This document shows, in pieces, positions 1 through 53,463 of a stretch of DNA of 53,463 nucleotides. This DNA is from Chloroflexota bacterium. GTDB taxonomy: Bacteria > Chloroflexota > Dehalococcoidia > CAUJGQ01. Location of the stretch: positions 1 to 53,463 of the forward strand of contig CAUJGQ010000155.1 of NCBI GenBank assembly GCA_963170165.1. Reading direction: 5' to 3'. Each line of letters begins with the position of its first letter. The first letter of the stretch is position 1. The notes under the pieces were generated by a model. That model did not search any database and was not told the DNA's origin. It saw nothing but the letters and a program-made list of their open reading frames with translations. The position numbers and the translations under genes were made by a program.

Positions 1-233
1 TCAAGCTGCCCCACCATGCTCGCTCCTGGCCGCGGGCTTGGGCTCACCCGCCCCCCAGAATTCAAACTTGGGCAGGTAACCCGCCGGGATTCTCTCTGCC
101 GTGGGGGTTGGAGTCAAGTTCGTGCCCGCCACTGCAGGCGCTGGTCTACGCCTACGCGCGCGGTCAGGTAGCATCAGACCGTGCGGCCGCCAACTGCCCT
201 GCTGGGCGCGGCCGGCTCCCAAGGAGCAACGGC

Positions 234-1535
234 ATGGGTGCACCGCCAGGCCCCGGCCCGTTAGCCGGTATCCGGGTGCTGGAGTTCTCGCAGATCGTTG
301 CCGGACCGGTCGCCGGGCTCAACCTGGCCGACCTGGGAGCAGAGGTGATCAAGGTTGAGCCGCTCGCTGGGGACTCGCATCGCAATGTGGGCACCACCGT
401 CCCTGGTGAGAGCAAAATGTACCAGGGCAACAACCGCGGCAAACGCAGCCTGGTGGTCGACATCCAGCAGCCTGAGGGGCTGGCGCTCATCCACACCCTC
501 ATTCCTACCATCGATGTCGTGATCATCAACTACCGTCTGGGCGTCCCCCAGCGCCTCGGAATCGACTACGACACGCTCAAGCGGCTCCGCCCAGACCTGA
601 TATACGCCCAGATCAGTGGCTTCGGCGAGAGCGGTCCGGGTGCAGCATGGGCAGGATCGGATCTGGTGGCGCAGGCGCATTCCGGGCTGATGGCGATGGA
701 CGGCAAGCTCGATGCTGCCGGCACGCCACAGGTAATGGGTATTCCCGTGTCAGACTACGCCGCCGGGCTGGCGGTGGCGATGGCGGTCTGCGCGGCGCTC
801 CTTCATCGTCAGCGCACCGGCGAAGGGCAGTACATCGCGACCTCGTTGCTGCGCGCTGGTCTCCACCTCCAGAACCGTTACGTCATGCGCGAGCCCGTAA
901 GCGATGCTACCTTGCGCGATTCGCGCGTCCGGGCGTTGGAGGAGGCGCGGGCGCGGAGCGCTGGTTTCGATGAACTGCTGGCGATTCGGGACCCGCGCGG
1001 GCAACTGGCCTCCCCCTTCACCCTCTACTACCGCGTGTACAAGGCCGCCGACGGCGCCATCGCCCTCGGCGCACTGACGCCGCAGAACCGTGACGCCATC
1101 CGCCGGGTGCTTGGTATCGAGGGGCGCGAGCACTCTGACTCGCCCGACTTCGACGCGCGCGACCCCGCAAACATCAGCGCAACGCAGACCTGGCGCGACC
1201 AGCTGGAAGCACAGTTTCGGTCTATCTCTGTGGCCGGGTGGATGGCCCGATTCGAGGCGGCAGGTGTCCCGGTGGCGCGGGTCAACTTCCCAGAGGAGAT
1301 GTCGGAAGACCCGCAGGCCAACGCTGATGGTATGTTCCTGGAACTGGAGCACACGATCACTGGCCACCAGAAGGTGGTCGGGCCGGTGGTCACCATGTCC
1401 GCCACGCCGGCCGGCAATCCGCTTCCCGCACCTGCGCTGGGCGAGCATACAGCCACGATCCTGACGGAATTGGGTTATGACGCGGCGACGATAGACCGGC
1501 TGCGGGCCGGCGGCGTGATCCGCTGTTTGGACTAA
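234..1535 (+). CDS. CaiB/BaiF (family III) CoA-transferase
   Basis: Predicted cytosolic enzyme of 433 residues that moves CoA from one acyl-CoA to a free carboxylic acid. The N-terminus has the family pattern (LAGIRVLEFSQIVAGP, then LADLGAEVIKVEP). The likely nucleophile is Asp174 in IPVSDYAAGLA, which aligns with the catalytic Asp of formyl-CoA transferase, followed by the RTGEGQ turn. I chose the ATG at 234 because AAGGAG lies 7 bases upstream and the family homology starts here. The open frame extends back to a GTG at 108, but that extension looks non-coding. A MaoC-like gene follows 35 bases later, so the two probably share a transcript. The acyl substrate cannot be read from the sequence. 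Confidence 0.9.
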   Translation: MGAPPGPGPLAGIRVLEFSQIVAGPVAGLNLADLGAEVIKVEPLAGDSHRNVGTTVPGESKMYQGNNRGKRSLVVDIQQPEGLALIHTLIPTIDVVIINYRLGVPQRLGIDYDTLKRLRPDLIYAQISGFGESGPGAAWAGSDLVAQAHSGLMAMDGKLDAAGTPQVMGIPVSDYAAGLAVAMAVCAALLHRQRTGEGQYIATSLLRAGLHLQNRYVMREPVSDATLRDSRVRALEEARARSAGFDELLAIRDPRGQLASPFTLYYRVYKAADGAIALGALTPQNRDAIRRVLGIEGREHSDSPDFDARDPANISATQTWRDQLEAQFRSISVAGWMARFEAAGVPVARVNFPEEMSEDPQANADGMFLELEHTITGHQKVVGPVVTMSATPAGNPLPAPALGEHTATILTELGYDAATIDRLRAGGVIRCLD

Positions 1536-1570
1536 CCGGCCGTGCCGCGGCGGCCACCGTGGAGGATGAC

Positions 1571-2407
1571 ATGACCGCGTCCCCATCCCGGGTACGCCAG
1601 ATCACCACCTATCTGGAGGGCACAGGCCGCCAGGACCAGCCCAAGAACCTGCACACGGACGCTGCCGCACGCGATCTGGGCTACCGCGGCGGGCTGGTAT
1701 ACGGCAGCTCCGTCTATGCCTGGGCGACGCCGCTGATCGTCGATGTCCTGGGCGATGCCTGGCTACGCAGCGGCTGGGCCGACCTGCGCATCCTCAGACC
1801 CATCTACGCCGGCGAGACGCTGACGATCACGCTTTCGGAAACGGTGGACGGTAGTCAGCTTGCTGAGGCGCGCGGCCCCGAGGGGAAGGTGCGCGTGGCG
1901 GCGGATGTGGGGTTGGGAACCGGGGCATGGGTGGCCGGCCATCATCGCTCCCAACGGCTCATACCAGAGCCCGCGCCGGATCCCCGGCCGCGGATCACCC
2001 TGGAGACGGCGCCGGTTGGCTCCGACCTGCCCATGCTCCAGGTCGAGGCGCACGACCGGCTGGCGCGGATGTTCCGCGAGGCGACCAACCGCGAACGGGG
2101 GCCACTGTTGGTGGACGGCCGCGAGATCCAGAGCCCCGCCAGCATCTGCGGGCGGATGACCTGGTACGTGCACGCCGTCTGGGACTACCCCGGCGCCGCC
2201 CTGCATGTGCGCAGCCAGGTGCAGCACCGCGGACTGCTGGATATCGATGAGCCGGTGTGCGTCGCCGGGCACCTGCACTCCGTGTATGACCGGAATGGCA
2301 ACCACTACGCCGAGACCGACGCCGTGATCGTCGGTGCCGGCGGCCACGAGGCGGCGCTGATCCGCCATACGAGCATCTTCCAGGCGGCACGAAGAACCGG
2401 CGCCTAG
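1571..2407 (+). CDS. MaoC-like hot-dog fold hydratase/dehydratase
   Basis: Protein of 278 residues. Its first 90 residues match the hydratase-2/MaoC pattern: Asp22, Asn26, His28 and Asp30 in QDQPKNLHTD, then a Gly-rich LGYRGGLVYG turn, then RPIYAGETLTI. In this family the Asp/His pair adds water across an enoyl-CoA double bond. The second half (about 130-278) looks like a second, less conserved hot-dog unit, which is common in double-hot-dog members. The ATG at 1571 has GGAGG 5 bases upstream; the GTG at 1559 is less likely. Placed directly after a CoA-transferase, it probably acts on the same acyl-CoA. Mesaconyl- or methylmalyl-type hydration is possible but not shown. Confidence 0.75.
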   Translation: MTASPSRVRQITTYLEGTGRQDQPKNLHTDAAARDLGYRGGLVYGSSVYAWATPLIVDVLGDAWLRSGWADLRILRPIYAGETLTITLSETVDGSQLAEARGPEGKVRVAADVGLGTGAWVAGHHRSQRLIPEPAPDPRPRITLETAPVGSDLPMLQVEAHDRLARMFREATNRERGPLLVDGREIQSPASICGRMTWYVHAVWDYPGAALHVRSQVQHRGLLDIDEPVCVAGHLHSVYDRNGNHYAETDAVIVGAGGHEAALIRHTSIFQAARRTGA

Positions 2408-2639
2408 TTGCAGCCACTGCTCGGGGTGATGCGGCGCCACACCTAGGGATAGCTGACGTTTCACCGCCGGTTAACACATTGCCGTTCGGTTCACGTACAG
2501 ACTATGTTCACCGCACCCATGGAGCGCCGCTCTGGAACACCCAAAACCGATCCGCCGCCTTCTGCCGCTGCCGCTCCGCGTCCTCGCCGGCTCCGGCGCG
2601 ACCGGTCTGCCGCGGACGGCAGCGCGCGGTCTGGTCTTC

Positions 2640-4730
2640 TTGCTGGCGCCGCACCGGGTAGCCCTGGCCGCCGTGATATCCCTGAGCGCGGTGCTCAACT
2701 TGTACCGGCTCACGCGAGATGGGTACGCCAACCTGTACTACGCGGCCACCGTCAAGAGCATGCTCCAGAGCTGGCACAATCTCTTCTTCGCCTCCTTCGA
2801 CCCTGGCGGCTTCGTCACCGTCGACAAGCCACCGCTGGGGTTCTGGGTACAGGCTGCCTTTGCCCGGGTGCTCGGCTTCAGCGCCTGGAGCGTGTTGCTG
2901 CCCCAGGCGCTGGCCGGATGCGCCTCCGTGGCCGTGCTCTATGCGCTCGTGCGGCGCGACTGGGGTCCGGGTGCCGGGCTGCTGGCCGCCCTCGGCCTGG
3001 CCGTGACGCCGGTCGCGGTCGCCGTCAATCGCAACAACACCATCGACAGCCTGCTGGTGCTGGTCCTGTTGCTGGCCGCATGGTGCACGCTGCGTGGCAC
3101 TGCGAGCGGGCGCCTGCGCTGGCTGCTGGCCGGCATGGCGCTGGTGGGAGCGGGCTTCAACATCAAAATGATGCAGGCCTATCTCGCGCTGCCGGCGCTG
3201 GTGCTGGTCTACCTGCTGGGTGCACCACTTGGCTACTGGAAACGGCTGTGGCACATCGCAGCCGGCGGCGTGTTGGTGCTGGCAGTGTCGTTCGCCTGGG
3301 TGGCGGCGGTCGATCTTACACCGGCAGACGCCCGCCCCTATGTTGGCTCCAGTCTCAACAATACCGCCCTCGAACTGACGTTTGGTCACAACGGTCTAAA
3401 CCGGCTGTTTGGGTTCAACCGCCGCCCCGCGACGCAGGCGTCACGACCGGCGGGCCCGCCCCCTGCAGCTGGTGCCGGCCGTCAACCGGCGTCCGGCCCG
3501 CCGCCGAATGCGGAGACGGGCACGAAAGGTGCGTTGCGTCTGCTCAACCGGCAGTTGGGCGGACAAGCGAGCTGGCTGCTGGCGACGGCCATTACCGGCG
3601 CAATTGGCGGCCTGGTGCAAGCGGGGCTGCGACAGCGGCGTGACCGGCGCTGGCATCATCTCGCGTTGTGGGCGGGATGGCTGGCGCCGGCGGCGGTGTT
3701 CTTCAGCATCGCTGGCTTCTTCCATGCCTACTACCTGGTCATGCTTGGCCCACCGGTGGCGGCGCTGACCGGGATTGGTCTAATGGTGCTGTGGGGTGCT
3801 CGACGCCGGTCATGGTGGGGAGCGTTGCTGATCCCGGCTGGGCTCGGTGCCAGCGTGGCAGCGCAGATCGCGTTGCTGCGCCCGTTCCCAGAGTGGAGCA
3901 AGTGGCTGACCCCAACCCTGGGCGCGCTGACCATCGTCGCGATCGTGGCGCTTCTTGCCGGTCGGGTTGCCCCTCGCCGGTACCGCGGCGACACACTGGC
4001 CGCGGCGGGTCTGGCGGTGGCCATCGTAGCACTGTATCTGGCCCCGGTCGTGTGGAGCTACGAAACGATCAGCCGCAGGCAGGGGGCGCTGCCGGCCGGT
4101 GGCCCGCTGACAGCGCAGCGCCGGCCTGCCCTGCCTCAGGTGGGGGCCGGTCTGCGCCCGCCCGGGAGTGTGGCGCCATCCGGGCCAGCGCCCGGCGCGT
4201 CCCCCGACCGGCCCGGGCCGCCACCGGGGCCGGCCGGCCCGGCGCTGATCGCGTTCCTGCAGGCAAACCGGGCGGACGCCGCGTACCTGCTGGCGACACC
4301 AAGCGCACAGACTGCCTCGCCGTTCATCCTGGCGACGGGCCAGCCGGTGATGGCGCTCGGCGGGTTCTCCGGCAATGACCCGATCGTAACGCCGGAGACG
4401 TTCGCCAGCCGGGTGCGTGCAGGACAGGTCCGCTTCGTCCTCCTCAGCACCCCCGGCCCGCCCGGCCCGCCCCCCGCCCAACCAGGGAACGGACCCGCGC
4501 CGCGGCCACCTCTGGTGTATCCCGCTCCTCCCGCCAATGGGCCACCGTACGACCGTCCGGGGCCGGGTAGCAGCCCGGCGCCAGGGGGTGTCGGGATCGC
4601 GCCGCCTGCCCCGGGAGGGCAGGGAGCAGTGACGCGCTGGATTCAGCAGAGTTGCCGTCGGGTACCGCTCTCGGCGCTGGCGGGTTCGAGCTTCCAGCTA
4701 CTTGACTGTGCCGTGCTGCGATCCAGGTAG
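2640..4730 (+). CDS. PMT/ArnT-type membrane glycosyltransferase (GT39-like)
   Basis: Polytopic membrane protein of up to 696 residues. An early loop carries TVDKPPLGFWVQ, typical of ArnT/PMT-type enzymes that use lipid-linked sugars outside the membrane. Around residues 230-260 is the SSLNNTALELTFGHNGLNR region seen in bacterial GT39-like proteins. About ten hydrophobic helices follow. It carries three Pro/Gly-rich stretches: near residues 262-298, 490-540, and a long one near 600-665. The start is uncertain. The TTG at 2640 is the first accepted start codon in this frame, yet plausible protein sequence continues upstream without a stop, and an ATG at 2504 lies in another frame. A frameshift near the 5' end is possible. 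Confidence 0.75.
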   Translation: MLAPHRVALAAVISLSAVLNLYRLTRDGYANLYYAATVKSMLQSWHNLFFASFDPGGFVTVDKPPLGFWVQAAFARVLGFSAWSVLLPQALAGCASVAVLYALVRRDWGPGAGLLAALGLAVTPVAVAVNRNNTIDSLLVLVLLLAAWCTLRGTASGRLRWLLAGMALVGAGFNIKMMQAYLALPALVLVYLLGAPLGYWKRLWHIAAGGVLVLAVSFAWVAAVDLTPADARPYVGSSLNNTALELTFGHNGLNRLFGFNRRPATQASRPAGPPPAAGAGRQPASGPPPNAETGTKGALRLLNRQLGGQASWLLATAITGAIGGLVQAGLRQRRDRRWHHLALWAGWLAPAAVFFSIAGFFHAYYLVMLGPPVAALTGIGLMVLWGARRRSWWGALLIPAGLGASVAAQIALLRPFPEWSKWLTPTLGALTIVAIVALLAGRVAPRRYRGDTLAAAGLAVAIVALYLAPVVWSYETISRRQGALPAGGPLTAQRRPALPQVGAGLRPPGSVAPSGPAPGASPDRPGPPPGPAGPALIAFLQANRADAAYLLATPSAQTASPFILATGQPVMALGGFSGNDPIVTPETFASRVRAGQVRFVLLSTPGPPGPPPAQPGNGPAPRPPLVYPAPPANGPPYDRPGPGSSPAPGGVGIAPPAPGGQGAVTRWIQQSCRRVPLSALAGSSFQLLDCAVLRSR

Positions 4731-4975
4731 CGTGCCCACCGCCATGGATACCACAGCCGTCGGGCAGTCCAAACAATGTCATCATGGTGCGTACTGCCCT
4801 TCTCCGTACAGCCCTCTCACGCACCGCTGGCCCGGGGCATCCTGCGCCATCGGCAGCGAGCGACGGCCACAGCGCCACACTCGCAGGCGAGGGCACAGGG
4901 AAGCGTGATTGGTGGAGGGGCAGCGCGTCAGCAGGGCAGTACGTAGGTCTCGGCTGTGGCGCTGGTAATACGCGA

Positions 4976-6214
4976 TTATCCAAGCGCGCCGCAGGTGTAC
5001 AGGTGATTGATCTCTTCTCGGCTGAGGCCGAGCAGCGAGCGCAACACGCTGTCGGTGTGCTCGCCCATCAGCGGCGCACGGGTAACGGGATGCTTATGCC
5101 CGTTGGGGCGAACCGGCTCCGCATGCGTAGTGAAGACGCAGCCCTCCGGTCCAGGAATCTCGGCGAAATACTCGGCGCGGTACCAGGGATCGTGGAGCAG
5201 ATCAGCAAGGTCGTTCACCGGCGCAGCCGCCACGCCCGCAGCCTGCAAGCGCGCGGCCAGGTCGTCACGCTGCCATTCTGCGGTCTGCACGGCGATCAGC
5301 TGGTCAAGCTCGTCTTCGTGCGCCCGGCGTGCCGCGTCGGTGGCGAAGCGGTGGTCGGTGGACCAGCCAGGCTGCCCGAGCACCACCGCAAGCGCTGCAA
5401 ACTGGGTATCGCGGTCAACGCTGATCGCGCACCAACGATCAACGCCGGCGCAGGGGTAGACGTTGTGCGGGCAGGCGCGGTCCGAGTGATTGCCGGTTCG
5501 CGCCGGTCCGGCGCCGGTCGCGCTCTGCTGGAGCAGCGCCGGACCGAGCACGCTGACGGTGGACTCATACTGGCTCAGCTCAATCAACTGTGCGCCTGCG
5601 CCGCGGTCGCGGTTGATCAACGCCGCCAGCACCGCGGCGGTAGCGTGGAAGGGGTTGCCGCTGAAGTCCGGATAGAGCGGACCAAGGCCAAATGGTGGGT
5701 CGCCGGCGAAACCGGAGATGGCGTTGATGCCGGCCAGCGCGTTGACATGGGTGCCGATGCCACCCCAGCGGGCGCGCTCCCCTTGGCCGTGGAACACCGG
5801 CATGTTGAGGAAGATCAGGTCTGGCCGCACCCGCACCAGGTCGTCATAGCCCAGGTTCCAGCGATCCATCCGGTCGCCGGTGAAGTTGGCAGCCACCACG
5901 TCCGACACCGCAGCCAGCCGCACGGCCAGATCCCGCCCTTCGGCCGTGTTGACATTGAGCAGGATGCTGCGCTTTCCGAGATTGACGTCGTTAAAGGAGC
6001 CATCTTCGTTGAAGCTCCACGCGCCGTTCGGGTGCGGGCCGGTCTCGCGGATGCGGTCCACGCGGTTGTACGACTCGACCTTTAGCACCACGGCGCCGTA
6101 GTTAGACAGCAGTCGCATGCCTAGCGGGCCGGCGATCATCCAGGTGAAGTCCAGCACCCGCACTCCGGCCAGCGGCAGCCAGGCGCCATTGTCTGTCTCC
6201 GGCCAACCCACCAT
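4976..6214 (-). CDS. CaiB/BaiF CoA-transferase, catalytic-type subunit
   Basis: Family III CoA-transferase of 412 residues. The N-terminal LAGVRVLDFTWMIAGP and the LLSNYGAVVLKVE segment are standard. The central part has GPLYPDFSGNPFHATAAVLAAL, where the Asp sits at the nucleophile position of the family. The ATG at 6214 is preceded by GGAGGGAG at good spacing; the longer frame to 6259 lacks support. It lies 41 bases downstream of another CaiB-like gene on the same strand whose equivalent position is Glu. Paired subunits of this kind occur in benzylsuccinate CoA-transferase (BbsE/BbsF), so the two may form one heteromeric enzyme. That pairing is inferred from adjacency. Confidence 0.88.
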   Translation of the reverse strand: MVGWPETDNGAWLPLAGVRVLDFTWMIAGPLGMRLLSNYGAVVLKVESYNRVDRIRETGPHPNGAWSFNEDGSFNDVNLGKRSILLNVNTAEGRDLAVRLAAVSDVVAANFTGDRMDRWNLGYDDLVRVRPDLIFLNMPVFHGQGERARWGGIGTHVNALAGINAISGFAGDPPFGLGPLYPDFSGNPFHATAAVLAALINRDRGAGAQLIELSQYESTVSVLGPALLQQSATGAGPARTGNHSDRACPHNVYPCAGVDRWCAISVDRDTQFAALAVVLGQPGWSTDHRFATDAARRAHEDELDQLIAVQTAEWQRDDLAARLQAAGVAAAPVNDLADLLHDPWYRAEYFAEIPGPEGCVFTTHAEPVRPNGHKHPVTRAPLMGEHTDSVLRSLLGLSREEINHLYTCGALG

Positions 6215-6255
6215 CCTGACTCCCTCCCCCTGGGTCCCTGACTGCCGGCTACCCC

Positions 6256-7455
6256 TCACCCAAGCTCGGCCACCGCGCCGCTGACCTCGGCCCAGATGGC
6301 GGCGTCATCTGCACCGCGCACGGGCGCCGGGGCGTGCGGGCCGCTCTCGCGTCCGCTGAAGCGCGCGGCGGGGCCGGCATAGTCCAGATCACGCGCCAGC
6401 ACCGGATGCTGCAGCGTCCGAAAGAAGCCACGTTCACGTAAGAACGGATCAGCGAGCACGTCTGCCGGAGTGTTGACGGGCGCGCTCGCCACTCCGGCGC
6501 GCTGCGCTGCCTCGAACAAATACGCCTTGGGATGATGGGAGGTGAACGCTGCCAGCACGTCGTTGATATGCTCCGCCTCGGCGATGCGCAGGTTCGCGTC
6601 CTGATAGCGCTCGTCGCCCAGGTCCGCCGCGGCGTCATGGGCGCGCAGCAGCCGCACCAGGTTGTCCCACTGTCCGGGAAGCGCCGTCAGCGCCACCCAG
6701 CCATCGGCCGCCGGGTAGATGTGGCGGGCGAACGCCGGGCCCATGCCGCGGCGTACGGGCAGACGTCCATGCCAGGTGTAATAGTTGGCGTTCGCTGTCT
6801 GGAGCGTAGCGAGCGTGGCGGCAAAGCAGGCGGGCACGTCTACCCGTGCGCCCCGGCCGGTGCGTTGCGCCTGGAAGATCCCGAGCAGCGCAGCGTTCGC
6901 CGCCATCAGCGATGCCATGTGCGCGGTCTGCTCGCCGCCCGGCCGGTATGGCGGTCCATCCGGCCTGCCACTGAGCCACAGCAGCCCTGCGCGCGCGGCA
7001 ATCACCAGGTCGCCACCCGCATCCCCGGCGTACGGTCCCTGCCTGCCAAACGGCGTGACCGTGACCAGCGTCAACGCGGGATTGGTACCGAGAAGCTGCT
7101 CCTCCCCCAACCAGCGGCTGAACAGCGCGTCAGGGTCACCGGACTCCACCAGCGCGTGACAGGTAGCCACCAGCGCCAGGGAACGAGCGCGGGCGCCGGG
7201 CTCGTCGCGGTCGAGCGTGACAGCGCGCTTGCCGGCGTTGAAGTGCTCATAGTAGAGACTGACTGGGGCGCCATCGCCCGCCGGTGCCGTCAGTGGTGGG
7301 AAGGTGCGCATCGGGTCGCCGGTGGCGGGCTCCACGCGCACCACATCGGCGCCCATGCCGGCGAGCAGGCGGGTAGCATACACACCGAGCTCATCGGTGC
7401 AATCGAGCACCCGGAAGCCGGCCAGTGGCGGGCTCCCGCCGGTCACATTCGTCAT
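6256..7455 (-). CDS. CaiB/BaiF-like CoA-transferase paralogue, atypical active site
   Basis: Protein of 399 residues with the family fold signature (LAGFRVLDCTDELGVYATRL, MGADVVRVEP). At the position of the nucleophilic Asp it has RPGGEQTAHMASLMAANAAL, so Glu or Gln replaces Asp. It may be a non-catalytic partner of the next gene or use a variant mechanism. It follows the carboxylase gene by 27 bases and precedes the catalytic-type CoA-transferase by 41 bases, which suggests a three-gene operon. The purine-rich GGGGGGAGG abuts the ATG at 7455, which is very tight spacing. The in-frame GTG at 7446 would be better placed, so the true start may be nine bases downstream. Confidence 0.82.
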   Translation of the reverse strand: MTNVTGGSPPLAGFRVLDCTDELGVYATRLLAGMGADVVRVEPATGDPMRTFPPLTAPAGDGAPVSLYYEHFNAGKRAVTLDRDEPGARARSLALVATCHALVESGDPDALFSRWLGEEQLLGTNPALTLVTVTPFGRQGPYAGDAGGDLVIAARAGLLWLSGRPDGPPYRPGGEQTAHMASLMAANAALLGIFQAQRTGRGARVDVPACFAATLATLQTANANYYTWHGRLPVRRGMGPAFARHIYPAADGWVALTALPGQWDNLVRLLRAHDAAADLGDERYQDANLRIAEAEHINDVLAAFTSHHPKAYLFEAAQRAGVASAPVNTPADVLADPFLRERGFFRTLQHPVLARDLDYAGPAARFSGRESGPHAPAPVRGADDAAIWAEVSGAVAELG

Positions 7456-7482
7456 CCTCCCCCCCGCTCGCCGCCGGACTGC

Positions 7483-10400
7483 CTACCAGGTGTCGATGCA
7501 TGGCCGCTTTTTGCCGGCACGAGGCGCCGGAACGGGCGCCGCCTCCAGTCCCGCAATCAGCAGATGCCGGGTGTCCGCCGGGTCAATCACGTCATCAATC
7601 TCAAACACGTGTGCAGCGTTGAGCGCCTTACCCCGGTCGTATGCCTGCGCTACCAGCTGCTCATACAACGCCAGCCGCTCACCAGGGCTGGCAACGGCCT
7701 CCAGATCCCGCCGCCGGCCGAGCTTGACCTGTCCCTCCAGGCCCATGCCACCGAACTCGCCGGTCGGCCATGACACGATGAAGCTCGGCACACGGTGGTT
7801 GCCGCCGCCCATTGTCTGCGCACCCAGGCCGTATGCCTTCCGCAGCACCACGGTGAACACCGGCACGGTGATGCTGCTGCCGGCCGCCCACATGCGCGCG
7901 GCGTGGCGCACGAGCGCGGTCTTCTCCACCTCCGGACCGACCATGATGCCGGGGGTGTCACAGAGCATCACCAGCGGGATATCAAAGGCATCGCACAGCT
8001 GCATGAACCGGGCTGCCTTATCGGCTGCATCGCTGTCGATGGCGCCGGAGAGATGCAGGGGGTTATTGGCAATGATCCCCACTGGCCGCCCCTCCAGCCG
8101 CGCCAGCGCCGTCACCATCGCCAGGCCGAAGCCTCGCCGCAGCTCCAGCACTGAGCCGGTGTCGGCAAGTATGCTGATCACCTCGCGCACGTTATAGACG
8201 CGCAGCCGGTTCTCGGGCACAACGCTGCGCAGCAGCCGCTGATCGGCGCACTCCCACCGGCTCAGCCGGCCCTGGAAGTATGACAGGTACTGTTTGGCGG
8301 CGCGTACGGCCTCGGCTTCGTCGCGCACCGCCACATCGACAACGCCGTTGGGCACCTGCACCGACATCGGCCCGATCTCCTCCGGCCGGAAGACGCCAAG
8401 CCCGCCGCCCTCCACCATCGCCGGGCCACCCATGCCGATATTGGCGTCTGGGGTGGCGATGATCACATCGCACAGCCCCAGCAGCGCCGCGTTGCCGGCG
8501 AAACAACGGCCGGTCGTTATGCCAACGGTGGGCACGAGGCCGCTAAGCCGGCCCAGTAGTGTCCACGACGGTGTACCGAGTCCGCCGCCGCCGCTGATCT
8601 CGCCCTCGCCGGCGGCATCAACACCACCGCCGCGGAAGGCGGGGCTGTTGCGGCTACCACCGCCGGCCCGGCCGCCGCCACCTTCGGCAAACAACACCAG
8701 CGGCAGCCGCAAGCGTTCCGCCGTTTGGAAGATGCGATCCATCTTCTTATGGTTCATGCCGCCCTGGGTGCCGGCCAGCACCGTGTAGTCGTAGGCCACC
8801 CCCATGCAACGCGCGCGCTCTGCATCGAATAGGTCACCGTTGACCCGGCCGTGTCCCATCACCAGCCCGTCAGCAGGCGCGTAGCTGATTCGCTCCTCCA
8901 GCGTGCCGCGCAGCCCGTGTGCCACGGCCAGCCGCCCGTATTCCACAAACGAGCCGGGCTCAAACAGGTCGTCGATGTTCTCGCGGGCGGTGCGGTGGCC
9001 GGTGGCGTGACGGCGGGCAACCGGCTCCGCACGGCCGGCGTCCTCGGTCAGCTTGCGCCGCTGCAATACTGCTGCCAGGTCCGGTCGAATCTGATCGAGG
9101 TCGACAGCACCGCCGTCCCCCACGGCATCGCCGGCGTCCCCTCGGACCTCCAGTGCCAGCAGCGGTGTGCCCTGATACACCGTGTCGCCCGGCTCGACCT
9201 CGACGTGGAGCACCACGCCCCCGGCCGGCGCGGAGATCACGTGCTCCATCTTCATGGCGTTGAGCACGAGCAGCTGCTGCCCCAGGCGCACGGGCTCCCC
9301 CTCGGCCACGTCGAGGCTGACGATTGTCGCCTGCAGCGGAGCGCGCACGGTGCACACCCCACTTTGGCCGGCCTCCCCAGCTGCCGGCCAATCCGTGGCT
9401 GGTTCTTCAAGCTCGACGGGCGTGGCGACAACGCCGTTGCCGGACTTGCCATATGCGAGCACGGCCAGCGGATCATCGGCGCTGACCGCCGCCCCCGCCC
9501 GCGTGCGCGTGGCGCCGCCATCGGTGTACAGGCGCGGATGGCCGGCCGCCTCCTGCGCCAGCAGCTCCGCCAGCCGCGCACCGATGAATTCCGTCGAGAT
9601 GCGGCCGGCGGCCAGCTCAGGATGGGCACAAATGCTCTGCAACAGCGGGAGGTTGGTGCGCACTCCGTCGATGCGGAACTCACACAGCGCCCGGTACAGC
9701 TTGGCCACCGCGGCGGCGAAATCACCGGAGGGGGAGTAGCAGATCAGCTTCGCCAGCAGCGGGTCAAAGGCCTGCCCGGCCGTGTAGCCGGCATGCCCAG
9801 CGGTATCCACACGCACGCCCCGGCCCGAAGGCGGCTCGAACAGACGCAGGGTGCCCCCGGTGGGACGCACCGTGCCGTCGGCGCTCATCGTCTCTGTGTT
9901 GATCCGTGCCTGGATGGCGAAGCCGCGCGGCTGGGGAATCTGCGCCTGGGTTAGCTCCATGTCCGCCAGGGCATATCCGCGCTCCACCAGTAGTTGTGCC
10001 CGCACCAGGTCCTGCCCGAGCACCTCCTCCGTCACGGTGTGCTCCACCTGCAACCGGGCGTTGGCCTCGATGAAGGCGTAGCGTGCGTCCGCACGCAGTT
10101 CGGCATCCACCAGGAACTCAAAGGTACCCAGACCGCGATAGCGCAACTCCTGTGCTATGCGCACGGCGTCGGCCGTCAGGCGCTGGCGCAGATCAGGATG
10201 AAGCCCGGGGCAGGGCGCGATCTCGACCAGCTTCTGGTGACGGCGTTGCAGGCTGCACTCGCGCTCCCAGAGATGGCTGACCGCTCCGGAGCCATCTCCG
10301 ATCACCTGCACCTCGATATGCCGCGCAGGGGACATCCGCTCCTCGACGTAGAGATCACCGTTACCGAAGGCATGCAGCGCCTCGGAGCGACAGCGGGTGT

Positions 10401-10968
10401 AGGCCGGCTCAACCTCCTCCGGCGCCGAGACCATCCGCAGGCCGCGTCCGCCTCCACCGGCCACCGCCTTGATCACCATCGCCCCGCCCGCACCGAGCGA
10501 GGTGAGAAAGTCGCGCGCCTCCTCAACCGTGACCGGCCCGTCACTGCCGCGCAATAGCGGCACACCGAGGCGGGCTGCCAGCCTCCGGGCCTGAGATTTG
10601 TCGCCCAGCGTCGTCAGCGTCGCCACATCCGGCCCGACAAACCTGATCCCCTCTTCTGCACAGCGCCGTGCTAGCTGCGGGTTCTCGGAGAGAAAGCCGT
10701 AACCAGGATGCAGCGCATCGCAGGCATGACGCTTGGCTGCAGCGACGATCTGTTCAATATCGAGATACGCGGCCGGGCCGGCGCCGCGCAGCGCTGCCCG
10801 CTCATCTGCGCGCAGGACGTGCAGGGCGGCCGCGTCATCCTCGGCGTACACCGCCACGGTGATGATGCCCAGCTCGGCGGCCGAACGCATGATCCGCAGG
10901 GCGATTTCACCGCGGTTGGCGACCAACAGCCGCAGGACGGCGGGCGCATCTCGGTGTGGAACGGTCAT
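7483..10968 (-). CDS. Single-chain biotin-dependent acyl-CoA carboxylase
   Basis: Protein of 1161 residues that joins all three parts of an acyl-CoA carboxylase. Biotin carboxylase spans about 12-455, with LLVANRGEIALRI and the ATP-grasp loop KAVAGGGGRGLRMV at 167-180. The biotin carrier domain spans about 540-610, with the biotinylation motif NAMKMEH and target Lys573. The carboxyltransferase domain spans about 625-1150. It would fix bicarbonate onto an acyl-CoA, by analogy with single-chain long-chain acyl-CoA carboxylases. A Gly/Ser-rich stretch at about 759-800 follows the normal EGGGGR motif and is longer than usual. It is the first gene of a probable operon with two CoA-transferases and faces a TetR gene. 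Its acyl-CoA preference is not visible. Confidence 0.92.
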   Translation of the reverse strand: MTVPHRDAPAVLRLLVANRGEIALRIMRSAAELGIITVAVYAEDDAAALHVLRADERAALRGAGPAAYLDIEQIVAAAKRHACDALHPGYGFLSENPQLARRCAEEGIRFVGPDVATLTTLGDKSQARRLAARLGVPLLRGSDGPVTVEEARDFLTSLGAGGAMVIKAVAGGGGRGLRMVSAPEEVEPAYTRCRSEALHAFGNGDLYVEERMSPARHIEVQVIGDGSGAVSHLWERECSLQRRHQKLVEIAPCPGLHPDLRQRLTADAVRIAQELRYRGLGTFEFLVDAELRADARYAFIEANARLQVEHTVTEEVLGQDLVRAQLLVERGYALADMELTQAQIPQPRGFAIQARINTETMSADGTVRPTGGTLRLFEPPSGRGVRVDTAGHAGYTAGQAFDPLLAKLICYSPSGDFAAAVAKLYRALCEFRIDGVRTNLPLLQSICAHPELAAGRISTEFIGARLAELLAQEAAGHPRLYTDGGATRTRAGAAVSADDPLAVLAYGKSGNGVVATPVELEEPATDWPAAGEAGQSGVCTVRAPLQATIVSLDVAEGEPVRLGQQLLVLNAMKMEHVISAPAGGVVLHVEVEPGDTVYQGTPLLALEVRGDAGDAVGDGGAVDLDQIRPDLAAVLQRRKLTEDAGRAEPVARRHATGHRTARENIDDLFEPGSFVEYGRLAVAHGLRGTLEERISYAPADGLVMGHGRVNGDLFDAERARCMGVAYDYTVLAGTQGGMNHKKMDRIFQTAERLRLPLVLFAEGGGGRAGGGSRNSPAFRGGGVDAAGEGEISGGGGLGTPSWTLLGRLSGLVPTVGITTGRCFAGNAALLGLCDVIIATPDANIGMGGPAMVEGGGLGVFRPEEIGPMSVQVPNGVVDVAVRDEAEAVRAAKQYLSYFQGRLSRWECADQRLLRSVVPENRLRVYNVREVISILADTGSVLELRRGFGLAMVTALARLEGRPVGIIANNPLHLSGAIDSDAADKAARFMQLCDAFDIPLVMLCDTPGIMVGPEVEKTALVRHAARMWAAGSSITVPVFTVVLRKAYGLGAQTMGGGNHRVPSFIVSWPTGEFGGMGLEGQVKLGRRRDLEAVASPGERLALYEQLVAQAYDRGKALNAAHVFEIDDVIDPADTRHLLIAGLEAAPVPAPRAGKKRPCIDTW

Positions 10969-11017
10969 CGACGCGGACCCCCGTCATTGCGAATATGCTA
11001 CGCCAGAGTATAACCTG

Positions 11018-11025
11018 ACACGTGT
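11018..11025. promoter_or_regulatory. ACACGTGT palindrome, candidate operator
   Basis: A perfect 8-base palindrome lies 50 bases before the carboxylase start, in the divergent gap shared with the TetR gene. Short TTTACA- and TATACT-like hexamers flank it on the minus strand but are too close together to form a standard promoter. A TetR regulator acting here is an inference from position only. Confidence 0.3.
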
Positions 11026-11173
11026 AAAGAGCTATACCGAATACCATGGCAGACCGGCTGGCTCCTCGGTGTGACGCGCCACGGTGGCAGCAGGCAGGCA
11101 GGTTTCCCGGACCAGTGCTTGCCGCGGCCCCGTGGCGCGTGCGCAGGCGGCTGCCTCCGCTCGGTAGCTGAAG

Positions 11174-11179
11174 TATAAT
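11174..11179 (+). promoter_or_regulatory. TATAAT -10 box upstream of tetR-like gene
   Basis: A perfect TATAAT lies 42 bases before the TetR start codon. No good -35 hexamer is seen 16-18 bases upstream, so the promoter may need an activator or be fortuitous. Confidence 0.35.
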
Positions 11180-11220
11180 CGTGCTCGTTCACAGACGGGT
11201 GCAGGAGCAAGGCAGCACTG

Positions 11221-11928
11221 ATGCCGGTGCCACACGATGCCGATGTTGGCCTGCGCGGCCATCGCATCCAGAATGCCGAACGGGCTGAGGCGCGGCGGCG
11301 GGACATTCTGCTTGCCGCGGCCCGAGTGTTCGCCCGCGGTGGCGCCATCACCGCCACCCTTGATGACGTGGCCGCAGCGATGGGGGTCACCAAAGGGGTG
11401 ATCTACTATTACTTCCGCAGCAAGGAAGAGATTTACACCGAAATCCTGGCAACGACCGTGGGCGAGTCGACCGCGCGACTGCAGGCGATTATTGCCAGGA
11501 ATCTGCCGCCGCTGGAGACGCTGCGGGCCGCGATCGGCGATCTGGTGGCGCACATCTTTGACGAACTCGACAGTTTCGCCATGCAGCGAAACGCAAACAT
11601 CCCCCTTAGCCGGGAGAACCGCGAGCGTGTTCGCTTGCTGCAACGGCGGTACCAGCGCCTGATGCGCAGCGTCGTCCAGAGTGGCATCGATGCGGGCCAG
11701 CTCCGCGATGGTGACCCCACGCTGATGACCTTCACCATGATCGAGGCATGCCTTGGGGTGCCGGAGTGGTACCGGCCCGGCGGCCGGCTCTCACCGCACG
11801 AGATCGCCGCCGGGGTGATGGAGCAGGTGTTGCACGGCGTCGTGCGTCCGGAGCCATTCCGGGGCTCGGAGGCCTCTAGGCAACGCTGCCCGGCCGCCGG
11901 CGCTACGGGCGACCAACCACCGGCATAG
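11221..11928 (+). CDS. TetR/AcrR-family transcriptional regulator
   Basis: Protein of 235 residues. The N-terminal DNA-binding domain (about 24-72) reads RRRDILLAAARVFARGG, then TLDDVAAAMGVTKGVIYYYF, the classic TetR helix-turn-helix ending in YYYFRSKEEI. The C-terminal helical domain (about 80-215) would bind a ligand, unknown here. It is transcribed away from the acyl-CoA carboxylase operon, and TetR proteins often control divergent acyl-CoA genes, so that operon is the first candidate target. The ATG at 11221 has AGGAG at 11203-11207, rather far upstream. The last 25 residues are low complexity. Confidence 0.9.
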   Translation: MPVPHDADVGLRGHRIQNAERAEARRRDILLAAARVFARGGAITATLDDVAAAMGVTKGVIYYYFRSKEEIYTEILATTVGESTARLQAIIARNLPPLETLRAAIGDLVAHIFDELDSFAMQRNANIPLSRENRERVRLLQRRYQRLMRSVVQSGIDAGQLRDGDPTLMTFTMIEACLGVPEWYRPGGRLSPHEIAAGVMEQVLHGVVRPEPFRGSEASRQRCPAAGATGDQPPA

Positions 11929-12070
11929 CCGCTGCGAACCTCTCACACGGTTGCGCCTTCGCATCACCCGGGCAGCCGCGTTCTCGCGCTGCTAGCGCCA
12001 CCGCCGTACCACATGGGCGCCCTGCCAGCAGCACTGGCGCTCGGCTGTCCCAAAACCACGCGCGCTACCC

Positions 12071-12098
12071 TTGACGCTCTGACTCTCAAGATTATACT
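12071..12098 (+). promoter_or_regulatory. Sigma-70-like promoter for the ABC importer operon
   Basis: TTGACG at 12071-12076 and TATACT at 12093-12098 are separated by 16 bases, close to the housekeeping consensus. The predicted transcript would start near 12105 and have an 85-base leader. That leader contains three copies of a CGGTA-type motif (12103-12168), which may be a regulator site. Confidence 0.65.
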
Positions 12099-12189
12099 CT
12101 CCGGTACGGTATCAACGGCACGGTATTGCGAGATGGACCGGCCGGTTCGCCCGCGCGGTACGGCACGAGCGCGGGGAGGAGGGGCAGCA

Positions 12190-13893
12190 ATGGACCGGGC
12201 AGAGAACTACTGGAAAGGGTCACGCACGCGTCGTATCAGCCGGCGCTCCGCGCTCGGGCTGATGGGCGCGGGCACGCTGGCAGCCTGGCTGGCCGCCTGT
12301 GGCGGTGCAGACAAGGGATCGAGCAGCGGCAGCGCACCGGCTCCGTCTACCAGTGCGAATGCTGCCCCAACGCAGCTTGCCGCCGCGCAAGGCACCGTGA
12401 CCGCCTTCCAAACGGGAAACACCGGCGGCAAGTTCAAGCTTGGCGTGACACTCGAGCCCGGCACCCTCGACACCGCGATCCCACTCTCCGGTGGCGATAC
12501 CGTCTTCCTGTCCACGATGTACAACCCCCTGGTCACCATCGACCACTTCGTGCCCAACCCACAGTTGTCGCTGGCACAGAAGTGGGAGATCGTGGACCCG
12601 ACGACGATCACGTTCACGATCCGGCCGGGCGTCAAGTTCCACGACGGCACGGACTTCGATGCTGAGTCGGTCAAGTGGAACTTCACCCGCATCCTCGACC
12701 CCGCCACCAAGAGCGCCGCCCGCTCCAACCTGATCGACATCGACCGGGTGGAGGCCGTCGATAAGTCAACGGCGAAGTTCATCCTCAAGTCGCCCAACGC
12801 CACCCTGCTAACAGCGATCGGCACGGTGTACGGCGCCGGCATGGCATCCCGCACCGCCGTCGAGAAGTGGGGCAAGGAGTTCACCTCCCACCCGGTGGGT
12901 ACCGGGCCGTTTGTGTTTGACCAGTGGGTGCCGGGCAGCCACGTCACCGTCAAGCGCAACCCGAACTACTGGGAGAAGGACAGCGCGGGCAAGGCACTGC
13001 CCTATCTTGACGAGGTGACCATCCAAGCGATTCCGGACGACACCGTGCGGTTCGCCAACCTCCAGACGGGCGATATCCACTATGCGGCCCTCAATCAAAA
13101 GGACTGGGCTGCGGGCGACAAGCACAGCGACTTGACGATGATCAAGGGACTGCCGGGCATCCCGGTTAACTCGGTACTGGTATTCAACCTGGACAAGCCG
13201 CCGGCGGACAATCTCAATCTCCGCAAGGCGATGGCGTTCGCGCTCGACCCATCGGTGGCGACGAAGAACGTGTACTTCGGCTACGCCGACGTGATCAAGG
13301 GCGGCATGCGCCAGCCGGGCAGCTGGGCGTACAGCGAGACGCCGGGCCGGCCTGCCTACGACGTGGCCAAGGCAAAGGAGTTCCTGGCCGCTGCCGGCGT
13401 GCCGAACGGCCTCAATCTCGACGTCATCACCTACACGTCGCCGCAGATCAACCAGCAGACAGAGATATATCAGGAGCAGTGGGCGAAGGTCGGGATCAAT
13501 GCCAAGATCACGACCCAGGACGTCACCACTTCCACCGACTCGTTCTTCGTCAAGGGACTCTTTCCGGTATTCTCAACGTCGTGGGGCACGACCTACTTCG
13601 AGCCCAACGGCGCCGCGTCCTACATCTACTCCAAAGACGCCTACTACAACCCGATGCACCGCGCGATCACGCCCGAGCTGGAAGACCTGGTCGTTAAGGG
13701 ACGTCAGACCTACAACCTCGACGAGCGCAAGAAGATCTACGACCGCATTGACCAGATCGTGCTGGTCGAGCAGTGCTATTACATCCCGCTGATCTACAGC
13801 ACAGGACGCGGCTACTTCCGGAAGAACGTCGGTAACGCCGATATCTTCACGTGGTTCGCTGCCAACCGGATGCAGTCCCTTTTCCTGAAGTGA
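12190..13893 (+). CDS. ABC transporter substrate-binding lipoprotein, family 5 (peptide/nickel type)
   Basis: Protein of 567 residues. The N-terminus has twin Arg (RRISRRSALGLMGAG) and then a lipobox LAAC with Cys near residue 41, so it is likely exported by Tat or Sec and lipid-anchored outside the membrane. A Ser/Ala-rich linker follows. The SBP family 5 fold runs from about residue 80, with FKLGVTLEPGTLDTA, LAQKWEIVDPTTITFTIRPG and KFHDGTDFDAESVKWNF. The ATG at 12190 has a GGAGGAGGGG site; the in-frame ATG at 12013 lies upstream of the predicted promoter. Two permease genes follow. Binding of oligopeptides or another amide-rich solute is inferred from the family. Confidence 0.92.
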   Translation: MDRAENYWKGSRTRRISRRSALGLMGAGTLAAWLAACGGADKGSSSGSAPAPSTSANAAPTQLAAAQGTVTAFQTGNTGGKFKLGVTLEPGTLDTAIPLSGGDTVFLSTMYNPLVTIDHFVPNPQLSLAQKWEIVDPTTITFTIRPGVKFHDGTDFDAESVKWNFTRILDPATKSAARSNLIDIDRVEAVDKSTAKFILKSPNATLLTAIGTVYGAGMASRTAVEKWGKEFTSHPVGTGPFVFDQWVPGSHVTVKRNPNYWEKDSAGKALPYLDEVTIQAIPDDTVRFANLQTGDIHYAALNQKDWAAGDKHSDLTMIKGLPGIPVNSVLVFNLDKPPADNLNLRKAMAFALDPSVATKNVYFGYADVIKGGMRQPGSWAYSETPGRPAYDVAKAKEFLAAAGVPNGLNLDVITYTSPQINQQTEIYQEQWAKVGINAKITTQDVTTSTDSFFVKGLFPVFSTSWGTTYFEPNGAASYIYSKDAYYNPMHRAITPELEDLVVKGRQTYNLDERKKIYDRIDQIVLVEQCYYIPLIYSTGRGYFRKNVGNADIFTWFAANRMQSLFLK

Positions 13894-13992
13894 CTCATAG
13901 CCCGGGGCGTGCGACGGATCGGAGCGGGATGGGGATGACGGGGAGCGCCTGGGCGCGCTCCGGCGGTGACGGAAAGCTAAGGGGCAACTGCG

Positions 13993-14952
13993 GTGTTCGC
14001 ATACCTCGTCAGGCGGCTGTTGCAGTTCATCCCCGTGCTGATCGGGGTGACGTTCCTCGTCTTCTCGCTCACACTGCTGCTTCCGGGCGACCCTGTGGCA
14101 TCGTTGCTGGGGCTCAGCGAAGGGCAGGCGCAGGTCGACGCCGAGATGGTGCAGCGTTACCGCCACGAGCTGGGGTTGGACCAACCGGTCCCCGTGCAGT
14201 ACGGGATGTGGCTCGGCCGGGCGGTGCGGGGGGACTTCGGCGATTCGATCAAGACGCGGCGGCCCGTGGCCGATGAGATTCTCCCGCGGCTGAAGGTGAC
14301 GGCGCAGGTGAGCGTCGCCGCCCTGATCGTCTCGCTGCTGATCGCGTTGCCCGCCGGCGTGGCCGGCGCCGTGTGGCGCAACTCCTGGCTGGACCGCCTG
14401 ATCACCATGCTCGCGGTGGCGGCCGTGGCGGTACCGAGTTTCTGGCTGGCGATCATGATGATTCTGTTGTTTGCGGTGCAGTGGCAGGTGTTGCCGCCCT
14501 CGGGGTTCGTCAGTCCCTTCGACGACCCCGTGCGCGGCCTGAAGCTGATGGTGATGCCGGTGTTGATCCTGGGCTGGGAGGGCGCAGCGGTACTCACCCG
14601 GCAGACACGTTCCGCAATGCTGGAGGTGCTCAGCCAGGACTACGTTCGTACCGCACGGGCGAAGGGGCTCGCCGGCCGGCGGGTGATCTGGGTGCACGCG
14701 CTCAAGAACGCCATGCTACCGATCATCACCATTCTTGGCCTGCGCATCGGTCTACTGCTCGGCGGCTCTGCCATCGTCGAGACGATCTTCACCATTCCCG
14801 GAATCGGCCGTCTGCTCGTCTCCTCGATCAGCACGCGCGACTTCCCGGTGATCCAGGCGTTGGTGCTGGTCATTGGCCTGAGCACGGTGGTCGCCAGCCT
14901 GCTGACGGATATTGCCTACGCGCTGCTTGATCCGCGCATCCGCTACCGCTGA
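13993..14952 (+). CDS. ABC transporter permease, DppB type
   Basis: Inner-membrane permease of 319 residues with six predicted helices, the first at FIPVLIGVTFLVFSLTLLL. The DppB/OppB N-terminal pattern is clear (LVRRLLQFIPVLIGVT, LPGDPV). The cytoplasmic EAA-like loop is at RTARAKGLAGRRVIWVHALK and would contact the ATPase. It starts at GTG 13993 after a TAAGGGG stretch. It lies 99 bases after the binding-protein gene and 16 bases before the second permease. No ATPase gene follows, so the complex must borrow ATPases encoded elsewhere. Confidence 0.92.
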   Translation: MFAYLVRRLLQFIPVLIGVTFLVFSLTLLLPGDPVASLLGLSEGQAQVDAEMVQRYRHELGLDQPVPVQYGMWLGRAVRGDFGDSIKTRRPVADEILPRLKVTAQVSVAALIVSLLIALPAGVAGAVWRNSWLDRLITMLAVAAVAVPSFWLAIMMILLFAVQWQVLPPSGFVSPFDDPVRGLKLMVMPVLILGWEGAAVLTRQTRSAMLEVLSQDYVRTARAKGLAGRRVIWVHALKNAMLPIITILGLRIGLLLGGSAIVETIFTIPGIGRLLVSSISTRDFPVIQALVLVIGLSTVVASLLTDIAYALLDPRIRYR

Positions 14953-14968
14953 GGCGTAAGGAGGTCCG

Positions 14969-15868
14969 GTGATCAGCCAGCAAGCTACACCTGCCGAGCC
15001 GCTACGCTCCACCCGCCGCCGGACCAGCGCGCGCTGGGTGGTCTTACCGGTTCGCGTATTGCGCAGCCCGATGGCGTTGCCGTGCGTCGTCATCATTGTC
15101 ATCTTCGCCGTATGCGCGGTGCTGGCGTCGGTACTTGCTCCGTACTCGCCCCGCGAGCAGCGCTCCGCCGAGGCGCTGGAATCACCGTCGGTCAAACACC
15201 CGCTCGGTACCGATAATCTGGGCCGGGACATGCTCAGCCGCATGATGTACGGTGCGCGGGTGTCGCTCGGCATTGGCTTCGGCGCGGTGGTGCTGGGGCT
15301 GGCCGTTGGCGTACCGCTGGGGCTCATCGCGGGCTACCAGCGCGGCTTCACCGATGAAGTGATCATGCGGCTGATGGAGATCCAGATTGCCTTTCCTGGC
15401 CTGATCTTCGCCCTGGCGCTGGTCTCAACCCTTGGTCCGAGCGTGCGGAATCTGCTGATCGCGATCGGCATCGCCGGTGTGCCGGGAGTAGCGAGGTTAG
15501 TGCGCGCGCAGGTGCTATCGGTGCGCGAGCGGGATTACGTGCTGGCAGCGCGTGCCCTCGGCGCCGGCAGTGCACGGATTCTGCTGCGGCACATCTGGCC
15601 CAACTGCACGGCGCCGGTGATCGTCGCCGCCACCCTCAGCATGGGCTATGCCGTGCTCGCTGAGGCATCCTTGAGCTTTCTTGGCGTCGGCGTGCGGCCG
15701 CCGACGCCAACGTGGGGGTCGATGCTCCAATTCTCCTTCGGCTATTTGTCCATCGCGCCGTATCTCTCAATTGTGCCAGGGGTCGCCATCTTCCTGTTGG
15801 TGCTCTCCTTCAACCTGCTCGGCGACGCGTTGCGCGACGCGCTCGACCCCAGCTTGCGCGGTCGGTAG
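14969..15868 (+). CDS. ABC transporter permease, DppC type
   Basis: Inner-membrane permease of 299 residues. The DppC-type extracytoplasmic segment has HPLGTDNLGRDMLSRMMYGA, and the EAA loop reads YVLAARALGAGSARILLRHI. About six helices are visible. It starts at GTG 14969 with AAGGAGG at 14958-14964. It would form the heterodimeric channel with the DppB-type protein encoded just upstream. The next gene encodes an M24-fold protein and not the usual DppD/DppF ATPases. Confidence 0.92.
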   Translation: MISQQATPAEPLRSTRRRTSARWVVLPVRVLRSPMALPCVVIIVIFAVCAVLASVLAPYSPREQRSAEALESPSVKHPLGTDNLGRDMLSRMMYGARVSLGIGFGAVVLGLAVGVPLGLIAGYQRGFTDEVIMRLMEIQIAFPGLIFALALVSTLGPSVRNLLIAIGIAGVPGVARLVRAQVLSVRERDYVLAARALGAGSARILLRHIWPNCTAPVIVAATLSMGYAVLAEASLSFLGVGVRPPTPTWGSMLQFSFGYLSIAPYLSIVPGVAIFLLVLSFNLLGDALRDALDPSLRGR

Positions 15869-16003
15869 GGCGCGCTGTGCGCCGGCCAAACAGGCGTCAG
15901 GGAGGTAGCAGAGTAGCAGCGATGTGGTTGCCTCCCCTGCGCCAGGAGAAGCAGTGGTGGGCAGTGCCTGAGGGGTCCGGAGCAGCAGTCTGAGGAGTCG
16001 CCG

Positions 16004-17182
16004 ATGAACCCGTGGGATGCTGAACACGTTGATGCCTACCGCCCTCACTACCCGCGCTTCACCGATGGTGAGTATGAGCGTCGCTACCGCCTGGTGCGGC
16101 AGGCGATGGCAGCGCACGGCATCGATTGCCTGATTGTCACCGGCAGCCCGGGCATGAACGCCGAGATCATGGCCGATGTCCACTGGCTATCTAACTGGAA
16201 CCATACGGCTGCCCCAGGCTTCGTGGTCGTTCCCGCCAGCGGCGAGCCGTCGCTCTTCTGCGGCCTGTTCGTCTATCGCGAGAATGCTTTGCAGCGCTCG
16301 GTCCTCGAGGATGTGCGTACCGGCGAGGATGCCGGCGCCCGCATCACCGAACTGGGGCTAGAGCGCGGGACCATTGGCTTGGTGGGGTCGTTCCCGCACG
16401 AGCTGATGGAGCACCTGCGGTTGCGGTTCCCGGCCGCGCGCTTCGTATCCGCCGGTGCGTGGTTCGGCGAGATCCGGCGCGCCCGCAGCGACGAGGAGCT
16501 GGCGTGGATCCGCCGCGGCGCCGCGATGACGGACCTGGCCATGGAGGCGCTCGTCAAGGCGCTCCGGCCGGGAGTAACGGAACGCCAGCTGCACGCCGCC
16601 TGCGCCGCTGCCGTGCTTGACGCCGGTGGCCAGCTCTGCTTCCAGTGGATCGGCTCGACCTCCATGGACAAGCCGCGCATGATCTATCCCTCTTCTGCGC
16701 CGTCCAACCGCGTGATCGAGCAGGGCGACCTGGTGGTCACCGAGATCGCAGCCAGCTACGAGTGGATGGCAGGGCAGATCAACCGCTATGTCGCCGTCGG
16801 CGCCGAGCCACCGGCCCGCTACCGCGAGCTCCACGGCCTGCTGGTGGATTTGTGCCACAGCGTCTATGCCGCGCTCACCCCTGGCGCGACCGCGGCGGAG
16901 ATCGCGCGGCTGGCACAGCCGGTTGTCAGCGCCGGGTACGAACTCGACTTCATCGGCCTTGGCCGGCCGTCAGGCGCGAACACGCCGTATATCGTCCCCG
17001 TACCGCCGCCGGACCCATCATTGGACCGGCCTTACATCGAGAACGAAACGTTCCAGGTGCTGCCCATGCCGTACAAACGCGCCGAGCACTTCGGCTTGAT
17101 CCTGGGCGGCATGGCCGTCATCCGCCCCGGTGGCGCCGAGATGCTGCAGCAATTCCCGATGGATGAGTTCATCGTCGTGTGA
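16004..17182 (+). CDS. Creatinase/aminopeptidase P-fold (M24) protein without metal ligands
   Basis: Protein of 392 residues with the two-domain layout of prolidase/creatinase. The N-terminal domain (about 20-155) includes HGIDCLIVTGSPGMNAEI; the pita-bread domain runs from about 165. The GDLVVTEIAAS segment has Glu247 where metallopeptidases have the first Asp ligand. The second Asp is replaced (GQINRYV), and the usual His of the GHGIG motif is absent (IGLGRPSGAN). It is therefore probably not a metallopeptidase. Creatinase shows that the fold can hydrolyse amidino compounds without metal. Its position after an importer for amide-like solutes suggests it works on the imported compound. The ATG at 16004 has GAGGAG upstream. 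Confidence 0.82.
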   Translation: MNPWDAEHVDAYRPHYPRFTDGEYERRYRLVRQAMAAHGIDCLIVTGSPGMNAEIMADVHWLSNWNHTAAPGFVVVPASGEPSLFCGLFVYRENALQRSVLEDVRTGEDAGARITELGLERGTIGLVGSFPHELMEHLRLRFPAARFVSAGAWFGEIRRARSDEELAWIRRGAAMTDLAMEALVKALRPGVTERQLHAACAAAVLDAGGQLCFQWIGSTSMDKPRMIYPSSAPSNRVIEQGDLVVTEIAASYEWMAGQINRYVAVGAEPPARYRELHGLLVDLCHSVYAALTPGATAAEIARLAQPVVSAGYELDFIGLGRPSGANTPYIVPVPPPDPSLDRPYIENETFQVLPMPYKRAEHFGLILGGMAVIRPGGAEMLQQFPMDEFIVV

Positions 17183-17221
17183 GCGAGCGCGGAGATCCGG
17201 CTGCCGGCCGCACGCGCCTGC

Positions 17222-17413
17222 CTACCGCCGGATGCTGGCGGACGCTCCGGCCGAACCTCCTGCAAAACCCGTGGACGGCGGGGTCTTCTGCACCGCGGGC
17301 AACAGTAGCCCGATCAGCACCGGGATGACGGCAAGCACCACGAGATACCCGGCTACATCATCATCCTTCGACACCATCAGGTGCTCCGTCCGCTCGTCGT
17401 CTGCGATGTGCAT
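17222..17413 (-). CDS. Small single-helix membrane protein at the end of the aco operon
   Basis: Open frame of 63 codons starting at ATG 17413 with GAGGAGGGA at ideal spacing. The protein has an acidic N-terminal part (about 1-22), one hydrophobic helix (about 24-45, YLVVLAVIPVLIGLLLPAV), and a Gly/Ala/Ser-rich tail. It lies 163 bases beyond the acoL stop on the same strand. I do not recognise a family. The strong ribosome site and clear helix are the reasons to call it. A longer frame to 17605 overlaps acoL and is unlikely. Confidence 0.55.
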   Translation of the reverse strand: MHIADDERTEHLMVSKDDDVAGYLVVLAVIPVLIGLLLPAVQKTPPSTGFAGGSAGASASIRR

Positions 17414-17576
17414 GGCGTTTCCCTCCTCGGTTGGTGCCGGCGAGTTCCACGCGCCGCCCACCCATAGGAAACCGCGCCGAAGCGCAGCGGACTGCCATCC
17501 GCGATACAGCAGGTCGTGCCCGCGCAGGTTCTTCAGCGTTCTTTCAGGAATGATGAGCGGGACAAGGGGACGGAGG

Positions 17577-18944
17577 TTAGCCCAGCGACCGCCGCGCGGC
17601 TTCAATCAGGCCTTCGGTCATGCTCGGGTGCCAGGCGACCATTGCCGCCAGGTCATCAACCGTCACCTCGGCTTGCATCAGCGCCGCCGCTACCGCGATG
17701 ATCTCGCCGGCGCCGGGGCCGGCCACTTGCACGCCGAGCAGCTCGCCCAGGCCGGCATCCGCCACAACCTTTACCAAGCCTTGCCGCGAGCCCAGCGCCA
17801 CTGCTCGTGGGTTAAAGGAGAGATCGGCCTGACCTACTCGCACCTGAACGCCGGTGGCGCGCGCAACCGCCTCACTCTGCCCCACCCACGCCAGTTCGGG
17901 AACGGTGTGCAGCAGGTGGGGCAGTGTCCGCAGTTGAGTGTGCGCCATTCCACCGGCAGCGTTGACGCCGGCCACCTCACCCATGTGCGCCGCCGCGCCG
18001 GAGAGCATGGCGCCACCGGTGACATCGCCCGCGGCGAAGATATGGGGAACGTTGGTGCGGCAGTCCGGCCCAACTGCGATCCGGTCTGCTGCGGTCACGC
18101 CCGCCGCGACCAGGTTGAGCCCGGCGACATGAGGACGCCGCGCATCCACCGCAACCACGGCGCCGGCGCGAGCCTCAATCTCCGCCTCACCGTTTGTCAA
18201 CGTCACCGACACACCGTCGCCTCGAACCGGCGTCCAGCCGCAGCACACCTGCACTCCGAGATCACTGAGAAAGGTCGCCGCGGCCTGCGCGATCTCTGCA
18301 TCGAGCGCAGGCACCAGTCGCTCGCTGGGAACAGCCAGCGTCACCGCCGCACCCGCGCCCGCCAGCAGCGCCGCATACTCGAGCGCGAACGCCGTTTCTG
18401 CGGGACCACCGCCCAGCACCAGCGCTGGCGAGGGCGCCGCCGGTAGCGCCAGCACAGAATCAGCGGTGAGGACCTGCTCAGGCGCCATACCCGGAATCAT
18501 CGGCGGCTCCCAGCGCGCGCCGGTCGCGATGACAAACGCCTCCGCCGACAGCGACGATGGCCCGTCAGCGCCACGAATGTCAATGGTGGCCGGGTCACGA
18601 AAGCTGGCGCGGCCGGGGAGGTGACGCACCTTACGTTGCCGGAGTGCCGTGCCGATGCCCTCGGCCAGCAAACGTACCAGCACATCCTTGCGCGCCACCG
18701 CCCGCGCCCAGTGAAAACGCTCACCAGCCTCAATGACGCCGTGCACGTCAAGCTCTCGGGCATCGATGTGGGTCGCGAGCGCATTGGTGAAGGTATTGGT
18801 GGGGATGCAGGAGTGATTGACGCAGGCGCCACCCAGCCGCTCTGGCTCCACCAGCGCCACGGTGGCACCGTTGGCGGCCGCTGCCAGGGCTGCGGCATAG
18901 CCGGCCGGCCCGCCGCCGATCACGATGACGTCGTAGTCTGCCAT
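17577..18944 (-). CDS. acoL: Dihydrolipoamide dehydrogenase (E3)
   Basis: FAD-dependent E3 of 455 residues that reoxidises the lipoyl group of E2 and reduces NAD+. The N-terminal dinucleotide fold is DVIVIGGGPAGYAAAL. The redox pair is Cys41/Cys46 in GGACVNHSCIP, a variant of the usual CLNxGC. A second nucleotide motif is ALVLGGGPAETAFALEY, and the FAD segment is PHIFAAGDVTGG. The C-terminal catalytic pair His439/Glu444 lies in HPSMTE. There is no lipoyl domain at its N-terminus, unlike some acetoin E3 proteins. Its ATG shares one base with the acoC stop (TGATG), a sign of translational coupling. Confidence 0.92.
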   Translation of the reverse strand: MADYDVIVIGGGPAGYAAALAAAANGATVALVEPERLGGACVNHSCIPTNTFTNALATHIDARELDVHGVIEAGERFHWARAVARKDVLVRLLAEGIGTALRQRKVRHLPGRASFRDPATIDIRGADGPSSLSAEAFVIATGARWEPPMIPGMAPEQVLTADSVLALPAAPSPALVLGGGPAETAFALEYAALLAGAGAAVTLAVPSERLVPALDAEIAQAAATFLSDLGVQVCCGWTPVRGDGVSVTLTNGEAEIEARAGAVVAVDARRPHVAGLNLVAAGVTAADRIAVGPDCRTNVPHIFAAGDVTGGAMLSGAAAHMGEVAGVNAAGGMAHTQLRTLPHLLHTVPELAWVGQSEAVARATGVQVRVGQADLSFNPRAVALGSRQGLVKVVADAGLGELLGVQVAGPGAGEIIAVAAALMQAEVTVDDLAAMVAWHPSMTEGLIEAARRSLG

Positions 18945-20299
18945 CAGACAAGCATCCTGTAGGGCGCTTCCAGCAGGTCGCGGACGGCGCCGAGGAAGGC
19001 GGCAGCGGGCGCACCGTCCACCGCTCGATGGTCGATGGTCAGGCTGAGCGTCATTTCCTGCCGCTGCACGGGGCGGTCTGCCTCCCAGCCCGTCACGGAC
19101 CGGATGACACCAACGCCGAGAATAGCCACGTTCGGTGGGTTGATGATCGGCGTAAAGAACTCGACGCCGTGCATCCCCAGCGCCGTAACGGCAAAGGTGC
19201 CGCCGGAGAGGTCGTCCGGGCCAAGCGCGCCGGCACGCGCTGCAGCCGCCAGCCTGGCCGTCTCGACGGCAATCTCCTTCAGTGGCAGCCGGCCCGCGTC
19301 GCGCACCACCGGCACCAGCAGCCCTTCGTCCAGCGCGACGGCGACACCGATATGCACATCGGACAGCAATTCGATACGGTTGCCGGCGATGCAGGCGTTG
19401 AGCCGGGGATGTCGCGCCAGCGCCTTGGCGACGGCCCTCACCACCAAGTCGGTATACGACGGGCGGATACCCTCCTCGGCCCACTCCTGGACGAGCTGAC
19501 CGCGCAGCTTGACGGCCTCGTCCATCATGACGCTCATGCCCAGTGTCAGTTGCGCCATCTCCTGCAAGCTGGAGTGCATCCGCTCGGCAATGATGCCGCG
19601 CATTCCCCGCAGCGGGATGGCCGCGCCGGCCGCCGGCGATGTCTGCCGGGATACGGCAACGGCAGCAGGAGCGGTAACCGCAGGCCCGGCCGCTGCCGCC
19701 TCCACATCTTCCTTAGTGATACGCCCGCCAGGTCCGGTGCCGCGCACGCGATGCAGGTCGATTCCGAGCTGCTCCGCCAGCCGCCGGGCCAGCGGAGAGG
19801 CAGGCGCCATCTCCGCTACCGGGGCGGCAGCTCGCGGCGCCTGCGCAGCAGCCAGCACATCGGCCTCGGTAATACGCCCGCCCGGCCCGGTTCCGGCGAC
19901 CTGGTTCAGGTTGATGCCCCGCTCGTTTGCCAGCCGCCGGGCGATGGGAGTGGCGGAGATGCGTTCCTGTCCGAGGGCGGCGCCGGTGCCTGGAACGGCC
20001 GTGACAGGTGGGAAGGCCGCCGCCACCGGTATGGCCGGCTGCACACCAGCCGGAAGTACTTCGCCCGGTGCGAGAATGTAGGCGGCCGCCGCCCCGACCG
20101 GCAGCTTGGTGCCTTCTGGGACCAGGTGGCGCACGACGCCCGGCCCTTCGGCCTCCACGTCGAAGTTGATCTTCTCCGTCTCCAGCACGTAGACGATCTC
20201 CCCGACCGCGACCTGGCCACCGTCCGGGATCTTCCACTCGGCGACGCAGCCCTCGGTCATGGTCATCCCGAGCTTGGGGATCAGCACCGCTATCGCCAT
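18944..20299 (-). CDS. acoC: Dihydrolipoamide acyltransferase (E2) of acetoin-type 2-oxo acid dehydrogenase
   Basis: Core E2 of 451 residues. The lipoyl domain (about 1-80) carries Lys43 in ETEKINFDVEA as the lipoylation site. Two peripheral subunit-binding domains follow, at about 114-150 and 167-203, each ending in GTGPGGRIT plus an acidic helix; most bacterial E2 proteins have one. The C-terminal acyltransferase domain (about 225-451) has the catalytic DHRAVDG with His424 and Asp428. The gene overlaps the end of acoX by 10 bases and has GGAG 7 bases before its ATG. In acetoin dehydrogenase it takes the acetyl group from E1 and gives acetyl-CoA. Confidence 0.92.
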   Translation of the reverse strand: MAIAVLIPKLGMTMTEGCVAEWKIPDGGQVAVGEIVYVLETEKINFDVEAEGPGVVRHLVPEGTKLPVGAAAAYILAPGEVLPAGVQPAIPVAAAFPPVTAVPGTGAALGQERISATPIARRLANERGINLNQVAGTGPGGRITEADVLAAAQAPRAAAPVAEMAPASPLARRLAEQLGIDLHRVRGTGPGGRITKEDVEAAAAGPAVTAPAAVAVSRQTSPAAGAAIPLRGMRGIIAERMHSSLQEMAQLTLGMSVMMDEAVKLRGQLVQEWAEEGIRPSYTDLVVRAVAKALARHPRLNACIAGNRIELLSDVHIGVAVALDEGLLVPVVRDAGRLPLKEIAVETARLAAAARAGALGPDDLSGGTFAVTALGMHGVEFFTPIINPPNVAILGVGVIRSVTGWEADRPVQRQEMTLSLTIDHRAVDGAPAAAFLGAVRDLLEAPYRMLV

Positions 20300-21321
20300 A
20301 TACGGGCTCCGATTTCGATTTCGCTGGGGTTAGAACCGCCGCCCTGCACAAACGTTCGGCGCTGGGCTGCGAGATGCAGCGTGCGGTGCACGTCAATCAC
20401 GCGCGGGCCATCGCGTTGCACACGCAGAAAGGCGCGCTGCCCATCACGCAGCACCCGCTCCCGCTCTCCATCAAGTGCCAGCACCCCCGGTCCCGCGAGT
20501 GCGACCGGCTCGCCGAGTGCCAGCAGCCGCGTCTCGCGAACGTCGATGTCGCGATACAGACCGGGAGCGAGCGGCGCCCTGAGGCGAACGCCGCCGGGAC
20601 CAAACCACAGGCCGAGGCCTTGATCCTCCGCGCCGCTAACGGCACGGAGCAGCCCACCGACCGCGGCGATGCCGGTCGCAGCCGGCTCAGCGCGGGCGAG
20701 TACCGCGGCACGGAGCAGCTCCGGCTGCCACAGCGCCCGCGCGCCGGTGTGGCGCTGCGCCACCAGTGCCGCATCAATCAACGCTAGATCGTCCGGCTCA
20801 CCCTCAATCTCAATCGCGACGCACTTAACCTGCGGGGCCACCTCTGCCGGGCTGACCGCGCCCGTGACGGCCAGCCCCGCGGCCGCACCGGCGATGGTGC
20901 CTTCGATCAGCGTGGGGAAGACGTTGTTCGTGCCCGTGGAGATGGCGATTAGCGGTGCGTCCCGCCAACCCAGCGCCAGCGCGCGGTTGGTGCCGTCACC
21001 ACCAAGGGTGATCACTACGCCGCAGCCCGTCGCACGCATCTGCGCCGCTGCGCGGATCGTGTCGAGCGCGCTGGCCGTCTCGGGCACCGCCACCGATTCA
21101 CACTGAATCTCGCCGTCCAGCCCGTCGAACGCCGACCGGGCCAGCCCGTGGCTGTCCGGCATGAGCACGAAATGCCGCGCGCCCGCCGCCACGGCGCCCA
21201 GCACCGCCCGCCGCAGGATTCGGCGTTTCTCCTCGTTATCAAACACCGAGGCGTGTGCCACCAGCCGGCGAATATCCTTGCCGGAGGCGGGGTTGGCGAT
21301 GATGCCGATGGGAGCGGGCAC
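20290..21321 (-). CDS. acoX: AcoX-type ATP-NAD kinase-like protein
   Basis: Protein of 343 residues. The N-terminus IGIIANPASGKDIRRLVAHA and the glycine motif ITLGGDGTNR (about 105-113) place it in the ATP-NAD/AcoX kinase family. In aco operons acoX sits among the E1, E2 and E3 genes, exactly as here between acoB and acoC; its biochemical role is still unclear. It starts at GTG 21321 with AAGGA upstream, 24 bases after acoB. The presence of acoX is the best reason to call the whole operon acetoin-type and not a branched-chain or pyruvate complex. Confidence 0.88.
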   Translation of the reverse strand: MPAPIGIIANPASGKDIRRLVAHASVFDNEEKRRILRRAVLGAVAAGARHFVLMPDSHGLARSAFDGLDGEIQCESVAVPETASALDTIRAAAQMRATGCGVVITLGGDGTNRALALGWRDAPLIAISTGTNNVFPTLIEGTIAGAAAGLAVTGAVSPAEVAPQVKCVAIEIEGEPDDLALIDAALVAQRHTGARALWQPELLRAAVLARAEPAATGIAAVGGLLRAVSGAEDQGLGLWFGPGGVRLRAPLAPGLYRDIDVRETRLLALGEPVALAGPGVLALDGERERVLRDGQRAFLRVQRDGPRVIDVHRTLHLAAQRRTFVQGGGSNPSEIEIGARIWR

Positions 21322-21345
21322 GCAGCGTCCTTGGGCGGTTTGCGG

Positions 21346-22350
21346 CTACACCTGCTTGCCGAGGATGCGTCGCACCTCCGTGACGATTGTGTCGCGGTTG
21401 GGCACGTACAGCGCCTCTAGCGCCGGGCTAAAGGGCACCGGCGAGAACGGCGCGCCCACCCGGCCGACCGGCGCATCCAAGTAGTCGAACGCCTCTTCCT
21501 GGATTTGCGCCACGATCTCCCCGCCGATGCCGCCGAAGCGCACCGCCTCATGCGCCACCAGCGCCCGATGTGTCTTCCGTACCGAGGTTGCGATCGTCTC
21601 GATATCCAGTGGCTGAAGCGTGCGCGGATCCACCACTTCGACATTCAGACCATCAGCGCCGAGTTGTTCCGCGGCAGCAAGCGCCTCTTGCACCATGCGT
21701 GAGGTGGCGACAATCGTGAAATTGGTCCCTTCGCGCACGACGCGCGCCTTGCCGAGCGGCACCTCGTACAGGTCCTCCGGTACCTCACCCTGCATGCCAA
21801 GCTGCATCTTGTTGTCGATCACCAGCACCGGATCGTCATCGCGCACGGCAGCCACCAACAGACCCTTGGCGTCGTAGGGGTTGGAGGGCATGACGACCTT
21901 GAGGCCGGGGACATGGCAGAACCACGCTTCCAGCGACTGCGAGTGCTGCGCAGCCATGTTGCGCCCGCCGCCCGCCATCGTGCGGATCGTGACCGGCAGC
22001 GTCGCCTTGCCACCGAACATGTAGCGCATCTTGGCGAGCTGGTTGACGATCTGGTCCATGCAGACGCCGACGAAGTCCATGAACATGATCTCAACAACCG
22101 GCCGCAACCCGGTGGCCGCCGCACCGATAGCCATGCCGACAATGCCGGACTCGGAGATCGGCGTGTCGACAACGCGCTGCGGACCGAACTCCGCCATGAG
22201 GCCACGGCTGGTGCCAAACACGCCGCCGTACAGCGCGACATCCTCGCCGCAGAGGAAGACGTTCGGGTCGGCAGTCAGCAGCTGCCGCTGCGCCTCCAGA
22301 ATCGCGTTCACGTAGCTGGTGGTACGGGTGCGCTGCGCGGTAGTGGTCAT
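21346..22350 (-). CDS. acoB: Acetoin/2-oxo acid dehydrogenase E1 component, beta subunit
   Basis: Transketolase-type E1 beta subunit of 334 residues. Typical segments are NVFLCGEDVALYGGVFG, VVDTPISESGIVGMAIGAA, and the C-terminal domain with VEVVDPRTLQPLD and HEAVRFGGIGGEI. With E1 alpha it forms the thiamine-diphosphate enzyme that cleaves acetoin (or a 2-oxo acid) and loads the acyl group on E2. It starts at ATG 22350, 36 bases after acoA. Substrate is inferred from the neighbouring acoX gene. Confidence 0.92.
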   Translation of the reverse strand: MTTTAQRTRTTSYVNAILEAQRQLLTADPNVFLCGEDVALYGGVFGTSRGLMAEFGPQRVVDTPISESGIVGMAIGAAATGLRPVVEIMFMDFVGVCMDQIVNQLAKMRYMFGGKATLPVTIRTMAGGGRNMAAQHSQSLEAWFCHVPGLKVVMPSNPYDAKGLLVAAVRDDDPVLVIDNKMQLGMQGEVPEDLYEVPLGKARVVREGTNFTIVATSRMVQEALAAAEQLGADGLNVEVVDPRTLQPLDIETIATSVRKTHRALVAHEAVRFGGIGGEIVAQIQEEAFDYLDAPVGRVGAPFSPVPFSPALEALYVPNRDTIVTEVRRILGKQV

Positions 22351-22386
22351 CCTCGCCCCCTGTTGCTGCGCCGGCTGCCCGCAATA

Positions 22387-23370
22387 CTAGACCGGCGTGG
22401 CGTAGACGTCTTCCAGCAGCGCCGCGCTCGCCGGATACGGCGCCTGCTCAGCGAAGGTGATGGCATCCTGCGCCTCGGAGCGGACCTCCAGCCAGACAGC
22501 GGCCGCAGCGTCAGCGCTCATGACCCCCGCATCTGCGAGGTGCGACTCAAACAGCGTGATGGGATCGCGTTTGCGCCACTCCAGCACCTCACTGTCTTCG
22601 CGGTAGACCACACCCATGCCGCGGACGCCGACGTGATCGAAGAAGCGATACGTTTTGCATTCCAGTAAGGTCGGCCCTTCGCCACGGCGCGCCCGGGCTA
22701 TCGCCTCACCCGCCGCCTCGTGCACCGCCAGCACATCCATACCATCGACAATCACACCAGGCATCCCGTAGCCGGCCGCGCGGTCGGCGATGTCGCGCAC
22801 TGCCTGATGCCGATCCTGACGGGTGAACTCACCGAAGCCGTTGTTCTCGCAGACGAAGATCACCGGCAGCTTGAACAGCGCCGCCATGTTCGCCGCCTCG
22901 TGGAAGGTGCCCTCGTTGCTGGCGCCGTCGCCAAAAAAGCAACAGGTGACGTGCTGGGTGCCGCGATACTTGTTGGAGAAGGCGGCGCCGATCGCGATCG
23001 GCGGTCCGCCACCGACAATGCCATTTGCGCCCAGCATGCCCAGGTCGAGGTCGGCGATGTGCATCGAGCCGCCCTTGCCCTTGCAGTAGCCGGCGGCCTT
23101 GCCGAACAACTCGGCGTACATCAGGCGGAAGTCGCCTCCCTTCGCGACAAGGTGGCCGTGGCCGCGATGGGTGCTGGTGATCTGGTCCTCAGCCGACAGG
23201 TGCGCGATCACGCCGGCGGCTACGGCCTCCTCACCAACGTAGAGATGGAGCGCGCCGGGGATCTTCCCCTGCTCCATCAGCTTGCCCGCTTCCTCCTCGA
23301 ACACCCGGATGCGCACCATCCGCCGGTGCAGGTCACGCAGCAGTTGTTCTTCTTCGTTGCCGTCGACCAT
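22387..23370 (-). CDS. acoA: Acetoin/2-oxo acid dehydrogenase E1 component, alpha subunit
   Basis: E1 alpha subunit of 327 residues. The thiamine-diphosphate motif is GDGASNEG at 147-154, followed by the conserved Asn in CENNGFGEFT. Other family marks are GALHLYVGEEAVAAGV and HRGHGHLVAKG. The ATG at 23370 has AGGAGG 7 bases upstream; the longer frame to 23406 is not needed. It is the first gene of the five-gene minus-strand operon acoA-acoB-acoX-acoC-acoL. No AcoR-type activator gene is in the window. Confidence 0.93.
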   Translation of the reverse strand: MVDGNEEEQLLRDLHRRMVRIRVFEEEAGKLMEQGKIPGALHLYVGEEAVAAGVIAHLSAEDQITSTHRGHGHLVAKGGDFRLMYAELFGKAAGYCKGKGGSMHIADLDLGMLGANGIVGGGPPIAIGAAFSNKYRGTQHVTCCFFGDGASNEGTFHEAANMAALFKLPVIFVCENNGFGEFTRQDRHQAVRDIADRAAGYGMPGVIVDGMDVLAVHEAAGEAIARARRGEGPTLLECKTYRFFDHVGVRGMGVVYREDSEVLEWRKRDPITLFESHLADAGVMSADAAAAVWLEVRSEAQDAITFAEQAPYPASAALLEDVYATPV

Positions 23371-23690
23371 GCGGCCGCCTCCTCTGTCTCGTCCGGGCGC
23401 GCACACGCCGCGTCTCCGCAGCGGTCACATCGTACACCGGCCCCGCGCGAGCCGCGCGCTGGTACCAGCGCTTCCACGTGGGTGGCGCTCGTCAACCCAA
23501 CGGCGGCCGCGGACGTGCCGCTATCGGTGAGCCGTTGCCCGACGAGGGTGTCCGCTTTGCTGCGAAGATATCTCGGCACCTGCCTGACTGCCCCTCCGGT
23601 CCAGCGACATCACACTGATCTTGGCGGTACACGTCCGGGCCATCCCGCACGCCCCGGCGCCCGGCCTGCACCGTCAGGGAGGGTACCGCC
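23371..23690. other. Intergenic divergent region, no gene seen
   Basis: This 320-base gap separates the divergent acoA and a secreted-protein gene. It should hold both promoters. A TTGACG hexamer on the minus strand (near 23493-23498) has no good -10 partner. No small gene with a ribosome site was seen apart from the GGAGGG just before 23691. Confidence 0.5.
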
Positions 23691-25166
23691 ATGAAACGTC
23701 TGGCTCTCGGTGCGCTACTTGCGCTGATGGTGATGCCCCTATCGCTGGCCGGTCCCCCACCGGTAACTGGCGCCACGCTGTCGCCGGCCTCGGTCTCGGG
23801 CAATGGTCCGGTGCTGGCCAAGCCTGCCAAGTACGTCGTGCGACGGGCGCAACAGAGCGGGCTGCTGCAGCCGGGCGATGTCGTGTACCTGGGCGCCTTT
23901 CGCCTGCCGGAAGGGGGGGAACGGCCGCGCACCTTTGCGTACGGCGGCGCGGCAATGGCGTACAACCCGCATGGCGACCCGAACGGTCCGGCAGACGGAT
24001 TCCCGGGATCGCTGTACGTGATGGGCCACGACCGAATGCCATACGGTGAGTTGCCCAACGGCAACCAGATCACACAGGTGAGCATTCCCGCGCCGGTGAT
24101 CGCTCGCCACGCCGGCGATCTCAACCGCGCAGGGTTGGGCCAGGGGTATCGCGAGGCGCTGCGCGGATTGTTTGACGCCTTCGATGAACTGCCGCGTGCG
24201 GGGATGCTGTTTCTCGATCATGCCGTCTCGGGCCCGCGGTTGCACATCGCCATGGGCCAGCACTTTCAGGATGACGCTCCGTTCAACGGTCCCACCCATG
24301 CCGCACTGAACCCCAACCTGTCCGGTGCAGGATCCCAGGGGCCGTGGTATCTCGGTGACCACTCGCTGTACAGCGTCAACGGTTATCTGATGGAGATTCC
24401 GGCTGCCTGGGCAGATGCCTATGCCGGCGGGCGCGTGATCGGCGCGGGCCGCTACCGTGACGGCGGCTGGTCCGGCCAGGGGCCGGCGCTGTTTGCCTAC
24501 CGGCCATGGCTGGACGACGGTTCGACGCCGCCTGCGGGTGCGCGGCTGGATGCCGTACCGCTGCTGCTGTACGAGAACTCGCGGAACAGCGAAGACGTGC
24601 TGAACGCCTCGCTGCGCGGCTACCAGCACGCCGACGAATGGGAAGGCGGCGCCTGGGTGACGAGCACCACTGGCAAGAATGCGGTGCTCTTCGCCGGGAC
24701 GAAGGGTACGGGCGACAAGTACTGGTACGGCTGGGCGCACCCTGGCGGCGCGCACCTGCCCTGCATCGAGACCGAGTTCCTGGGGCAGTTCCCGATCTGC
24801 CGGCTGGCAGACGGCTCCCCCTGCCCGCCGCAGGATCTGCGCGGCTGCAGCGACCACAACGACTTCCGCGGCTGGTGGAGCACGCGTTGGGATGCCCAGT
24901 TCCTGTTGTACGATCCAGCCGACCTGGCGCGCGTCGCCACCGGTGAGTGGCAGCCCTGGCAGCCGCAGCCGTACGCCGTGGTCGACATCGACCAGTACCT
25001 GCTACTCAATCCAGACGGCGTCGAGCCGGAGATGCTGGGTACCGGCGACCAGCGCAAGTACCGCATCGGCGACGTCGCATATGACCGCGCCCGCGACCTG
25101 CTGTATGTGCTGGAGCTGTTCGCCGACGAGGCCAGCCCGGTGATCCACGTCTTCCGCGTCCGTTGA
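23691..25166 (+). CDS. Secreted protein of unknown function
   Basis: Protein of 491 residues with a Sec signal peptide (about 1-27: Lys/Arg, then LALGALLALMVMPLSLAG). The mature part is rich in Gly, Trp and Tyr and has no further membrane helix. The repeated short beta-strand-like blocks suggest a propeller-type fold. A four-Cys region lies near residues 360-388 (LPCIETEF, ICRLADG, CPPQDLRGCS) and could form disulfides outside the cell. I cannot name the family. GGAGGG precedes the ATG at 23691. It stands alone between the aco operon and the arsenic-related patch. Confidence 0.75.
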   Translation: MKRLALGALLALMVMPLSLAGPPPVTGATLSPASVSGNGPVLAKPAKYVVRRAQQSGLLQPGDVVYLGAFRLPEGGERPRTFAYGGAAMAYNPHGDPNGPADGFPGSLYVMGHDRMPYGELPNGNQITQVSIPAPVIARHAGDLNRAGLGQGYREALRGLFDAFDELPRAGMLFLDHAVSGPRLHIAMGQHFQDDAPFNGPTHAALNPNLSGAGSQGPWYLGDHSLYSVNGYLMEIPAAWADAYAGGRVIGAGRYRDGGWSGQGPALFAYRPWLDDGSTPPAGARLDAVPLLLYENSRNSEDVLNASLRGYQHADEWEGGAWVTSTTGKNAVLFAGTKGTGDKYWYGWAHPGGAHLPCIETEFLGQFPICRLADGSPCPPQDLRGCSDHNDFRGWWSTRWDAQFLLYDPADLARVATGEWQPWQPQPYAVVDIDQYLLLNPDGVEPEMLGTGDQRKYRIGDVAYDRARDLLYVLELFADEASPVIHVFRVR

Positions 25167-25233
25167 CTCTGCTCGTCACGCTCCGTGCCCTGGCCCAGCG
25201 GTCCGAACCGGCCAGGGCATGGAGTCCGGCGTC

Positions 25234-25538
25234 CTAGGCCACCCGCGGGTCAAACGGCGTCGCGATCCCGGCGTGCGCCTCGATGACTTCGCCGGCGGCC
25301 AGGCAGATGTCCTCCCGGTAGCGCCGCGAGACCACCTGCACCCCCATCGGCAGGCCACAGCCATCGCCGCATCTCCGCTGACGCTCCCGACAATCTGGGC
25401 GGCCCAGCCCGCGCCAGCGGTGATGCCATGACGTCCAGCGACATGCGCACACCGGCGGCTTCCATCGGCTCGACGATGGTGTCGACACGCTGCAGATCGG
25501 TGCAGGCATTTCTGAGGAAGCCGCCGCGACCGAAGCAA
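25234..25538 (-). pseudogene. Amidase C-terminal remnant
   Basis: The last 41 codons of this block read GLPMGVQVVSRRYRED and on to a TAG stop, matching the C-terminus of the intact amidase encoded at 27674-29086. Upstream of 25358 the similarity stops and no single frame is continuous: amidase-like or other protein-like pieces appear in two frames up to the rhodanese stop at 25539. I read this as the 3' end of a lost amidase gene. The middle part (25360-25538) contains a plausible but unidentified peptide in another frame. Confidence 0.6.
25255..25358. repeat. 104-bp perfect direct repeat, copy 1
   Basis: These 104 bases are identical to 27695-27798, which code for the C-terminal part of the intact amidase. 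The two copies are 2440 bases apart in the same orientation. Beyond the repeat, the last seven codons before each stop differ but keep the same length. Confidence 0.95.
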
Positions 25539-25955
25539 TCAATGGGGGGCTGGTCGCATGCCCGCATCCTGGATCGGCAGGCCCGCCTGTCTCCAGCCCT
25601 CGATGCCGCCCTCAATGTAGCGGACGTTGGTGAAGCCCATGTCGTGCAGTGTCTTGGCGCTGATCGCCCCCAGCGGACCCAGCACACAATGCGTGATGAC
25701 CGGGCGCGACCGATCCGCCAGCCGCGCGTCCCGCCAGCTCTCGGGCATCTCGGTGTCGGCGCGCACCGGCAGCATCCCAGCGGAGATGGGAACCGCGCCC
25801 TCGATGTGCCCGTCCGCCTGAATGTCGGCGGCATCACGAACGTCGATGAGCAGCGCGTTTGGGTCGCACTTCAGCACCTCTTGCGCTTCGGCCGCGCTGA
25901 TGCCCGGGACCGCCGCCTGCGCCTCACCCACCATTTGCATGAAGGTCTTCGCCAT
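25539..25955 (-). CDS. Rhodanese-like sulfurtransferase domain protein
   Basis: Single rhodanese domain of 138 residues. LLIDVRDAADIQADGHIEGAVPIS is the usual N-terminal pattern (shown by DVRD and GHIEGA), the active-site Cys90 lies in the loop HCVLGPLGA, and GFTNVRYIEGGIEGW is the C-terminal mark. Rhodaneses carry sulfur, and some carry selenium, as a persulfide or perselenide on the Cys. The ATG at 25955 has GAGAGGGAG upstream. The gene follows the TGA-containing methyltransferase by 35 bases on the same strand, so they are probably co-transcribed. A role in arsenic, sulfur or selenium handling fits the context but is not proven. Confidence 0.88.
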   Translation of the reverse strand: MAKTFMQMVGEAQAAVPGISAAEAQEVLKCDPNALLIDVRDAADIQADGHIEGAVPISAGMLPVRADTEMPESWRDARLADRSRPVITHCVLGPLGAISAKTLHDMGFTNVRYIEGGIEGWRQAGLPIQDAGMRPAPH

Positions 25956-25990
25956 CGTCACTCCCTCTCCACCGCGTGTGTGTACTTGGC

Positions 25991-26782
25991 TCACCTTCGG
26001 GCCGGCTTGACGGCCGCAAATGTCACGCCGCGCGTGCCAAACTGCCTTGCGTCTGATTCGTGCGCGCTTCCGGAAAACACATCCACCTGCTGGCCCCAGC
26101 GGACCTGGGTGAAGCCGGACTGCGCCAGCACCCATTGCCACTCTGCCTCCAGCAGAGCGCCGGCAATTCAGCCGGACCACAGGTCGATGTCGTCCTTCGC
26201 GTCCTGTGGCACCTCCTGATGGACAACGATGTCAGCGATCTGGATGCGGCCGCCTGGGCGCAGCACCCGAAAGACCTCGCGCATGACGCCGAGCTTGTCC
26301 GGGCAAAGGTTGATCACACCGTTGCTGATCACTACGTCGACACTGCCATCAGCCGCTGGCAAGTCCTCGGCGTAGCCGTGACGGGCCTCAACATTGGTGA
26401 GGCCGAGCGCTGCGGCGCCGGCTTGCGTCTTGAGCCGCATCGCCTCGGTCATATCCACCGCGATCACGCGCCCGGAGGGACCGATCTGCCGCGCCGCCTG
26501 CAACGTGTCGAAGCCGGCGCCGCAGCCGAGATCGAGCACCCGCTCACCTGGGTGCAGCCGGCCCAACGAGAATGGGTTGCCGGTGCCAGCGAAGGACTCC
26601 ACGGTGCTGGCTGGTAGCCAAGCGATGCCGGCTTTGTCATAGCCAAGCATCTGTGCCAACGGGCTGCCGGTATGGAAGTGGAACCCCTTGGCGGGTGTGA
26701 GCGCCACCTCCGTGTACTTGGCCGAAACCCGCGCACGCAGCTGATCGCGGTCTACACGAGACGCGGACACCGACGGTTCCAT
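25991..26782 (-). CDS. arsM: ArsM-like SAM-dependent methyltransferase, predicted selenoprotein (in-frame TGA)
   Basis: Reading through the TGA at 26168-26170 gives a 263-residue protein. The SAM domain has motif I VLDLGCGAG at about 82-90, VIAVDMTEAM, and the family marks GNPFSLG, SNGVINLCPDK (Cys160) and GGRIQIADIV. The TGA (residue 205) falls in DLWSG-U-IAGALLEAE. ArsM-type relatives have Cys there (DLWxGCIAGAL), and that Cys binds arsenic in characterised enzymes. The frame continues for 58 residues with the expected end (SGFTQVRW, VDVFSG, AAVKPARR) to a TGA at 25991. A SECIS-like hairpin starts right after the codon. Start is ATG 26782; GTG 26785 is possible. Product: methylated arsenic or another thiol-reactive substrate, inferred. 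A plain nonsense mutation is the alternative. Confidence 0.85.
26134..26167 (-). promoter_or_regulatory. SECIS-like hairpin directly after the in-frame TGA
   Basis: On the minus strand the 34 bases after the TGA fold as follows: lower stem ATTGCC (first six bases) with GGCAAT (last six), a GGC bulge, upper stem GCTCTGC with GCAGAGT (one G-U pair), and a five-base apical loop TGGAG. All six lower and six of seven upper pairs are Watson-Crick. Bacterial SECIS elements lie at this place, within the coding region and just 3' of the Sec codon, where SelB binds. Confidence 0.75.
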
Positions 26783-26859
26783 CACATCTGCCCTACCCGT
26801 TAACTCATCGCTGAGGTCACATCTGCGTGGCGCCCATGTTGCACGGGGCTGAGTAATTC

Positions 26860-26877
26860 GTCAATACGTTCCTTGAC
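26860..26877. promoter_or_regulatory. Inverted repeat overlapping two divergent -35 boxes, candidate ArsR operator
   Basis: GTCAA at 26860-26864 and TTGAC at 26873-26877 form a perfect inverted repeat with an 8-base spacer. The right arm is part of a TTGACA (26873-26878) facing arsR, with a weak TTATGT 15 bases later. The left arm is part of a TTGACG facing the methyltransferase gene. A repressor bound here would block both promoters. ArsR sites often have TCAA...TTGA arms, so the adjacent ArsR is the natural candidate. Confidence 0.55.
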
Positions 26878-26918
26878 AAATCATACGGTTGAGTTATGTC
26901 CGGAATGCACAGCGCCTC

Positions 26919-27589
26919 ATGAGTCACCGCGCCTTCAAGAACCGCCTCTATGCCGAGTTCGCCCGGATTGGAACCGCGCTTGCGAGTGATAAGCGGTTGG
27001 AGTTGCTCGACCTGCTCGCACAGGCGCCTCGCCATGTGAAGGGGCTGGCCTCCGAGATGGGGCTGCCCATGGCGAATGTCTCTCAGCACCTCCAGGTGCT
27101 GCGGCAGGCGCGGCTCGTCGAAGCGCAGCGCACCGGCGTGAAGGTCCAGTACCGGCTGGCAGGTGAGGATGTCCTACGGCTGTGGCTGGCGCTGCGCACA
27201 GTCGCGGAGACCCGACGCGCGGAGATCAGCGGCTGGCCGGCGAGTCCGAGATGCTGGAATCAGAGGACGCCGCCGTCCCGCGGAAAGAGCGGCTTGAACG
27301 GGCGGCACGCGGGGATGCCGTCGCGATCGACGTGCGTCCGGCGCTGGAATACGCCCACGGTCACCTGTCCAGCGCAATCTCCATGCCCGTTGAGACGCTT
27401 CCAGCGCGGCTTGGTGAGCTGTCAAAAGAGTAGACGATTGTGGCGTACTACCGTGGCGCCTACTGCCTCTTTGCCGGCGAGGCCGTCGCCTTCCTTCGCC
27501 AGCACGGCTTTGACGCCGTCCGGCTGGTGGGAGGCTGGTCTGAATGGCAGGCCAAGGGCCGGCCGGCTGCCTCAGAAACCACTGGATAG
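26919..27589 (+). pseudogene. arsR-rhodanese fusion gene, disrupted
   Basis: Residues from ATG 26919 form an ArsR-family helix-turn-helix domain: RAFKNRLYAEFARIG, KRLELLDLLAQAPRHVKGLA, then MANVSQHLQVLRQARLVEA. In intact relatives a rhodanese domain follows in the same chain. Here the frame shifts near 27225-27230, and the rhodanese part (AIDVRPALEYAHGHLSSAIS) continues in another frame, meets a TAG at 27431, and resumes with IVAYYRGAYCLFAGEAV to a stop at 27587. The active-site Cys of the YCRGxYC motif is Tyr. The DNA-binding part alone could still be made (as a protein with an unrelated tail) and repress the divergent operon. Confidence 0.8.
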
Positions 27590-27673
27590 CTGCAGGCGTA
27601 CCGGCCCAGCGGCACCCGCGGGCATGATGCGCGATCCAGCCTGTGCAGACACCGAAGTCCAGGCGAGGCGTGG

Positions 27674-29086
27674 TTACGACACGCCGGGCTCTACCGGCGT
27701 CGCGATCCCGGCGTGCGCCTCGATGACTTCGCCGGCGGCCAGGCAGATGTCCTCCCGGTAGCGCCGCGAGACCACCTGCACCCCCATCGGCAGGCCACGC
27801 AGCGGCTCGACCGGCACAGCCAGGCCGGGCAGGCCCAGCACCGGCAGCGTCAACTGGAATTGCAGCGCGTTCAGCATCCGCGCCGCTCCGGCTATCCCAT
27901 CGGTATCCACACCAACCGGCACCGCCACCTCTGCGCAGGACGGCATCACGATCACCGGGTAGGTCTCCATGAATAGACCCCACAGGCGGATCAAGGTGTC
28001 GCGCTCGGCCAGTGCGCTCAGGTAGTCCTCCAGGTCGTAGCCCCCCCGCAACTCAAACCAGGCATTGACGAACGCTTCAATACCCGGGTCGCCCGCATCC
28101 TTCACGGCGGGACGCAACGTCAGGTTGAGATCTGACAGTCCGATGGGGTGCCACAGCTCGGCGGCACGGGCCAGTTGCGGTGGTGCTACCTCCTCCACCT
28201 GGTATCCGGCCGCGGCCAGCGCCGTACCTGCCCGGCGGACAGCGGCCACAACGGCCGGATCGACCTCGATACCCGCCGGCGCGGTCACCAGTGCGGCGCG
28301 CACGGGCCGAGGGAGCGGCTCGCCTTCCAGCGGGGCGGGGGTCCACAGGGGATCACGCGGGTCGCGCGCCGCCATTACCGATAGCGCCAGCCGGATATCA
28401 CGTACACTGCGCGCCATCGGTCCGTTGACCGCCATCAACTGGCCGGACATGCGCCGGGAGACGGTAGCCGTACCGTTGAACGAGGCCACCCGGCCGGGGC
28501 TCGGCCGCAGGCCGGCCACGCCGTTGCAGTACGCCGGCCAGCGGATGGAGCCGCCGATATCGTTCCCCTGGGCGATCACTCCGATACCCGCCGCCAATGC
28601 CGCCCCTGCGCCGCCACTAGAGCCGCCGCACGTAAACGCCGGGTTCCAGGGATTGAGGGTGCGGCCGTGAAGGGCGTTGTCGGTCATGGCGCGCATCGAG
28701 AAGGCGGGGGCATTGGTCCGGCCAATGACGATCGCCCCGGCTCGGCGCAGGCTGCCCACCACCGGGCTATCCTCGGCGGCGATCAAGTTCCGAAAGATCG
28801 CCAGGCCATTGTCGGTCGGGCAGCCTGCCTGGTCGGTGTTGATTTTGGTGGTGACCGGCAGCCCGTGGAGCGGTCCCAATCGCTCGCCGGCCAGCCGGGC
28901 ACGGTCGGCGCGGTCTGCTTCCGCCAAGGCCTGATCCTCGAGCGTGAGTACCACCGCATTGATAGCCGGATTGACGGCGCGCAGGCGGTCCAGGTGAGCC
29001 TGGACGGCCTCCCGTGCGGATACCTGCCCCGTCTGGATCAGCGTTGCCAAGGACGTCGCATCAAGCTTCCACAGTGGCTCTGCCAT
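27674..29086 (-). CDS. Amidase signature (AS) family hydrolase
   Basis: Amidase of 470 residues, the usual length. The Ser-cisSer-Lys triad is visible: Lys81 in LPVTTKINTD, cis-Ser in FTCGGSSGGAG (156/157), and the nucleophile Ser180 in GNDIGGSIRWPA. Such enzymes hydrolyse amides, and sometimes carbamates, in the cytosol; no signal peptide is seen. The ATG at 29086 follows AAGGGG. Its 3' end contains one copy of the 104-bp repeat shared with the remnant at 25234-25538. No clear operon partner. Substrate unknown. Confidence 0.92.
   Translation of the reverse strand: MAEPLWKLDATSLATLIQTGQVSAREAVQAHLDRLRAVNPAINAVVLTLEDQALAEADRADRARLAGERLGPLHGLPVTTKINTDQAGCPTDNGLAIFRNLIAAEDSPVVGSLRRAGAIVIGRTNAPAFSMRAMTDNALHGRTLNPWNPAFTCGGSSGGAGAALAAGIGVIAQGNDIGGSIRWPAYCNGVAGLRPSPGRVASFNGTATVSRRMSGQLMAVNGPMARSVRDIRLALSVMAARDPRDPLWTPAPLEGEPLPRPVRAALVTAPAGIEVDPAVVAAVRRAGTALAAAGYQVEEVAPPQLARAAELWHPIGLSDLNLTLRPAVKDAGDPGIEAFVNAWFELRGGYDLEDYLSALAERDTLIRLWGLFMETYPVIVMPSCAEVAVPVGVDTDGIAGAARMLNALQFQLTLPVLGLPGLAVPVEPLRGLPMGVQVVSRRYREDICLAAGEVIEAHAGIATPVEPGVS
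27695..27798. repeat. 104-bp perfect direct repeat, copy 2
   Basis: Identical to 25255-25358 over 104 bases. It begins seven codons before the amidase stop and covers the codons for GLPMGVQ to the AHAGIATP end. Because the copy boundary is sharp at both ends, a recent duplication or gene conversion is likely. Confidence 0.95.
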
Positions 29087-29203
29087 CGCTTCACCCCTTC
29101 CGCGAACGTGCGTGCGGACAGCATGCCCGTTCCTTCACGTATGCGTGCATCATACGTGTACGTTTCGGCGGTAGGCACAGCTTGCGCGGCACCGCACAGC
29201 GAA

Positions 29204-29227
29204 GGCGCGCCCCACGCGGGACGCGCC
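29204..29227 (-). terminator. GC hairpin after the thiolase gene
   Basis: GGCGCG at 29204-29209 pairs with CGCGCC at 29222-29227 around a 12-base loop, 30 bases beyond the thiolase stop on the minus strand. Only a TTCGC follows, so termination would be weak. Confidence 0.3.
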
Positions 29228-29256
29228 CTCGGTCCTTAGCAAAGGTGCAGGCAGTC

Positions 29257-30468
29257 CTAGTCCGAGACGAGCACGAGGGTGCCCGTGGTGGACAGGGAGC
29301 CGCCGGTGCCGTTGACGACGCAGGAGCGGGCCTTGGTCTGCTTGCCGGGCAGACCGCTGAAGCCACCGTCTTCGGCCGTGCCGGAGAGCTGGCGGTAGGC
29401 TTCAACGAGCAACTGCATGCCGTACATGCCGGAGTGGTTAAAGGAGAGACCGCCGCCGTTGGTGTTGATCGGCAGGCGGCCACCGGGGGCCGCGTGGCCG
29501 TCCTTCCACAGGCGGAAGCCTTCGCCGCGCGGGGCCAGGCCGAGCATCTCGGCGGTGATACCGGCGGTGACGGTGAAGGAGTCGTAGATCATGGCCATTT
29601 CCATGTCTTCCGGCCCCATGCCGGCCATCTTGTAGGCCGCCGCCGCCGAGGCTGCCGCCGAGGTGGCGGTGAAGTCGCCCATCTCGATCATGTTCGAGTG
29701 GCTCATGTTCTCGCCCGCGCCGGCAATCCACACGGGCTTGGTCTTGAGACTGCGGGCGATTTCCGGACTGGTGATCAGCACCGCGCCGCCGTGGTCGGTG
29801 ACCAGGCAGACATGGAGCAGCGTGAGCGGCCAGGAGATCATGCGTGAGTTCTGCACCGTCTCCACGGAAATCGGCCCACCCTCCGGGTGCGTCTCCTTGG
29901 AATGCATGACGGCGCGCGGATTGAGGCCGGCCCACTGGCGGGTGACGACGGCAATATTGGCGAAGTCCTCCGGCGTGGTGCCGTAGCGGTAGTTGTGGCG
30001 CGTCATGGCGTGGGAGTAGTTGGAGGGCGCGCCGGAGAAGCCGTACGCCATGGTCATCTGGTTGCCGGGAGACCAGGGGTCGCCGGCGCCGCGCATGCCG
30101 CCCGTGCCGCGGCCGCGGTTGGCGCGGGCCGACCAGCCGGACTCGCCGTGACTGACCAGTGCCACGTCAATGACACCGGCGTGAATGGCGCACAGCGCGT
30201 GATGGACGTGCATCTCAAACGAGCAGCCACCGACCGAGGTGGTGTCGATGTACTTGGGATGCAGGCCAAGATGCTCGGCCAGTTCCGAGGACCAGCCGGC
30301 CGAGAACACGCCGTCGATGCGAGAGATGGGGATACCGGTCTGCTCGCTGACGTTCTTGATCGCTTCGATGTGTAGCTGGAGCGAGGTCTTGGGCGTCTTC
30401 GAGTAGCCGATCTCATTGGCTTCGGCCGCGCCGACGATCGCTGCTGCCTTGGAAATTGCTGCTGGCAT
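29257..30468 (-). CDS. Thiolase-family acetyl-CoA acyltransferase / SCP-x-like protein
   Basis: Protein of 403 residues with the thiolase fold of the SCP-x/lipid-transfer subgroup. The nucleophile is likely Cys82 in TSVGGCSFEMHVHHAL. A C-terminal His motif lies in GGLSFNHSGMYGM, and GTGGSLSTTGTLVL ends the protein. Members of this subgroup often need a DUF35/OB-fold partner, and such a gene lies 14 bases upstream. Reaction: thiolytic or retro-aldol cleavage, or condensation, of an acyl-CoA; which one is not visible. The ATG at 30468 has AAGGAGG nine bases away. Confidence 0.88.
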   Translation of the reverse strand: MPAAISKAAAIVGAAEANEIGYSKTPKTSLQLHIEAIKNVSEQTGIPISRIDGVFSAGWSSELAEHLGLHPKYIDTTSVGGCSFEMHVHHALCAIHAGVIDVALVSHGESGWSARANRGRGTGGMRGAGDPWSPGNQMTMAYGFSGAPSNYSHAMTRHNYRYGTTPEDFANIAVVTRQWAGLNPRAVMHSKETHPEGGPISVETVQNSRMISWPLTLLHVCLVTDHGGAVLITSPEIARSLKTKPVWIAGAGENMSHSNMIEMGDFTATSAAASAAAAYKMAGMGPEDMEMAMIYDSFTVTAGITAEMLGLAPRGEGFRLWKDGHAAPGGRLPINTNGGGLSFNHSGMYGMQLLVEAYRQLSGTAEDGGFSGLPGKQTKARSCVVNGTGGSLSTTGTLVLVSD

Positions 30469-30482
30469 CGGGCCGCGCCTCC

Positions 30483-30896
30483 TTATTCCACCACCCGCCA
30501 GAACGGGATGTGGACATCCTCGTTGGCCGGCTCGAATTCAACCTTCACCTTGGCGCCGATCTTGATGGTCTCCGGCTTGTTGGGGTCCACCCCGCGCAGC
30601 ACGGTGGCCATGCGGTCGCCCTCATTCAGGTCGATGTAGGCTGTGACGAATGGGGTTTCGTTCGCCCAGGCGCCCATCGCTCGATGCTGAACGGCGAAGG
30701 TGTGGATGCGGCCCTCACCGCTACCCTCGATCCACTCCAGCTCGCGCGCGTGGCAGAACGGGCAGATCAGGCGCGGATACCAGTGCACGCGGTTGCAGTT
30801 GGTGCACCGCGGCAGCATCAGCTTGCCTTCTTTGGCCCCATCCCAGAACGGCTTGGTATGCGGGCTGGGGTCCGGGATCGGCTTGTCGTATGGCAT
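30483..30896 (-). CDS. DUF35 zinc-ribbon/OB-fold protein, thiolase partner
   Basis: Protein of 137 residues. The N-terminal rubredoxin-like zinc ribbon has CTNCNRVHWYPRLICPFCHA (two CxxC pairs at about 31-34 and 45-48), followed by an OB-fold with SGEGRIHTFAVQHR and VTAYIDLNEGDRMAT. Proteins of this type bind SCP-x-like thiolases or acyl-CoA dehydrogenases (ChsH2 in steroid degradation is one) and help hold the acyl-CoA. The ATG at 30896 has AGAGGAGA upstream. It is translated just before the thiolase gene, as expected for a complex. Confidence 0.9.
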   Translation of the reverse strand: MPYDKPIPDPSPHTKPFWDGAKEGKLMLPRCTNCNRVHWYPRLICPFCHARELEWIEGSGEGRIHTFAVQHRAMGAWANETPFVTAYIDLNEGDRMATVLRGVDPNKPETIKIGAKVKVEFEPANEDVHIPFWRVVE

Positions 30897-31133
30897 CAAT
30901 CCGTCTCCTCTAGCACGTGGTGAGGGGCGCGACTCACCGCCCCCATTTGCTGAACCTTCGCGCCGAATCGCCACCGTTGTGCAGGTAGCAGCGTGGGTGA
31001 TGCTAGGGCTTTCTCGGGTGAGGGTCAAACCGCGCCCGTCTGGCCCAAGGAACAGTGTCGAGACCCCGAGCCGCAGGGCTACGCTGACGGTGGCTGGCCG
31101 GGGTGGGCCTGCACTGGAGAGGACGGCACCGGG

Positions 31134-32282
31134 ATGGATACCTCAGTCCGATTGCTGGTAGGCACGCGCAAGGGCGCTTGGATCTACACCTCAGACGAGC
31201 GGCGGGAGCGGTGGGAACTCTCCCAACCGATGCTCCCCGGCTGGTCCTTCTCGCACATGGCGGCGGACACACGCACCGGCGCACCGCGGCTGTACGCCGC
31301 CGCCAATCACTGGGCGTGGGGCAAGTCCGTCGCCAAGTCCGACGACCTGGGCCAGAGTTGGGATTACCGCAGCGAGGGACTGGCGTTCGCGCCGGATATG
31401 GGCATCTCAATCGAGAACATCTGGTGCGTGCAGCCCGGACACCCCTCGCAGCCGGGTGTCGTTTACGCCGGCACCCAGCCGGCGGGGCTCTATCGGAGCG
31501 AGGACTACGGCCGGTCCTGGCAGCCGGTCGAGAGCCTCAACCGCCACGCGCATCGCGAAAAGTGGAGCGGCACCGGCGGCGGCGCCTCCTGCGTGCATTC
31601 CATCGAGATTGACCCGCGCGACGCCAGCCACGTCTATATCTCGATCAGCGCCGGCGGCTCCTATGAGACCAGGGACGGTGGACAGAGCTGGACGACCTTT
31701 TCGCACACCGCCCGCGCCACCAACCCGGACGCGCTCACGATGCTGGCCGGGATGCGGGAGCGATTCCCCGAGTTCTTCCCGGATGGGGTGGACCCGGCGG
31801 CAATTGACGAGATGCACCGGATGCGTATTGACCGCAAGCATCCGGACCGCCTGTGGACCCAGACACACGTCGGTGTCTTCCGCTCCGACGACGGCGGCGC
31901 TACCTGGCACGATGTAACGGTTGGTCTGCCGTCGTTCCACGGCTTTCCAATCGCCGTGACCAAGAGCGGCGAAGACGGTGTATACGTCGTGCCGATCGCC
32001 TTTGAAGCTGACAACTTCCGCGTGTGCCCCGGCCAGCTCGCCATCTACCGCACGCGCACCGCTGGCTGCACCTGGGAGGCGCTCACCTGCGGCCTGCCAG
32101 GCCCGCACGACTACCAGAGCGTCTACCGCGATGCGCTCGACACCGACGACCTCACGCCAGGCGGCGTGTACTTCGGCACCACCAACGGTGAGGTGTATGC
32201 CAGCGCCAACGGTGGGGACCACTGGCAGCGCCTTCCCGGCACCCTGCCTCCAATCCTGTCGGTGACCGCGCTGACCATGTAA
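31134..32282 (+). CDS. Asp-box (BNR) beta-propeller, sialidase/sortilin-like fold
   Basis: Protein of 382 residues made of propeller blades. Five Asp-box motifs of the SxDxGxxW kind are visible: SDDLGQSWD, SEDYGRSWQ, TRDGGQSWT, SDDGGATWH and SANGGDHWQ. The N-terminus (VRLLVGTRKGAWIY) is typical of cytosolic photosynthesis-assembly or glycosidase-like propellers, and there is no signal peptide. No catalytic Tyr/Glu pair of sialidases can be assigned by eye. Start at ATG 31134 with GGAGAGGA upstream. It lies between the divergent DUF35-thiolase pair and the convergent hydratase. Function unknown. Confidence 0.82.
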   Translation: MDTSVRLLVGTRKGAWIYTSDERRERWELSQPMLPGWSFSHMAADTRTGAPRLYAAANHWAWGKSVAKSDDLGQSWDYRSEGLAFAPDMGISIENIWCVQPGHPSQPGVVYAGTQPAGLYRSEDYGRSWQPVESLNRHAHREKWSGTGGGASCVHSIEIDPRDASHVYISISAGGSYETRDGGQSWTTFSHTARATNPDALTMLAGMRERFPEFFPDGVDPAAIDEMHRMRIDRKHPDRLWTQTHVGVFRSDDGGATWHDVTVGLPSFHGFPIAVTKSGEDGVYVVPIAFEADNFRVCPGQLAIYRTRTAGCTWEALTCGLPGPHDYQSVYRDALDTDDLTPGGVYFGTTNGEVYASANGGDHWQRLPGTLPPILSVTALTM

Positions 32283-32324
32283 CAGGCTGGTGGACAGCGG
32301 CAACGCGATTGCCGCTGTCCCCGC

Positions 32325-33140
32325 CTACCTGCCCTGGAAGCTGGCCGGCCGTTTCTCGCGGATCGCGCGGGGGCCCTCGCGCGCGTCCTCGGTGCTGGCA
32401 GCGATGGTCTGCAGCCACTGGGCCATCGTCAGCGCTGTATCGATGTCCACGCCCTGGGACTTGTAGGCGAGTTGCTTCATATATTGCACGGCCACCGGCG
32501 CCGAGGCCGCCAGCTCGCGGGCAAAGCCGAGCACCTCATCCATCAGCTGCTCCGGCTCCACCACGCGCGAGACGTAGCCCATCGCCAGCGCCTCTGCTGC
32601 GGAGAAGGTACGGCTGGTCCACAACAGCTCCAGCGCTTTGGCCATGCCCACAATCCGTGGCAGAAAGTAACACCCACCGTTGCCGGGAATGATGGCGTTG
32701 CGGCTGTAGGCTTGGGTGAACTTGGCGGCGCTAGACGCGATCCGGATATCAGCCCAACTGGCCAGGTCCATACCCGCGCCCGCTGCTGCGCCGTTCACCG
32801 CCGCGAGATAGGGCTTGTCTAGCTGGGCCACGGCGCGACCCACCCGCTGGATGCCGCGCAGGTTGTAGCGGCGGTCTGCCGGTGATGGTGGCCGGTCGTC
32901 CTGGATATCACGATCGGCAATCGTGCGGCCGGAGATGTCCTGGCCGGAGCAGAATCCCCGCCCAGCGCCGGTCAGCACCACCACCCGCACCCCGCCATCC
33001 ACCCAGGCGCGGTCAATGTACTCGGCCAGACCGGCAGTGAGATCGACCGAGAGGGCATTGAGCCGTTCCGGCCGGTTCAGGGTAATGACGGCGATCTGGT
33101 CCTGAACGTCGTATAGCACATCCGGGTGCTCGGCGGTCAC
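32325..33140 (-). CDS. Enoyl-CoA hydratase/isomerase (crotonase) family protein
   Basis: Crotonase-fold enzyme of 271 residues. VITLNRPERLNALSVDL, the oxyanion-hole region GAGRGFCSGQDI and the second one VNGAAAGAGMDLA are clear. In the catalytic region IIPGNGGCYFLPRIVG the usual Glu is replaced (PGNGG instead of PExG or PDGG), so the reaction could be isomerisation, hydrolysis or hydration. The start is GTG 33140 with AAGGAGG six bases upstream. It fits the acyl-CoA theme of the neighbouring thiolase but stands as a single gene. Confidence 0.87.
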   Translation of the reverse strand: MTAEHPDVLYDVQDQIAVITLNRPERLNALSVDLTAGLAEYIDRAWVDGGVRVVVLTGAGRGFCSGQDISGRTIADRDIQDDRPPSPADRRYNLRGIQRVGRAVAQLDKPYLAAVNGAAAGAGMDLASWADIRIASSAAKFTQAYSRNAIIPGNGGCYFLPRIVGMAKALELLWTSRTFSAAEALAMGYVSRVVEPEQLMDEVLGFARELAASAPVAVQYMKQLAYKSQGVDIDTALTMAQWLQTIAASTEDAREGPRAIREKRPASFQGR

Positions 33141-33353
33141 AGTCGTCCTCCTTCGGGCGCGCGCGGCGCGTCTCCCCGTCTGGTATAGCCGATTTCGGCG
33201 CCTGCCTCACGTACCGTGCTGGCCCGACCCCGCTGGCCGCCGCCCTGGCAAGTGATCAGGCATTACCCCACAACATATCCGGAACCACCCCGCAGTCATG
33301 TCATCCCGCACCGGGCGATCCGCCGCGCGCAAACCGGACAGACATGTACACCT

Positions 33354-33376
33354 GCGTCATCAAACACTTGATGCGC
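33354..33376. promoter_or_regulatory. CATCAA-N4-TTGATG palindrome, candidate operator
   Basis: CATCAA at 33358-33363 and TTGATG at 33368-33373 form a perfect inverted repeat around ACAC. GCG/CGC bases extend it on both sides with one extra T on the left. It lies about 85 bases before the operon's first start codon. The half-sites point the opposite way to an FNR box. Confidence 0.45.
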
Positions 33377-33380
33377 CACA

Positions 33381-33393
33381 CCAGGGGTCCTGG
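33381..33393. promoter_or_regulatory. CCAGG-GGT-CCTGG inverted repeat
   Basis: A perfect 5-base inverted repeat with a three-base centre, five bases after the CATCAA palindrome. Possible second half of a composite regulator site. Confidence 0.3.
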
Positions 33394-33401
33394 ATGTGAC
33401 G

Positions 33402-33427
33402 TGCACAGGAATACACACACTTGTGCA
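33402..33427. promoter_or_regulatory. TGCACA-N14-TGTGCA inverted repeat
   Basis: Six-base arms at 33402-33407 and 33422-33427 are centred 20 bases apart, about two helical turns, as expected for a dimeric regulator. The site ends 31 bases before the MobB-FmdE start. Confidence 0.35.
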
Positions 33428-33458
33428 TGTGAAAACTAACGCAACTGACAAATTCGCC

Positions 33459-34487
33459 ATGCAGCCAACCATTATCTGCGTTCGCGGCCCCTCAGGCTCC
33501 GGCAAGACTCACCTGATCGAGGCGATGGCGCCGCTGCTCGCGCGCGAGGGGCTGCGTGTCGCTGTCCTGAAACGCTCGCACCACCTTTTGGACCTCGCGG
33601 GCAAGGATTCGGACCGGCTGGTATCGGCCGGTGTGGCAGCGGCGCTGGTGCATGACGCGGGCGGCGCCGCGCTGTTCCGCCAGCCAGAAGCATCACTCAC
33701 CACCCTGGTGGGGCTGCTTCCTGATGATATCGACCTGGCACTGGTCGAAACGTTCCGGCCGGAGCGCTACCCGGTGCTGCTCGCTGCGGGCGAGGAACCG
33801 GCCACGGGCGAGACGCTGCTTGGCCGGTTTGTGCCGGCGATAGCGGCGCCCGAGGCGGAGGCGCTCGCCGCCCGGCTGATGGCGCTGACCCGGGCACGCA
33901 GCCGGGCCGCCGCTCCCGCGCCGGCCCGCAAGGTCCATCGCTGCGCCGGGGCGGTGCTCGGACGGCGGCTGGCCGCCTATGGGGCAGCGCTGCTGGGCAT
34001 CGAAATCCCGCGCACCGACCACCGGCTGTACGTGCTGTGCGAGAACGACGGCTGCGCCGCCGACGCGCTGATCAGCAGCACCGGCTGTCACCCGGGGAAC
34101 CGCACCATTCGCTTCACCTACGAGGGGAAGCTGGCGGCCACCTTCGTAGACACCGAATCCAGGCAGGCCGTGCGCGTGCACGCCTGGGGCGATCTGCGCG
34201 ACCGTGCGGCCGAGTTGTACCCGGATGCCGACCGCCACACCGGCCAGATGCTGGCGTACGAAGCGCTGGCGGAGACGGAGTTGTTTGGCCATCGCACCGT
34301 GGAGCTGCCCCCTGTGCCCGTCAGGCGGCCGGGGCACGCCCGCTGTGTGCGCTGCGAGGAGGAGATCGACGGCGATGCGGCTATCAAGGCGGGAGAGGCG
34401 GCGATCTGCCGCCCCTGCCATGCAGCCGCCCGCGCCGATCACACACAGGAGAGCAGGGAGTTGACTCAAGAGGAGGAGGCACGATGA
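33459..34487 (+). CDS. MobB-FmdE fusion: molybdopterin guanine dinucleotide biosynthesis/maturation protein
   Basis: Fusion of 342 residues. Residues 1-145 are MobB-like: Walker A GPSGSGKT at 10-17, VAVLKRSHH, and the family's LVETFRPERYP. MobB is a GTP-binding partner of MobA in making the bis-MGD cofactor. Residues 158-285 are FmdE-like, with HRCAGAVLGRRLAAYG, VLCENDGCAADALI and STGCHPGNRT, the domain first seen with formylmethanofuran dehydrogenase. Residues 296-320 form a zinc ribbon (CVRC and CRPC). As first gene of the molybdoenzyme operon it probably matures the catalytic subunit. The ATG at 33459 has no strong ribosome site. Its stop overlaps the next start (ATGA). Confidence 0.88.
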   Translation: MQPTIICVRGPSGSGKTHLIEAMAPLLAREGLRVAVLKRSHHLLDLAGKDSDRLVSAGVAAALVHDAGGAALFRQPEASLTTLVGLLPDDIDLALVETFRPERYPVLLAAGEEPATGETLLGRFVPAIAAPEAEALAARLMALTRARSRAAAPAPARKVHRCAGAVLGRRLAAYGAALLGIEIPRTDHRLYVLCENDGCAADALISSTGCHPGNRTIRFTYEGKLAATFVDTESRQAVRVHAWGDLRDRAAELYPDADRHTGQMLAYEALAETELFGHRTVELPPVPVRRPGHARCVRCEEEIDGDAAIKAGEAAICRPCHAAARADHTQESRELTQEEEAR

Positions 34488-34639
34488 ACCTGTTCGTCAG
34501 AGCGCTGGTGGCCGGCCTGGGCGCCACGGCGATCTGGATCGGGGGAGCGATCATCATTGCCGGATTGCGGGCAGCGTTAGAGGGTACGCCGGAGCGGATC
34601 ACCAGCGTCGCCACGCCGCTGCTGTCGCTACCGCTGTGA
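34484..34639 (+). CDS. Small membrane peptide of the molybdoenzyme operon
   Basis: Peptide of 51 residues with one hydrophobic helix (about 5-29, LVAGLGATAIWIGGAIIIAG). The ATG overlaps the stop of the MobB-FmdE gene and has GGAGGAGG upstream, so it is almost certainly translated. The catalytic-subunit gene starts 15 bases after its stop. No family recognised. It may be a membrane anchor or small subunit of the complex, which is an inference from location. Confidence 0.7.
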   Translation: MNLFVRALVAGLGATAIWIGGAIIIAGLRAALEGTPERITSVATPLLSLPL

Positions 34640-34654
34640 CCGAGAGGTGTGAAG

Positions 34655-37600
34655 ATGGCGAAACTCGGCAGACGTGACTTTCTCAAAGTCGCCACAGCGG
34701 GCACCGTCGGCGCCACCTGGGCGCTGATGCAGCAGAAGGGCGCCTTCCTTCAGACGTCGCCCGGCGTCACCAACCCGCTGGCGTTCTACCCCACCCGCGA
34801 TTGGGAGCGGATCTACCGCGACCAGTACAAGTCGGACAAGAGCTTCACCTTCGTCTGCGCCCCTAACTGCACCCACAACTGCCGGATGAAGGCGGTGGTG
34901 CGCAACGGCGTCGTCACCCGTGTGGAGCCGATGTACGAGGGGGGGCTGTACAAGGACCTTCAGGGCAACAGCTCCACCGCACACTGGAACCCGCGCGCCT
35001 GCAACAAGGGCTACGCCATGACGCGGCGCATCTACGGGCCGTACCGGTTGAAGTACCCCATGGTACGCGCTGGCTGGAAGCAGTGGGCCGATGACGGCTA
35101 TCCCGCGCTCACCAAGGAGCTGCGCGATAAGTACAAGTTCACCACGCGTGGCACCGACACCTTCACCCGAATCAACTGGGACCAGGCCTTCGATTATGTC
35201 GCCAAGGGACTGATGGCCACGGCCAAGACCTATAGCGGCGACGAGGGCAAGCGGCGGCTGGAGGCCGATGGCTATCAGCCGGAGATGATCGCCGAGACCC
35301 GCGGCGCCGGAACCCGCACCATCAAGCTGCGCGGAGGCATGGGCCTGCTCGGCGTCATCGGCAAGTACGGCATGTACCGCATGTCCAACGCGCTCGCCCT
35401 GCTGGACGTGTACACCCGCAAAGTCAACCCGGACGACGCGCTGGGCGGGCGCAACTGGTCGAACTACACCTGGCACGGTGACCAGGCCCCCGGCTTCCCT
35501 TACGTCCACGGCCTGCAATCGTCCGAGGTGGACTTCAACGAACTGCGGCTGTCCAAGCTCCACATCCAGGTTGGAAAGAACCTGGTGGAGAACAAGATGG
35601 CCGACGCCCACTTCTTCCAGGAAGTGATGGAACGGGGCGGCAAGATCGTCACGATCACGCCGGAATACAGCCCGCCGGCCACCAAGTCTGACTACTGGCT
35701 GCCGGTGCGTCCGGGGCTGTCTGACACGTCGATCTTCCTTGCCATCTCCAAGCTGCTGATCGACCGCAACCAGTACGACGCCGAGTTCGTCAAGCGCTAC
35801 ACCGACCTGCCGATGCTGATCCGCAAGGACAACCTCAAGCGGCTGCGCGCCGACGAAGTCATCCCCAACTATCAGCCCGGCCTGCAAGCCACCGGCGCCA
35901 GCTTCTCGATGCAGGGCCTGACCCGCGATCAGTACAACCGGCTGGGCGACTACATCGTCATGGACGCACGCAGCAATGCGCCGGCGGCCGTGACCCGTGA
36001 TGACGTCGGCAGCAAGATGACGCAGAAGGGCATCGACCCGCGTCTGGACTACAGTGGCACCTTGCGGCTGGTTGACGGCTCGAACGTCGAAGTGATCACC
36101 ATCTTCCAGGCGTACCGCGACCACCTGAGCGACTACGACCTCGATACGGTGGCAGAGATCACCGGCACGCCCAAGGCACTGATCGAGCGGCTGACCAACG
36201 ATATCGCCACGATCAAGCCGGTGGCCATTCACATCGGCGAAGGCGTCAACCACTGGTTCCACGCCACGCTGCACAACCGCGCGACGTATCTGCCACTGAT
36301 GCTGACTGGCAACATTGGCAAGCCCGGCGCCGGCTGCCACACCTGGGCGGGTAACTACAAGGCCGCGCTGTTCCAGGGCTCCCCACAGAGCGGCCCCGGC
36401 TTCAAGGGCTGGATCGCGGAAGACCCCTTCCATCCCAATCTTGACCCGACGGTAGACGGCAAGAACATCGAGGCCCACGCCTACACCAAGGATGAGGAGC
36501 CGGCCTACTGGGACCACGGCGATCAGGCGCTGATCGTCTCAACGCCGAAGAAGGGCCGCATCAACTTCACCGGCAAAACGCATATGCCCACCCCGACGAA
36601 GGTGATCTGGACCACCAACGTCAATCTGATCAACAACGCCAAGTGGGCGTACGGCGTTATCAAGAACGTCAACCCCAAGATTGACATGATTGTCACGCAG
36701 GACATCGAGATGACGGCGTCCTGCGAGTACTCCGACGTGATTCTGCCCGCCAATAGCTGGCTGGAGTCGCAGTCACTCGAGATCACCGCCTCCTGCTCCA
36801 ACCCGTTCCTGCAGATCTGGGGCAAAGAGGGACTCAAGCCGCTGTTCGACACCAAAGACGATGTCCAGATCCTGGCCGGTGTCGCCCAGGCACTGGCGAA
36901 GGCGACCGGCGACAAGCGCTTCAGCGACTACTGGAAGTTCGCGATCGAGGGCAAGCCCGAGATCTACATGCAGCGACTGCTGGACTCCTCGCTGACGACG
37001 CGCGGCTACAAGGTCGATGACCTGCTCAAGGGCAAGTACGGCGTCCAGGGTGGGGCGCTGATGATGTTCAACACCTACCCACGCATTCCGTTCTATGAGC
37101 AGATCAAGAACGACTGGCCGTTCTTCACCGATACGGGCCGCCTCAATGCCTATGTCGATATCCCCGAGGCGATTGAGTACGGCGAGAACTTCATCGTCCA
37201 CCGCGAAGGGCCGGAGGCGACGCCATACCTGCCCAACGTGATCGTCAGCAGCAACCCGCTGATCCGCCCAGAGGACTACGGCATCAGCTGGGATGAGCGC
37301 GACGCCGAGAAGCGCACGATTCGCAACGTCAAGCTACCGTGGTCCGAAGTCAAGAAGACCACCAACCCGCTGTGGAAGGATGGCTTCCGCTTCTACATCC
37401 TCACGCCCAAGACGCGCCACACGGTGCACTCCTCCTGGGCGGTGACGGACTGGATGGTGCTGTTCGCAAGCAACTTCTCCGACCCGCGGCGTTTGGATAA
37501 GCGGTTGCCAAGCGTGGGCGATCAGCAGCTGCACATGAACCCGGAAGACGCCAAGGAACTGGGGCTGGCCGATGGTGACTACGTGCATGTGGACGCCAAT

Positions 37601-38113
37601 CCCGATGACCGGCCGTACCTGGGCGCGAAGCCGGATGACCCGTTCTATAAGGTGGCGCGGCTGATGCTGCGGGTGAAGTACAACCCCGCCTACCCGCGCG
37701 GCACCGTCATGACCAAGCACGGCACGTTCATCGCCACCGAACGCACCGTGAAGGCACACGAGACCCGGCCCGATGGCCGCGCCGTCTCTGCCGATACGGG
37801 CTATCAGTCCAACTTCCGTTACGGCTCGCAACAGAGCGTCACCCGCGACTGGGCAATGCCGATGCACCAGACCGACACCCTGTTCCACAAGGCCAAGGTC
37901 GCCACCTCCTTCATCTTCGGCGGTGAGGCGGACAACCATGCCATCAACACCGTGCCGAAGGAGACGCTGGTGAAGATCACCAAGGCGGAGCCGGGCGGGG
38001 CGGACGGCAAGAGCGTGTGGGCGCCGGGCAAGTCCGGCATGGCCCCCGGTAACGAAGATGAGTTCATGCGCCAGTACCTGGCCGGTGGCCTCATCAGCCT
38101 GAAGGGGGTATGA
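34655..38113 (+). CDS. Molybdopterin oxidoreductase catalytic (alpha) subunit, type II DMSO reductase family
   Basis: Bis-MGD enzyme of 1152 residues, exported folded by Tat: GRRDFLKVATAG at 6-17. The FS0 [4Fe-4S] ligands are Cys68, Cys72, Cys76 and Cys116 (C-x3-C-x3-C, with Cys where NarG has His). The predicted Mo ligand is Asp276 in YTWHGDQAPG, as in EbdA/SerA/NxrA-type enzymes. Cofactor segments include HIGEGVNHWFH, LTGNIGKPGAGCHTW and SCEYSDVILPANSWLES. EbdA, SerA and DdhA have under 1000 residues, so the length is nearer to NxrA/NarG. Candidate substrates are nitrite/nitrate, chlorate, selenate or a hydrocarbon; sequence alone does not decide. Start ATG 34655; GTG 34649 is possible. Confidence 0.92.
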   Translation: MAKLGRRDFLKVATAGTVGATWALMQQKGAFLQTSPGVTNPLAFYPTRDWERIYRDQYKSDKSFTFVCAPNCTHNCRMKAVVRNGVVTRVEPMYEGGLYKDLQGNSSTAHWNPRACNKGYAMTRRIYGPYRLKYPMVRAGWKQWADDGYPALTKELRDKYKFTTRGTDTFTRINWDQAFDYVAKGLMATAKTYSGDEGKRRLEADGYQPEMIAETRGAGTRTIKLRGGMGLLGVIGKYGMYRMSNALALLDVYTRKVNPDDALGGRNWSNYTWHGDQAPGFPYVHGLQSSEVDFNELRLSKLHIQVGKNLVENKMADAHFFQEVMERGGKIVTITPEYSPPATKSDYWLPVRPGLSDTSIFLAISKLLIDRNQYDAEFVKRYTDLPMLIRKDNLKRLRADEVIPNYQPGLQATGASFSMQGLTRDQYNRLGDYIVMDARSNAPAAVTRDDVGSKMTQKGIDPRLDYSGTLRLVDGSNVEVITIFQAYRDHLSDYDLDTVAEITGTPKALIERLTNDIATIKPVAIHIGEGVNHWFHATLHNRATYLPLMLTGNIGKPGAGCHTWAGNYKAALFQGSPQSGPGFKGWIAEDPFHPNLDPTVDGKNIEAHAYTKDEEPAYWDHGDQALIVSTPKKGRINFTGKTHMPTPTKVIWTTNVNLINNAKWAYGVIKNVNPKIDMIVTQDIEMTASCEYSDVILPANSWLESQSLEITASCSNPFLQIWGKEGLKPLFDTKDDVQILAGVAQALAKATGDKRFSDYWKFAIEGKPEIYMQRLLDSSLTTRGYKVDDLLKGKYGVQGGALMMFNTYPRIPFYEQIKNDWPFFTDTGRLNAYVDIPEAIEYGENFIVHREGPEATPYLPNVIVSSNPLIRPEDYGISWDERDAEKRTIRNVKLPWSEVKKTTNPLWKDGFRFYILTPKTRHTVHSSWAVTDWMVLFASNFSDPRRLDKRLPSVGDQQLHMNPEDAKELGLADGDYVHVDANPDDRPYLGAKPDDPFYKVARLMLRVKYNPAYPRGTVMTKHGTFIATERTVKAHETRPDGRAVSADTGYQSNFRYGSQQSVTRDWAMPMHQTDTLFHKAKVATSFIFGGEADNHAINTVPKETLVKITKAEPGGADGKSVWAPGKSGMAPGNEDEFMRQYLAGGLISLKGV

Positions 38114-38114
38114 G

Positions 38115-38426
38115 ATGGAGCTACCGCTCTATGACACCCGCCCGCTCCCGGATAAGGAGTTTGAAGAAGACGACCCTTACGAGCTGGTCGCTGTGCGGCT
38201 GCCTGCCCCGCCGGGGTACGACGGCCCGGCGGCCATGGCCCGCACCTTCATCGAAGAGTTCGCCATGATGGGCTGGCCGCCGGAACGCATCATGATCCTG
38301 TTTCGCAGCAGCAAGTTCGCGGGCACACATGCGGTGTACGAGGAGCGCGGCGAAGCCTACGTCCGCGGCCTGATCGCCGAGGTGTTCGGGAGGGGGAAGG
38401 AGACAGTCCATGCCGGCGGTGCATAA
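38115..38426 (+). CDS. Small conserved-looking protein between alpha and beta genes
   Basis: Soluble acidic protein of 103 residues. The middle contains ARTFIEEFAMMGWPPERIM, then LFRSSKFAGTHAVYEERGE, which reads like a helical domain. There is no Cys cluster, signal or membrane helix. The gene starts one base after the alpha stop with an AGGGGG site and overlaps the beta start by 17 bases, so its product is made with the complex. I do not recognise a named family. A small assembly factor or accessory subunit is the likeliest role. Confidence 0.72.
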   Translation: MELPLYDTRPLPDKEFEEDDPYELVAVRLPAPPGYDGPAAMARTFIEEFAMMGWPPERIMILFRSSKFAGTHAVYEERGEAYVRGLIAEVFGRGKETVHAGGA

Positions 38427-39642
38427 CTGGCAGCTCGGCCGCGAGATGACGTACCGGTATGACCCCGCGTATCCCAAGCTTCAGTTCGCGGCCGTCTTCA
38501 ACATCAACCGCTGCATCGCTTGTCAGACCTGCACGATGGCGTGCAAGTCCACCTGGACCCTCTCCGAAGGCCAGGACCTGATGTGGTGGAACAACGTCGA
38601 GACCAAGCCGTTCGGCGGTTACCCACGAAACTGGGATGTCAAGGCGCTCAAGCTGCTGGAGCAGTCCAACCCGGGCAAGCAGACCTGGAGTGGCAAGCCC
38701 GGCGGCCCGAAAGACGCCCCCTACGGCAAGTTCGACGGCAAGACGCTGTTCGAGGCGGCTGACGGTGATCAGCAGGTTGTCTCGGGCTACATCCCCACCG
38801 ATGAGGAGTGGACGGCGCCCAATATCTACGAGGACACCGCCACCGCCTACCCGAAGCAGGGTGTGTCGCTGCCCGAGCACTCCGCCTGGTTCTTCTACCT
38901 GCAACGGCTGTGCAACCACTGCGCCTATCCGGCCTGTGTTGCTGCCTGCCCGCGCAACGCCGTGTACAAGCGACCCGAAGACGGCATCGTGCTGGTAGAC
39001 CAAGAGCGCTGCCGCGGCTACCGCAAGTGCGTAGAAGCCTGCCCGTATAAGAAGTCGATGTACCGGCCCACCACCCGCACCTCCGAGAAGTGCATCGGCT
39101 GTTACCCGCGCGTGGAAGGGTCAGACCCGGCGACCGAAGGTCTGCCCACGGAGACGCGCTGTATGTCGGTGTGCCCCGGCAAGATCCGGTTGCAGGGGCT
39201 GGTGCAGATTGGGGACAAGGGTGTCTGGAAAGAGGACCCCAAGAATCCGCTGTACCACATGGTCCACATCGAGCAGGTGGCGTTGCCGCTGTACCCGCAG
39301 TTCGGCACGCAGCCCAACATCTACTACATCCCACCCCGCTGGGTGCCGCGCCCCTACCTGCGCCAGATGTTTGGCCCGGGCGTCGATGCCGCCATCGAGC
39401 GCTACACCAACCCCTCGCGCGAGATGCTGGGCATTCTCCAGTTGTTCCGCGCCTCGCAGCAGATCGTCTTCAGCTACGAACTGGTGAAGGGGCCGAAGGT
39501 GGAAGAGGTCGTCGTTGATGGCAAGACACGCGAGATCTTCAACGACACCGTGATCGGCTTTGACTCCAAGGGCAAAGAGATCGTTCGCATCTCCGTGCTT
39601 GAGCCGTTTGTCGAGCGGCCGGGGTATCTCAACTCGATCTAG
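38410..39642 (+). CDS. Iron-sulfur (beta) subunit of the molybdoenzyme, NarH/EbdB/NxrB type
   Basis: Electron-transfer subunit of 410 residues with four Cys groups: CIACQTCTMAC (35-45), CNHCAYPACVAACP, CRGYRKCVEACPYKK, and CIGCYP with CMSVCPG. The Tyr in CRGY takes the place of a Cys, as Trp or Tyr does in NarH/EbdB, so one cluster is probably [3Fe-4S] and three are [4Fe-4S]. It passes electrons between the alpha subunit and the heme-b subunit. It has no signal peptide and probably travels with the alpha subunit through Tat. The ATG at 38410 has AAGGAG upstream and overlaps the preceding small gene. Confidence 0.94.
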   Translation: MPAVHNWQLGREMTYRYDPAYPKLQFAAVFNINRCIACQTCTMACKSTWTLSEGQDLMWWNNVETKPFGGYPRNWDVKALKLLEQSNPGKQTWSGKPGGPKDAPYGKFDGKTLFEAADGDQQVVSGYIPTDEEWTAPNIYEDTATAYPKQGVSLPEHSAWFFYLQRLCNHCAYPACVAACPRNAVYKRPEDGIVLVDQERCRGYRKCVEACPYKKSMYRPTTRTSEKCIGCYPRVEGSDPATEGLPTETRCMSVCPGKIRLQGLVQIGDKGVWKEDPKNPLYHMVHIEQVALPLYPQFGTQPNIYYIPPRWVPRPYLRQMFGPGVDAAIERYTNPSREMLGILQLFRASQQIVFSYELVKGPKVEEVVVDGKTREIFNDTVIGFDSKGKEIVRISVLEPFVERPGYLNSI

Positions 39643-39653
39643 GAGGGCGTGAG

Positions 39654-40427
39654 ATGGCGAAGTCCACACCGACGGCCGCCGAAGCGCTCGCCCGATCGGC
39701 CATGTACGGTATCCTCGCCCATGCGCTGGCTTTTCCTGCTCCCGATCGCCGCGCTGCGATTCGCGAGCTGGCCGATGCGTTGCCTGCCCTACCCTCGCCC
39801 ATCGCCGGCCGGGCCGAGGCACTGGCGATGACCATGCCAGACGTGGAGGCGCTGCAGGCGGAGTACGCCCGCCTGCTCACGCACAGCACCTCGAAAGACG
39901 TGCCGTGCTACGAAACCGCCTATACCGCCACGGAAACCTTCCAGCAGTCACGGCAAATGGCGGACATCGGTGGCTTCTACACCGCCTTCGGCGTCCAACC
40001 CGCGGCCGGCGGAGAGCGCATCGACCATATCACCACCGAGCTGGGCTTCATGCACTACCTAGTGCTGAAGGAGGCCTACGCCCGCGGCCGCTTGGGCGCT
40101 GCGCGCGTCTCCCAGGCCCGCCGGGCTCAGCGGCTGTTCCTGCGTGACCATCTCGGCCGGTGGGCGCCGTCGCTGGGCAACCGGCTGCATACGCTTGATC
40201 CGGAGAGCTGGATGGGGCGGGCCGGTGGCCTGCTAGTGGCCTGGCTGGAGAAGGAATGCCGGGAGCTGGGCACCACGCCGGCGCCGGTCGAGGGCACACC
40301 GACGCTGCCGCCACCGGAGCCGGACCACGAGGGCCCGGCCTACGACGCCGGAGACGAACTAGAAGAAGCGGGTGGGATGCTGTCCCTGGGGGGCATGCCC
40401 CTGCCCATGTTGCAGGAGTTGAGGTGA
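39654..40427 (+). CDS. TorD/NarJ/DmsD-type molybdoenzyme chaperone
   Basis: Cytosolic all-helical protein of 257 residues. LARSAMYGILAHALAFPAP at the start, EYARLLTHSTSKDVPCYET in the middle, and the long helical part to about residue 200 fit the TorD family. Such chaperones hold the alpha subunit, guard its Tat signal and help cofactor insertion. The last 55 residues are a Pro/Glu-rich tail not typical of the family. AGGAGG overlaps the beta stop, and the ATG at 39654 follows at good spacing. Confidence 0.88.
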   Translation: MAKSTPTAAEALARSAMYGILAHALAFPAPDRRAAIRELADALPALPSPIAGRAEALAMTMPDVEALQAEYARLLTHSTSKDVPCYETAYTATETFQQSRQMADIGGFYTAFGVQPAAGGERIDHITTELGFMHYLVLKEAYARGRLGAARVSQARRAQRLFLRDHLGRWAPSLGNRLHTLDPESWMGRAGGLLVAWLEKECRELGTTPAPVEGTPTLPPPEPDHEGPAYDAGDELEEAGGMLSLGGMPLPMLQELR

Positions 40428-40432
40428 CGGTC

Positions 40433-41419
40433 ATGAAGTGGTCGAAACCGGCGGTCCTGCTCGTCGGTGCGCTGGTGATCGCCGGTGCGCTTGCCGGGCT
40501 GACCGGCGTCCGCACCGCCACGTCGCAGGCGGTCACGCTAAAAGCCGTTGCAGTGGCGGACAAGCCAGAGCTCAACCCGGACTGGGCGACCTGGGTCAAG
40601 ATCCCGTCCGTGGACGTACAGCTCACCAATCAAGCGGTGACCTATCCCAAGGGCGGCGGCACCGTGCCGGCTGTCAGTCTCAAGGCCGTGCACCACGAGA
40701 ACACGCTGTACATTCGCGCTTCCTGGAAGGACCAGACGGAGAATGTCCCCTCCATCGATATGGCCGCCTTCACGGATGCGGTGGCGCTGGAGTTCCCCGG
40801 CAAGTCTGCCGTCTCGGTGCCGTCCTTCTGCATGGGCCAGCCCGGCTCCGGTGTGAACATCTGGCAATGGAAGGCCGATGCACAGGCCGGCGCGGGATCG
40901 GCGGCCCTGGCCAAGCTCTATCCGAACGGCTACGCCGATAGCTCCGGTTTCCCGGAGGAGCTGACTAAAGCCGCGCTCTATCAGCCCGCCTTCGGGCTGG
41001 GGAACCCGGTGGCGCGCACTGATGCCGCAGTACAGACCCTGGTGGCGCAGGCCTTCGGCACGCTATCGGCAGCGGCGGCCCAAGACGCTACCGGCGCCGG
41101 CATGTGGCGCAACGGTGAGTGGAGCGTCGTCTTCACCCGCCCGTTCAGCGCCGCGGACGGTGATCAAGCAGAGTTCGCCGCCGGCAAGAACACCAACCTG
41201 GCCGTGGCCGTCTGGGACGGCGCCAACGGGGACCGTGCCGGGCAGAAGAACGTGTCGCAGTTCGTCACGTTGCAGCTCAGCGGTGAACTGGTGAAGGCCA
41301 AGTCCGAGGACTGGGGTGCGCTGTGGTTCGGCGCAATCCTGGGTGGCGTGCTCGTTGTCCTCGGCCTAGCGGCGCTGGGCTGGGCCGGTGTTGCCGGCAC
41401 GGCGAAGGAAAGGGCATAG
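40433..41419 (+). CDS. Heme-b (gamma) subunit, ethylbenzene dehydrogenase-type, membrane anchored
   Basis: Protein of 328 residues. An N-terminal signal sequence (about 6-26, AVLLVGALVIAGALAGL) puts the main domain outside. The domain resembles the EB_dh heme-binding fold: FCMGQPGSGVNIWQWKAD holds Met134 and Lys147, the kind of Met/Lys axial pair known from EbdC. A C-terminal helix (about 297-319) anchors it, unlike soluble EbdC. It would relay electrons from the beta subunit to a membrane or external carrier. Start ATG 40433, with GTG 40424 as alternative; both lie at the chaperone stop. Confidence 0.88.
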   Translation: MKWSKPAVLLVGALVIAGALAGLTGVRTATSQAVTLKAVAVADKPELNPDWATWVKIPSVDVQLTNQAVTYPKGGGTVPAVSLKAVHHENTLYIRASWKDQTENVPSIDMAAFTDAVALEFPGKSAVSVPSFCMGQPGSGVNIWQWKADAQAGAGSAALAKLYPNGYADSSGFPEELTKAALYQPAFGLGNPVARTDAAVQTLVAQAFGTLSAAAAQDATGAGMWRNGEWSVVFTRPFSAADGDQAEFAAGKNTNLAVAVWDGANGDRAGQKNVSQFVTLQLSGELVKAKSEDWGALWFGAILGGVLVVLGLAALGWAGVAGTAKERA

Positions 41420-41422
41420 GAG

Positions 41423-42361
41423 ATGGCGCTGCAGCTCACACGCCCGGTCCTGCGCTCGCAGCCGCGCCTGCTGGCGGCAGCGCAGTTCCTGCCCACCCTC
41501 ATGTTTGCCACCGTCGCGGCAGCACTGGTGGAGCTGACGCTCCTGCGGCTGCTGTCGCGTGTGGCGATTCATATCCCGGACGTACCCGCATTGCGCGGGG
41601 TGTATTCCGCCGCCGTCCAGGCCGGCACGGTCACCTTCCCGGTTGCGGCGCTGCTGGCCGCGGCACTGGTGACCGTGGCCGCCATGGCGATGTTGCCGCG
41701 GGCCCCGATTCTGGCCATCCCAGCACTGGCGCTGCTGGGTGCACAGGCAGCACTGCTGGTTGCCGGCGAGAGTGCGCTTGGCACAGCGGCTCACCAATGG
41801 CTCCTAGCCGTGGCACTGCTGGCGGTGCTGTTTTACAGCACTTCTCGGCGGATGGCGCTGTTTGTGGCTGGCGTTGGCGTGGCGCAGGCCGCGGGGCTGG
41901 CGCAGGCCGCGTCGGCCAATCTCGCAGCAGAAGGCGGCCGGGCGCTACCGCTGTCTGTTGCGGGCGCCGGCGAGAGCCTGCTGCTCGTCACGCTACTCGC
42001 CGCGCCGGTGCTCGTTGGTCCCCGCCGCTGGAGCCGGCGCGACGTGATCGCCGGCGGCGTCGTCGCATTGATCGGCGCTGGTATGCTGTTTGGCAATGCC
42101 AGCACGGCCCGTACCCTGGCGCTGTGGACGTTCGGCCTGGGTATGCCGCTGCCGGCGCTGCTGTATGCCATCACCGCGGGCGCCATGGCCGCCACCCTAA
42201 TCGCGCTGCTGCGCACCGGCGCCATCGAGCGCGCAGGCGCGCTCACGCTGATCGTCCTCGGCGGCTTCGTCCCTCCGAACAGTTACCAGGCAGGGCTGTT
42301 GCTGGCGGGGGTCATGCTGCTCGTGCTTGAGCAGCCACGCGGGCCGGCCACCACTGATTAG
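41423..42361 (+). CDS. Polytopic membrane protein, last gene of the molybdoenzyme operon
   Basis: Very hydrophobic protein of 312 residues with about eight to nine helices, for example FLPTLMFATVAAALVELTLL near 22-41 and a final GLLLAGVMLLVLE. It lacks the paired His of NarI-type cytochrome b and the NrfD signature, so I cannot say that it binds heme or quinone. GGAG overlaps the gamma stop and the ATG lies 3 bases beyond it. Its position suggests it docks the exported complex to the membrane. Confidence 0.75.
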   Translation: MALQLTRPVLRSQPRLLAAAQFLPTLMFATVAAALVELTLLRLLSRVAIHIPDVPALRGVYSAAVQAGTVTFPVAALLAAALVTVAAMAMLPRAPILAIPALALLGAQAALLVAGESALGTAAHQWLLAVALLAVLFYSTSRRMALFVAGVGVAQAAGLAQAASANLAAEGGRALPLSVAGAGESLLLVTLLAAPVLVGPRRWSRRDVIAGGVVALIGAGMLFGNASTARTLALWTFGLGMPLPALLYAITAGAMAATLIALLRTGAIERAGALTLIVLGGFVPPNSYQAGLLLAGVMLLVLEQPRGPATTD

Positions 42362-42392
42362 AGCCGTCGAGGGCTGGGCACACCGGCGCAGT

Positions 42393-42430
42393 CTCCACGG
42401 GAGGGAGGAACCGCAACCATCCCCGTGGAG
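42393..42430. terminator. Hairpin between convergent genes
   Basis: CTCCACGGG at 42393-42401 pairs perfectly with CCCGTGGAG at 42422-42430 around a 20-base loop. It lies between the end of the molybdoenzyme operon and the MFS gene that converge here. There is no T tract on either side, so it may act as a weak bidirectional terminator or block RNA decay. Confidence 0.5.
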
Positions 42431-42453
42431 GCCGCGTCGGTGTGGCGTCTCGG

Positions 42454-43725
42454 CTATCGGGCGGCCGTGACCAGCCCGGCGCGCGCTGCGGTACGCTCTG
42501 CCATCAGCACCGAGACCGCTGACACGGCCGAGACGGCCACCAGGCCCCAGTAAACGATGGCGTATCCCCCAGCCAGTTCGTACACCACGGCGACCCCGAC
42601 CGGCGCCAGCGCACGCGAGCCGGTGAGCAACAGCGACATCATGCCGCTGATGCTGCCGTAGTGCCGCGGGCCGTAGAACTCCGCTACCAGTGCCGCCCGC
42701 GCCGGCGTCACCGCTCCAAAGCCGGCACCGAACAGCACCACGAACGCAAACACTCCGGCTGTCGTCTGCACCAGCAACAGCGCCAGCAGCGCCAGCATCT
42801 GCAGCAGAAAGATCAGCGCCGCCACCAGGCTGCGCGGCACGCGGTCACCCAGCGGCGTCAGCACCAACCGGCCGGGTAGCGCCATCACACCGACGATGCC
42901 GGTAACCGATGCGGCGAACCCCGCGCTGTACCCCTGGTCGGTCAGGTACGGCACCAGGTGGACGAACACCGCACCGACCCCCAGCGCGTTGAGGAAGAAT
43001 GCTGCCGTCAGCCACCAGAACGTCGCCCCGCGGACGGCATCACCGGTGGTCCAACTGCGCTCAGAGGGGGCGCCGGCGGTTGAATCGACACGCCCCGCCT
43101 GGCCGTCGACGGCAAGCCCCAAATCCTCCGGCCGTCGCCGCAGCAGGAGCGCGTGCCAAGGAATCGTCCCCACCGCCACGATTACCGCCAGCCACACCAG
43201 GGCGCTGCGCCAGCCCTGCGCTTCGACCAGCCGCCCGGCCAGCGGGATGTAGATCACGCTGGCGAATCCGGCGATGAAGGTCAGCAATGTCAGCGCCCGT
43301 CCCCGCCGCCGCTGAAACCAGTTCGCGACCACGACGAAGGCCGGCTCATAGAGCACTGCCGACATTACGACACCAATGAGGGCAAACACGGCATAGAGCG
43401 CCACAAGCGACTGCACCCGTGACCAGGCAAGTAGCAGCAGCACCGCGGCACCGGAGCCGGTGGTCATCAACGTACGCGGACCATGGCGATCCAGCCAGCG
43501 CCCGGCCGGTACGGCAGCCAGCCCGGAGAGGAGCAGTGCGAGCGAAAACGCTCCGGTCATCGCTGCCCGTGACCAGCCGAACTCAGCCTGCATGGGTTTG
43601 AGAAAGACCGTGAACGCGTAATACAGCACGCCCCATGAGGTGGTTTCCGTGATTGCCAGCGTGACAACCAGCACCCAGCCGTAATACACCCGACGGCCAA
43701 GCCGCTCTGCGATTGCTACCCGCAT
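42454..43725 (-). CDS. MFS transporter, oxalate/formate or monocarboxylate type
   Basis: Membrane protein of 423 residues with twelve predicted helices. The first block YYGWVLVVTLAITETTSWG, the loop motif GRWLDRHGPR between helices 2 and 3, and RRRGRALTLLTFIAG fit the monocarboxylate/oxalate-formate group of MFS proteins. The second half begins after a hydrophilic loop near residue 200. It probably imports or exports an organic acid by proton symport or exchange; this is inferred from family only. Start ATG 43725 (or GTG 43728). Its gene converges with the molybdoenzyme operon. Confidence 0.88.
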   Translation of the reverse strand: MRVAIAERLGRRVYYGWVLVVTLAITETTSWGVLYYAFTVFLKPMQAEFGWSRAAMTGAFSLALLLSGLAAVPAGRWLDRHGPRTLMTTGSGAAVLLLLAWSRVQSLVALYAVFALIGVVMSAVLYEPAFVVVANWFQRRRGRALTLLTFIAGFASVIYIPLAGRLVEAQGWRSALVWLAVIVAVGTIPWHALLLRRRPEDLGLAVDGQAGRVDSTAGAPSERSWTTGDAVRGATFWWLTAAFFLNALGVGAVFVHLVPYLTDQGYSAGFAASVTGIVGVMALPGRLVLTPLGDRVPRSLVAALIFLLQMLALLALLLVQTTAGVFAFVVLFGAGFGAVTPARAALVAEFYGPRHYGSISGMMSLLLTGSRALAPVGVAVVYELAGGYAIVYWGLVAVSAVSAVSVLMAERTAARAGLVTAAR

Positions 43726-44028
43726 CACACCGTCCCTGCCGGTGCCGGCATCATATCGGAAATGCCCGGCAGCAGGCCGCGACGCGTGCCCTCCCTGTCA
43801 GGGCGCCGGCGCCCGCGCCTACCCCGGCAGCGCTATATCAGGGCTACGCCCGCTAGGCCATAGTGATGAGACAAGCACCCCAACCAGCGCCCTGCAGGGG
43901 GGATCACCGCGCGGGCCGGAACGGTCCCTAGGCCACGGTGTGCCGGACCAGCCGGTCGTGCGATGGCGCCGATGCTGGTTCGCCCCGCCGGCCTGGCGGG
44001 CGCCGGTGGGAATCACAAGGGTAGGGAT
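43726..44028. other. Divergent intergenic gap, no gene seen
   Basis: About 300 bases between the MFS gene and the GT9 gene. It holds a GGCGCCGGCGCC self-complementary stretch near 43802-43813. The GT9 frame stays open to an ATG at 43963, but the codons before 44029 look non-coding. No promoter match was found. Confidence 0.45.
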
Positions 44029-45207
44029 GTGCCAGAAGCGGCGGCATGGCAGCGTGCAGTCAGGCTGTTGTGTGTGCGTTTGGGGGGCGTTGACCAGGTC
44101 GTCACGGTCACCCCGGCGTTGCGGGCGCTGAAGGAGTCCGTCCAGGACCGAACGATTGCCTTGCTGACCTCATCCGCCGGCGCCGAAGCTGCCCGGCTGG
44201 CCGCCGTCGACGAGGTATTGGTATATGACGCGCCGTGGCTCGAGCAGTCGCCGCCGCGGGTCAGCAGTCAACCCGATCGCGCCGGCATCGAAGCACTTCG
44301 GTCCCGCAGCTTCGATGCCGCCGTGATATTTGCCGATGAGGGTCAGTGCGCCTGGCCGGCCGCGATGCTGTGCCTGCTGGCTGATATCCCCCTGCGGCTG
44401 GCGTTCAGCCACGACCAGCCCCATCAGCTTCTCAGCGATTGGGTGGCAGATGGGGAACCGCCGGGCGCACCTCGCCACCCCGTGAGGCGGCAACTCGATC
44501 TGGTAGCGGCGGTTGGCGCACAGGGAGCTGATGACCGGCTGTACCTGCAGACCTCCGATGCTGCCCAAACTCGGGTACAGCGGTTGCTGGAGGAGCGCCG
44601 GTGGAACCCGGAGCGGCCCTGGGTGGTGATCCATCCCGGTGCGGACGTGCCCGCCAATCGCTACCCGGCTGAGCACTTTGCCCGCGTGGCTCACATCCTG
44701 ACCGCCAACCACGGCTGGCAGGTCGTGTTCACCGGCGCACAGCCCGAGCGTCCGCTCGTCGAGAGCATCCGTGCGACGATGGATGCGCCATCGCTGACGC
44801 TAGCCGGGCGGCTGAGCCTAGAAGAGCAGACGGCGCTGCTGGCAATTGCGCCACTGCTGATCACCAGCCATGGCAGCCCCGTGCATCTGGCCGCCGCTGG
44901 TGCCACGCCGGTGGTCGATCTCCACGCGCTCACCGGCGCCTACCATGCGCCCTGGCGAACGCCGTACCGAGCGCTCTCACACCACGTGCCCTGCGCCGGT
45001 TGCGGACAGCGCGTCTGCCCGCTGGGTCACGGCAACTGCCTGCGGATGGTGTCGCCAGAACGCGTGGCCCTGGCAGCGGTGGACCTGCTGCGCGACGTGG
45101 GTATGGGCCACAGCGCCACGCCGGCCCTGGCGGGCGCCTCTGATGGCTTCCGGGTGGCGCCATGGTTCCGGGCTGCCGCCGGTGAGGCGCTGACGCTGCT
45201 GCCGTGA
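44029..45207 (+). CDS. Glycosyltransferase family 9 (heptosyltransferase-like)
   Basis: GT-B fold protein of about 392 residues. The N-terminal LLCVRLGGVDQVVTVTPALRALK is the GT9 signature. The second domain starts near WVVIHPGADVPANRYP and contains FTGAQPERPLVESI, LAGRLSLEEQTALLA and the donor-site ITSHGSPVHLAAAGATPVV. Near the end is a Cys-rich loop (CAGCGQRVCPLGHGNCL) often seen in GT9 enzymes. It likely adds a sugar to a cell-surface glycan. I prefer GTG 44029 because AAGGGTAGGG precedes it and the family starts about ten residues later; ATG 43963 is the longer choice. Confidence 0.87.
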   Translation: MPEAAAWQRAVRLLCVRLGGVDQVVTVTPALRALKESVQDRTIALLTSSAGAEAARLAAVDEVLVYDAPWLEQSPPRVSSQPDRAGIEALRSRSFDAAVIFADEGQCAWPAAMLCLLADIPLRLAFSHDQPHQLLSDWVADGEPPGAPRHPVRRQLDLVAAVGAQGADDRLYLQTSDAAQTRVQRLLEERRWNPERPWVVIHPGADVPANRYPAEHFARVAHILTANHGWQVVFTGAQPERPLVESIRATMDAPSLTLAGRLSLEEQTALLAIAPLLITSHGSPVHLAAAGATPVVDLHALTGAYHAPWRTPYRALSHHVPCAGCGQRVCPLGHGNCLRMVSPERVALAAVDLLRDVGMGHSATPALAGASDGFRVAPWFRAAAGEALTLLP

Positions 45208-45268
45208 TTGCCACCACGCCAGGGCGGGGGCAAGCTGGGGGAGCGATCGAACTCGCCCCCCGATAGGC

Positions 45269-46315
45269 TCACAGCGGCACCGCGTCCCAGTTCGGCGCCG
45301 GGATCTTGTGGATCTCGTCGATGAGCCAGGCAGCACGCTCGCGCTGAGCCGGCGTCGCGGCAGGCAGCCGCAGGCCAGCACGGCTGGCGTACCACCGGTG
45401 CTCGCGCAGCACCTGAGGCAGCGTCTCCCAGGTGGCAATCAGCGCGAACTCGCGCAGCACCTCTTCGGGGATCGCTTTGCGCATCTCGGCCCATTGGCCC
45501 TTGAGCGACATCTCGTGCAGCTGCATACCGAGTTCCTCGCGACCATGCGCGCGGAACACCCCGTGGTAGGTTCGGGTAGAGCCGTAGAAAGAGATAGGCT
45601 CACGCAGCCGCTGGAGCCCCTGCTCGACTTCGGCCTCGGTTTCGCCAATGACCATCATGCCACCGGCGGAGATTTCCAGCTCGCTCATCGGCCGGCCGGC
45701 CTTCTTCGCCCCTTTGCGTGCTGCCGGAATCAGCACTTCGACCAGGTATTTTTCGGTGGCAAATCCATGGGGCAGCAAGCCATCTGCCACTTCGCCGGCC
45801 ACAGAGGCCATGACCGGATTGACCGCGGAGATGGAGATCTTGGGTGCGGGCACCGGCAACGGTCCCGGATCAAAGTTGGGCGTCATCAGTGTGAAGGTGT
45901 AGTTCTCGCTGACGAAGTTCAGCTTCGTGCCGTTCTGCCAGCAGTCCCAGATGGCGCGCATGCCCCGGATGTAGTCGCGCATGCGCGGCGCGGGCGGGCT
46001 CCAGGTGCCGGAGAACCGCCGCAGATTGTGTCCTTTGACCTGGGAGCCGAGGCCAATATTGATGCGGCCGTTAGACATCGCCTGCATATCCCAGCATTGC
46101 TGGGCCAGCACCATCGGGCTGCGCGGGAAACAGATGGTCACCGAGGAGCAGACCTCGATCCGTTCGGTATGCTCTGCCGCCAGTGCCATCACCAGGATTG
46201 AGTCGTGCTTGGTTTCGCCCGTCGTTACGGCGTCGTAGCCAAGCTCCTCTGCCAGCCGCGCCGCCGCGGGTACATCTCTCAGTGATCCACCGCCAACCCC
46301 TGCCACCACCTTCAT
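45269..46315 (-). CDS. Luciferase-like (LLM) F420- or flavin-dependent oxidoreductase
   Basis: TIM-barrel oxidoreductase of 348 residues. AARLAEELGYDAVTTGETKHD, ERIEVCSSVTICFPRSPMVLAQ, and INIGLGSQVKGHNLRRF are typical of LLM-class F420-dependent enzymes. The substrate and the choice of F420 or FMN cannot be seen. The ATG at 46315 has GGAGG six bases upstream. It lies downstream of the acyl-CoA dehydrogenase gene with a strong hairpin between them, so it may be separately transcribed. Confidence 0.88.
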   Translation of the reverse strand: MKVVAGVGGGSLRDVPAAARLAEELGYDAVTTGETKHDSILVMALAAEHTERIEVCSSVTICFPRSPMVLAQQCWDMQAMSNGRINIGLGSQVKGHNLRRFSGTWSPPAPRMRDYIRGMRAIWDCWQNGTKLNFVSENYTFTLMTPNFDPGPLPVPAPKISISAVNPVMASVAGEVADGLLPHGFATEKYLVEVLIPAARKGAKKAGRPMSELEISAGGMMVIGETEAEVEQGLQRLREPISFYGSTRTYHGVFRAHGREELGMQLHEMSLKGQWAEMRKAIPEEVLREFALIATWETLPQVLREHRWYASRAGLRLPAATPAQRERAAWLIDEIHKIPAPNWDAVPL

Positions 46316-46334
46316 CAACCGCCTCCAAACCAAA

Positions 46335-46380
46335 GGTGCGTGATGCGCGGACCGTCACCGGCCCCCACGCATCACGCACC
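46335..46380 (-). terminator. Intrinsic terminator after the acyl-CoA dehydrogenase gene
   Basis: GGTGCGTGATGCG and its exact complement (46335-46347 with 46368-46380) form a 13-pair stem with a 20-base loop. On the minus strand it is followed by CTTTGGTTTGG, a modest T-rich run. It lies 30 bases after the dehydrogenase stop. Confidence 0.7.
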
Positions 46381-46409
46381 AAGTTCAGGGTAGAGTCAAC
46401 CCTACGCCG

Positions 46410-47591
46410 TTAGGCGCGCGGCAGACCCAGGCCGCGCTGGGCAACGATATTGCGCTGGATCTCGCTGGTGCCGCCGGCGATGGTCGACGACACGGAGCTG
46501 ACATAGCCCATGCCCGTGCGGCCGCCCATGGCGCTGTGCGGGTTCTTCGGGTCGTTGATCAGCCCGCGCATGCCGCTCATGTGCAGCGCGAGCGCGGAGA
46601 TGCGCTGCCCCAGTTCGGACATGAACAGCTTGGTGAGGCTGGCCTCGGCATTCGGGATCTCGTTGTTCGCTTGCATCGAGATCACGCGGTACGACAGCCA
46701 GCGGGCCGTTGCCGCCTCAATCCAGCGGTCCGCGAACTCCAGCCGTAGGCTCTTGCGCGTCTGGAACTGGAGCTTCTCCGGTTCCCTCTGCGACCAGCGC
46801 AGCAGCCGCTCCAGCTGCTTACGCACGCCGACCGCGTTGCCGATGCCGGAACGCTCGAAGTCCAGCAGGGTAGCGCCGACGTACCAACCGCGGTTCTCCT
46901 CGCCCACGCGGTTAGAAACCGGCACGCGCACGTTGTCGAAGAACACTTCGTTGAAGGTCTGGGTGCCGGCCATCGTTGTCAGCGGCCGCACCTGCACGCC
47001 GGGGGACTTCATGTCCAGCAACAGCATGGAGATACCGCGGTGCTTGGGGGCGTCCGGGTCGGTGCGGGCCAGCATGTACATCCAGTCGGCGAACTGAGCG
47101 CCGGTCGTCCAGATCTTCTGGCCGTTGAGCACGTAGTCATCGCCGTCGCGCACGGCCCGGGTCTGCAGGCTGGCGACGTCGGAGCCGGCGCCCGGCTCGG
47201 AGTAGCCCTGGCACCAGATCGTCTCGCCCTTGACGATCCCCGGGATGAAGCGCTCCTTGAGCTCCTCGGAGCCGTGGGTGATCAGCGTGGGGCCGATCAT
47301 CATCACGCCGAAGCCACCAACCTGCGGCGCCTCTGCCTCGGCGAACTCCTCGTTCATCACGAACTGGTCTTTGACGCCCATCTCGGCGCCGCCGTACTTC
47401 TTGGGCCAGTGCGGGGCGATCCAGCCCTTCTGCGCCACGGACGCACGCCACTTGCGCATCGCCATGCCGCGGCCGAACATGCTGGCCTCGCCCTCGAAGT
47501 CCGAGCGCAGCTCAGCGGGCAGCGCCTCATTGAGGAACGCGCGCACTTCCTGCCGCCACGCGCTTTCCTGCGGGGTATCCTTGAAGTCCAT
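46410..47591 (-). CDS. Acyl-CoA dehydrogenase
   Basis: FAD-dependent dehydrogenase of 393 residues. CQGYSEPGAGSDVASLQT and YVLNGQKIWTTGAQFADWM are the substrate/FAD motifs, and GTSEIQRNIVAQRGLGLPRA closes the protein. In place of a classic catalytic Glu near the C-terminus there is the YVSSVSSTIAGGTSEI segment, as in the FadE-type subgroup with the base elsewhere. It makes a 2-enoyl-CoA and passes electrons to an ETF. The ATG at 47591 starts at the family N-terminus (MDFKDTPQE); the longer frame to 47633 is unlikely. It probably serves the acyl-CoA pathways encoded elsewhere in the window. Confidence 0.92.
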   Translation of the reverse strand: MDFKDTPQESAWRQEVRAFLNEALPAELRSDFEGEASMFGRGMAMRKWRASVAQKGWIAPHWPKKYGGAEMGVKDQFVMNEEFAEAEAPQVGGFGVMMIGPTLITHGSEELKERFIPGIVKGETIWCQGYSEPGAGSDVASLQTRAVRDGDDYVLNGQKIWTTGAQFADWMYMLARTDPDAPKHRGISMLLLDMKSPGVQVRPLTTMAGTQTFNEVFFDNVRVPVSNRVGEENRGWYVGATLLDFERSGIGNAVGVRKQLERLLRWSQREPEKLQFQTRKSLRLEFADRWIEAATARWLSYRVISMQANNEIPNAEASLTKLFMSELGQRISALALHMSGMRGLINDPKNPHSAMGGRTGMGYVSSVSSTIAGGTSEIQRNIVAQRGLGLPRA

Positions 47592-47664
47592 CCTCAGCAG
47601 TCCTCTCTGGGCGCGGGTGCCCGATTCGACCACCGCGCCGGCAACATCCGTACCGGGACCCAGT

Positions 47665-48484
47665 TTACCGATTGGTCAATTCCCTGAAACCATCATCCTG
47701 GGTTGCGTCGATACCGTCAAAACCCTTCACCACGCCGTGACTCGGCTCAGCGATGCGTTGCTGTATGTCGCGATTGCGCCGTTCCGCCGCATTGGCCTGC
47801 GCCGCCTCGATCTCGGCCCGCTCGCGCAGACCGCGCAACGGCTCGTCGCTTACCGCCCGCCGGAGCTGGCGCAATCTGTCCACCAGCCTGAGCATGATGC
47901 CTGGTGTCTCGCTCAGCAGTGACCCGTCAGCATTGGGCGCTCCGGCTGCACGGCCGGCCGGGGTCAGCCGCAACATCTGCAGCGCGGGCACAGAGCTCGC
48001 CTTCGGGGTCATACAGCACGCAGACCTGGACGCCCAGGCGTGCATACCGCTCGCGCATGCGGCCGGCATCTTCGCGGCGCGCAGACGGTGAGGTAACCGC
48101 AATCACGAAGCACGGCGGCAGGCCCTCATCCCACACCTTGTAGATCCACGGCCGCGGCTTGGGCACGCCCCACACCTGAAACACGCCAGGCGCCGCCGAT
48201 GCCCGGAGGTTGCTTTCCTTGTCGTACGGCAGCAGGTTGCCGGAGGCGGAGACGTCGGGAAGGTGTGCCAGCGCGCCATCGAGGGTGTCCACGAGCCGGT
48301 TGAGTTCAATCCGGCAGATGTCGCTGTCGGCCATCGGCTTGCCGTCGCTGCCGGAATAGTAACCCTCCCGTGCAGCGGCGGGCGCATGACCGTCGAAGCG
48401 CGGGCGACGGTCAACCAGCACGGTCCCTTGGGCCGTGGCGGGATGCTCGCCCTCAGCGTACGGAGCAGGGAGGACACGGGTCAC
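47665..48484 (-). pseudogene. Uma2-family (DUF820) restriction endonuclease-like gene, frameshifted
   Basis: The first frame (from 48484) has the Uma2 pattern: DGKPMADSDI, SGNLLPYDKESN, PGVFQVWGVPK, the nuclease core PPCFVIAVTSPSARREDAGR, and YARLGVQVCVLYDPEGEL. The sequence then leaves the frame: the expected follow-up PALQMLRLTPAGR and DGSLLSETPGIMLRL appears one base out, ending at 47665. One extra base in GAGCTCTGTGCCC near 47992-47995 explains the break. A sequencing or assembly error would also explain it. The C-terminal end is a coiled region rich in Arg, Glu and Ala. Function of Uma2 proteins is poorly known. Confidence 0.72.
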
Positions 48485-48564
48485 GCCGAAATGACTGAAG
48501 CCCGGTGCGCCTGCGATAGCGGCGATCCGGGCCTCAGTGGTGGCGGGCGGTCATGCGCACGGGC

Positions 48565-48744
48565 CTATGCAAACTGCACATCCGCGAGGGCGGCGGTCAC
48601 TTCGCGGCGCAGGCTCTTGGGCATCGGGCGGGCCGTCTCTGTCTCCCGCGCGTAGCAGCGCAGGCAGACGCACCGGCCACCGGCGCCGGCGACCGCCACA
48701 TCGTCCAGTTCGGTGCCGAAGCGGCAGATAATGCAGGTCGTCAT
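48565..48744 (-). CDS. Small zinc-ribbon protein
   Basis: Protein of 59 residues. Two CxxC pairs (CIIC at 4-7 and CLRC at 28-31) suggest a single zinc site, followed by the basic helix RRYAR-like segment (CYARETETARPMPKSLRREV). The ATG at 48744 has AAGGAG seven bases upstream, which argues that it is a real gene. No other domain is present. It could bind nucleic acid or a protein partner; unknown. It lies next to the frameshifted Uma2 gene. Confidence 0.7.
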   Translation of the reverse strand: MTTCIICRFGTELDDVAVAGAGGRCVCLRCYARETETARPMPKSLRREVTAALADVQFA

Positions 48745-48985
48745 TCTGGTGCTCCTTTCGCGGGAGTTCACTCCCGTCTGTGGTACTTGCATCGTGCCAC
48801 CATCCCGCGACGCCGGAAGTGGGGGCCATAACAGCGCGGCTGTCACCTGCGCGACACGTGCGGCCACCGCTGGTTACCCGTGGGCAACGGCCGGCACCGG
48901 AGCGACGTCTGCTTGGTTACGGCGCGGCAGCGGTTCGCTATGATGCGGGCAGCCCCACCCAATCCGGAGACCGAGGGCGCCCGCC

Positions 48986-50413
48986 ATGCCCCGCTTGATT
49001 CTGCTTGCGGCAGTGCTGGCTGTGCTGGTGGTTCACGTTGCGCAGCCGGCCACCCAACCCGCGGTAGCGGCGCCCGGCTATCACATCACCAACCTCGGCA
49101 CGTTCGGTCTGTGGAGCGAGGCATGGGCGCTGAACAACCATGGCCAGGTGACCGGCGTCTCGCTGGGCACGGATGGCGTCATCCAGCCGTTCATCTGGCA
49201 GCAGGGGTCCCTCTCCCGCCTGGAGATGCCCCGTCCCGGCATCCATACGCTGGCCAAGGACATCAACGACGCGGGACAGATCACCGGCTACAGTCACGAC
49301 GCGCTCACGCCGGCGCGTTCGTACATCTGGTCGGCGGCCGGAATCACCGAGCTTGGGCTGCTGCCAGCCGGTCAGAGCGCCAGCGCCGCCGCCATCAACG
49401 GCACCGGAGACGTCGCGCTGACGGCCGACGGCCTGGCTGCGGTCTACCACAACCGCACGCTAACCCCGCTGGAGTCGGGCGGCTGTTGCGCCAGCGCGAC
49501 GGCAATTAACGACGCCGGCGCCATCGCCGGCCAGGCGCCAGGGTTCGGCCCCCCCGCCATCTGGCGCGACGGCGTCCGCCAGGATCTCCCCACCTTTGGC
49601 GGTAGCGGCGGACGGGCAGAGGCCATCAACGAATCGGGGTGGGCCGCCGGCTCGGCGCTCACCGCCAGCGGTGAAAGCCGTGCGTTCCTGTGGGACGGCA
49701 CCCTCATCGACCTGGGCACGCTCGGCGGTCCGAACAGCACGGCGTATGACATCAACGAGGCAGGGGCCATTGTCGGCGCCTCAGACACCGGCTCTGGCAA
49801 CCGCCCGCGGCGGGCGTTCATCTGGGCCGGCGGTGTGCTGCGCGACCTCAACGATCTGCTGCCGCCGGAGAGCGGCTGGACCCTAACCGCGGCGCGCGCC
49901 ATCAATGACCGCGGGCAGATCGCCGGTGTCGGGATACTGCAGGGTCAGGAACGCGCTTTCCTCTTGAACCCCCTCTCAGAGGAAGCGCGCCCTGACCTCA
50001 ACATCCAGGCTCGCCTGGACGGGGTGACCGGCTCCGACGCGAGGTTCCTGATCAGCGTGTTGAACCGCAGCCGGGTTGCCGCAGCTACCGCCGTTGTCCT
50101 CCAAGCGCGGTTACCCGCCGCCGCAACCCTAGTGCGATCAGACACTGATACCGGCGGCTGCCAGAGCGCCGATCCGGTGGTGTGCCGGGTTGCGCTGATG
50201 CCGCCGGGGACGCCTTTCGCCGTCCCCCCCTTACTGACGCTTCCCGCCCCCGGACGCTATACGCTAGAGGCCACAGTCGCGGGCAATGCGCCGGACGCGG
50301 CGCCCGCCGGTACTACCATGCGGGCGGTCTTCGACATCCGCCTCGACGCCCAGGCGCCATCCCCCGCCCGGCCGCCGGCGATGCCTTGTCCGGGCCGCTC
50401 CGGCTGCAAGTAA
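48986..50413 (+). CDS. Exported HAF-repeat protein with C-terminal DUF11-like domain
   Basis: Protein of 475 residues with a signal peptide (about 1-28, LILLAAVLAVLVVHVAQ). Repeats of roughly 45 residues follow, each with a pattern like RAFLWDGTLIDLGTLGG, then AYDINEAGAIVG; about six can be traced between 30 and 330. This is the HAF-repeat type of extracellular propeller. Residues about 340-440 look like a DUF11/CARDB-type beta sandwich (FLISVLNRSRVAAATAVVLQ). The tail is Pro-rich with two Cys. No anchor or sortase motif. Start ATG 48986. Function unknown; likely cell surface or secreted. Confidence 0.83.
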   Translation: MPRLILLAAVLAVLVVHVAQPATQPAVAAPGYHITNLGTFGLWSEAWALNNHGQVTGVSLGTDGVIQPFIWQQGSLSRLEMPRPGIHTLAKDINDAGQITGYSHDALTPARSYIWSAAGITELGLLPAGQSASAAAINGTGDVALTADGLAAVYHNRTLTPLESGGCCASATAINDAGAIAGQAPGFGPPAIWRDGVRQDLPTFGGSGGRAEAINESGWAAGSALTASGESRAFLWDGTLIDLGTLGGPNSTAYDINEAGAIVGASDTGSGNRPRRAFIWAGGVLRDLNDLLPPESGWTLTAARAINDRGQIAGVGILQGQERAFLLNPLSEEARPDLNIQARLDGVTGSDARFLISVLNRSRVAAATAVVLQARLPAAATLVRSDTDTGGCQSADPVVCRVALMPPGTPFAVPPLLTLPAPGRYTLEATVAGNAPDAAPAGTTMRAVFDIRLDAQAPSPARPPAMPCPGRSGCK

Positions 50414-50417
50414 GGCG

Positions 50418-50445
50418 CTGACACGCCCGCCGCGCCATGTACAAT
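50418..50445 (+). promoter_or_regulatory. Promoter of the leaderless-type gene at 50453
   Basis: CTGACA at 50418-50423 and TACAAT at 50440-50445 are 16 bases apart, each with five of six consensus bases. Transcription would start about seven bases later, at or next to the ATG at 50453. Confidence 0.55.
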
Positions 50446-50452
50446 GGCGGCG

Positions 50453-51148
50453 ATGGAACGCTGGCTGAATACCCGTGCGGCACTGATCGCGGCCTGGTCC
50501 TTTATCGCGGCGTTGATTCTGGGCGGTGTGGCCTTCTCCGTTTTCCTGCTGCTGCCCTCCGGCGAGGCCAGCGAGGTAGACCGGGCACTAGCGACCGCCA
50601 CCGTCGCGCCGGTAACCGCCACCCGTCCGGCGGGACGAGCGTTGATCTCCGGGACCATCGAGAAGGTAGAAGGTCAGACGCTCGTGGTGCGGCTCACCAC
50701 ACCTGAATCGGTGCGCGTCGTGCTGCGGCGCAATGCCCCGGTGGGCCGGCTGGCAGACGGCAGCATCGCCGACGTCCGCGGCGGCGAGCACGTGGCCGCC
50801 AACCTCTCACAACAGAACGATGGCCGCGTGATCGTGACACGCATCACCGTCCAGCCGCCGGAGATCCCGATCTTCGGCCGCGGCAGCGATCCGCCCCGGC
50901 CCGGCACGAACATCTCCACGCCGACACTGGTCACGGGCACGATCGTCAGTAACGAAGGCGGGAAGCTGCGTATCATGGCCAGCACTGGTGAGCGGTCGGC
51001 CGACCTCGCGCCTGCCGTCCGTGTCTCCCGCTTCGTGCCCATGTCCCTCGCCGAGGTCACCAGCGGCCGTCGCATCGCCGTCGATGGCGAGTACCTCGTC
51101 GACGGTTCGCTCGCCGCCTCCGCCATCGTCATCTTCGGCGGGCCCTGA
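50453..51148 (+). CDS. Membrane-anchored protein with two DUF5666-like beta domains
   Basis: Protein of 231 residues. One N-terminal helix (about 10-35, LIAAWSFIAALILGGVAFSVF) anchors it, leaving the rest outside. Two related beta domains follow: ISGTIEKVEGQTLVVRL at about 65-130, and VTGTIVSNEGGKLRIMA at about 160-230. The pattern resembles DUF5666-type OB-like repeats. No ribosome site precedes the ATG at 50453 or the one at 50444, and a promoter overlaps the latter, so translation is probably leaderless from 50453. It follows the HAF-repeat gene by 39 bases but has its own promoter. Confidence 0.72.
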   Translation: MERWLNTRAALIAAWSFIAALILGGVAFSVFLLLPSGEASEVDRALATATVAPVTATRPAGRALISGTIEKVEGQTLVVRLTTPESVRVVLRRNAPVGRLADGSIADVRGGEHVAANLSQQNDGRVIVTRITVQPPEIPIFGRGSDPPRPGTNISTPTLVTGTIVSNEGGKLRIMASTGERSADLAPAVRVSRFVPMSLAEVTSGRRIAVDGEYLVDGSLAASAIVIFGGP

Positions 51149-51294
51149 GCCGCCCGGAGGCCAAGCGAGCGGCTGCCGTCGCGTGCTCTACCTCCAATAT
51201 GCCGGCTGCTTTCCGTTGGAAGGCCGTCCACCGCGGCGCCCCTAGATTCCGATTGCGCCACAGGCAAACGCCGCGCGGAACGGTCCGCCGGCGC

Positions 51295-53463
51295 TCACTG
51301 GACGGTGAACACCACAGCATTCGATACGCCGCCATCCGGGTTGACGGCAGTCACGGGCACGCTGCCGGGGGTGGCCAGGTCCGCCGCCGTCAGCGTGAAC
51401 GTCAACTGCGCCGGCGAGAGCACCGTCACCGGGCGCAGCAGGCCGCGCCAGCGGACGTTCGCTCCCTCGACAAAGCCCGTGCCCGTGACCGTCACGGTCA
51501 ATCCTGCCCCGCCGGCCGCCGTCGATACCGGACTGAGCGCCGTCACGGTGGGACAGGTGCGATTGCAGTCCACGGCGCGGAAGGTGAGCGCGTTCGAGCT
51601 ACCTCCATCCGGGTTCGTCACGGTGACCGTCGCACTCGTGACGGTGGCCAGGTCAGCGGCGGCGAGCGCGATGGTCATCCGTGACGGCGAGACGAACGCC
51701 GTGGTGCGGCTCGACCCGTTCCACTTCACCGTCGCGCCGGAGGTGAAGCCGCGGCCAAGCACCGTCAGTGTCCCGCCACCCCCGCCGATCGTGGCCGTGT
51801 GCGGGTCGAGCGCGCCCAGCACCGGGCAGCCGCCGCCCCCGCAGAACCGGTACGTCACCGCGTTCGACAGCGCCCGGCCGTGTGTCACCGGACCATCGAC
51901 GGCAATCGATGCCGTGCCTGCCGCCGCGATATCGGCCGCACTCACCGGGAACGTCAGCGTGGTGGTGGAGACGTGGGTGGTGGTGCGCTGCACGCCGTTC
52001 CAGGTGACGAATGCGCCCGGCTGGAAGTTGCCGCCGGTCACCTCCATGGTGAAGTCGGGGCTGCCCGCCACCGCCGTCGGGCTGACCAGCGTCACCACCG
52101 GACAATCGCTGTCCACGCAGATGCGGATGGCCGCCGGCTCCGAGGGGCTGCCGTCCGGATTGAGCACCGTCACCGTGGCCGTGCCCGCCTGGGCCGGCAG
52201 GTCGCCCGCCAGAATCGCGGCGGTGAGCTGGCTGTTGCTGACGTAGCTCGTCGCCCGCGCCATGCCGTTCCAGTACACCTGCGCCCCTGGGACGAAGCTC
52301 GTGCCGGACAGCGCCAGCGTGAAGGCGCCGGACGCCAGCGTCCGCATCGGCGGGGTGAGCGCAATGATCACCGGCACCGGCGCGGTGATGGTGAATGCCG
52401 CACCGCCGGAGGGGCCGCCGCCCGGCGCCGGGTTGAACACCGTCACCGTCGCGCTGCCCGCTGCGGCGATGTCGGCGGCGGTGATCTGCGCCGTCAGCCG
52501 CGCCGCCGAGACGTACGCCGTCACCCGGTCCGCCCCGTTCCAGCGCACGACGGAGCCCTGGACGAAGGTCGTGCCATCCACCGTCAGCGTGAACGGCAGC
52601 CCGGCCGCCGGCGTCGAGGAAGGCGTCAGCGCCGTCACCACCGGCAGCGGGTTGTTGACGGTGAACGTCACCGCGCCCGAGGCAGCGCTGCCGGGATTGG
52701 TGACGGTCACCGGGAAGGTCCCGGCCACGGCGATATCCGCCGCTGTGATCTGCGCGCTGAGCTGGGTGGCGCTGACGAACACCGTCGGGCGCTCCGCGCC
52801 GTTCCAGCGCATCTTCGCCCCCGAGATGAAGCCCGTGCCGTTGACGGTGAGGGTGAAGGCGGCGCCACCCGCAAGCGCGCTGGCGGGGCTGATGCCGGTC
52901 AGCACCGGCGCCGGCGCGGTGATGGTGAAGCTGGCCGCCGGTGAAGCCGCGCCGCCGGGGTTCACCACCGTCACGGAGACGGCGCCGGCGCTGAGCAGAT
53001 CGCTCGCCGGGATGGCCGCCGTCACCTGGGTGCTGGACACGAACGTCGTGCTGCGCGGTGCGCCGTTCCAGTGGACGGCCGCGCCGCTCTGGAAGCCGGT
53101 CCCTGTGACCGTCAGCGTGAAGGCGGGTCCGTTCATCCCCGCCGCGGAGGGCGAGAGGGCGCTGATCGTCGGGCCCGCTGTGCAGCCGCGCGTGCACGGC
53201 TCGACGTTGACGGTGAGCACGTTCGAGGCGCTGCCGTCACCGGTGTTGACCGCCTGCACCTGCGCTGCACCGGCGGCGGTGATGTCCGCGCCCAGGATGC
53301 GCGCCCGCAGTTGGGTGGCGCTGACAAAGCTGGTCGCCCGCTCCACGCCGTTCCAGCGGATGCGCGAGCCGGTGGTGAAGCCGCTGCCGTTCACCGTCAG
53401 GTCGAAGTCCGGCCCGCCGGCGATGATCACGGCCGGGGCCACCGTGCTCAGCAGCGGCCCCAA
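51295..53463 (-). CDS. Large IPT/TIG-repeat protein, 5' part outside the window
   Basis: The visible C-terminal 722 residues are eight tandem immunoglobulin-like IPT/TIG repeats of about 85-92 residues. Each contains a GxxFTLTVxGTGF-type strand, then WNGxxRxTxxVS, then the TAADIAAAGTATVTVxNP strand. Two or three inter-repeat linkers carry Cys pairs (CTRGC, CNRTC). The frame is open to the window edge with no convincing start, so the protein is longer and its N-terminus is missing here. There is no C-terminal anchor. Such proteins are usually exported and mediate adhesion or surface binding. The bases between 51149 and 51294 hold no gene. Confidence 0.85.
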   Translation of the reverse strand: MGPLLSTVAPAVIIAGGPDFDLTVNGSGFTTGSRIRWNGVERATSFVSATQLRARILGADITAAGAAQVQAVNTGDGSASNVLTVNVEPCTRGCTAGPTISALSPSAAGMNGPAFTLTVTGTGFQSGAAVHWNGAPRSTTFVSSTQVTAAIPASDLLSAGAVSVTVVNPGGAASPAASFTITAPAPVLTGISPASALAGGAAFTLTVNGTGFISGAKMRWNGAERPTVFVSATQLSAQITAADIAVAGTFPVTVTNPGSAASGAVTFTVNNPLPVVTALTPSSTPAAGLPFTLTVDGTTFVQGSVVRWNGADRVTAYVSAARLTAQITAADIAAAGSATVTVFNPAPGGGPSGGAAFTITAPVPVIIALTPPMRTLASGAFTLALSGTSFVPGAQVYWNGMARATSYVSNSQLTAAILAGDLPAQAGTATVTVLNPDGSPSEPAAIRICVDSDCPVVTLVSPTAVAGSPDFTMEVTGGNFQPGAFVTWNGVQRTTTHVSTTTLTFPVSAADIAAAGTASIAVDGPVTHGRALSNAVTYRFCGGGGCPVLGALDPHTATIGGGGGTLTVLGRGFTSGATVKWNGSSRTTAFVSPSRMTIALAAADLATVTSATVTVTNPDGGSSNALTFRAVDCNRTCPTVTALSPVSTAAGGAGLTVTVTGTGFVEGANVRWRGLLRPVTVLSPAQLTFTLTAADLATPGSVPVTAVNPDGGVSNAVVFTVQ

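Follow-up and report, generated by a model that had tools for sequence, protein, structure and literature searches.

The gene at positions 25991 to 26782 on the minus strand of the window, a stretch of 53,463 nucleotides, very probably (about 95%) encodes a genuine selenoprotein in which the in-frame UGA at codon 205 is read as selenocysteine (Sec). The assignment is made from sequence. It is based on the conserved UGA and SECIS element, on a full set of Sec genes in the genome, on purifying selection that acts before and after the UGA, and on one replacement of Sec by Cys, seen in genomes where the machinery was not detected. The product is an ArsM-like methyltransferase. Sec at this Cys of ArsM is already known from the literature and NCBIfam; the window gene is a new member of that group and represents at most a sub-clade. 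The features discussed below are as follows.

25991..26782, minus strand: coding sequence of the predicted ArsM-like selenoprotein, 263 residues with Sec at 205, from the read-through translation and 36 orthologues with the same organisation.
26168..26170, minus strand: in-frame UGA, predicted Sec205 in DLWSG-U-IAGAL, at the position of CmArsM Cys224; TGA in 36 of 38 orthologues and TGC in 2 of 38.
26141..26157, minus strand: predicted bacterial SECIS core with a 6-bp stem CUCUGC/GCAGAG and loop UGGAG, from conserved pairing, synonymous constraint and fit to the bSECIS model.
25539..25955, minus strand: single-domain rhodanese gene (Pfam PF00581, E 1e-17), 35 nt downstream of the methyltransferase gene.
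26919..27589, plus strand: divergent gene for an ArsR-rhodanese fusion regulator, with PF01022 and PF00581 matches on its two pieces.

Reading frame, UGA and SECIS hairpin

The minus-strand frame opens with ATG at 26782-26780, reaches the in-frame TGA at 26168-26170, continues for a further 58 codons and closes with a terminal TGA at 25991-25993. The first-pass annotation had described this frame with exact coordinates and the exact motif DLWSG-x-IAGAL. Searches of Pfam and NCBIfam identified the read-through protein as a SAM methyltransferase for which the nearest models are arsenite methyltransferases, and residue 205 aligned with the Cys of GECLAGAL or GECLGGAL in ArsM sequences of solved structure. 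The full-length AlphaFold2 model, built with 29 family members and with Sec entered as Cys, had a mean pLDDT of 92.8 and showed the SAM-methyltransferase fold with ArsM as the closest structure. The three top-ranked structures were 4fr0, 5evj and 6cx6 with TM-scores (query) of 0.70-0.72, CmArsM and CrArsM being the best. The model locates strands 225-229 and 251-258 after the UGA. A 204-residue product, obtained with the UGA as stop, would be without these two strands, which are part of the sheet, and is expected to be inactive.

In order to compare codon 205 among relatives, orthologues at 47-73% identity were collected from one genome per species, yielding 38 distinct sequences that span the codon after removal of duplicates and with the window's sequence included. 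The codon was TGA in 36 of these, the window's among them, TGC in the other two, and no other codon was found. Residue 205 is accordingly a strict Sec/Cys column, which the first-pass annotation had suggested looking for. Cys is also present at this position in paralogues and in the solved ArsM proteins. The holders of TGA are mostly Chloroflexota, together with one MAG each recorded as Acidobacteria, Latescibacterota and Rokubacteria; these names are those of the records, and MAG labels are subject to error. Judged by these relatives, the source of the window is probably a member of the Chloroflexota as well. Comparison of the window gene with eight relatives gave dN of 0.19-0.26 and dS of 0.9-1.7 before the UGA, and dN of 0.18-0.28 and dS of 0.8-1.5 after it. 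The dN/dS ratio was approximately 0.13-0.26 on both sides, indicating that selection on the protein is equal upstream and downstream of the TGA.

Most members with TGA carry CTCTGC-TGGAR-GCAGAG immediately 3' of the UGA. The window hairpin, CTCTGC-TGGAG-GCAGAG at 26157-26141, begins 10 nt from the UGA and has a lower part that extends in the minimum free energy (MFE) fold, so that the earlier description of a two-part hairpin is a fair one. The published bSECIS model specifies a loop of 3-9 nt at a distance of 16-37 nt from the UGA, with G within its first two bases, an upper stem of 4-16 bp and an MFE of -7.5 kcal/mol or lower (PMC13188914). The window hairpin, for which a SECIS check had been proposed at the outset, lies within all of these limits with a 5-nt loop, G at loop position 2, 6 bp, a distance of 16 nt and an MFE of -16.6 kcal/mol over 33 nt. 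In the orthologue alignment 96.1% of stem cells were paired, compared with 22-59% when the partners were slid by 1-3 columns, and the pair 18-26 was seen as GC, AU, CG and GU, that is, with compensatory changes. Covariation is modest, only one pair being altered on both sides, because the SECIS element is so conserved. The orthologues of the TGA form retain a hairpin just 3' of the UGA that conforms to the published model, in two of them (L028 and L090) with its register shifted. TGA homologues without a hairpin, named in the first-pass annotation as an argument against Sec, were not seen among them. At sites where the amino acid is conserved, the major-codon frequency was 0.89 within the hairpin, against 0.65 for the other codons, and the hairpin value is among the highest for any 7-codon stretch of the gene. 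Synonymous sites within the hairpin are thus constrained. Taken with the shared TGA and the stem pairing, this places the observation well outside chance.

Sec machinery and a natural Sec-to-Cys pair

The genome of the window yielded matches for SelA (432 bits), SelB (318 bits, above cut-off), SelD (355 bits, above cut-off) and tRNA-Sec (70 bits, anticodon TCA), the last on a contig other than that of the window, in which Rfam and tRNA scans gave no matches. All four genes that the first-pass annotation had named for a search (selA, selB, selC and selD) are thus present. SelD (L063, G000:C150:16052-16984) is itself a selenoprotein by sequence, with a UGA in SCGG-U-ASKAGP at the catalytic Sec position; the organism therefore appears to insert Sec at UGA in at least one further gene, a well-known case. 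Strong SelA was found in 21 of a further 26 genomes whose orthologue has TGA, and tRNA-Sec or SelB in 4 more, comprising G157 (a SelA fragment, tRNA-Sec and SelB), G041 and G195 (tRNA-Sec) and G211 (SelB). The sole case among the 26 in which SelA, tRNA-Sec and SelB were all unfound was G113, a genome 93% complete with its TGA-form gene at G113:C49:55497-56156 (L091), for which missing contigs or contamination are possible explanations. SelA on its own is a weak indicator in this class: it was also found in 18 of 29 genomes whose only ArsM relatives are more distant and mostly of the Cys type.

The two orthologues with TGC at codon 205, L076 of genome G221 and L083 of genome G051, both encode a full-length protein and both are devoid of the hairpin. 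The tree places them as sisters inside a clade of 28 sequences (support 100/99) in which every other member has Sec, a position that points to a switch from Sec to Cys. No SelA, tRNA-Sec or SelB over the cut-off was found in G051 (96% complete) or in G221 (only 72% complete). This natural pair, in genomes without detected machinery, is a ready comparison for what selenium buys a methyltransferase.

The results bear on two other explanations of the UGA. Mutation of a Cys codon to TGA, in a pseudogene or through sequencing error, would be in keeping with the local decay or error seen in the adjoining ArsR-rhodanese gene, which is broken, and in a duplicated fragment of 104 bp nearby. This explanation is ruled out by the recurrence of the TGA across 36 distinct sequences, since the error would have to be common to all 36 assemblies. 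Conservation of the SECIS, with its compensatory changes, and constraint past the TGA oppose it further, and its probability is taken to be negligible. An equally slight probability is assigned to a UGA that is a true stop after a functional 204-residue protein, or that is reassigned throughout the genome. The short protein is what gene callers would report, but the C-terminal tail, which contributes two strands to the core, is selected like the remainder of the protein, and the two TGC orthologues yield the full length. Genome-wide reassignment is ruled out by the same gene, which also terminates at a UGA (25991-25993). The original proposal of Sec at the in-frame TGA is supported by the machinery, the Sec/Cys column and the fit to the bSECIS model, and in the selenoprotein reading SelB and tRNA-Sec would decode UGA 205 as Sec at the hairpin directly downstream. 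The gene is a clean and multiply supported instance of UGA recoding in mostly uncultured bacteria, in which gene callers will truncate the protein.

Known relatives, active site and substrate

An arsenite methyltransferase selenoprotein with UxxG and one Sec, for example WP_011987699.1, was described by Fomenko et al. 2007 and is tabled in a 2026 review (PMC13188914). Arsenite S-adenosylmethyltransferase was listed among bacterial selenoproteins by Peng et al. 2016, with a first count of 39 organisms (PMC5029168), and the GOS survey contained 8 sequences of a Sec arsenite methyltransferase (PMC2398784). The window protein resembles the listed UxxG enzyme in being ArsM-like and stand-alone with one Sec, and its motif U-I-A-G fits UxxG. 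It differs from the listed enzyme, which falls under the NCBIfam ArsM model NF008823, in scoring 224.7 bits (E 1.5e-66) against a cut-off of 263, and the features SNG and GFHFHTG are known here from the window clade alone. Three families of multi-Sec fusion selenoproteins, NF041537 (ArsM_AhpD_UU), NF041536 (ArsM_DUF2284_UU) and NF047649 (MTase_UXPK_star), have been defined (Haft and Tolstoy 2025, per PMC13188914). They have the methyltransferase domain with UxxG in common with the window protein and give the best profile match, over nearly its whole length. However, the window protein has one Sec only and is without an AhpD, DUF2284 or UXPK-star domain, and its scores of 229.9, 216.2 and 206.6 bits are less than half of the respective cut-offs of 510, 575 and 460. 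Membership in these families is ruled out by score and by the missing second domain.

The arsenic ligands of CmArsM are Cys72, Cys174 and Cys224 (PMC5552862), of which only the position of Cys224 is kept, as Sec205 in the window protein and as Sec or Cys among the orthologues. At least 37 of 38 orthologues have Gly (Gly155) at the position of Cys174, with SNG replacing the canonical SNC, and no N-terminal Cys is conserved among the 38. Cys87 is present in 29 of the 38 and Cys160 in 25, and residue 205 is the sole invariant chalcogen. The motif GFHFHTG contributes two histidines, His35 and His37, that do not vary among the 29 aligned sequences. A partnership of Sec205 with Cys160, suggested in the first-pass annotation, is unsupported and was dropped, residue 160 being unconserved. 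Compared with canonical ArsM (CmArsM 4FR0/4FS8, CrArsM 5EVJ) and with the ordinary Cys-type paralogue of the same genome (L011), which has SNC, the window protein has the fold, the Cys224-equivalent position and the SAM motifs in common, whereas it has Sec for Cys224, Gly for Cys174, unconserved N-terminal Cys ligands and a shorter C-terminus.

Both two-Cys and single-Cys ArsM proteins are known (PMC8649762), and thus the three-Cys feature is less than absolute for ArsM. TtArsM of Thermus thermophilus is a single-cysteine enzyme for which histidines are proposed as the other ligands (PMC8649762), and methylation of As(III) by the window protein is for this reason still plausible. The window protein is comparable to TtArsM in the single-chalcogen mode and the proposed His ligands, and TtArsM is regulated by an ArsR/SmtB protein. 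The likeness is in mode only: TtArsM has no Sec, carries its single Cys within the N-terminal domain (position 77) and is distant in sequence (PMC8649762).

The product is best explained as a SAM-dependent methyltransferase that stands alone and belongs to the ArsM superfamily. The selenol of Sec205 would take the place of the arsenic ligand Cys224 as the main chalcogen ligand, many orthologues having no other. The selenol would hold a soft electrophile, most likely trivalent arsenic, that attacks the methyl group of SAM, with other contacts possibly provided by His35 and His37 as proposed for the histidines of the Thermus enzyme. The divergent ArsR-rhodanese gene would fit regulation by arsenic or by reactive sulfur species.

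Judged from these sequence features, an arsenical is the probable substrate, with odds of roughly two to one in its favor, and methylation of arsenite is likely. A soft substrate other than arsenite, for instance a compound of selenium, tellurium, mercury or reactive sulfur, or an arsenical that already carries a methyl group, is considerably less probable. It would account for the change of SNC to SNG with residue 205 alone invariant and no conserved N-terminal Cys, the score under the NF008823 cut-off, the canonical Cys-type paralogue elsewhere in the genome, and the rhodanese neighbors, which together with the metallo-beta-lactamase/rhodanese fusion and MFS carrier beside L037/L038 point to sulfur chemistry. 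Against it, the nearest models and structures are all arsenite methyltransferases, an ArsR-type regulator adjoins the gene, and a single-Cys ArsM is biochemically known (PMC8649762). A still more tentative and rather unlikely proposal is that the genes form a distinct stand-alone single-Sec clade, mainly of Chloroflexota, that has lost the three-thiol arsenite site. Its enzymes would use one selenol, with invariant histidines, to bind and methylate a soft substrate, either a metalloid or a chalcogen but not inorganic arsenite, and an ArsR-rhodanese protein would be their regulator. Whichever the substrate of the predicted selenoprotein, what it methylates has become a directly testable question because the other cysteines that bind arsenic have been lost.

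Gene neighbourhood

The single-domain rhodanese gene at 25539..25955 on the minus strand is probably on the same transcript as the methyltransferase gene. Close orthologues of it were not found beside arsM in the flanks of relatives, where there were some distant rhodanese matches. An ArsR-rhodanese fusion is near the methyltransferase gene in approximately 10 relatives, and orthologues near arsM are intact and in frame in L083, L037, L088 and L034. The window copy at 26919-27589 is disrupted twice, with a frameshift near 27240 and a TAG in frame at 27431-27433, which reflect either real decay or assembly error. An exact direct repeat of 104 bp (25255-25358 and 27695-27798) was also observed. 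It consists of the end of an amidase gene (27674-29086, minus strand) and a duplicate of this end on the downstream side of the rhodanese gene.

A possible operator, the inverted repeat TCAA-N8-TTGA, is located at approximately 26860-26885 in the region that separates the ArsR-rhodanese gene from the divergent methyltransferase gene. It lies approximately 94 nt upstream of the window gene and 80 nt upstream in L083, and is missing from most relatives. In two other loci a second methyltransferase gene with its own in-frame TGA is found in tandem, at L030:1507-2151 (G001) in the motif LDDWFR-U-IGGA and at L049:6348-6992 in the motif LEDWFR-U-IGGA. These tandem genes belong to a separate, long-branched clade and are possibly a further family of Sec methyltransferases.
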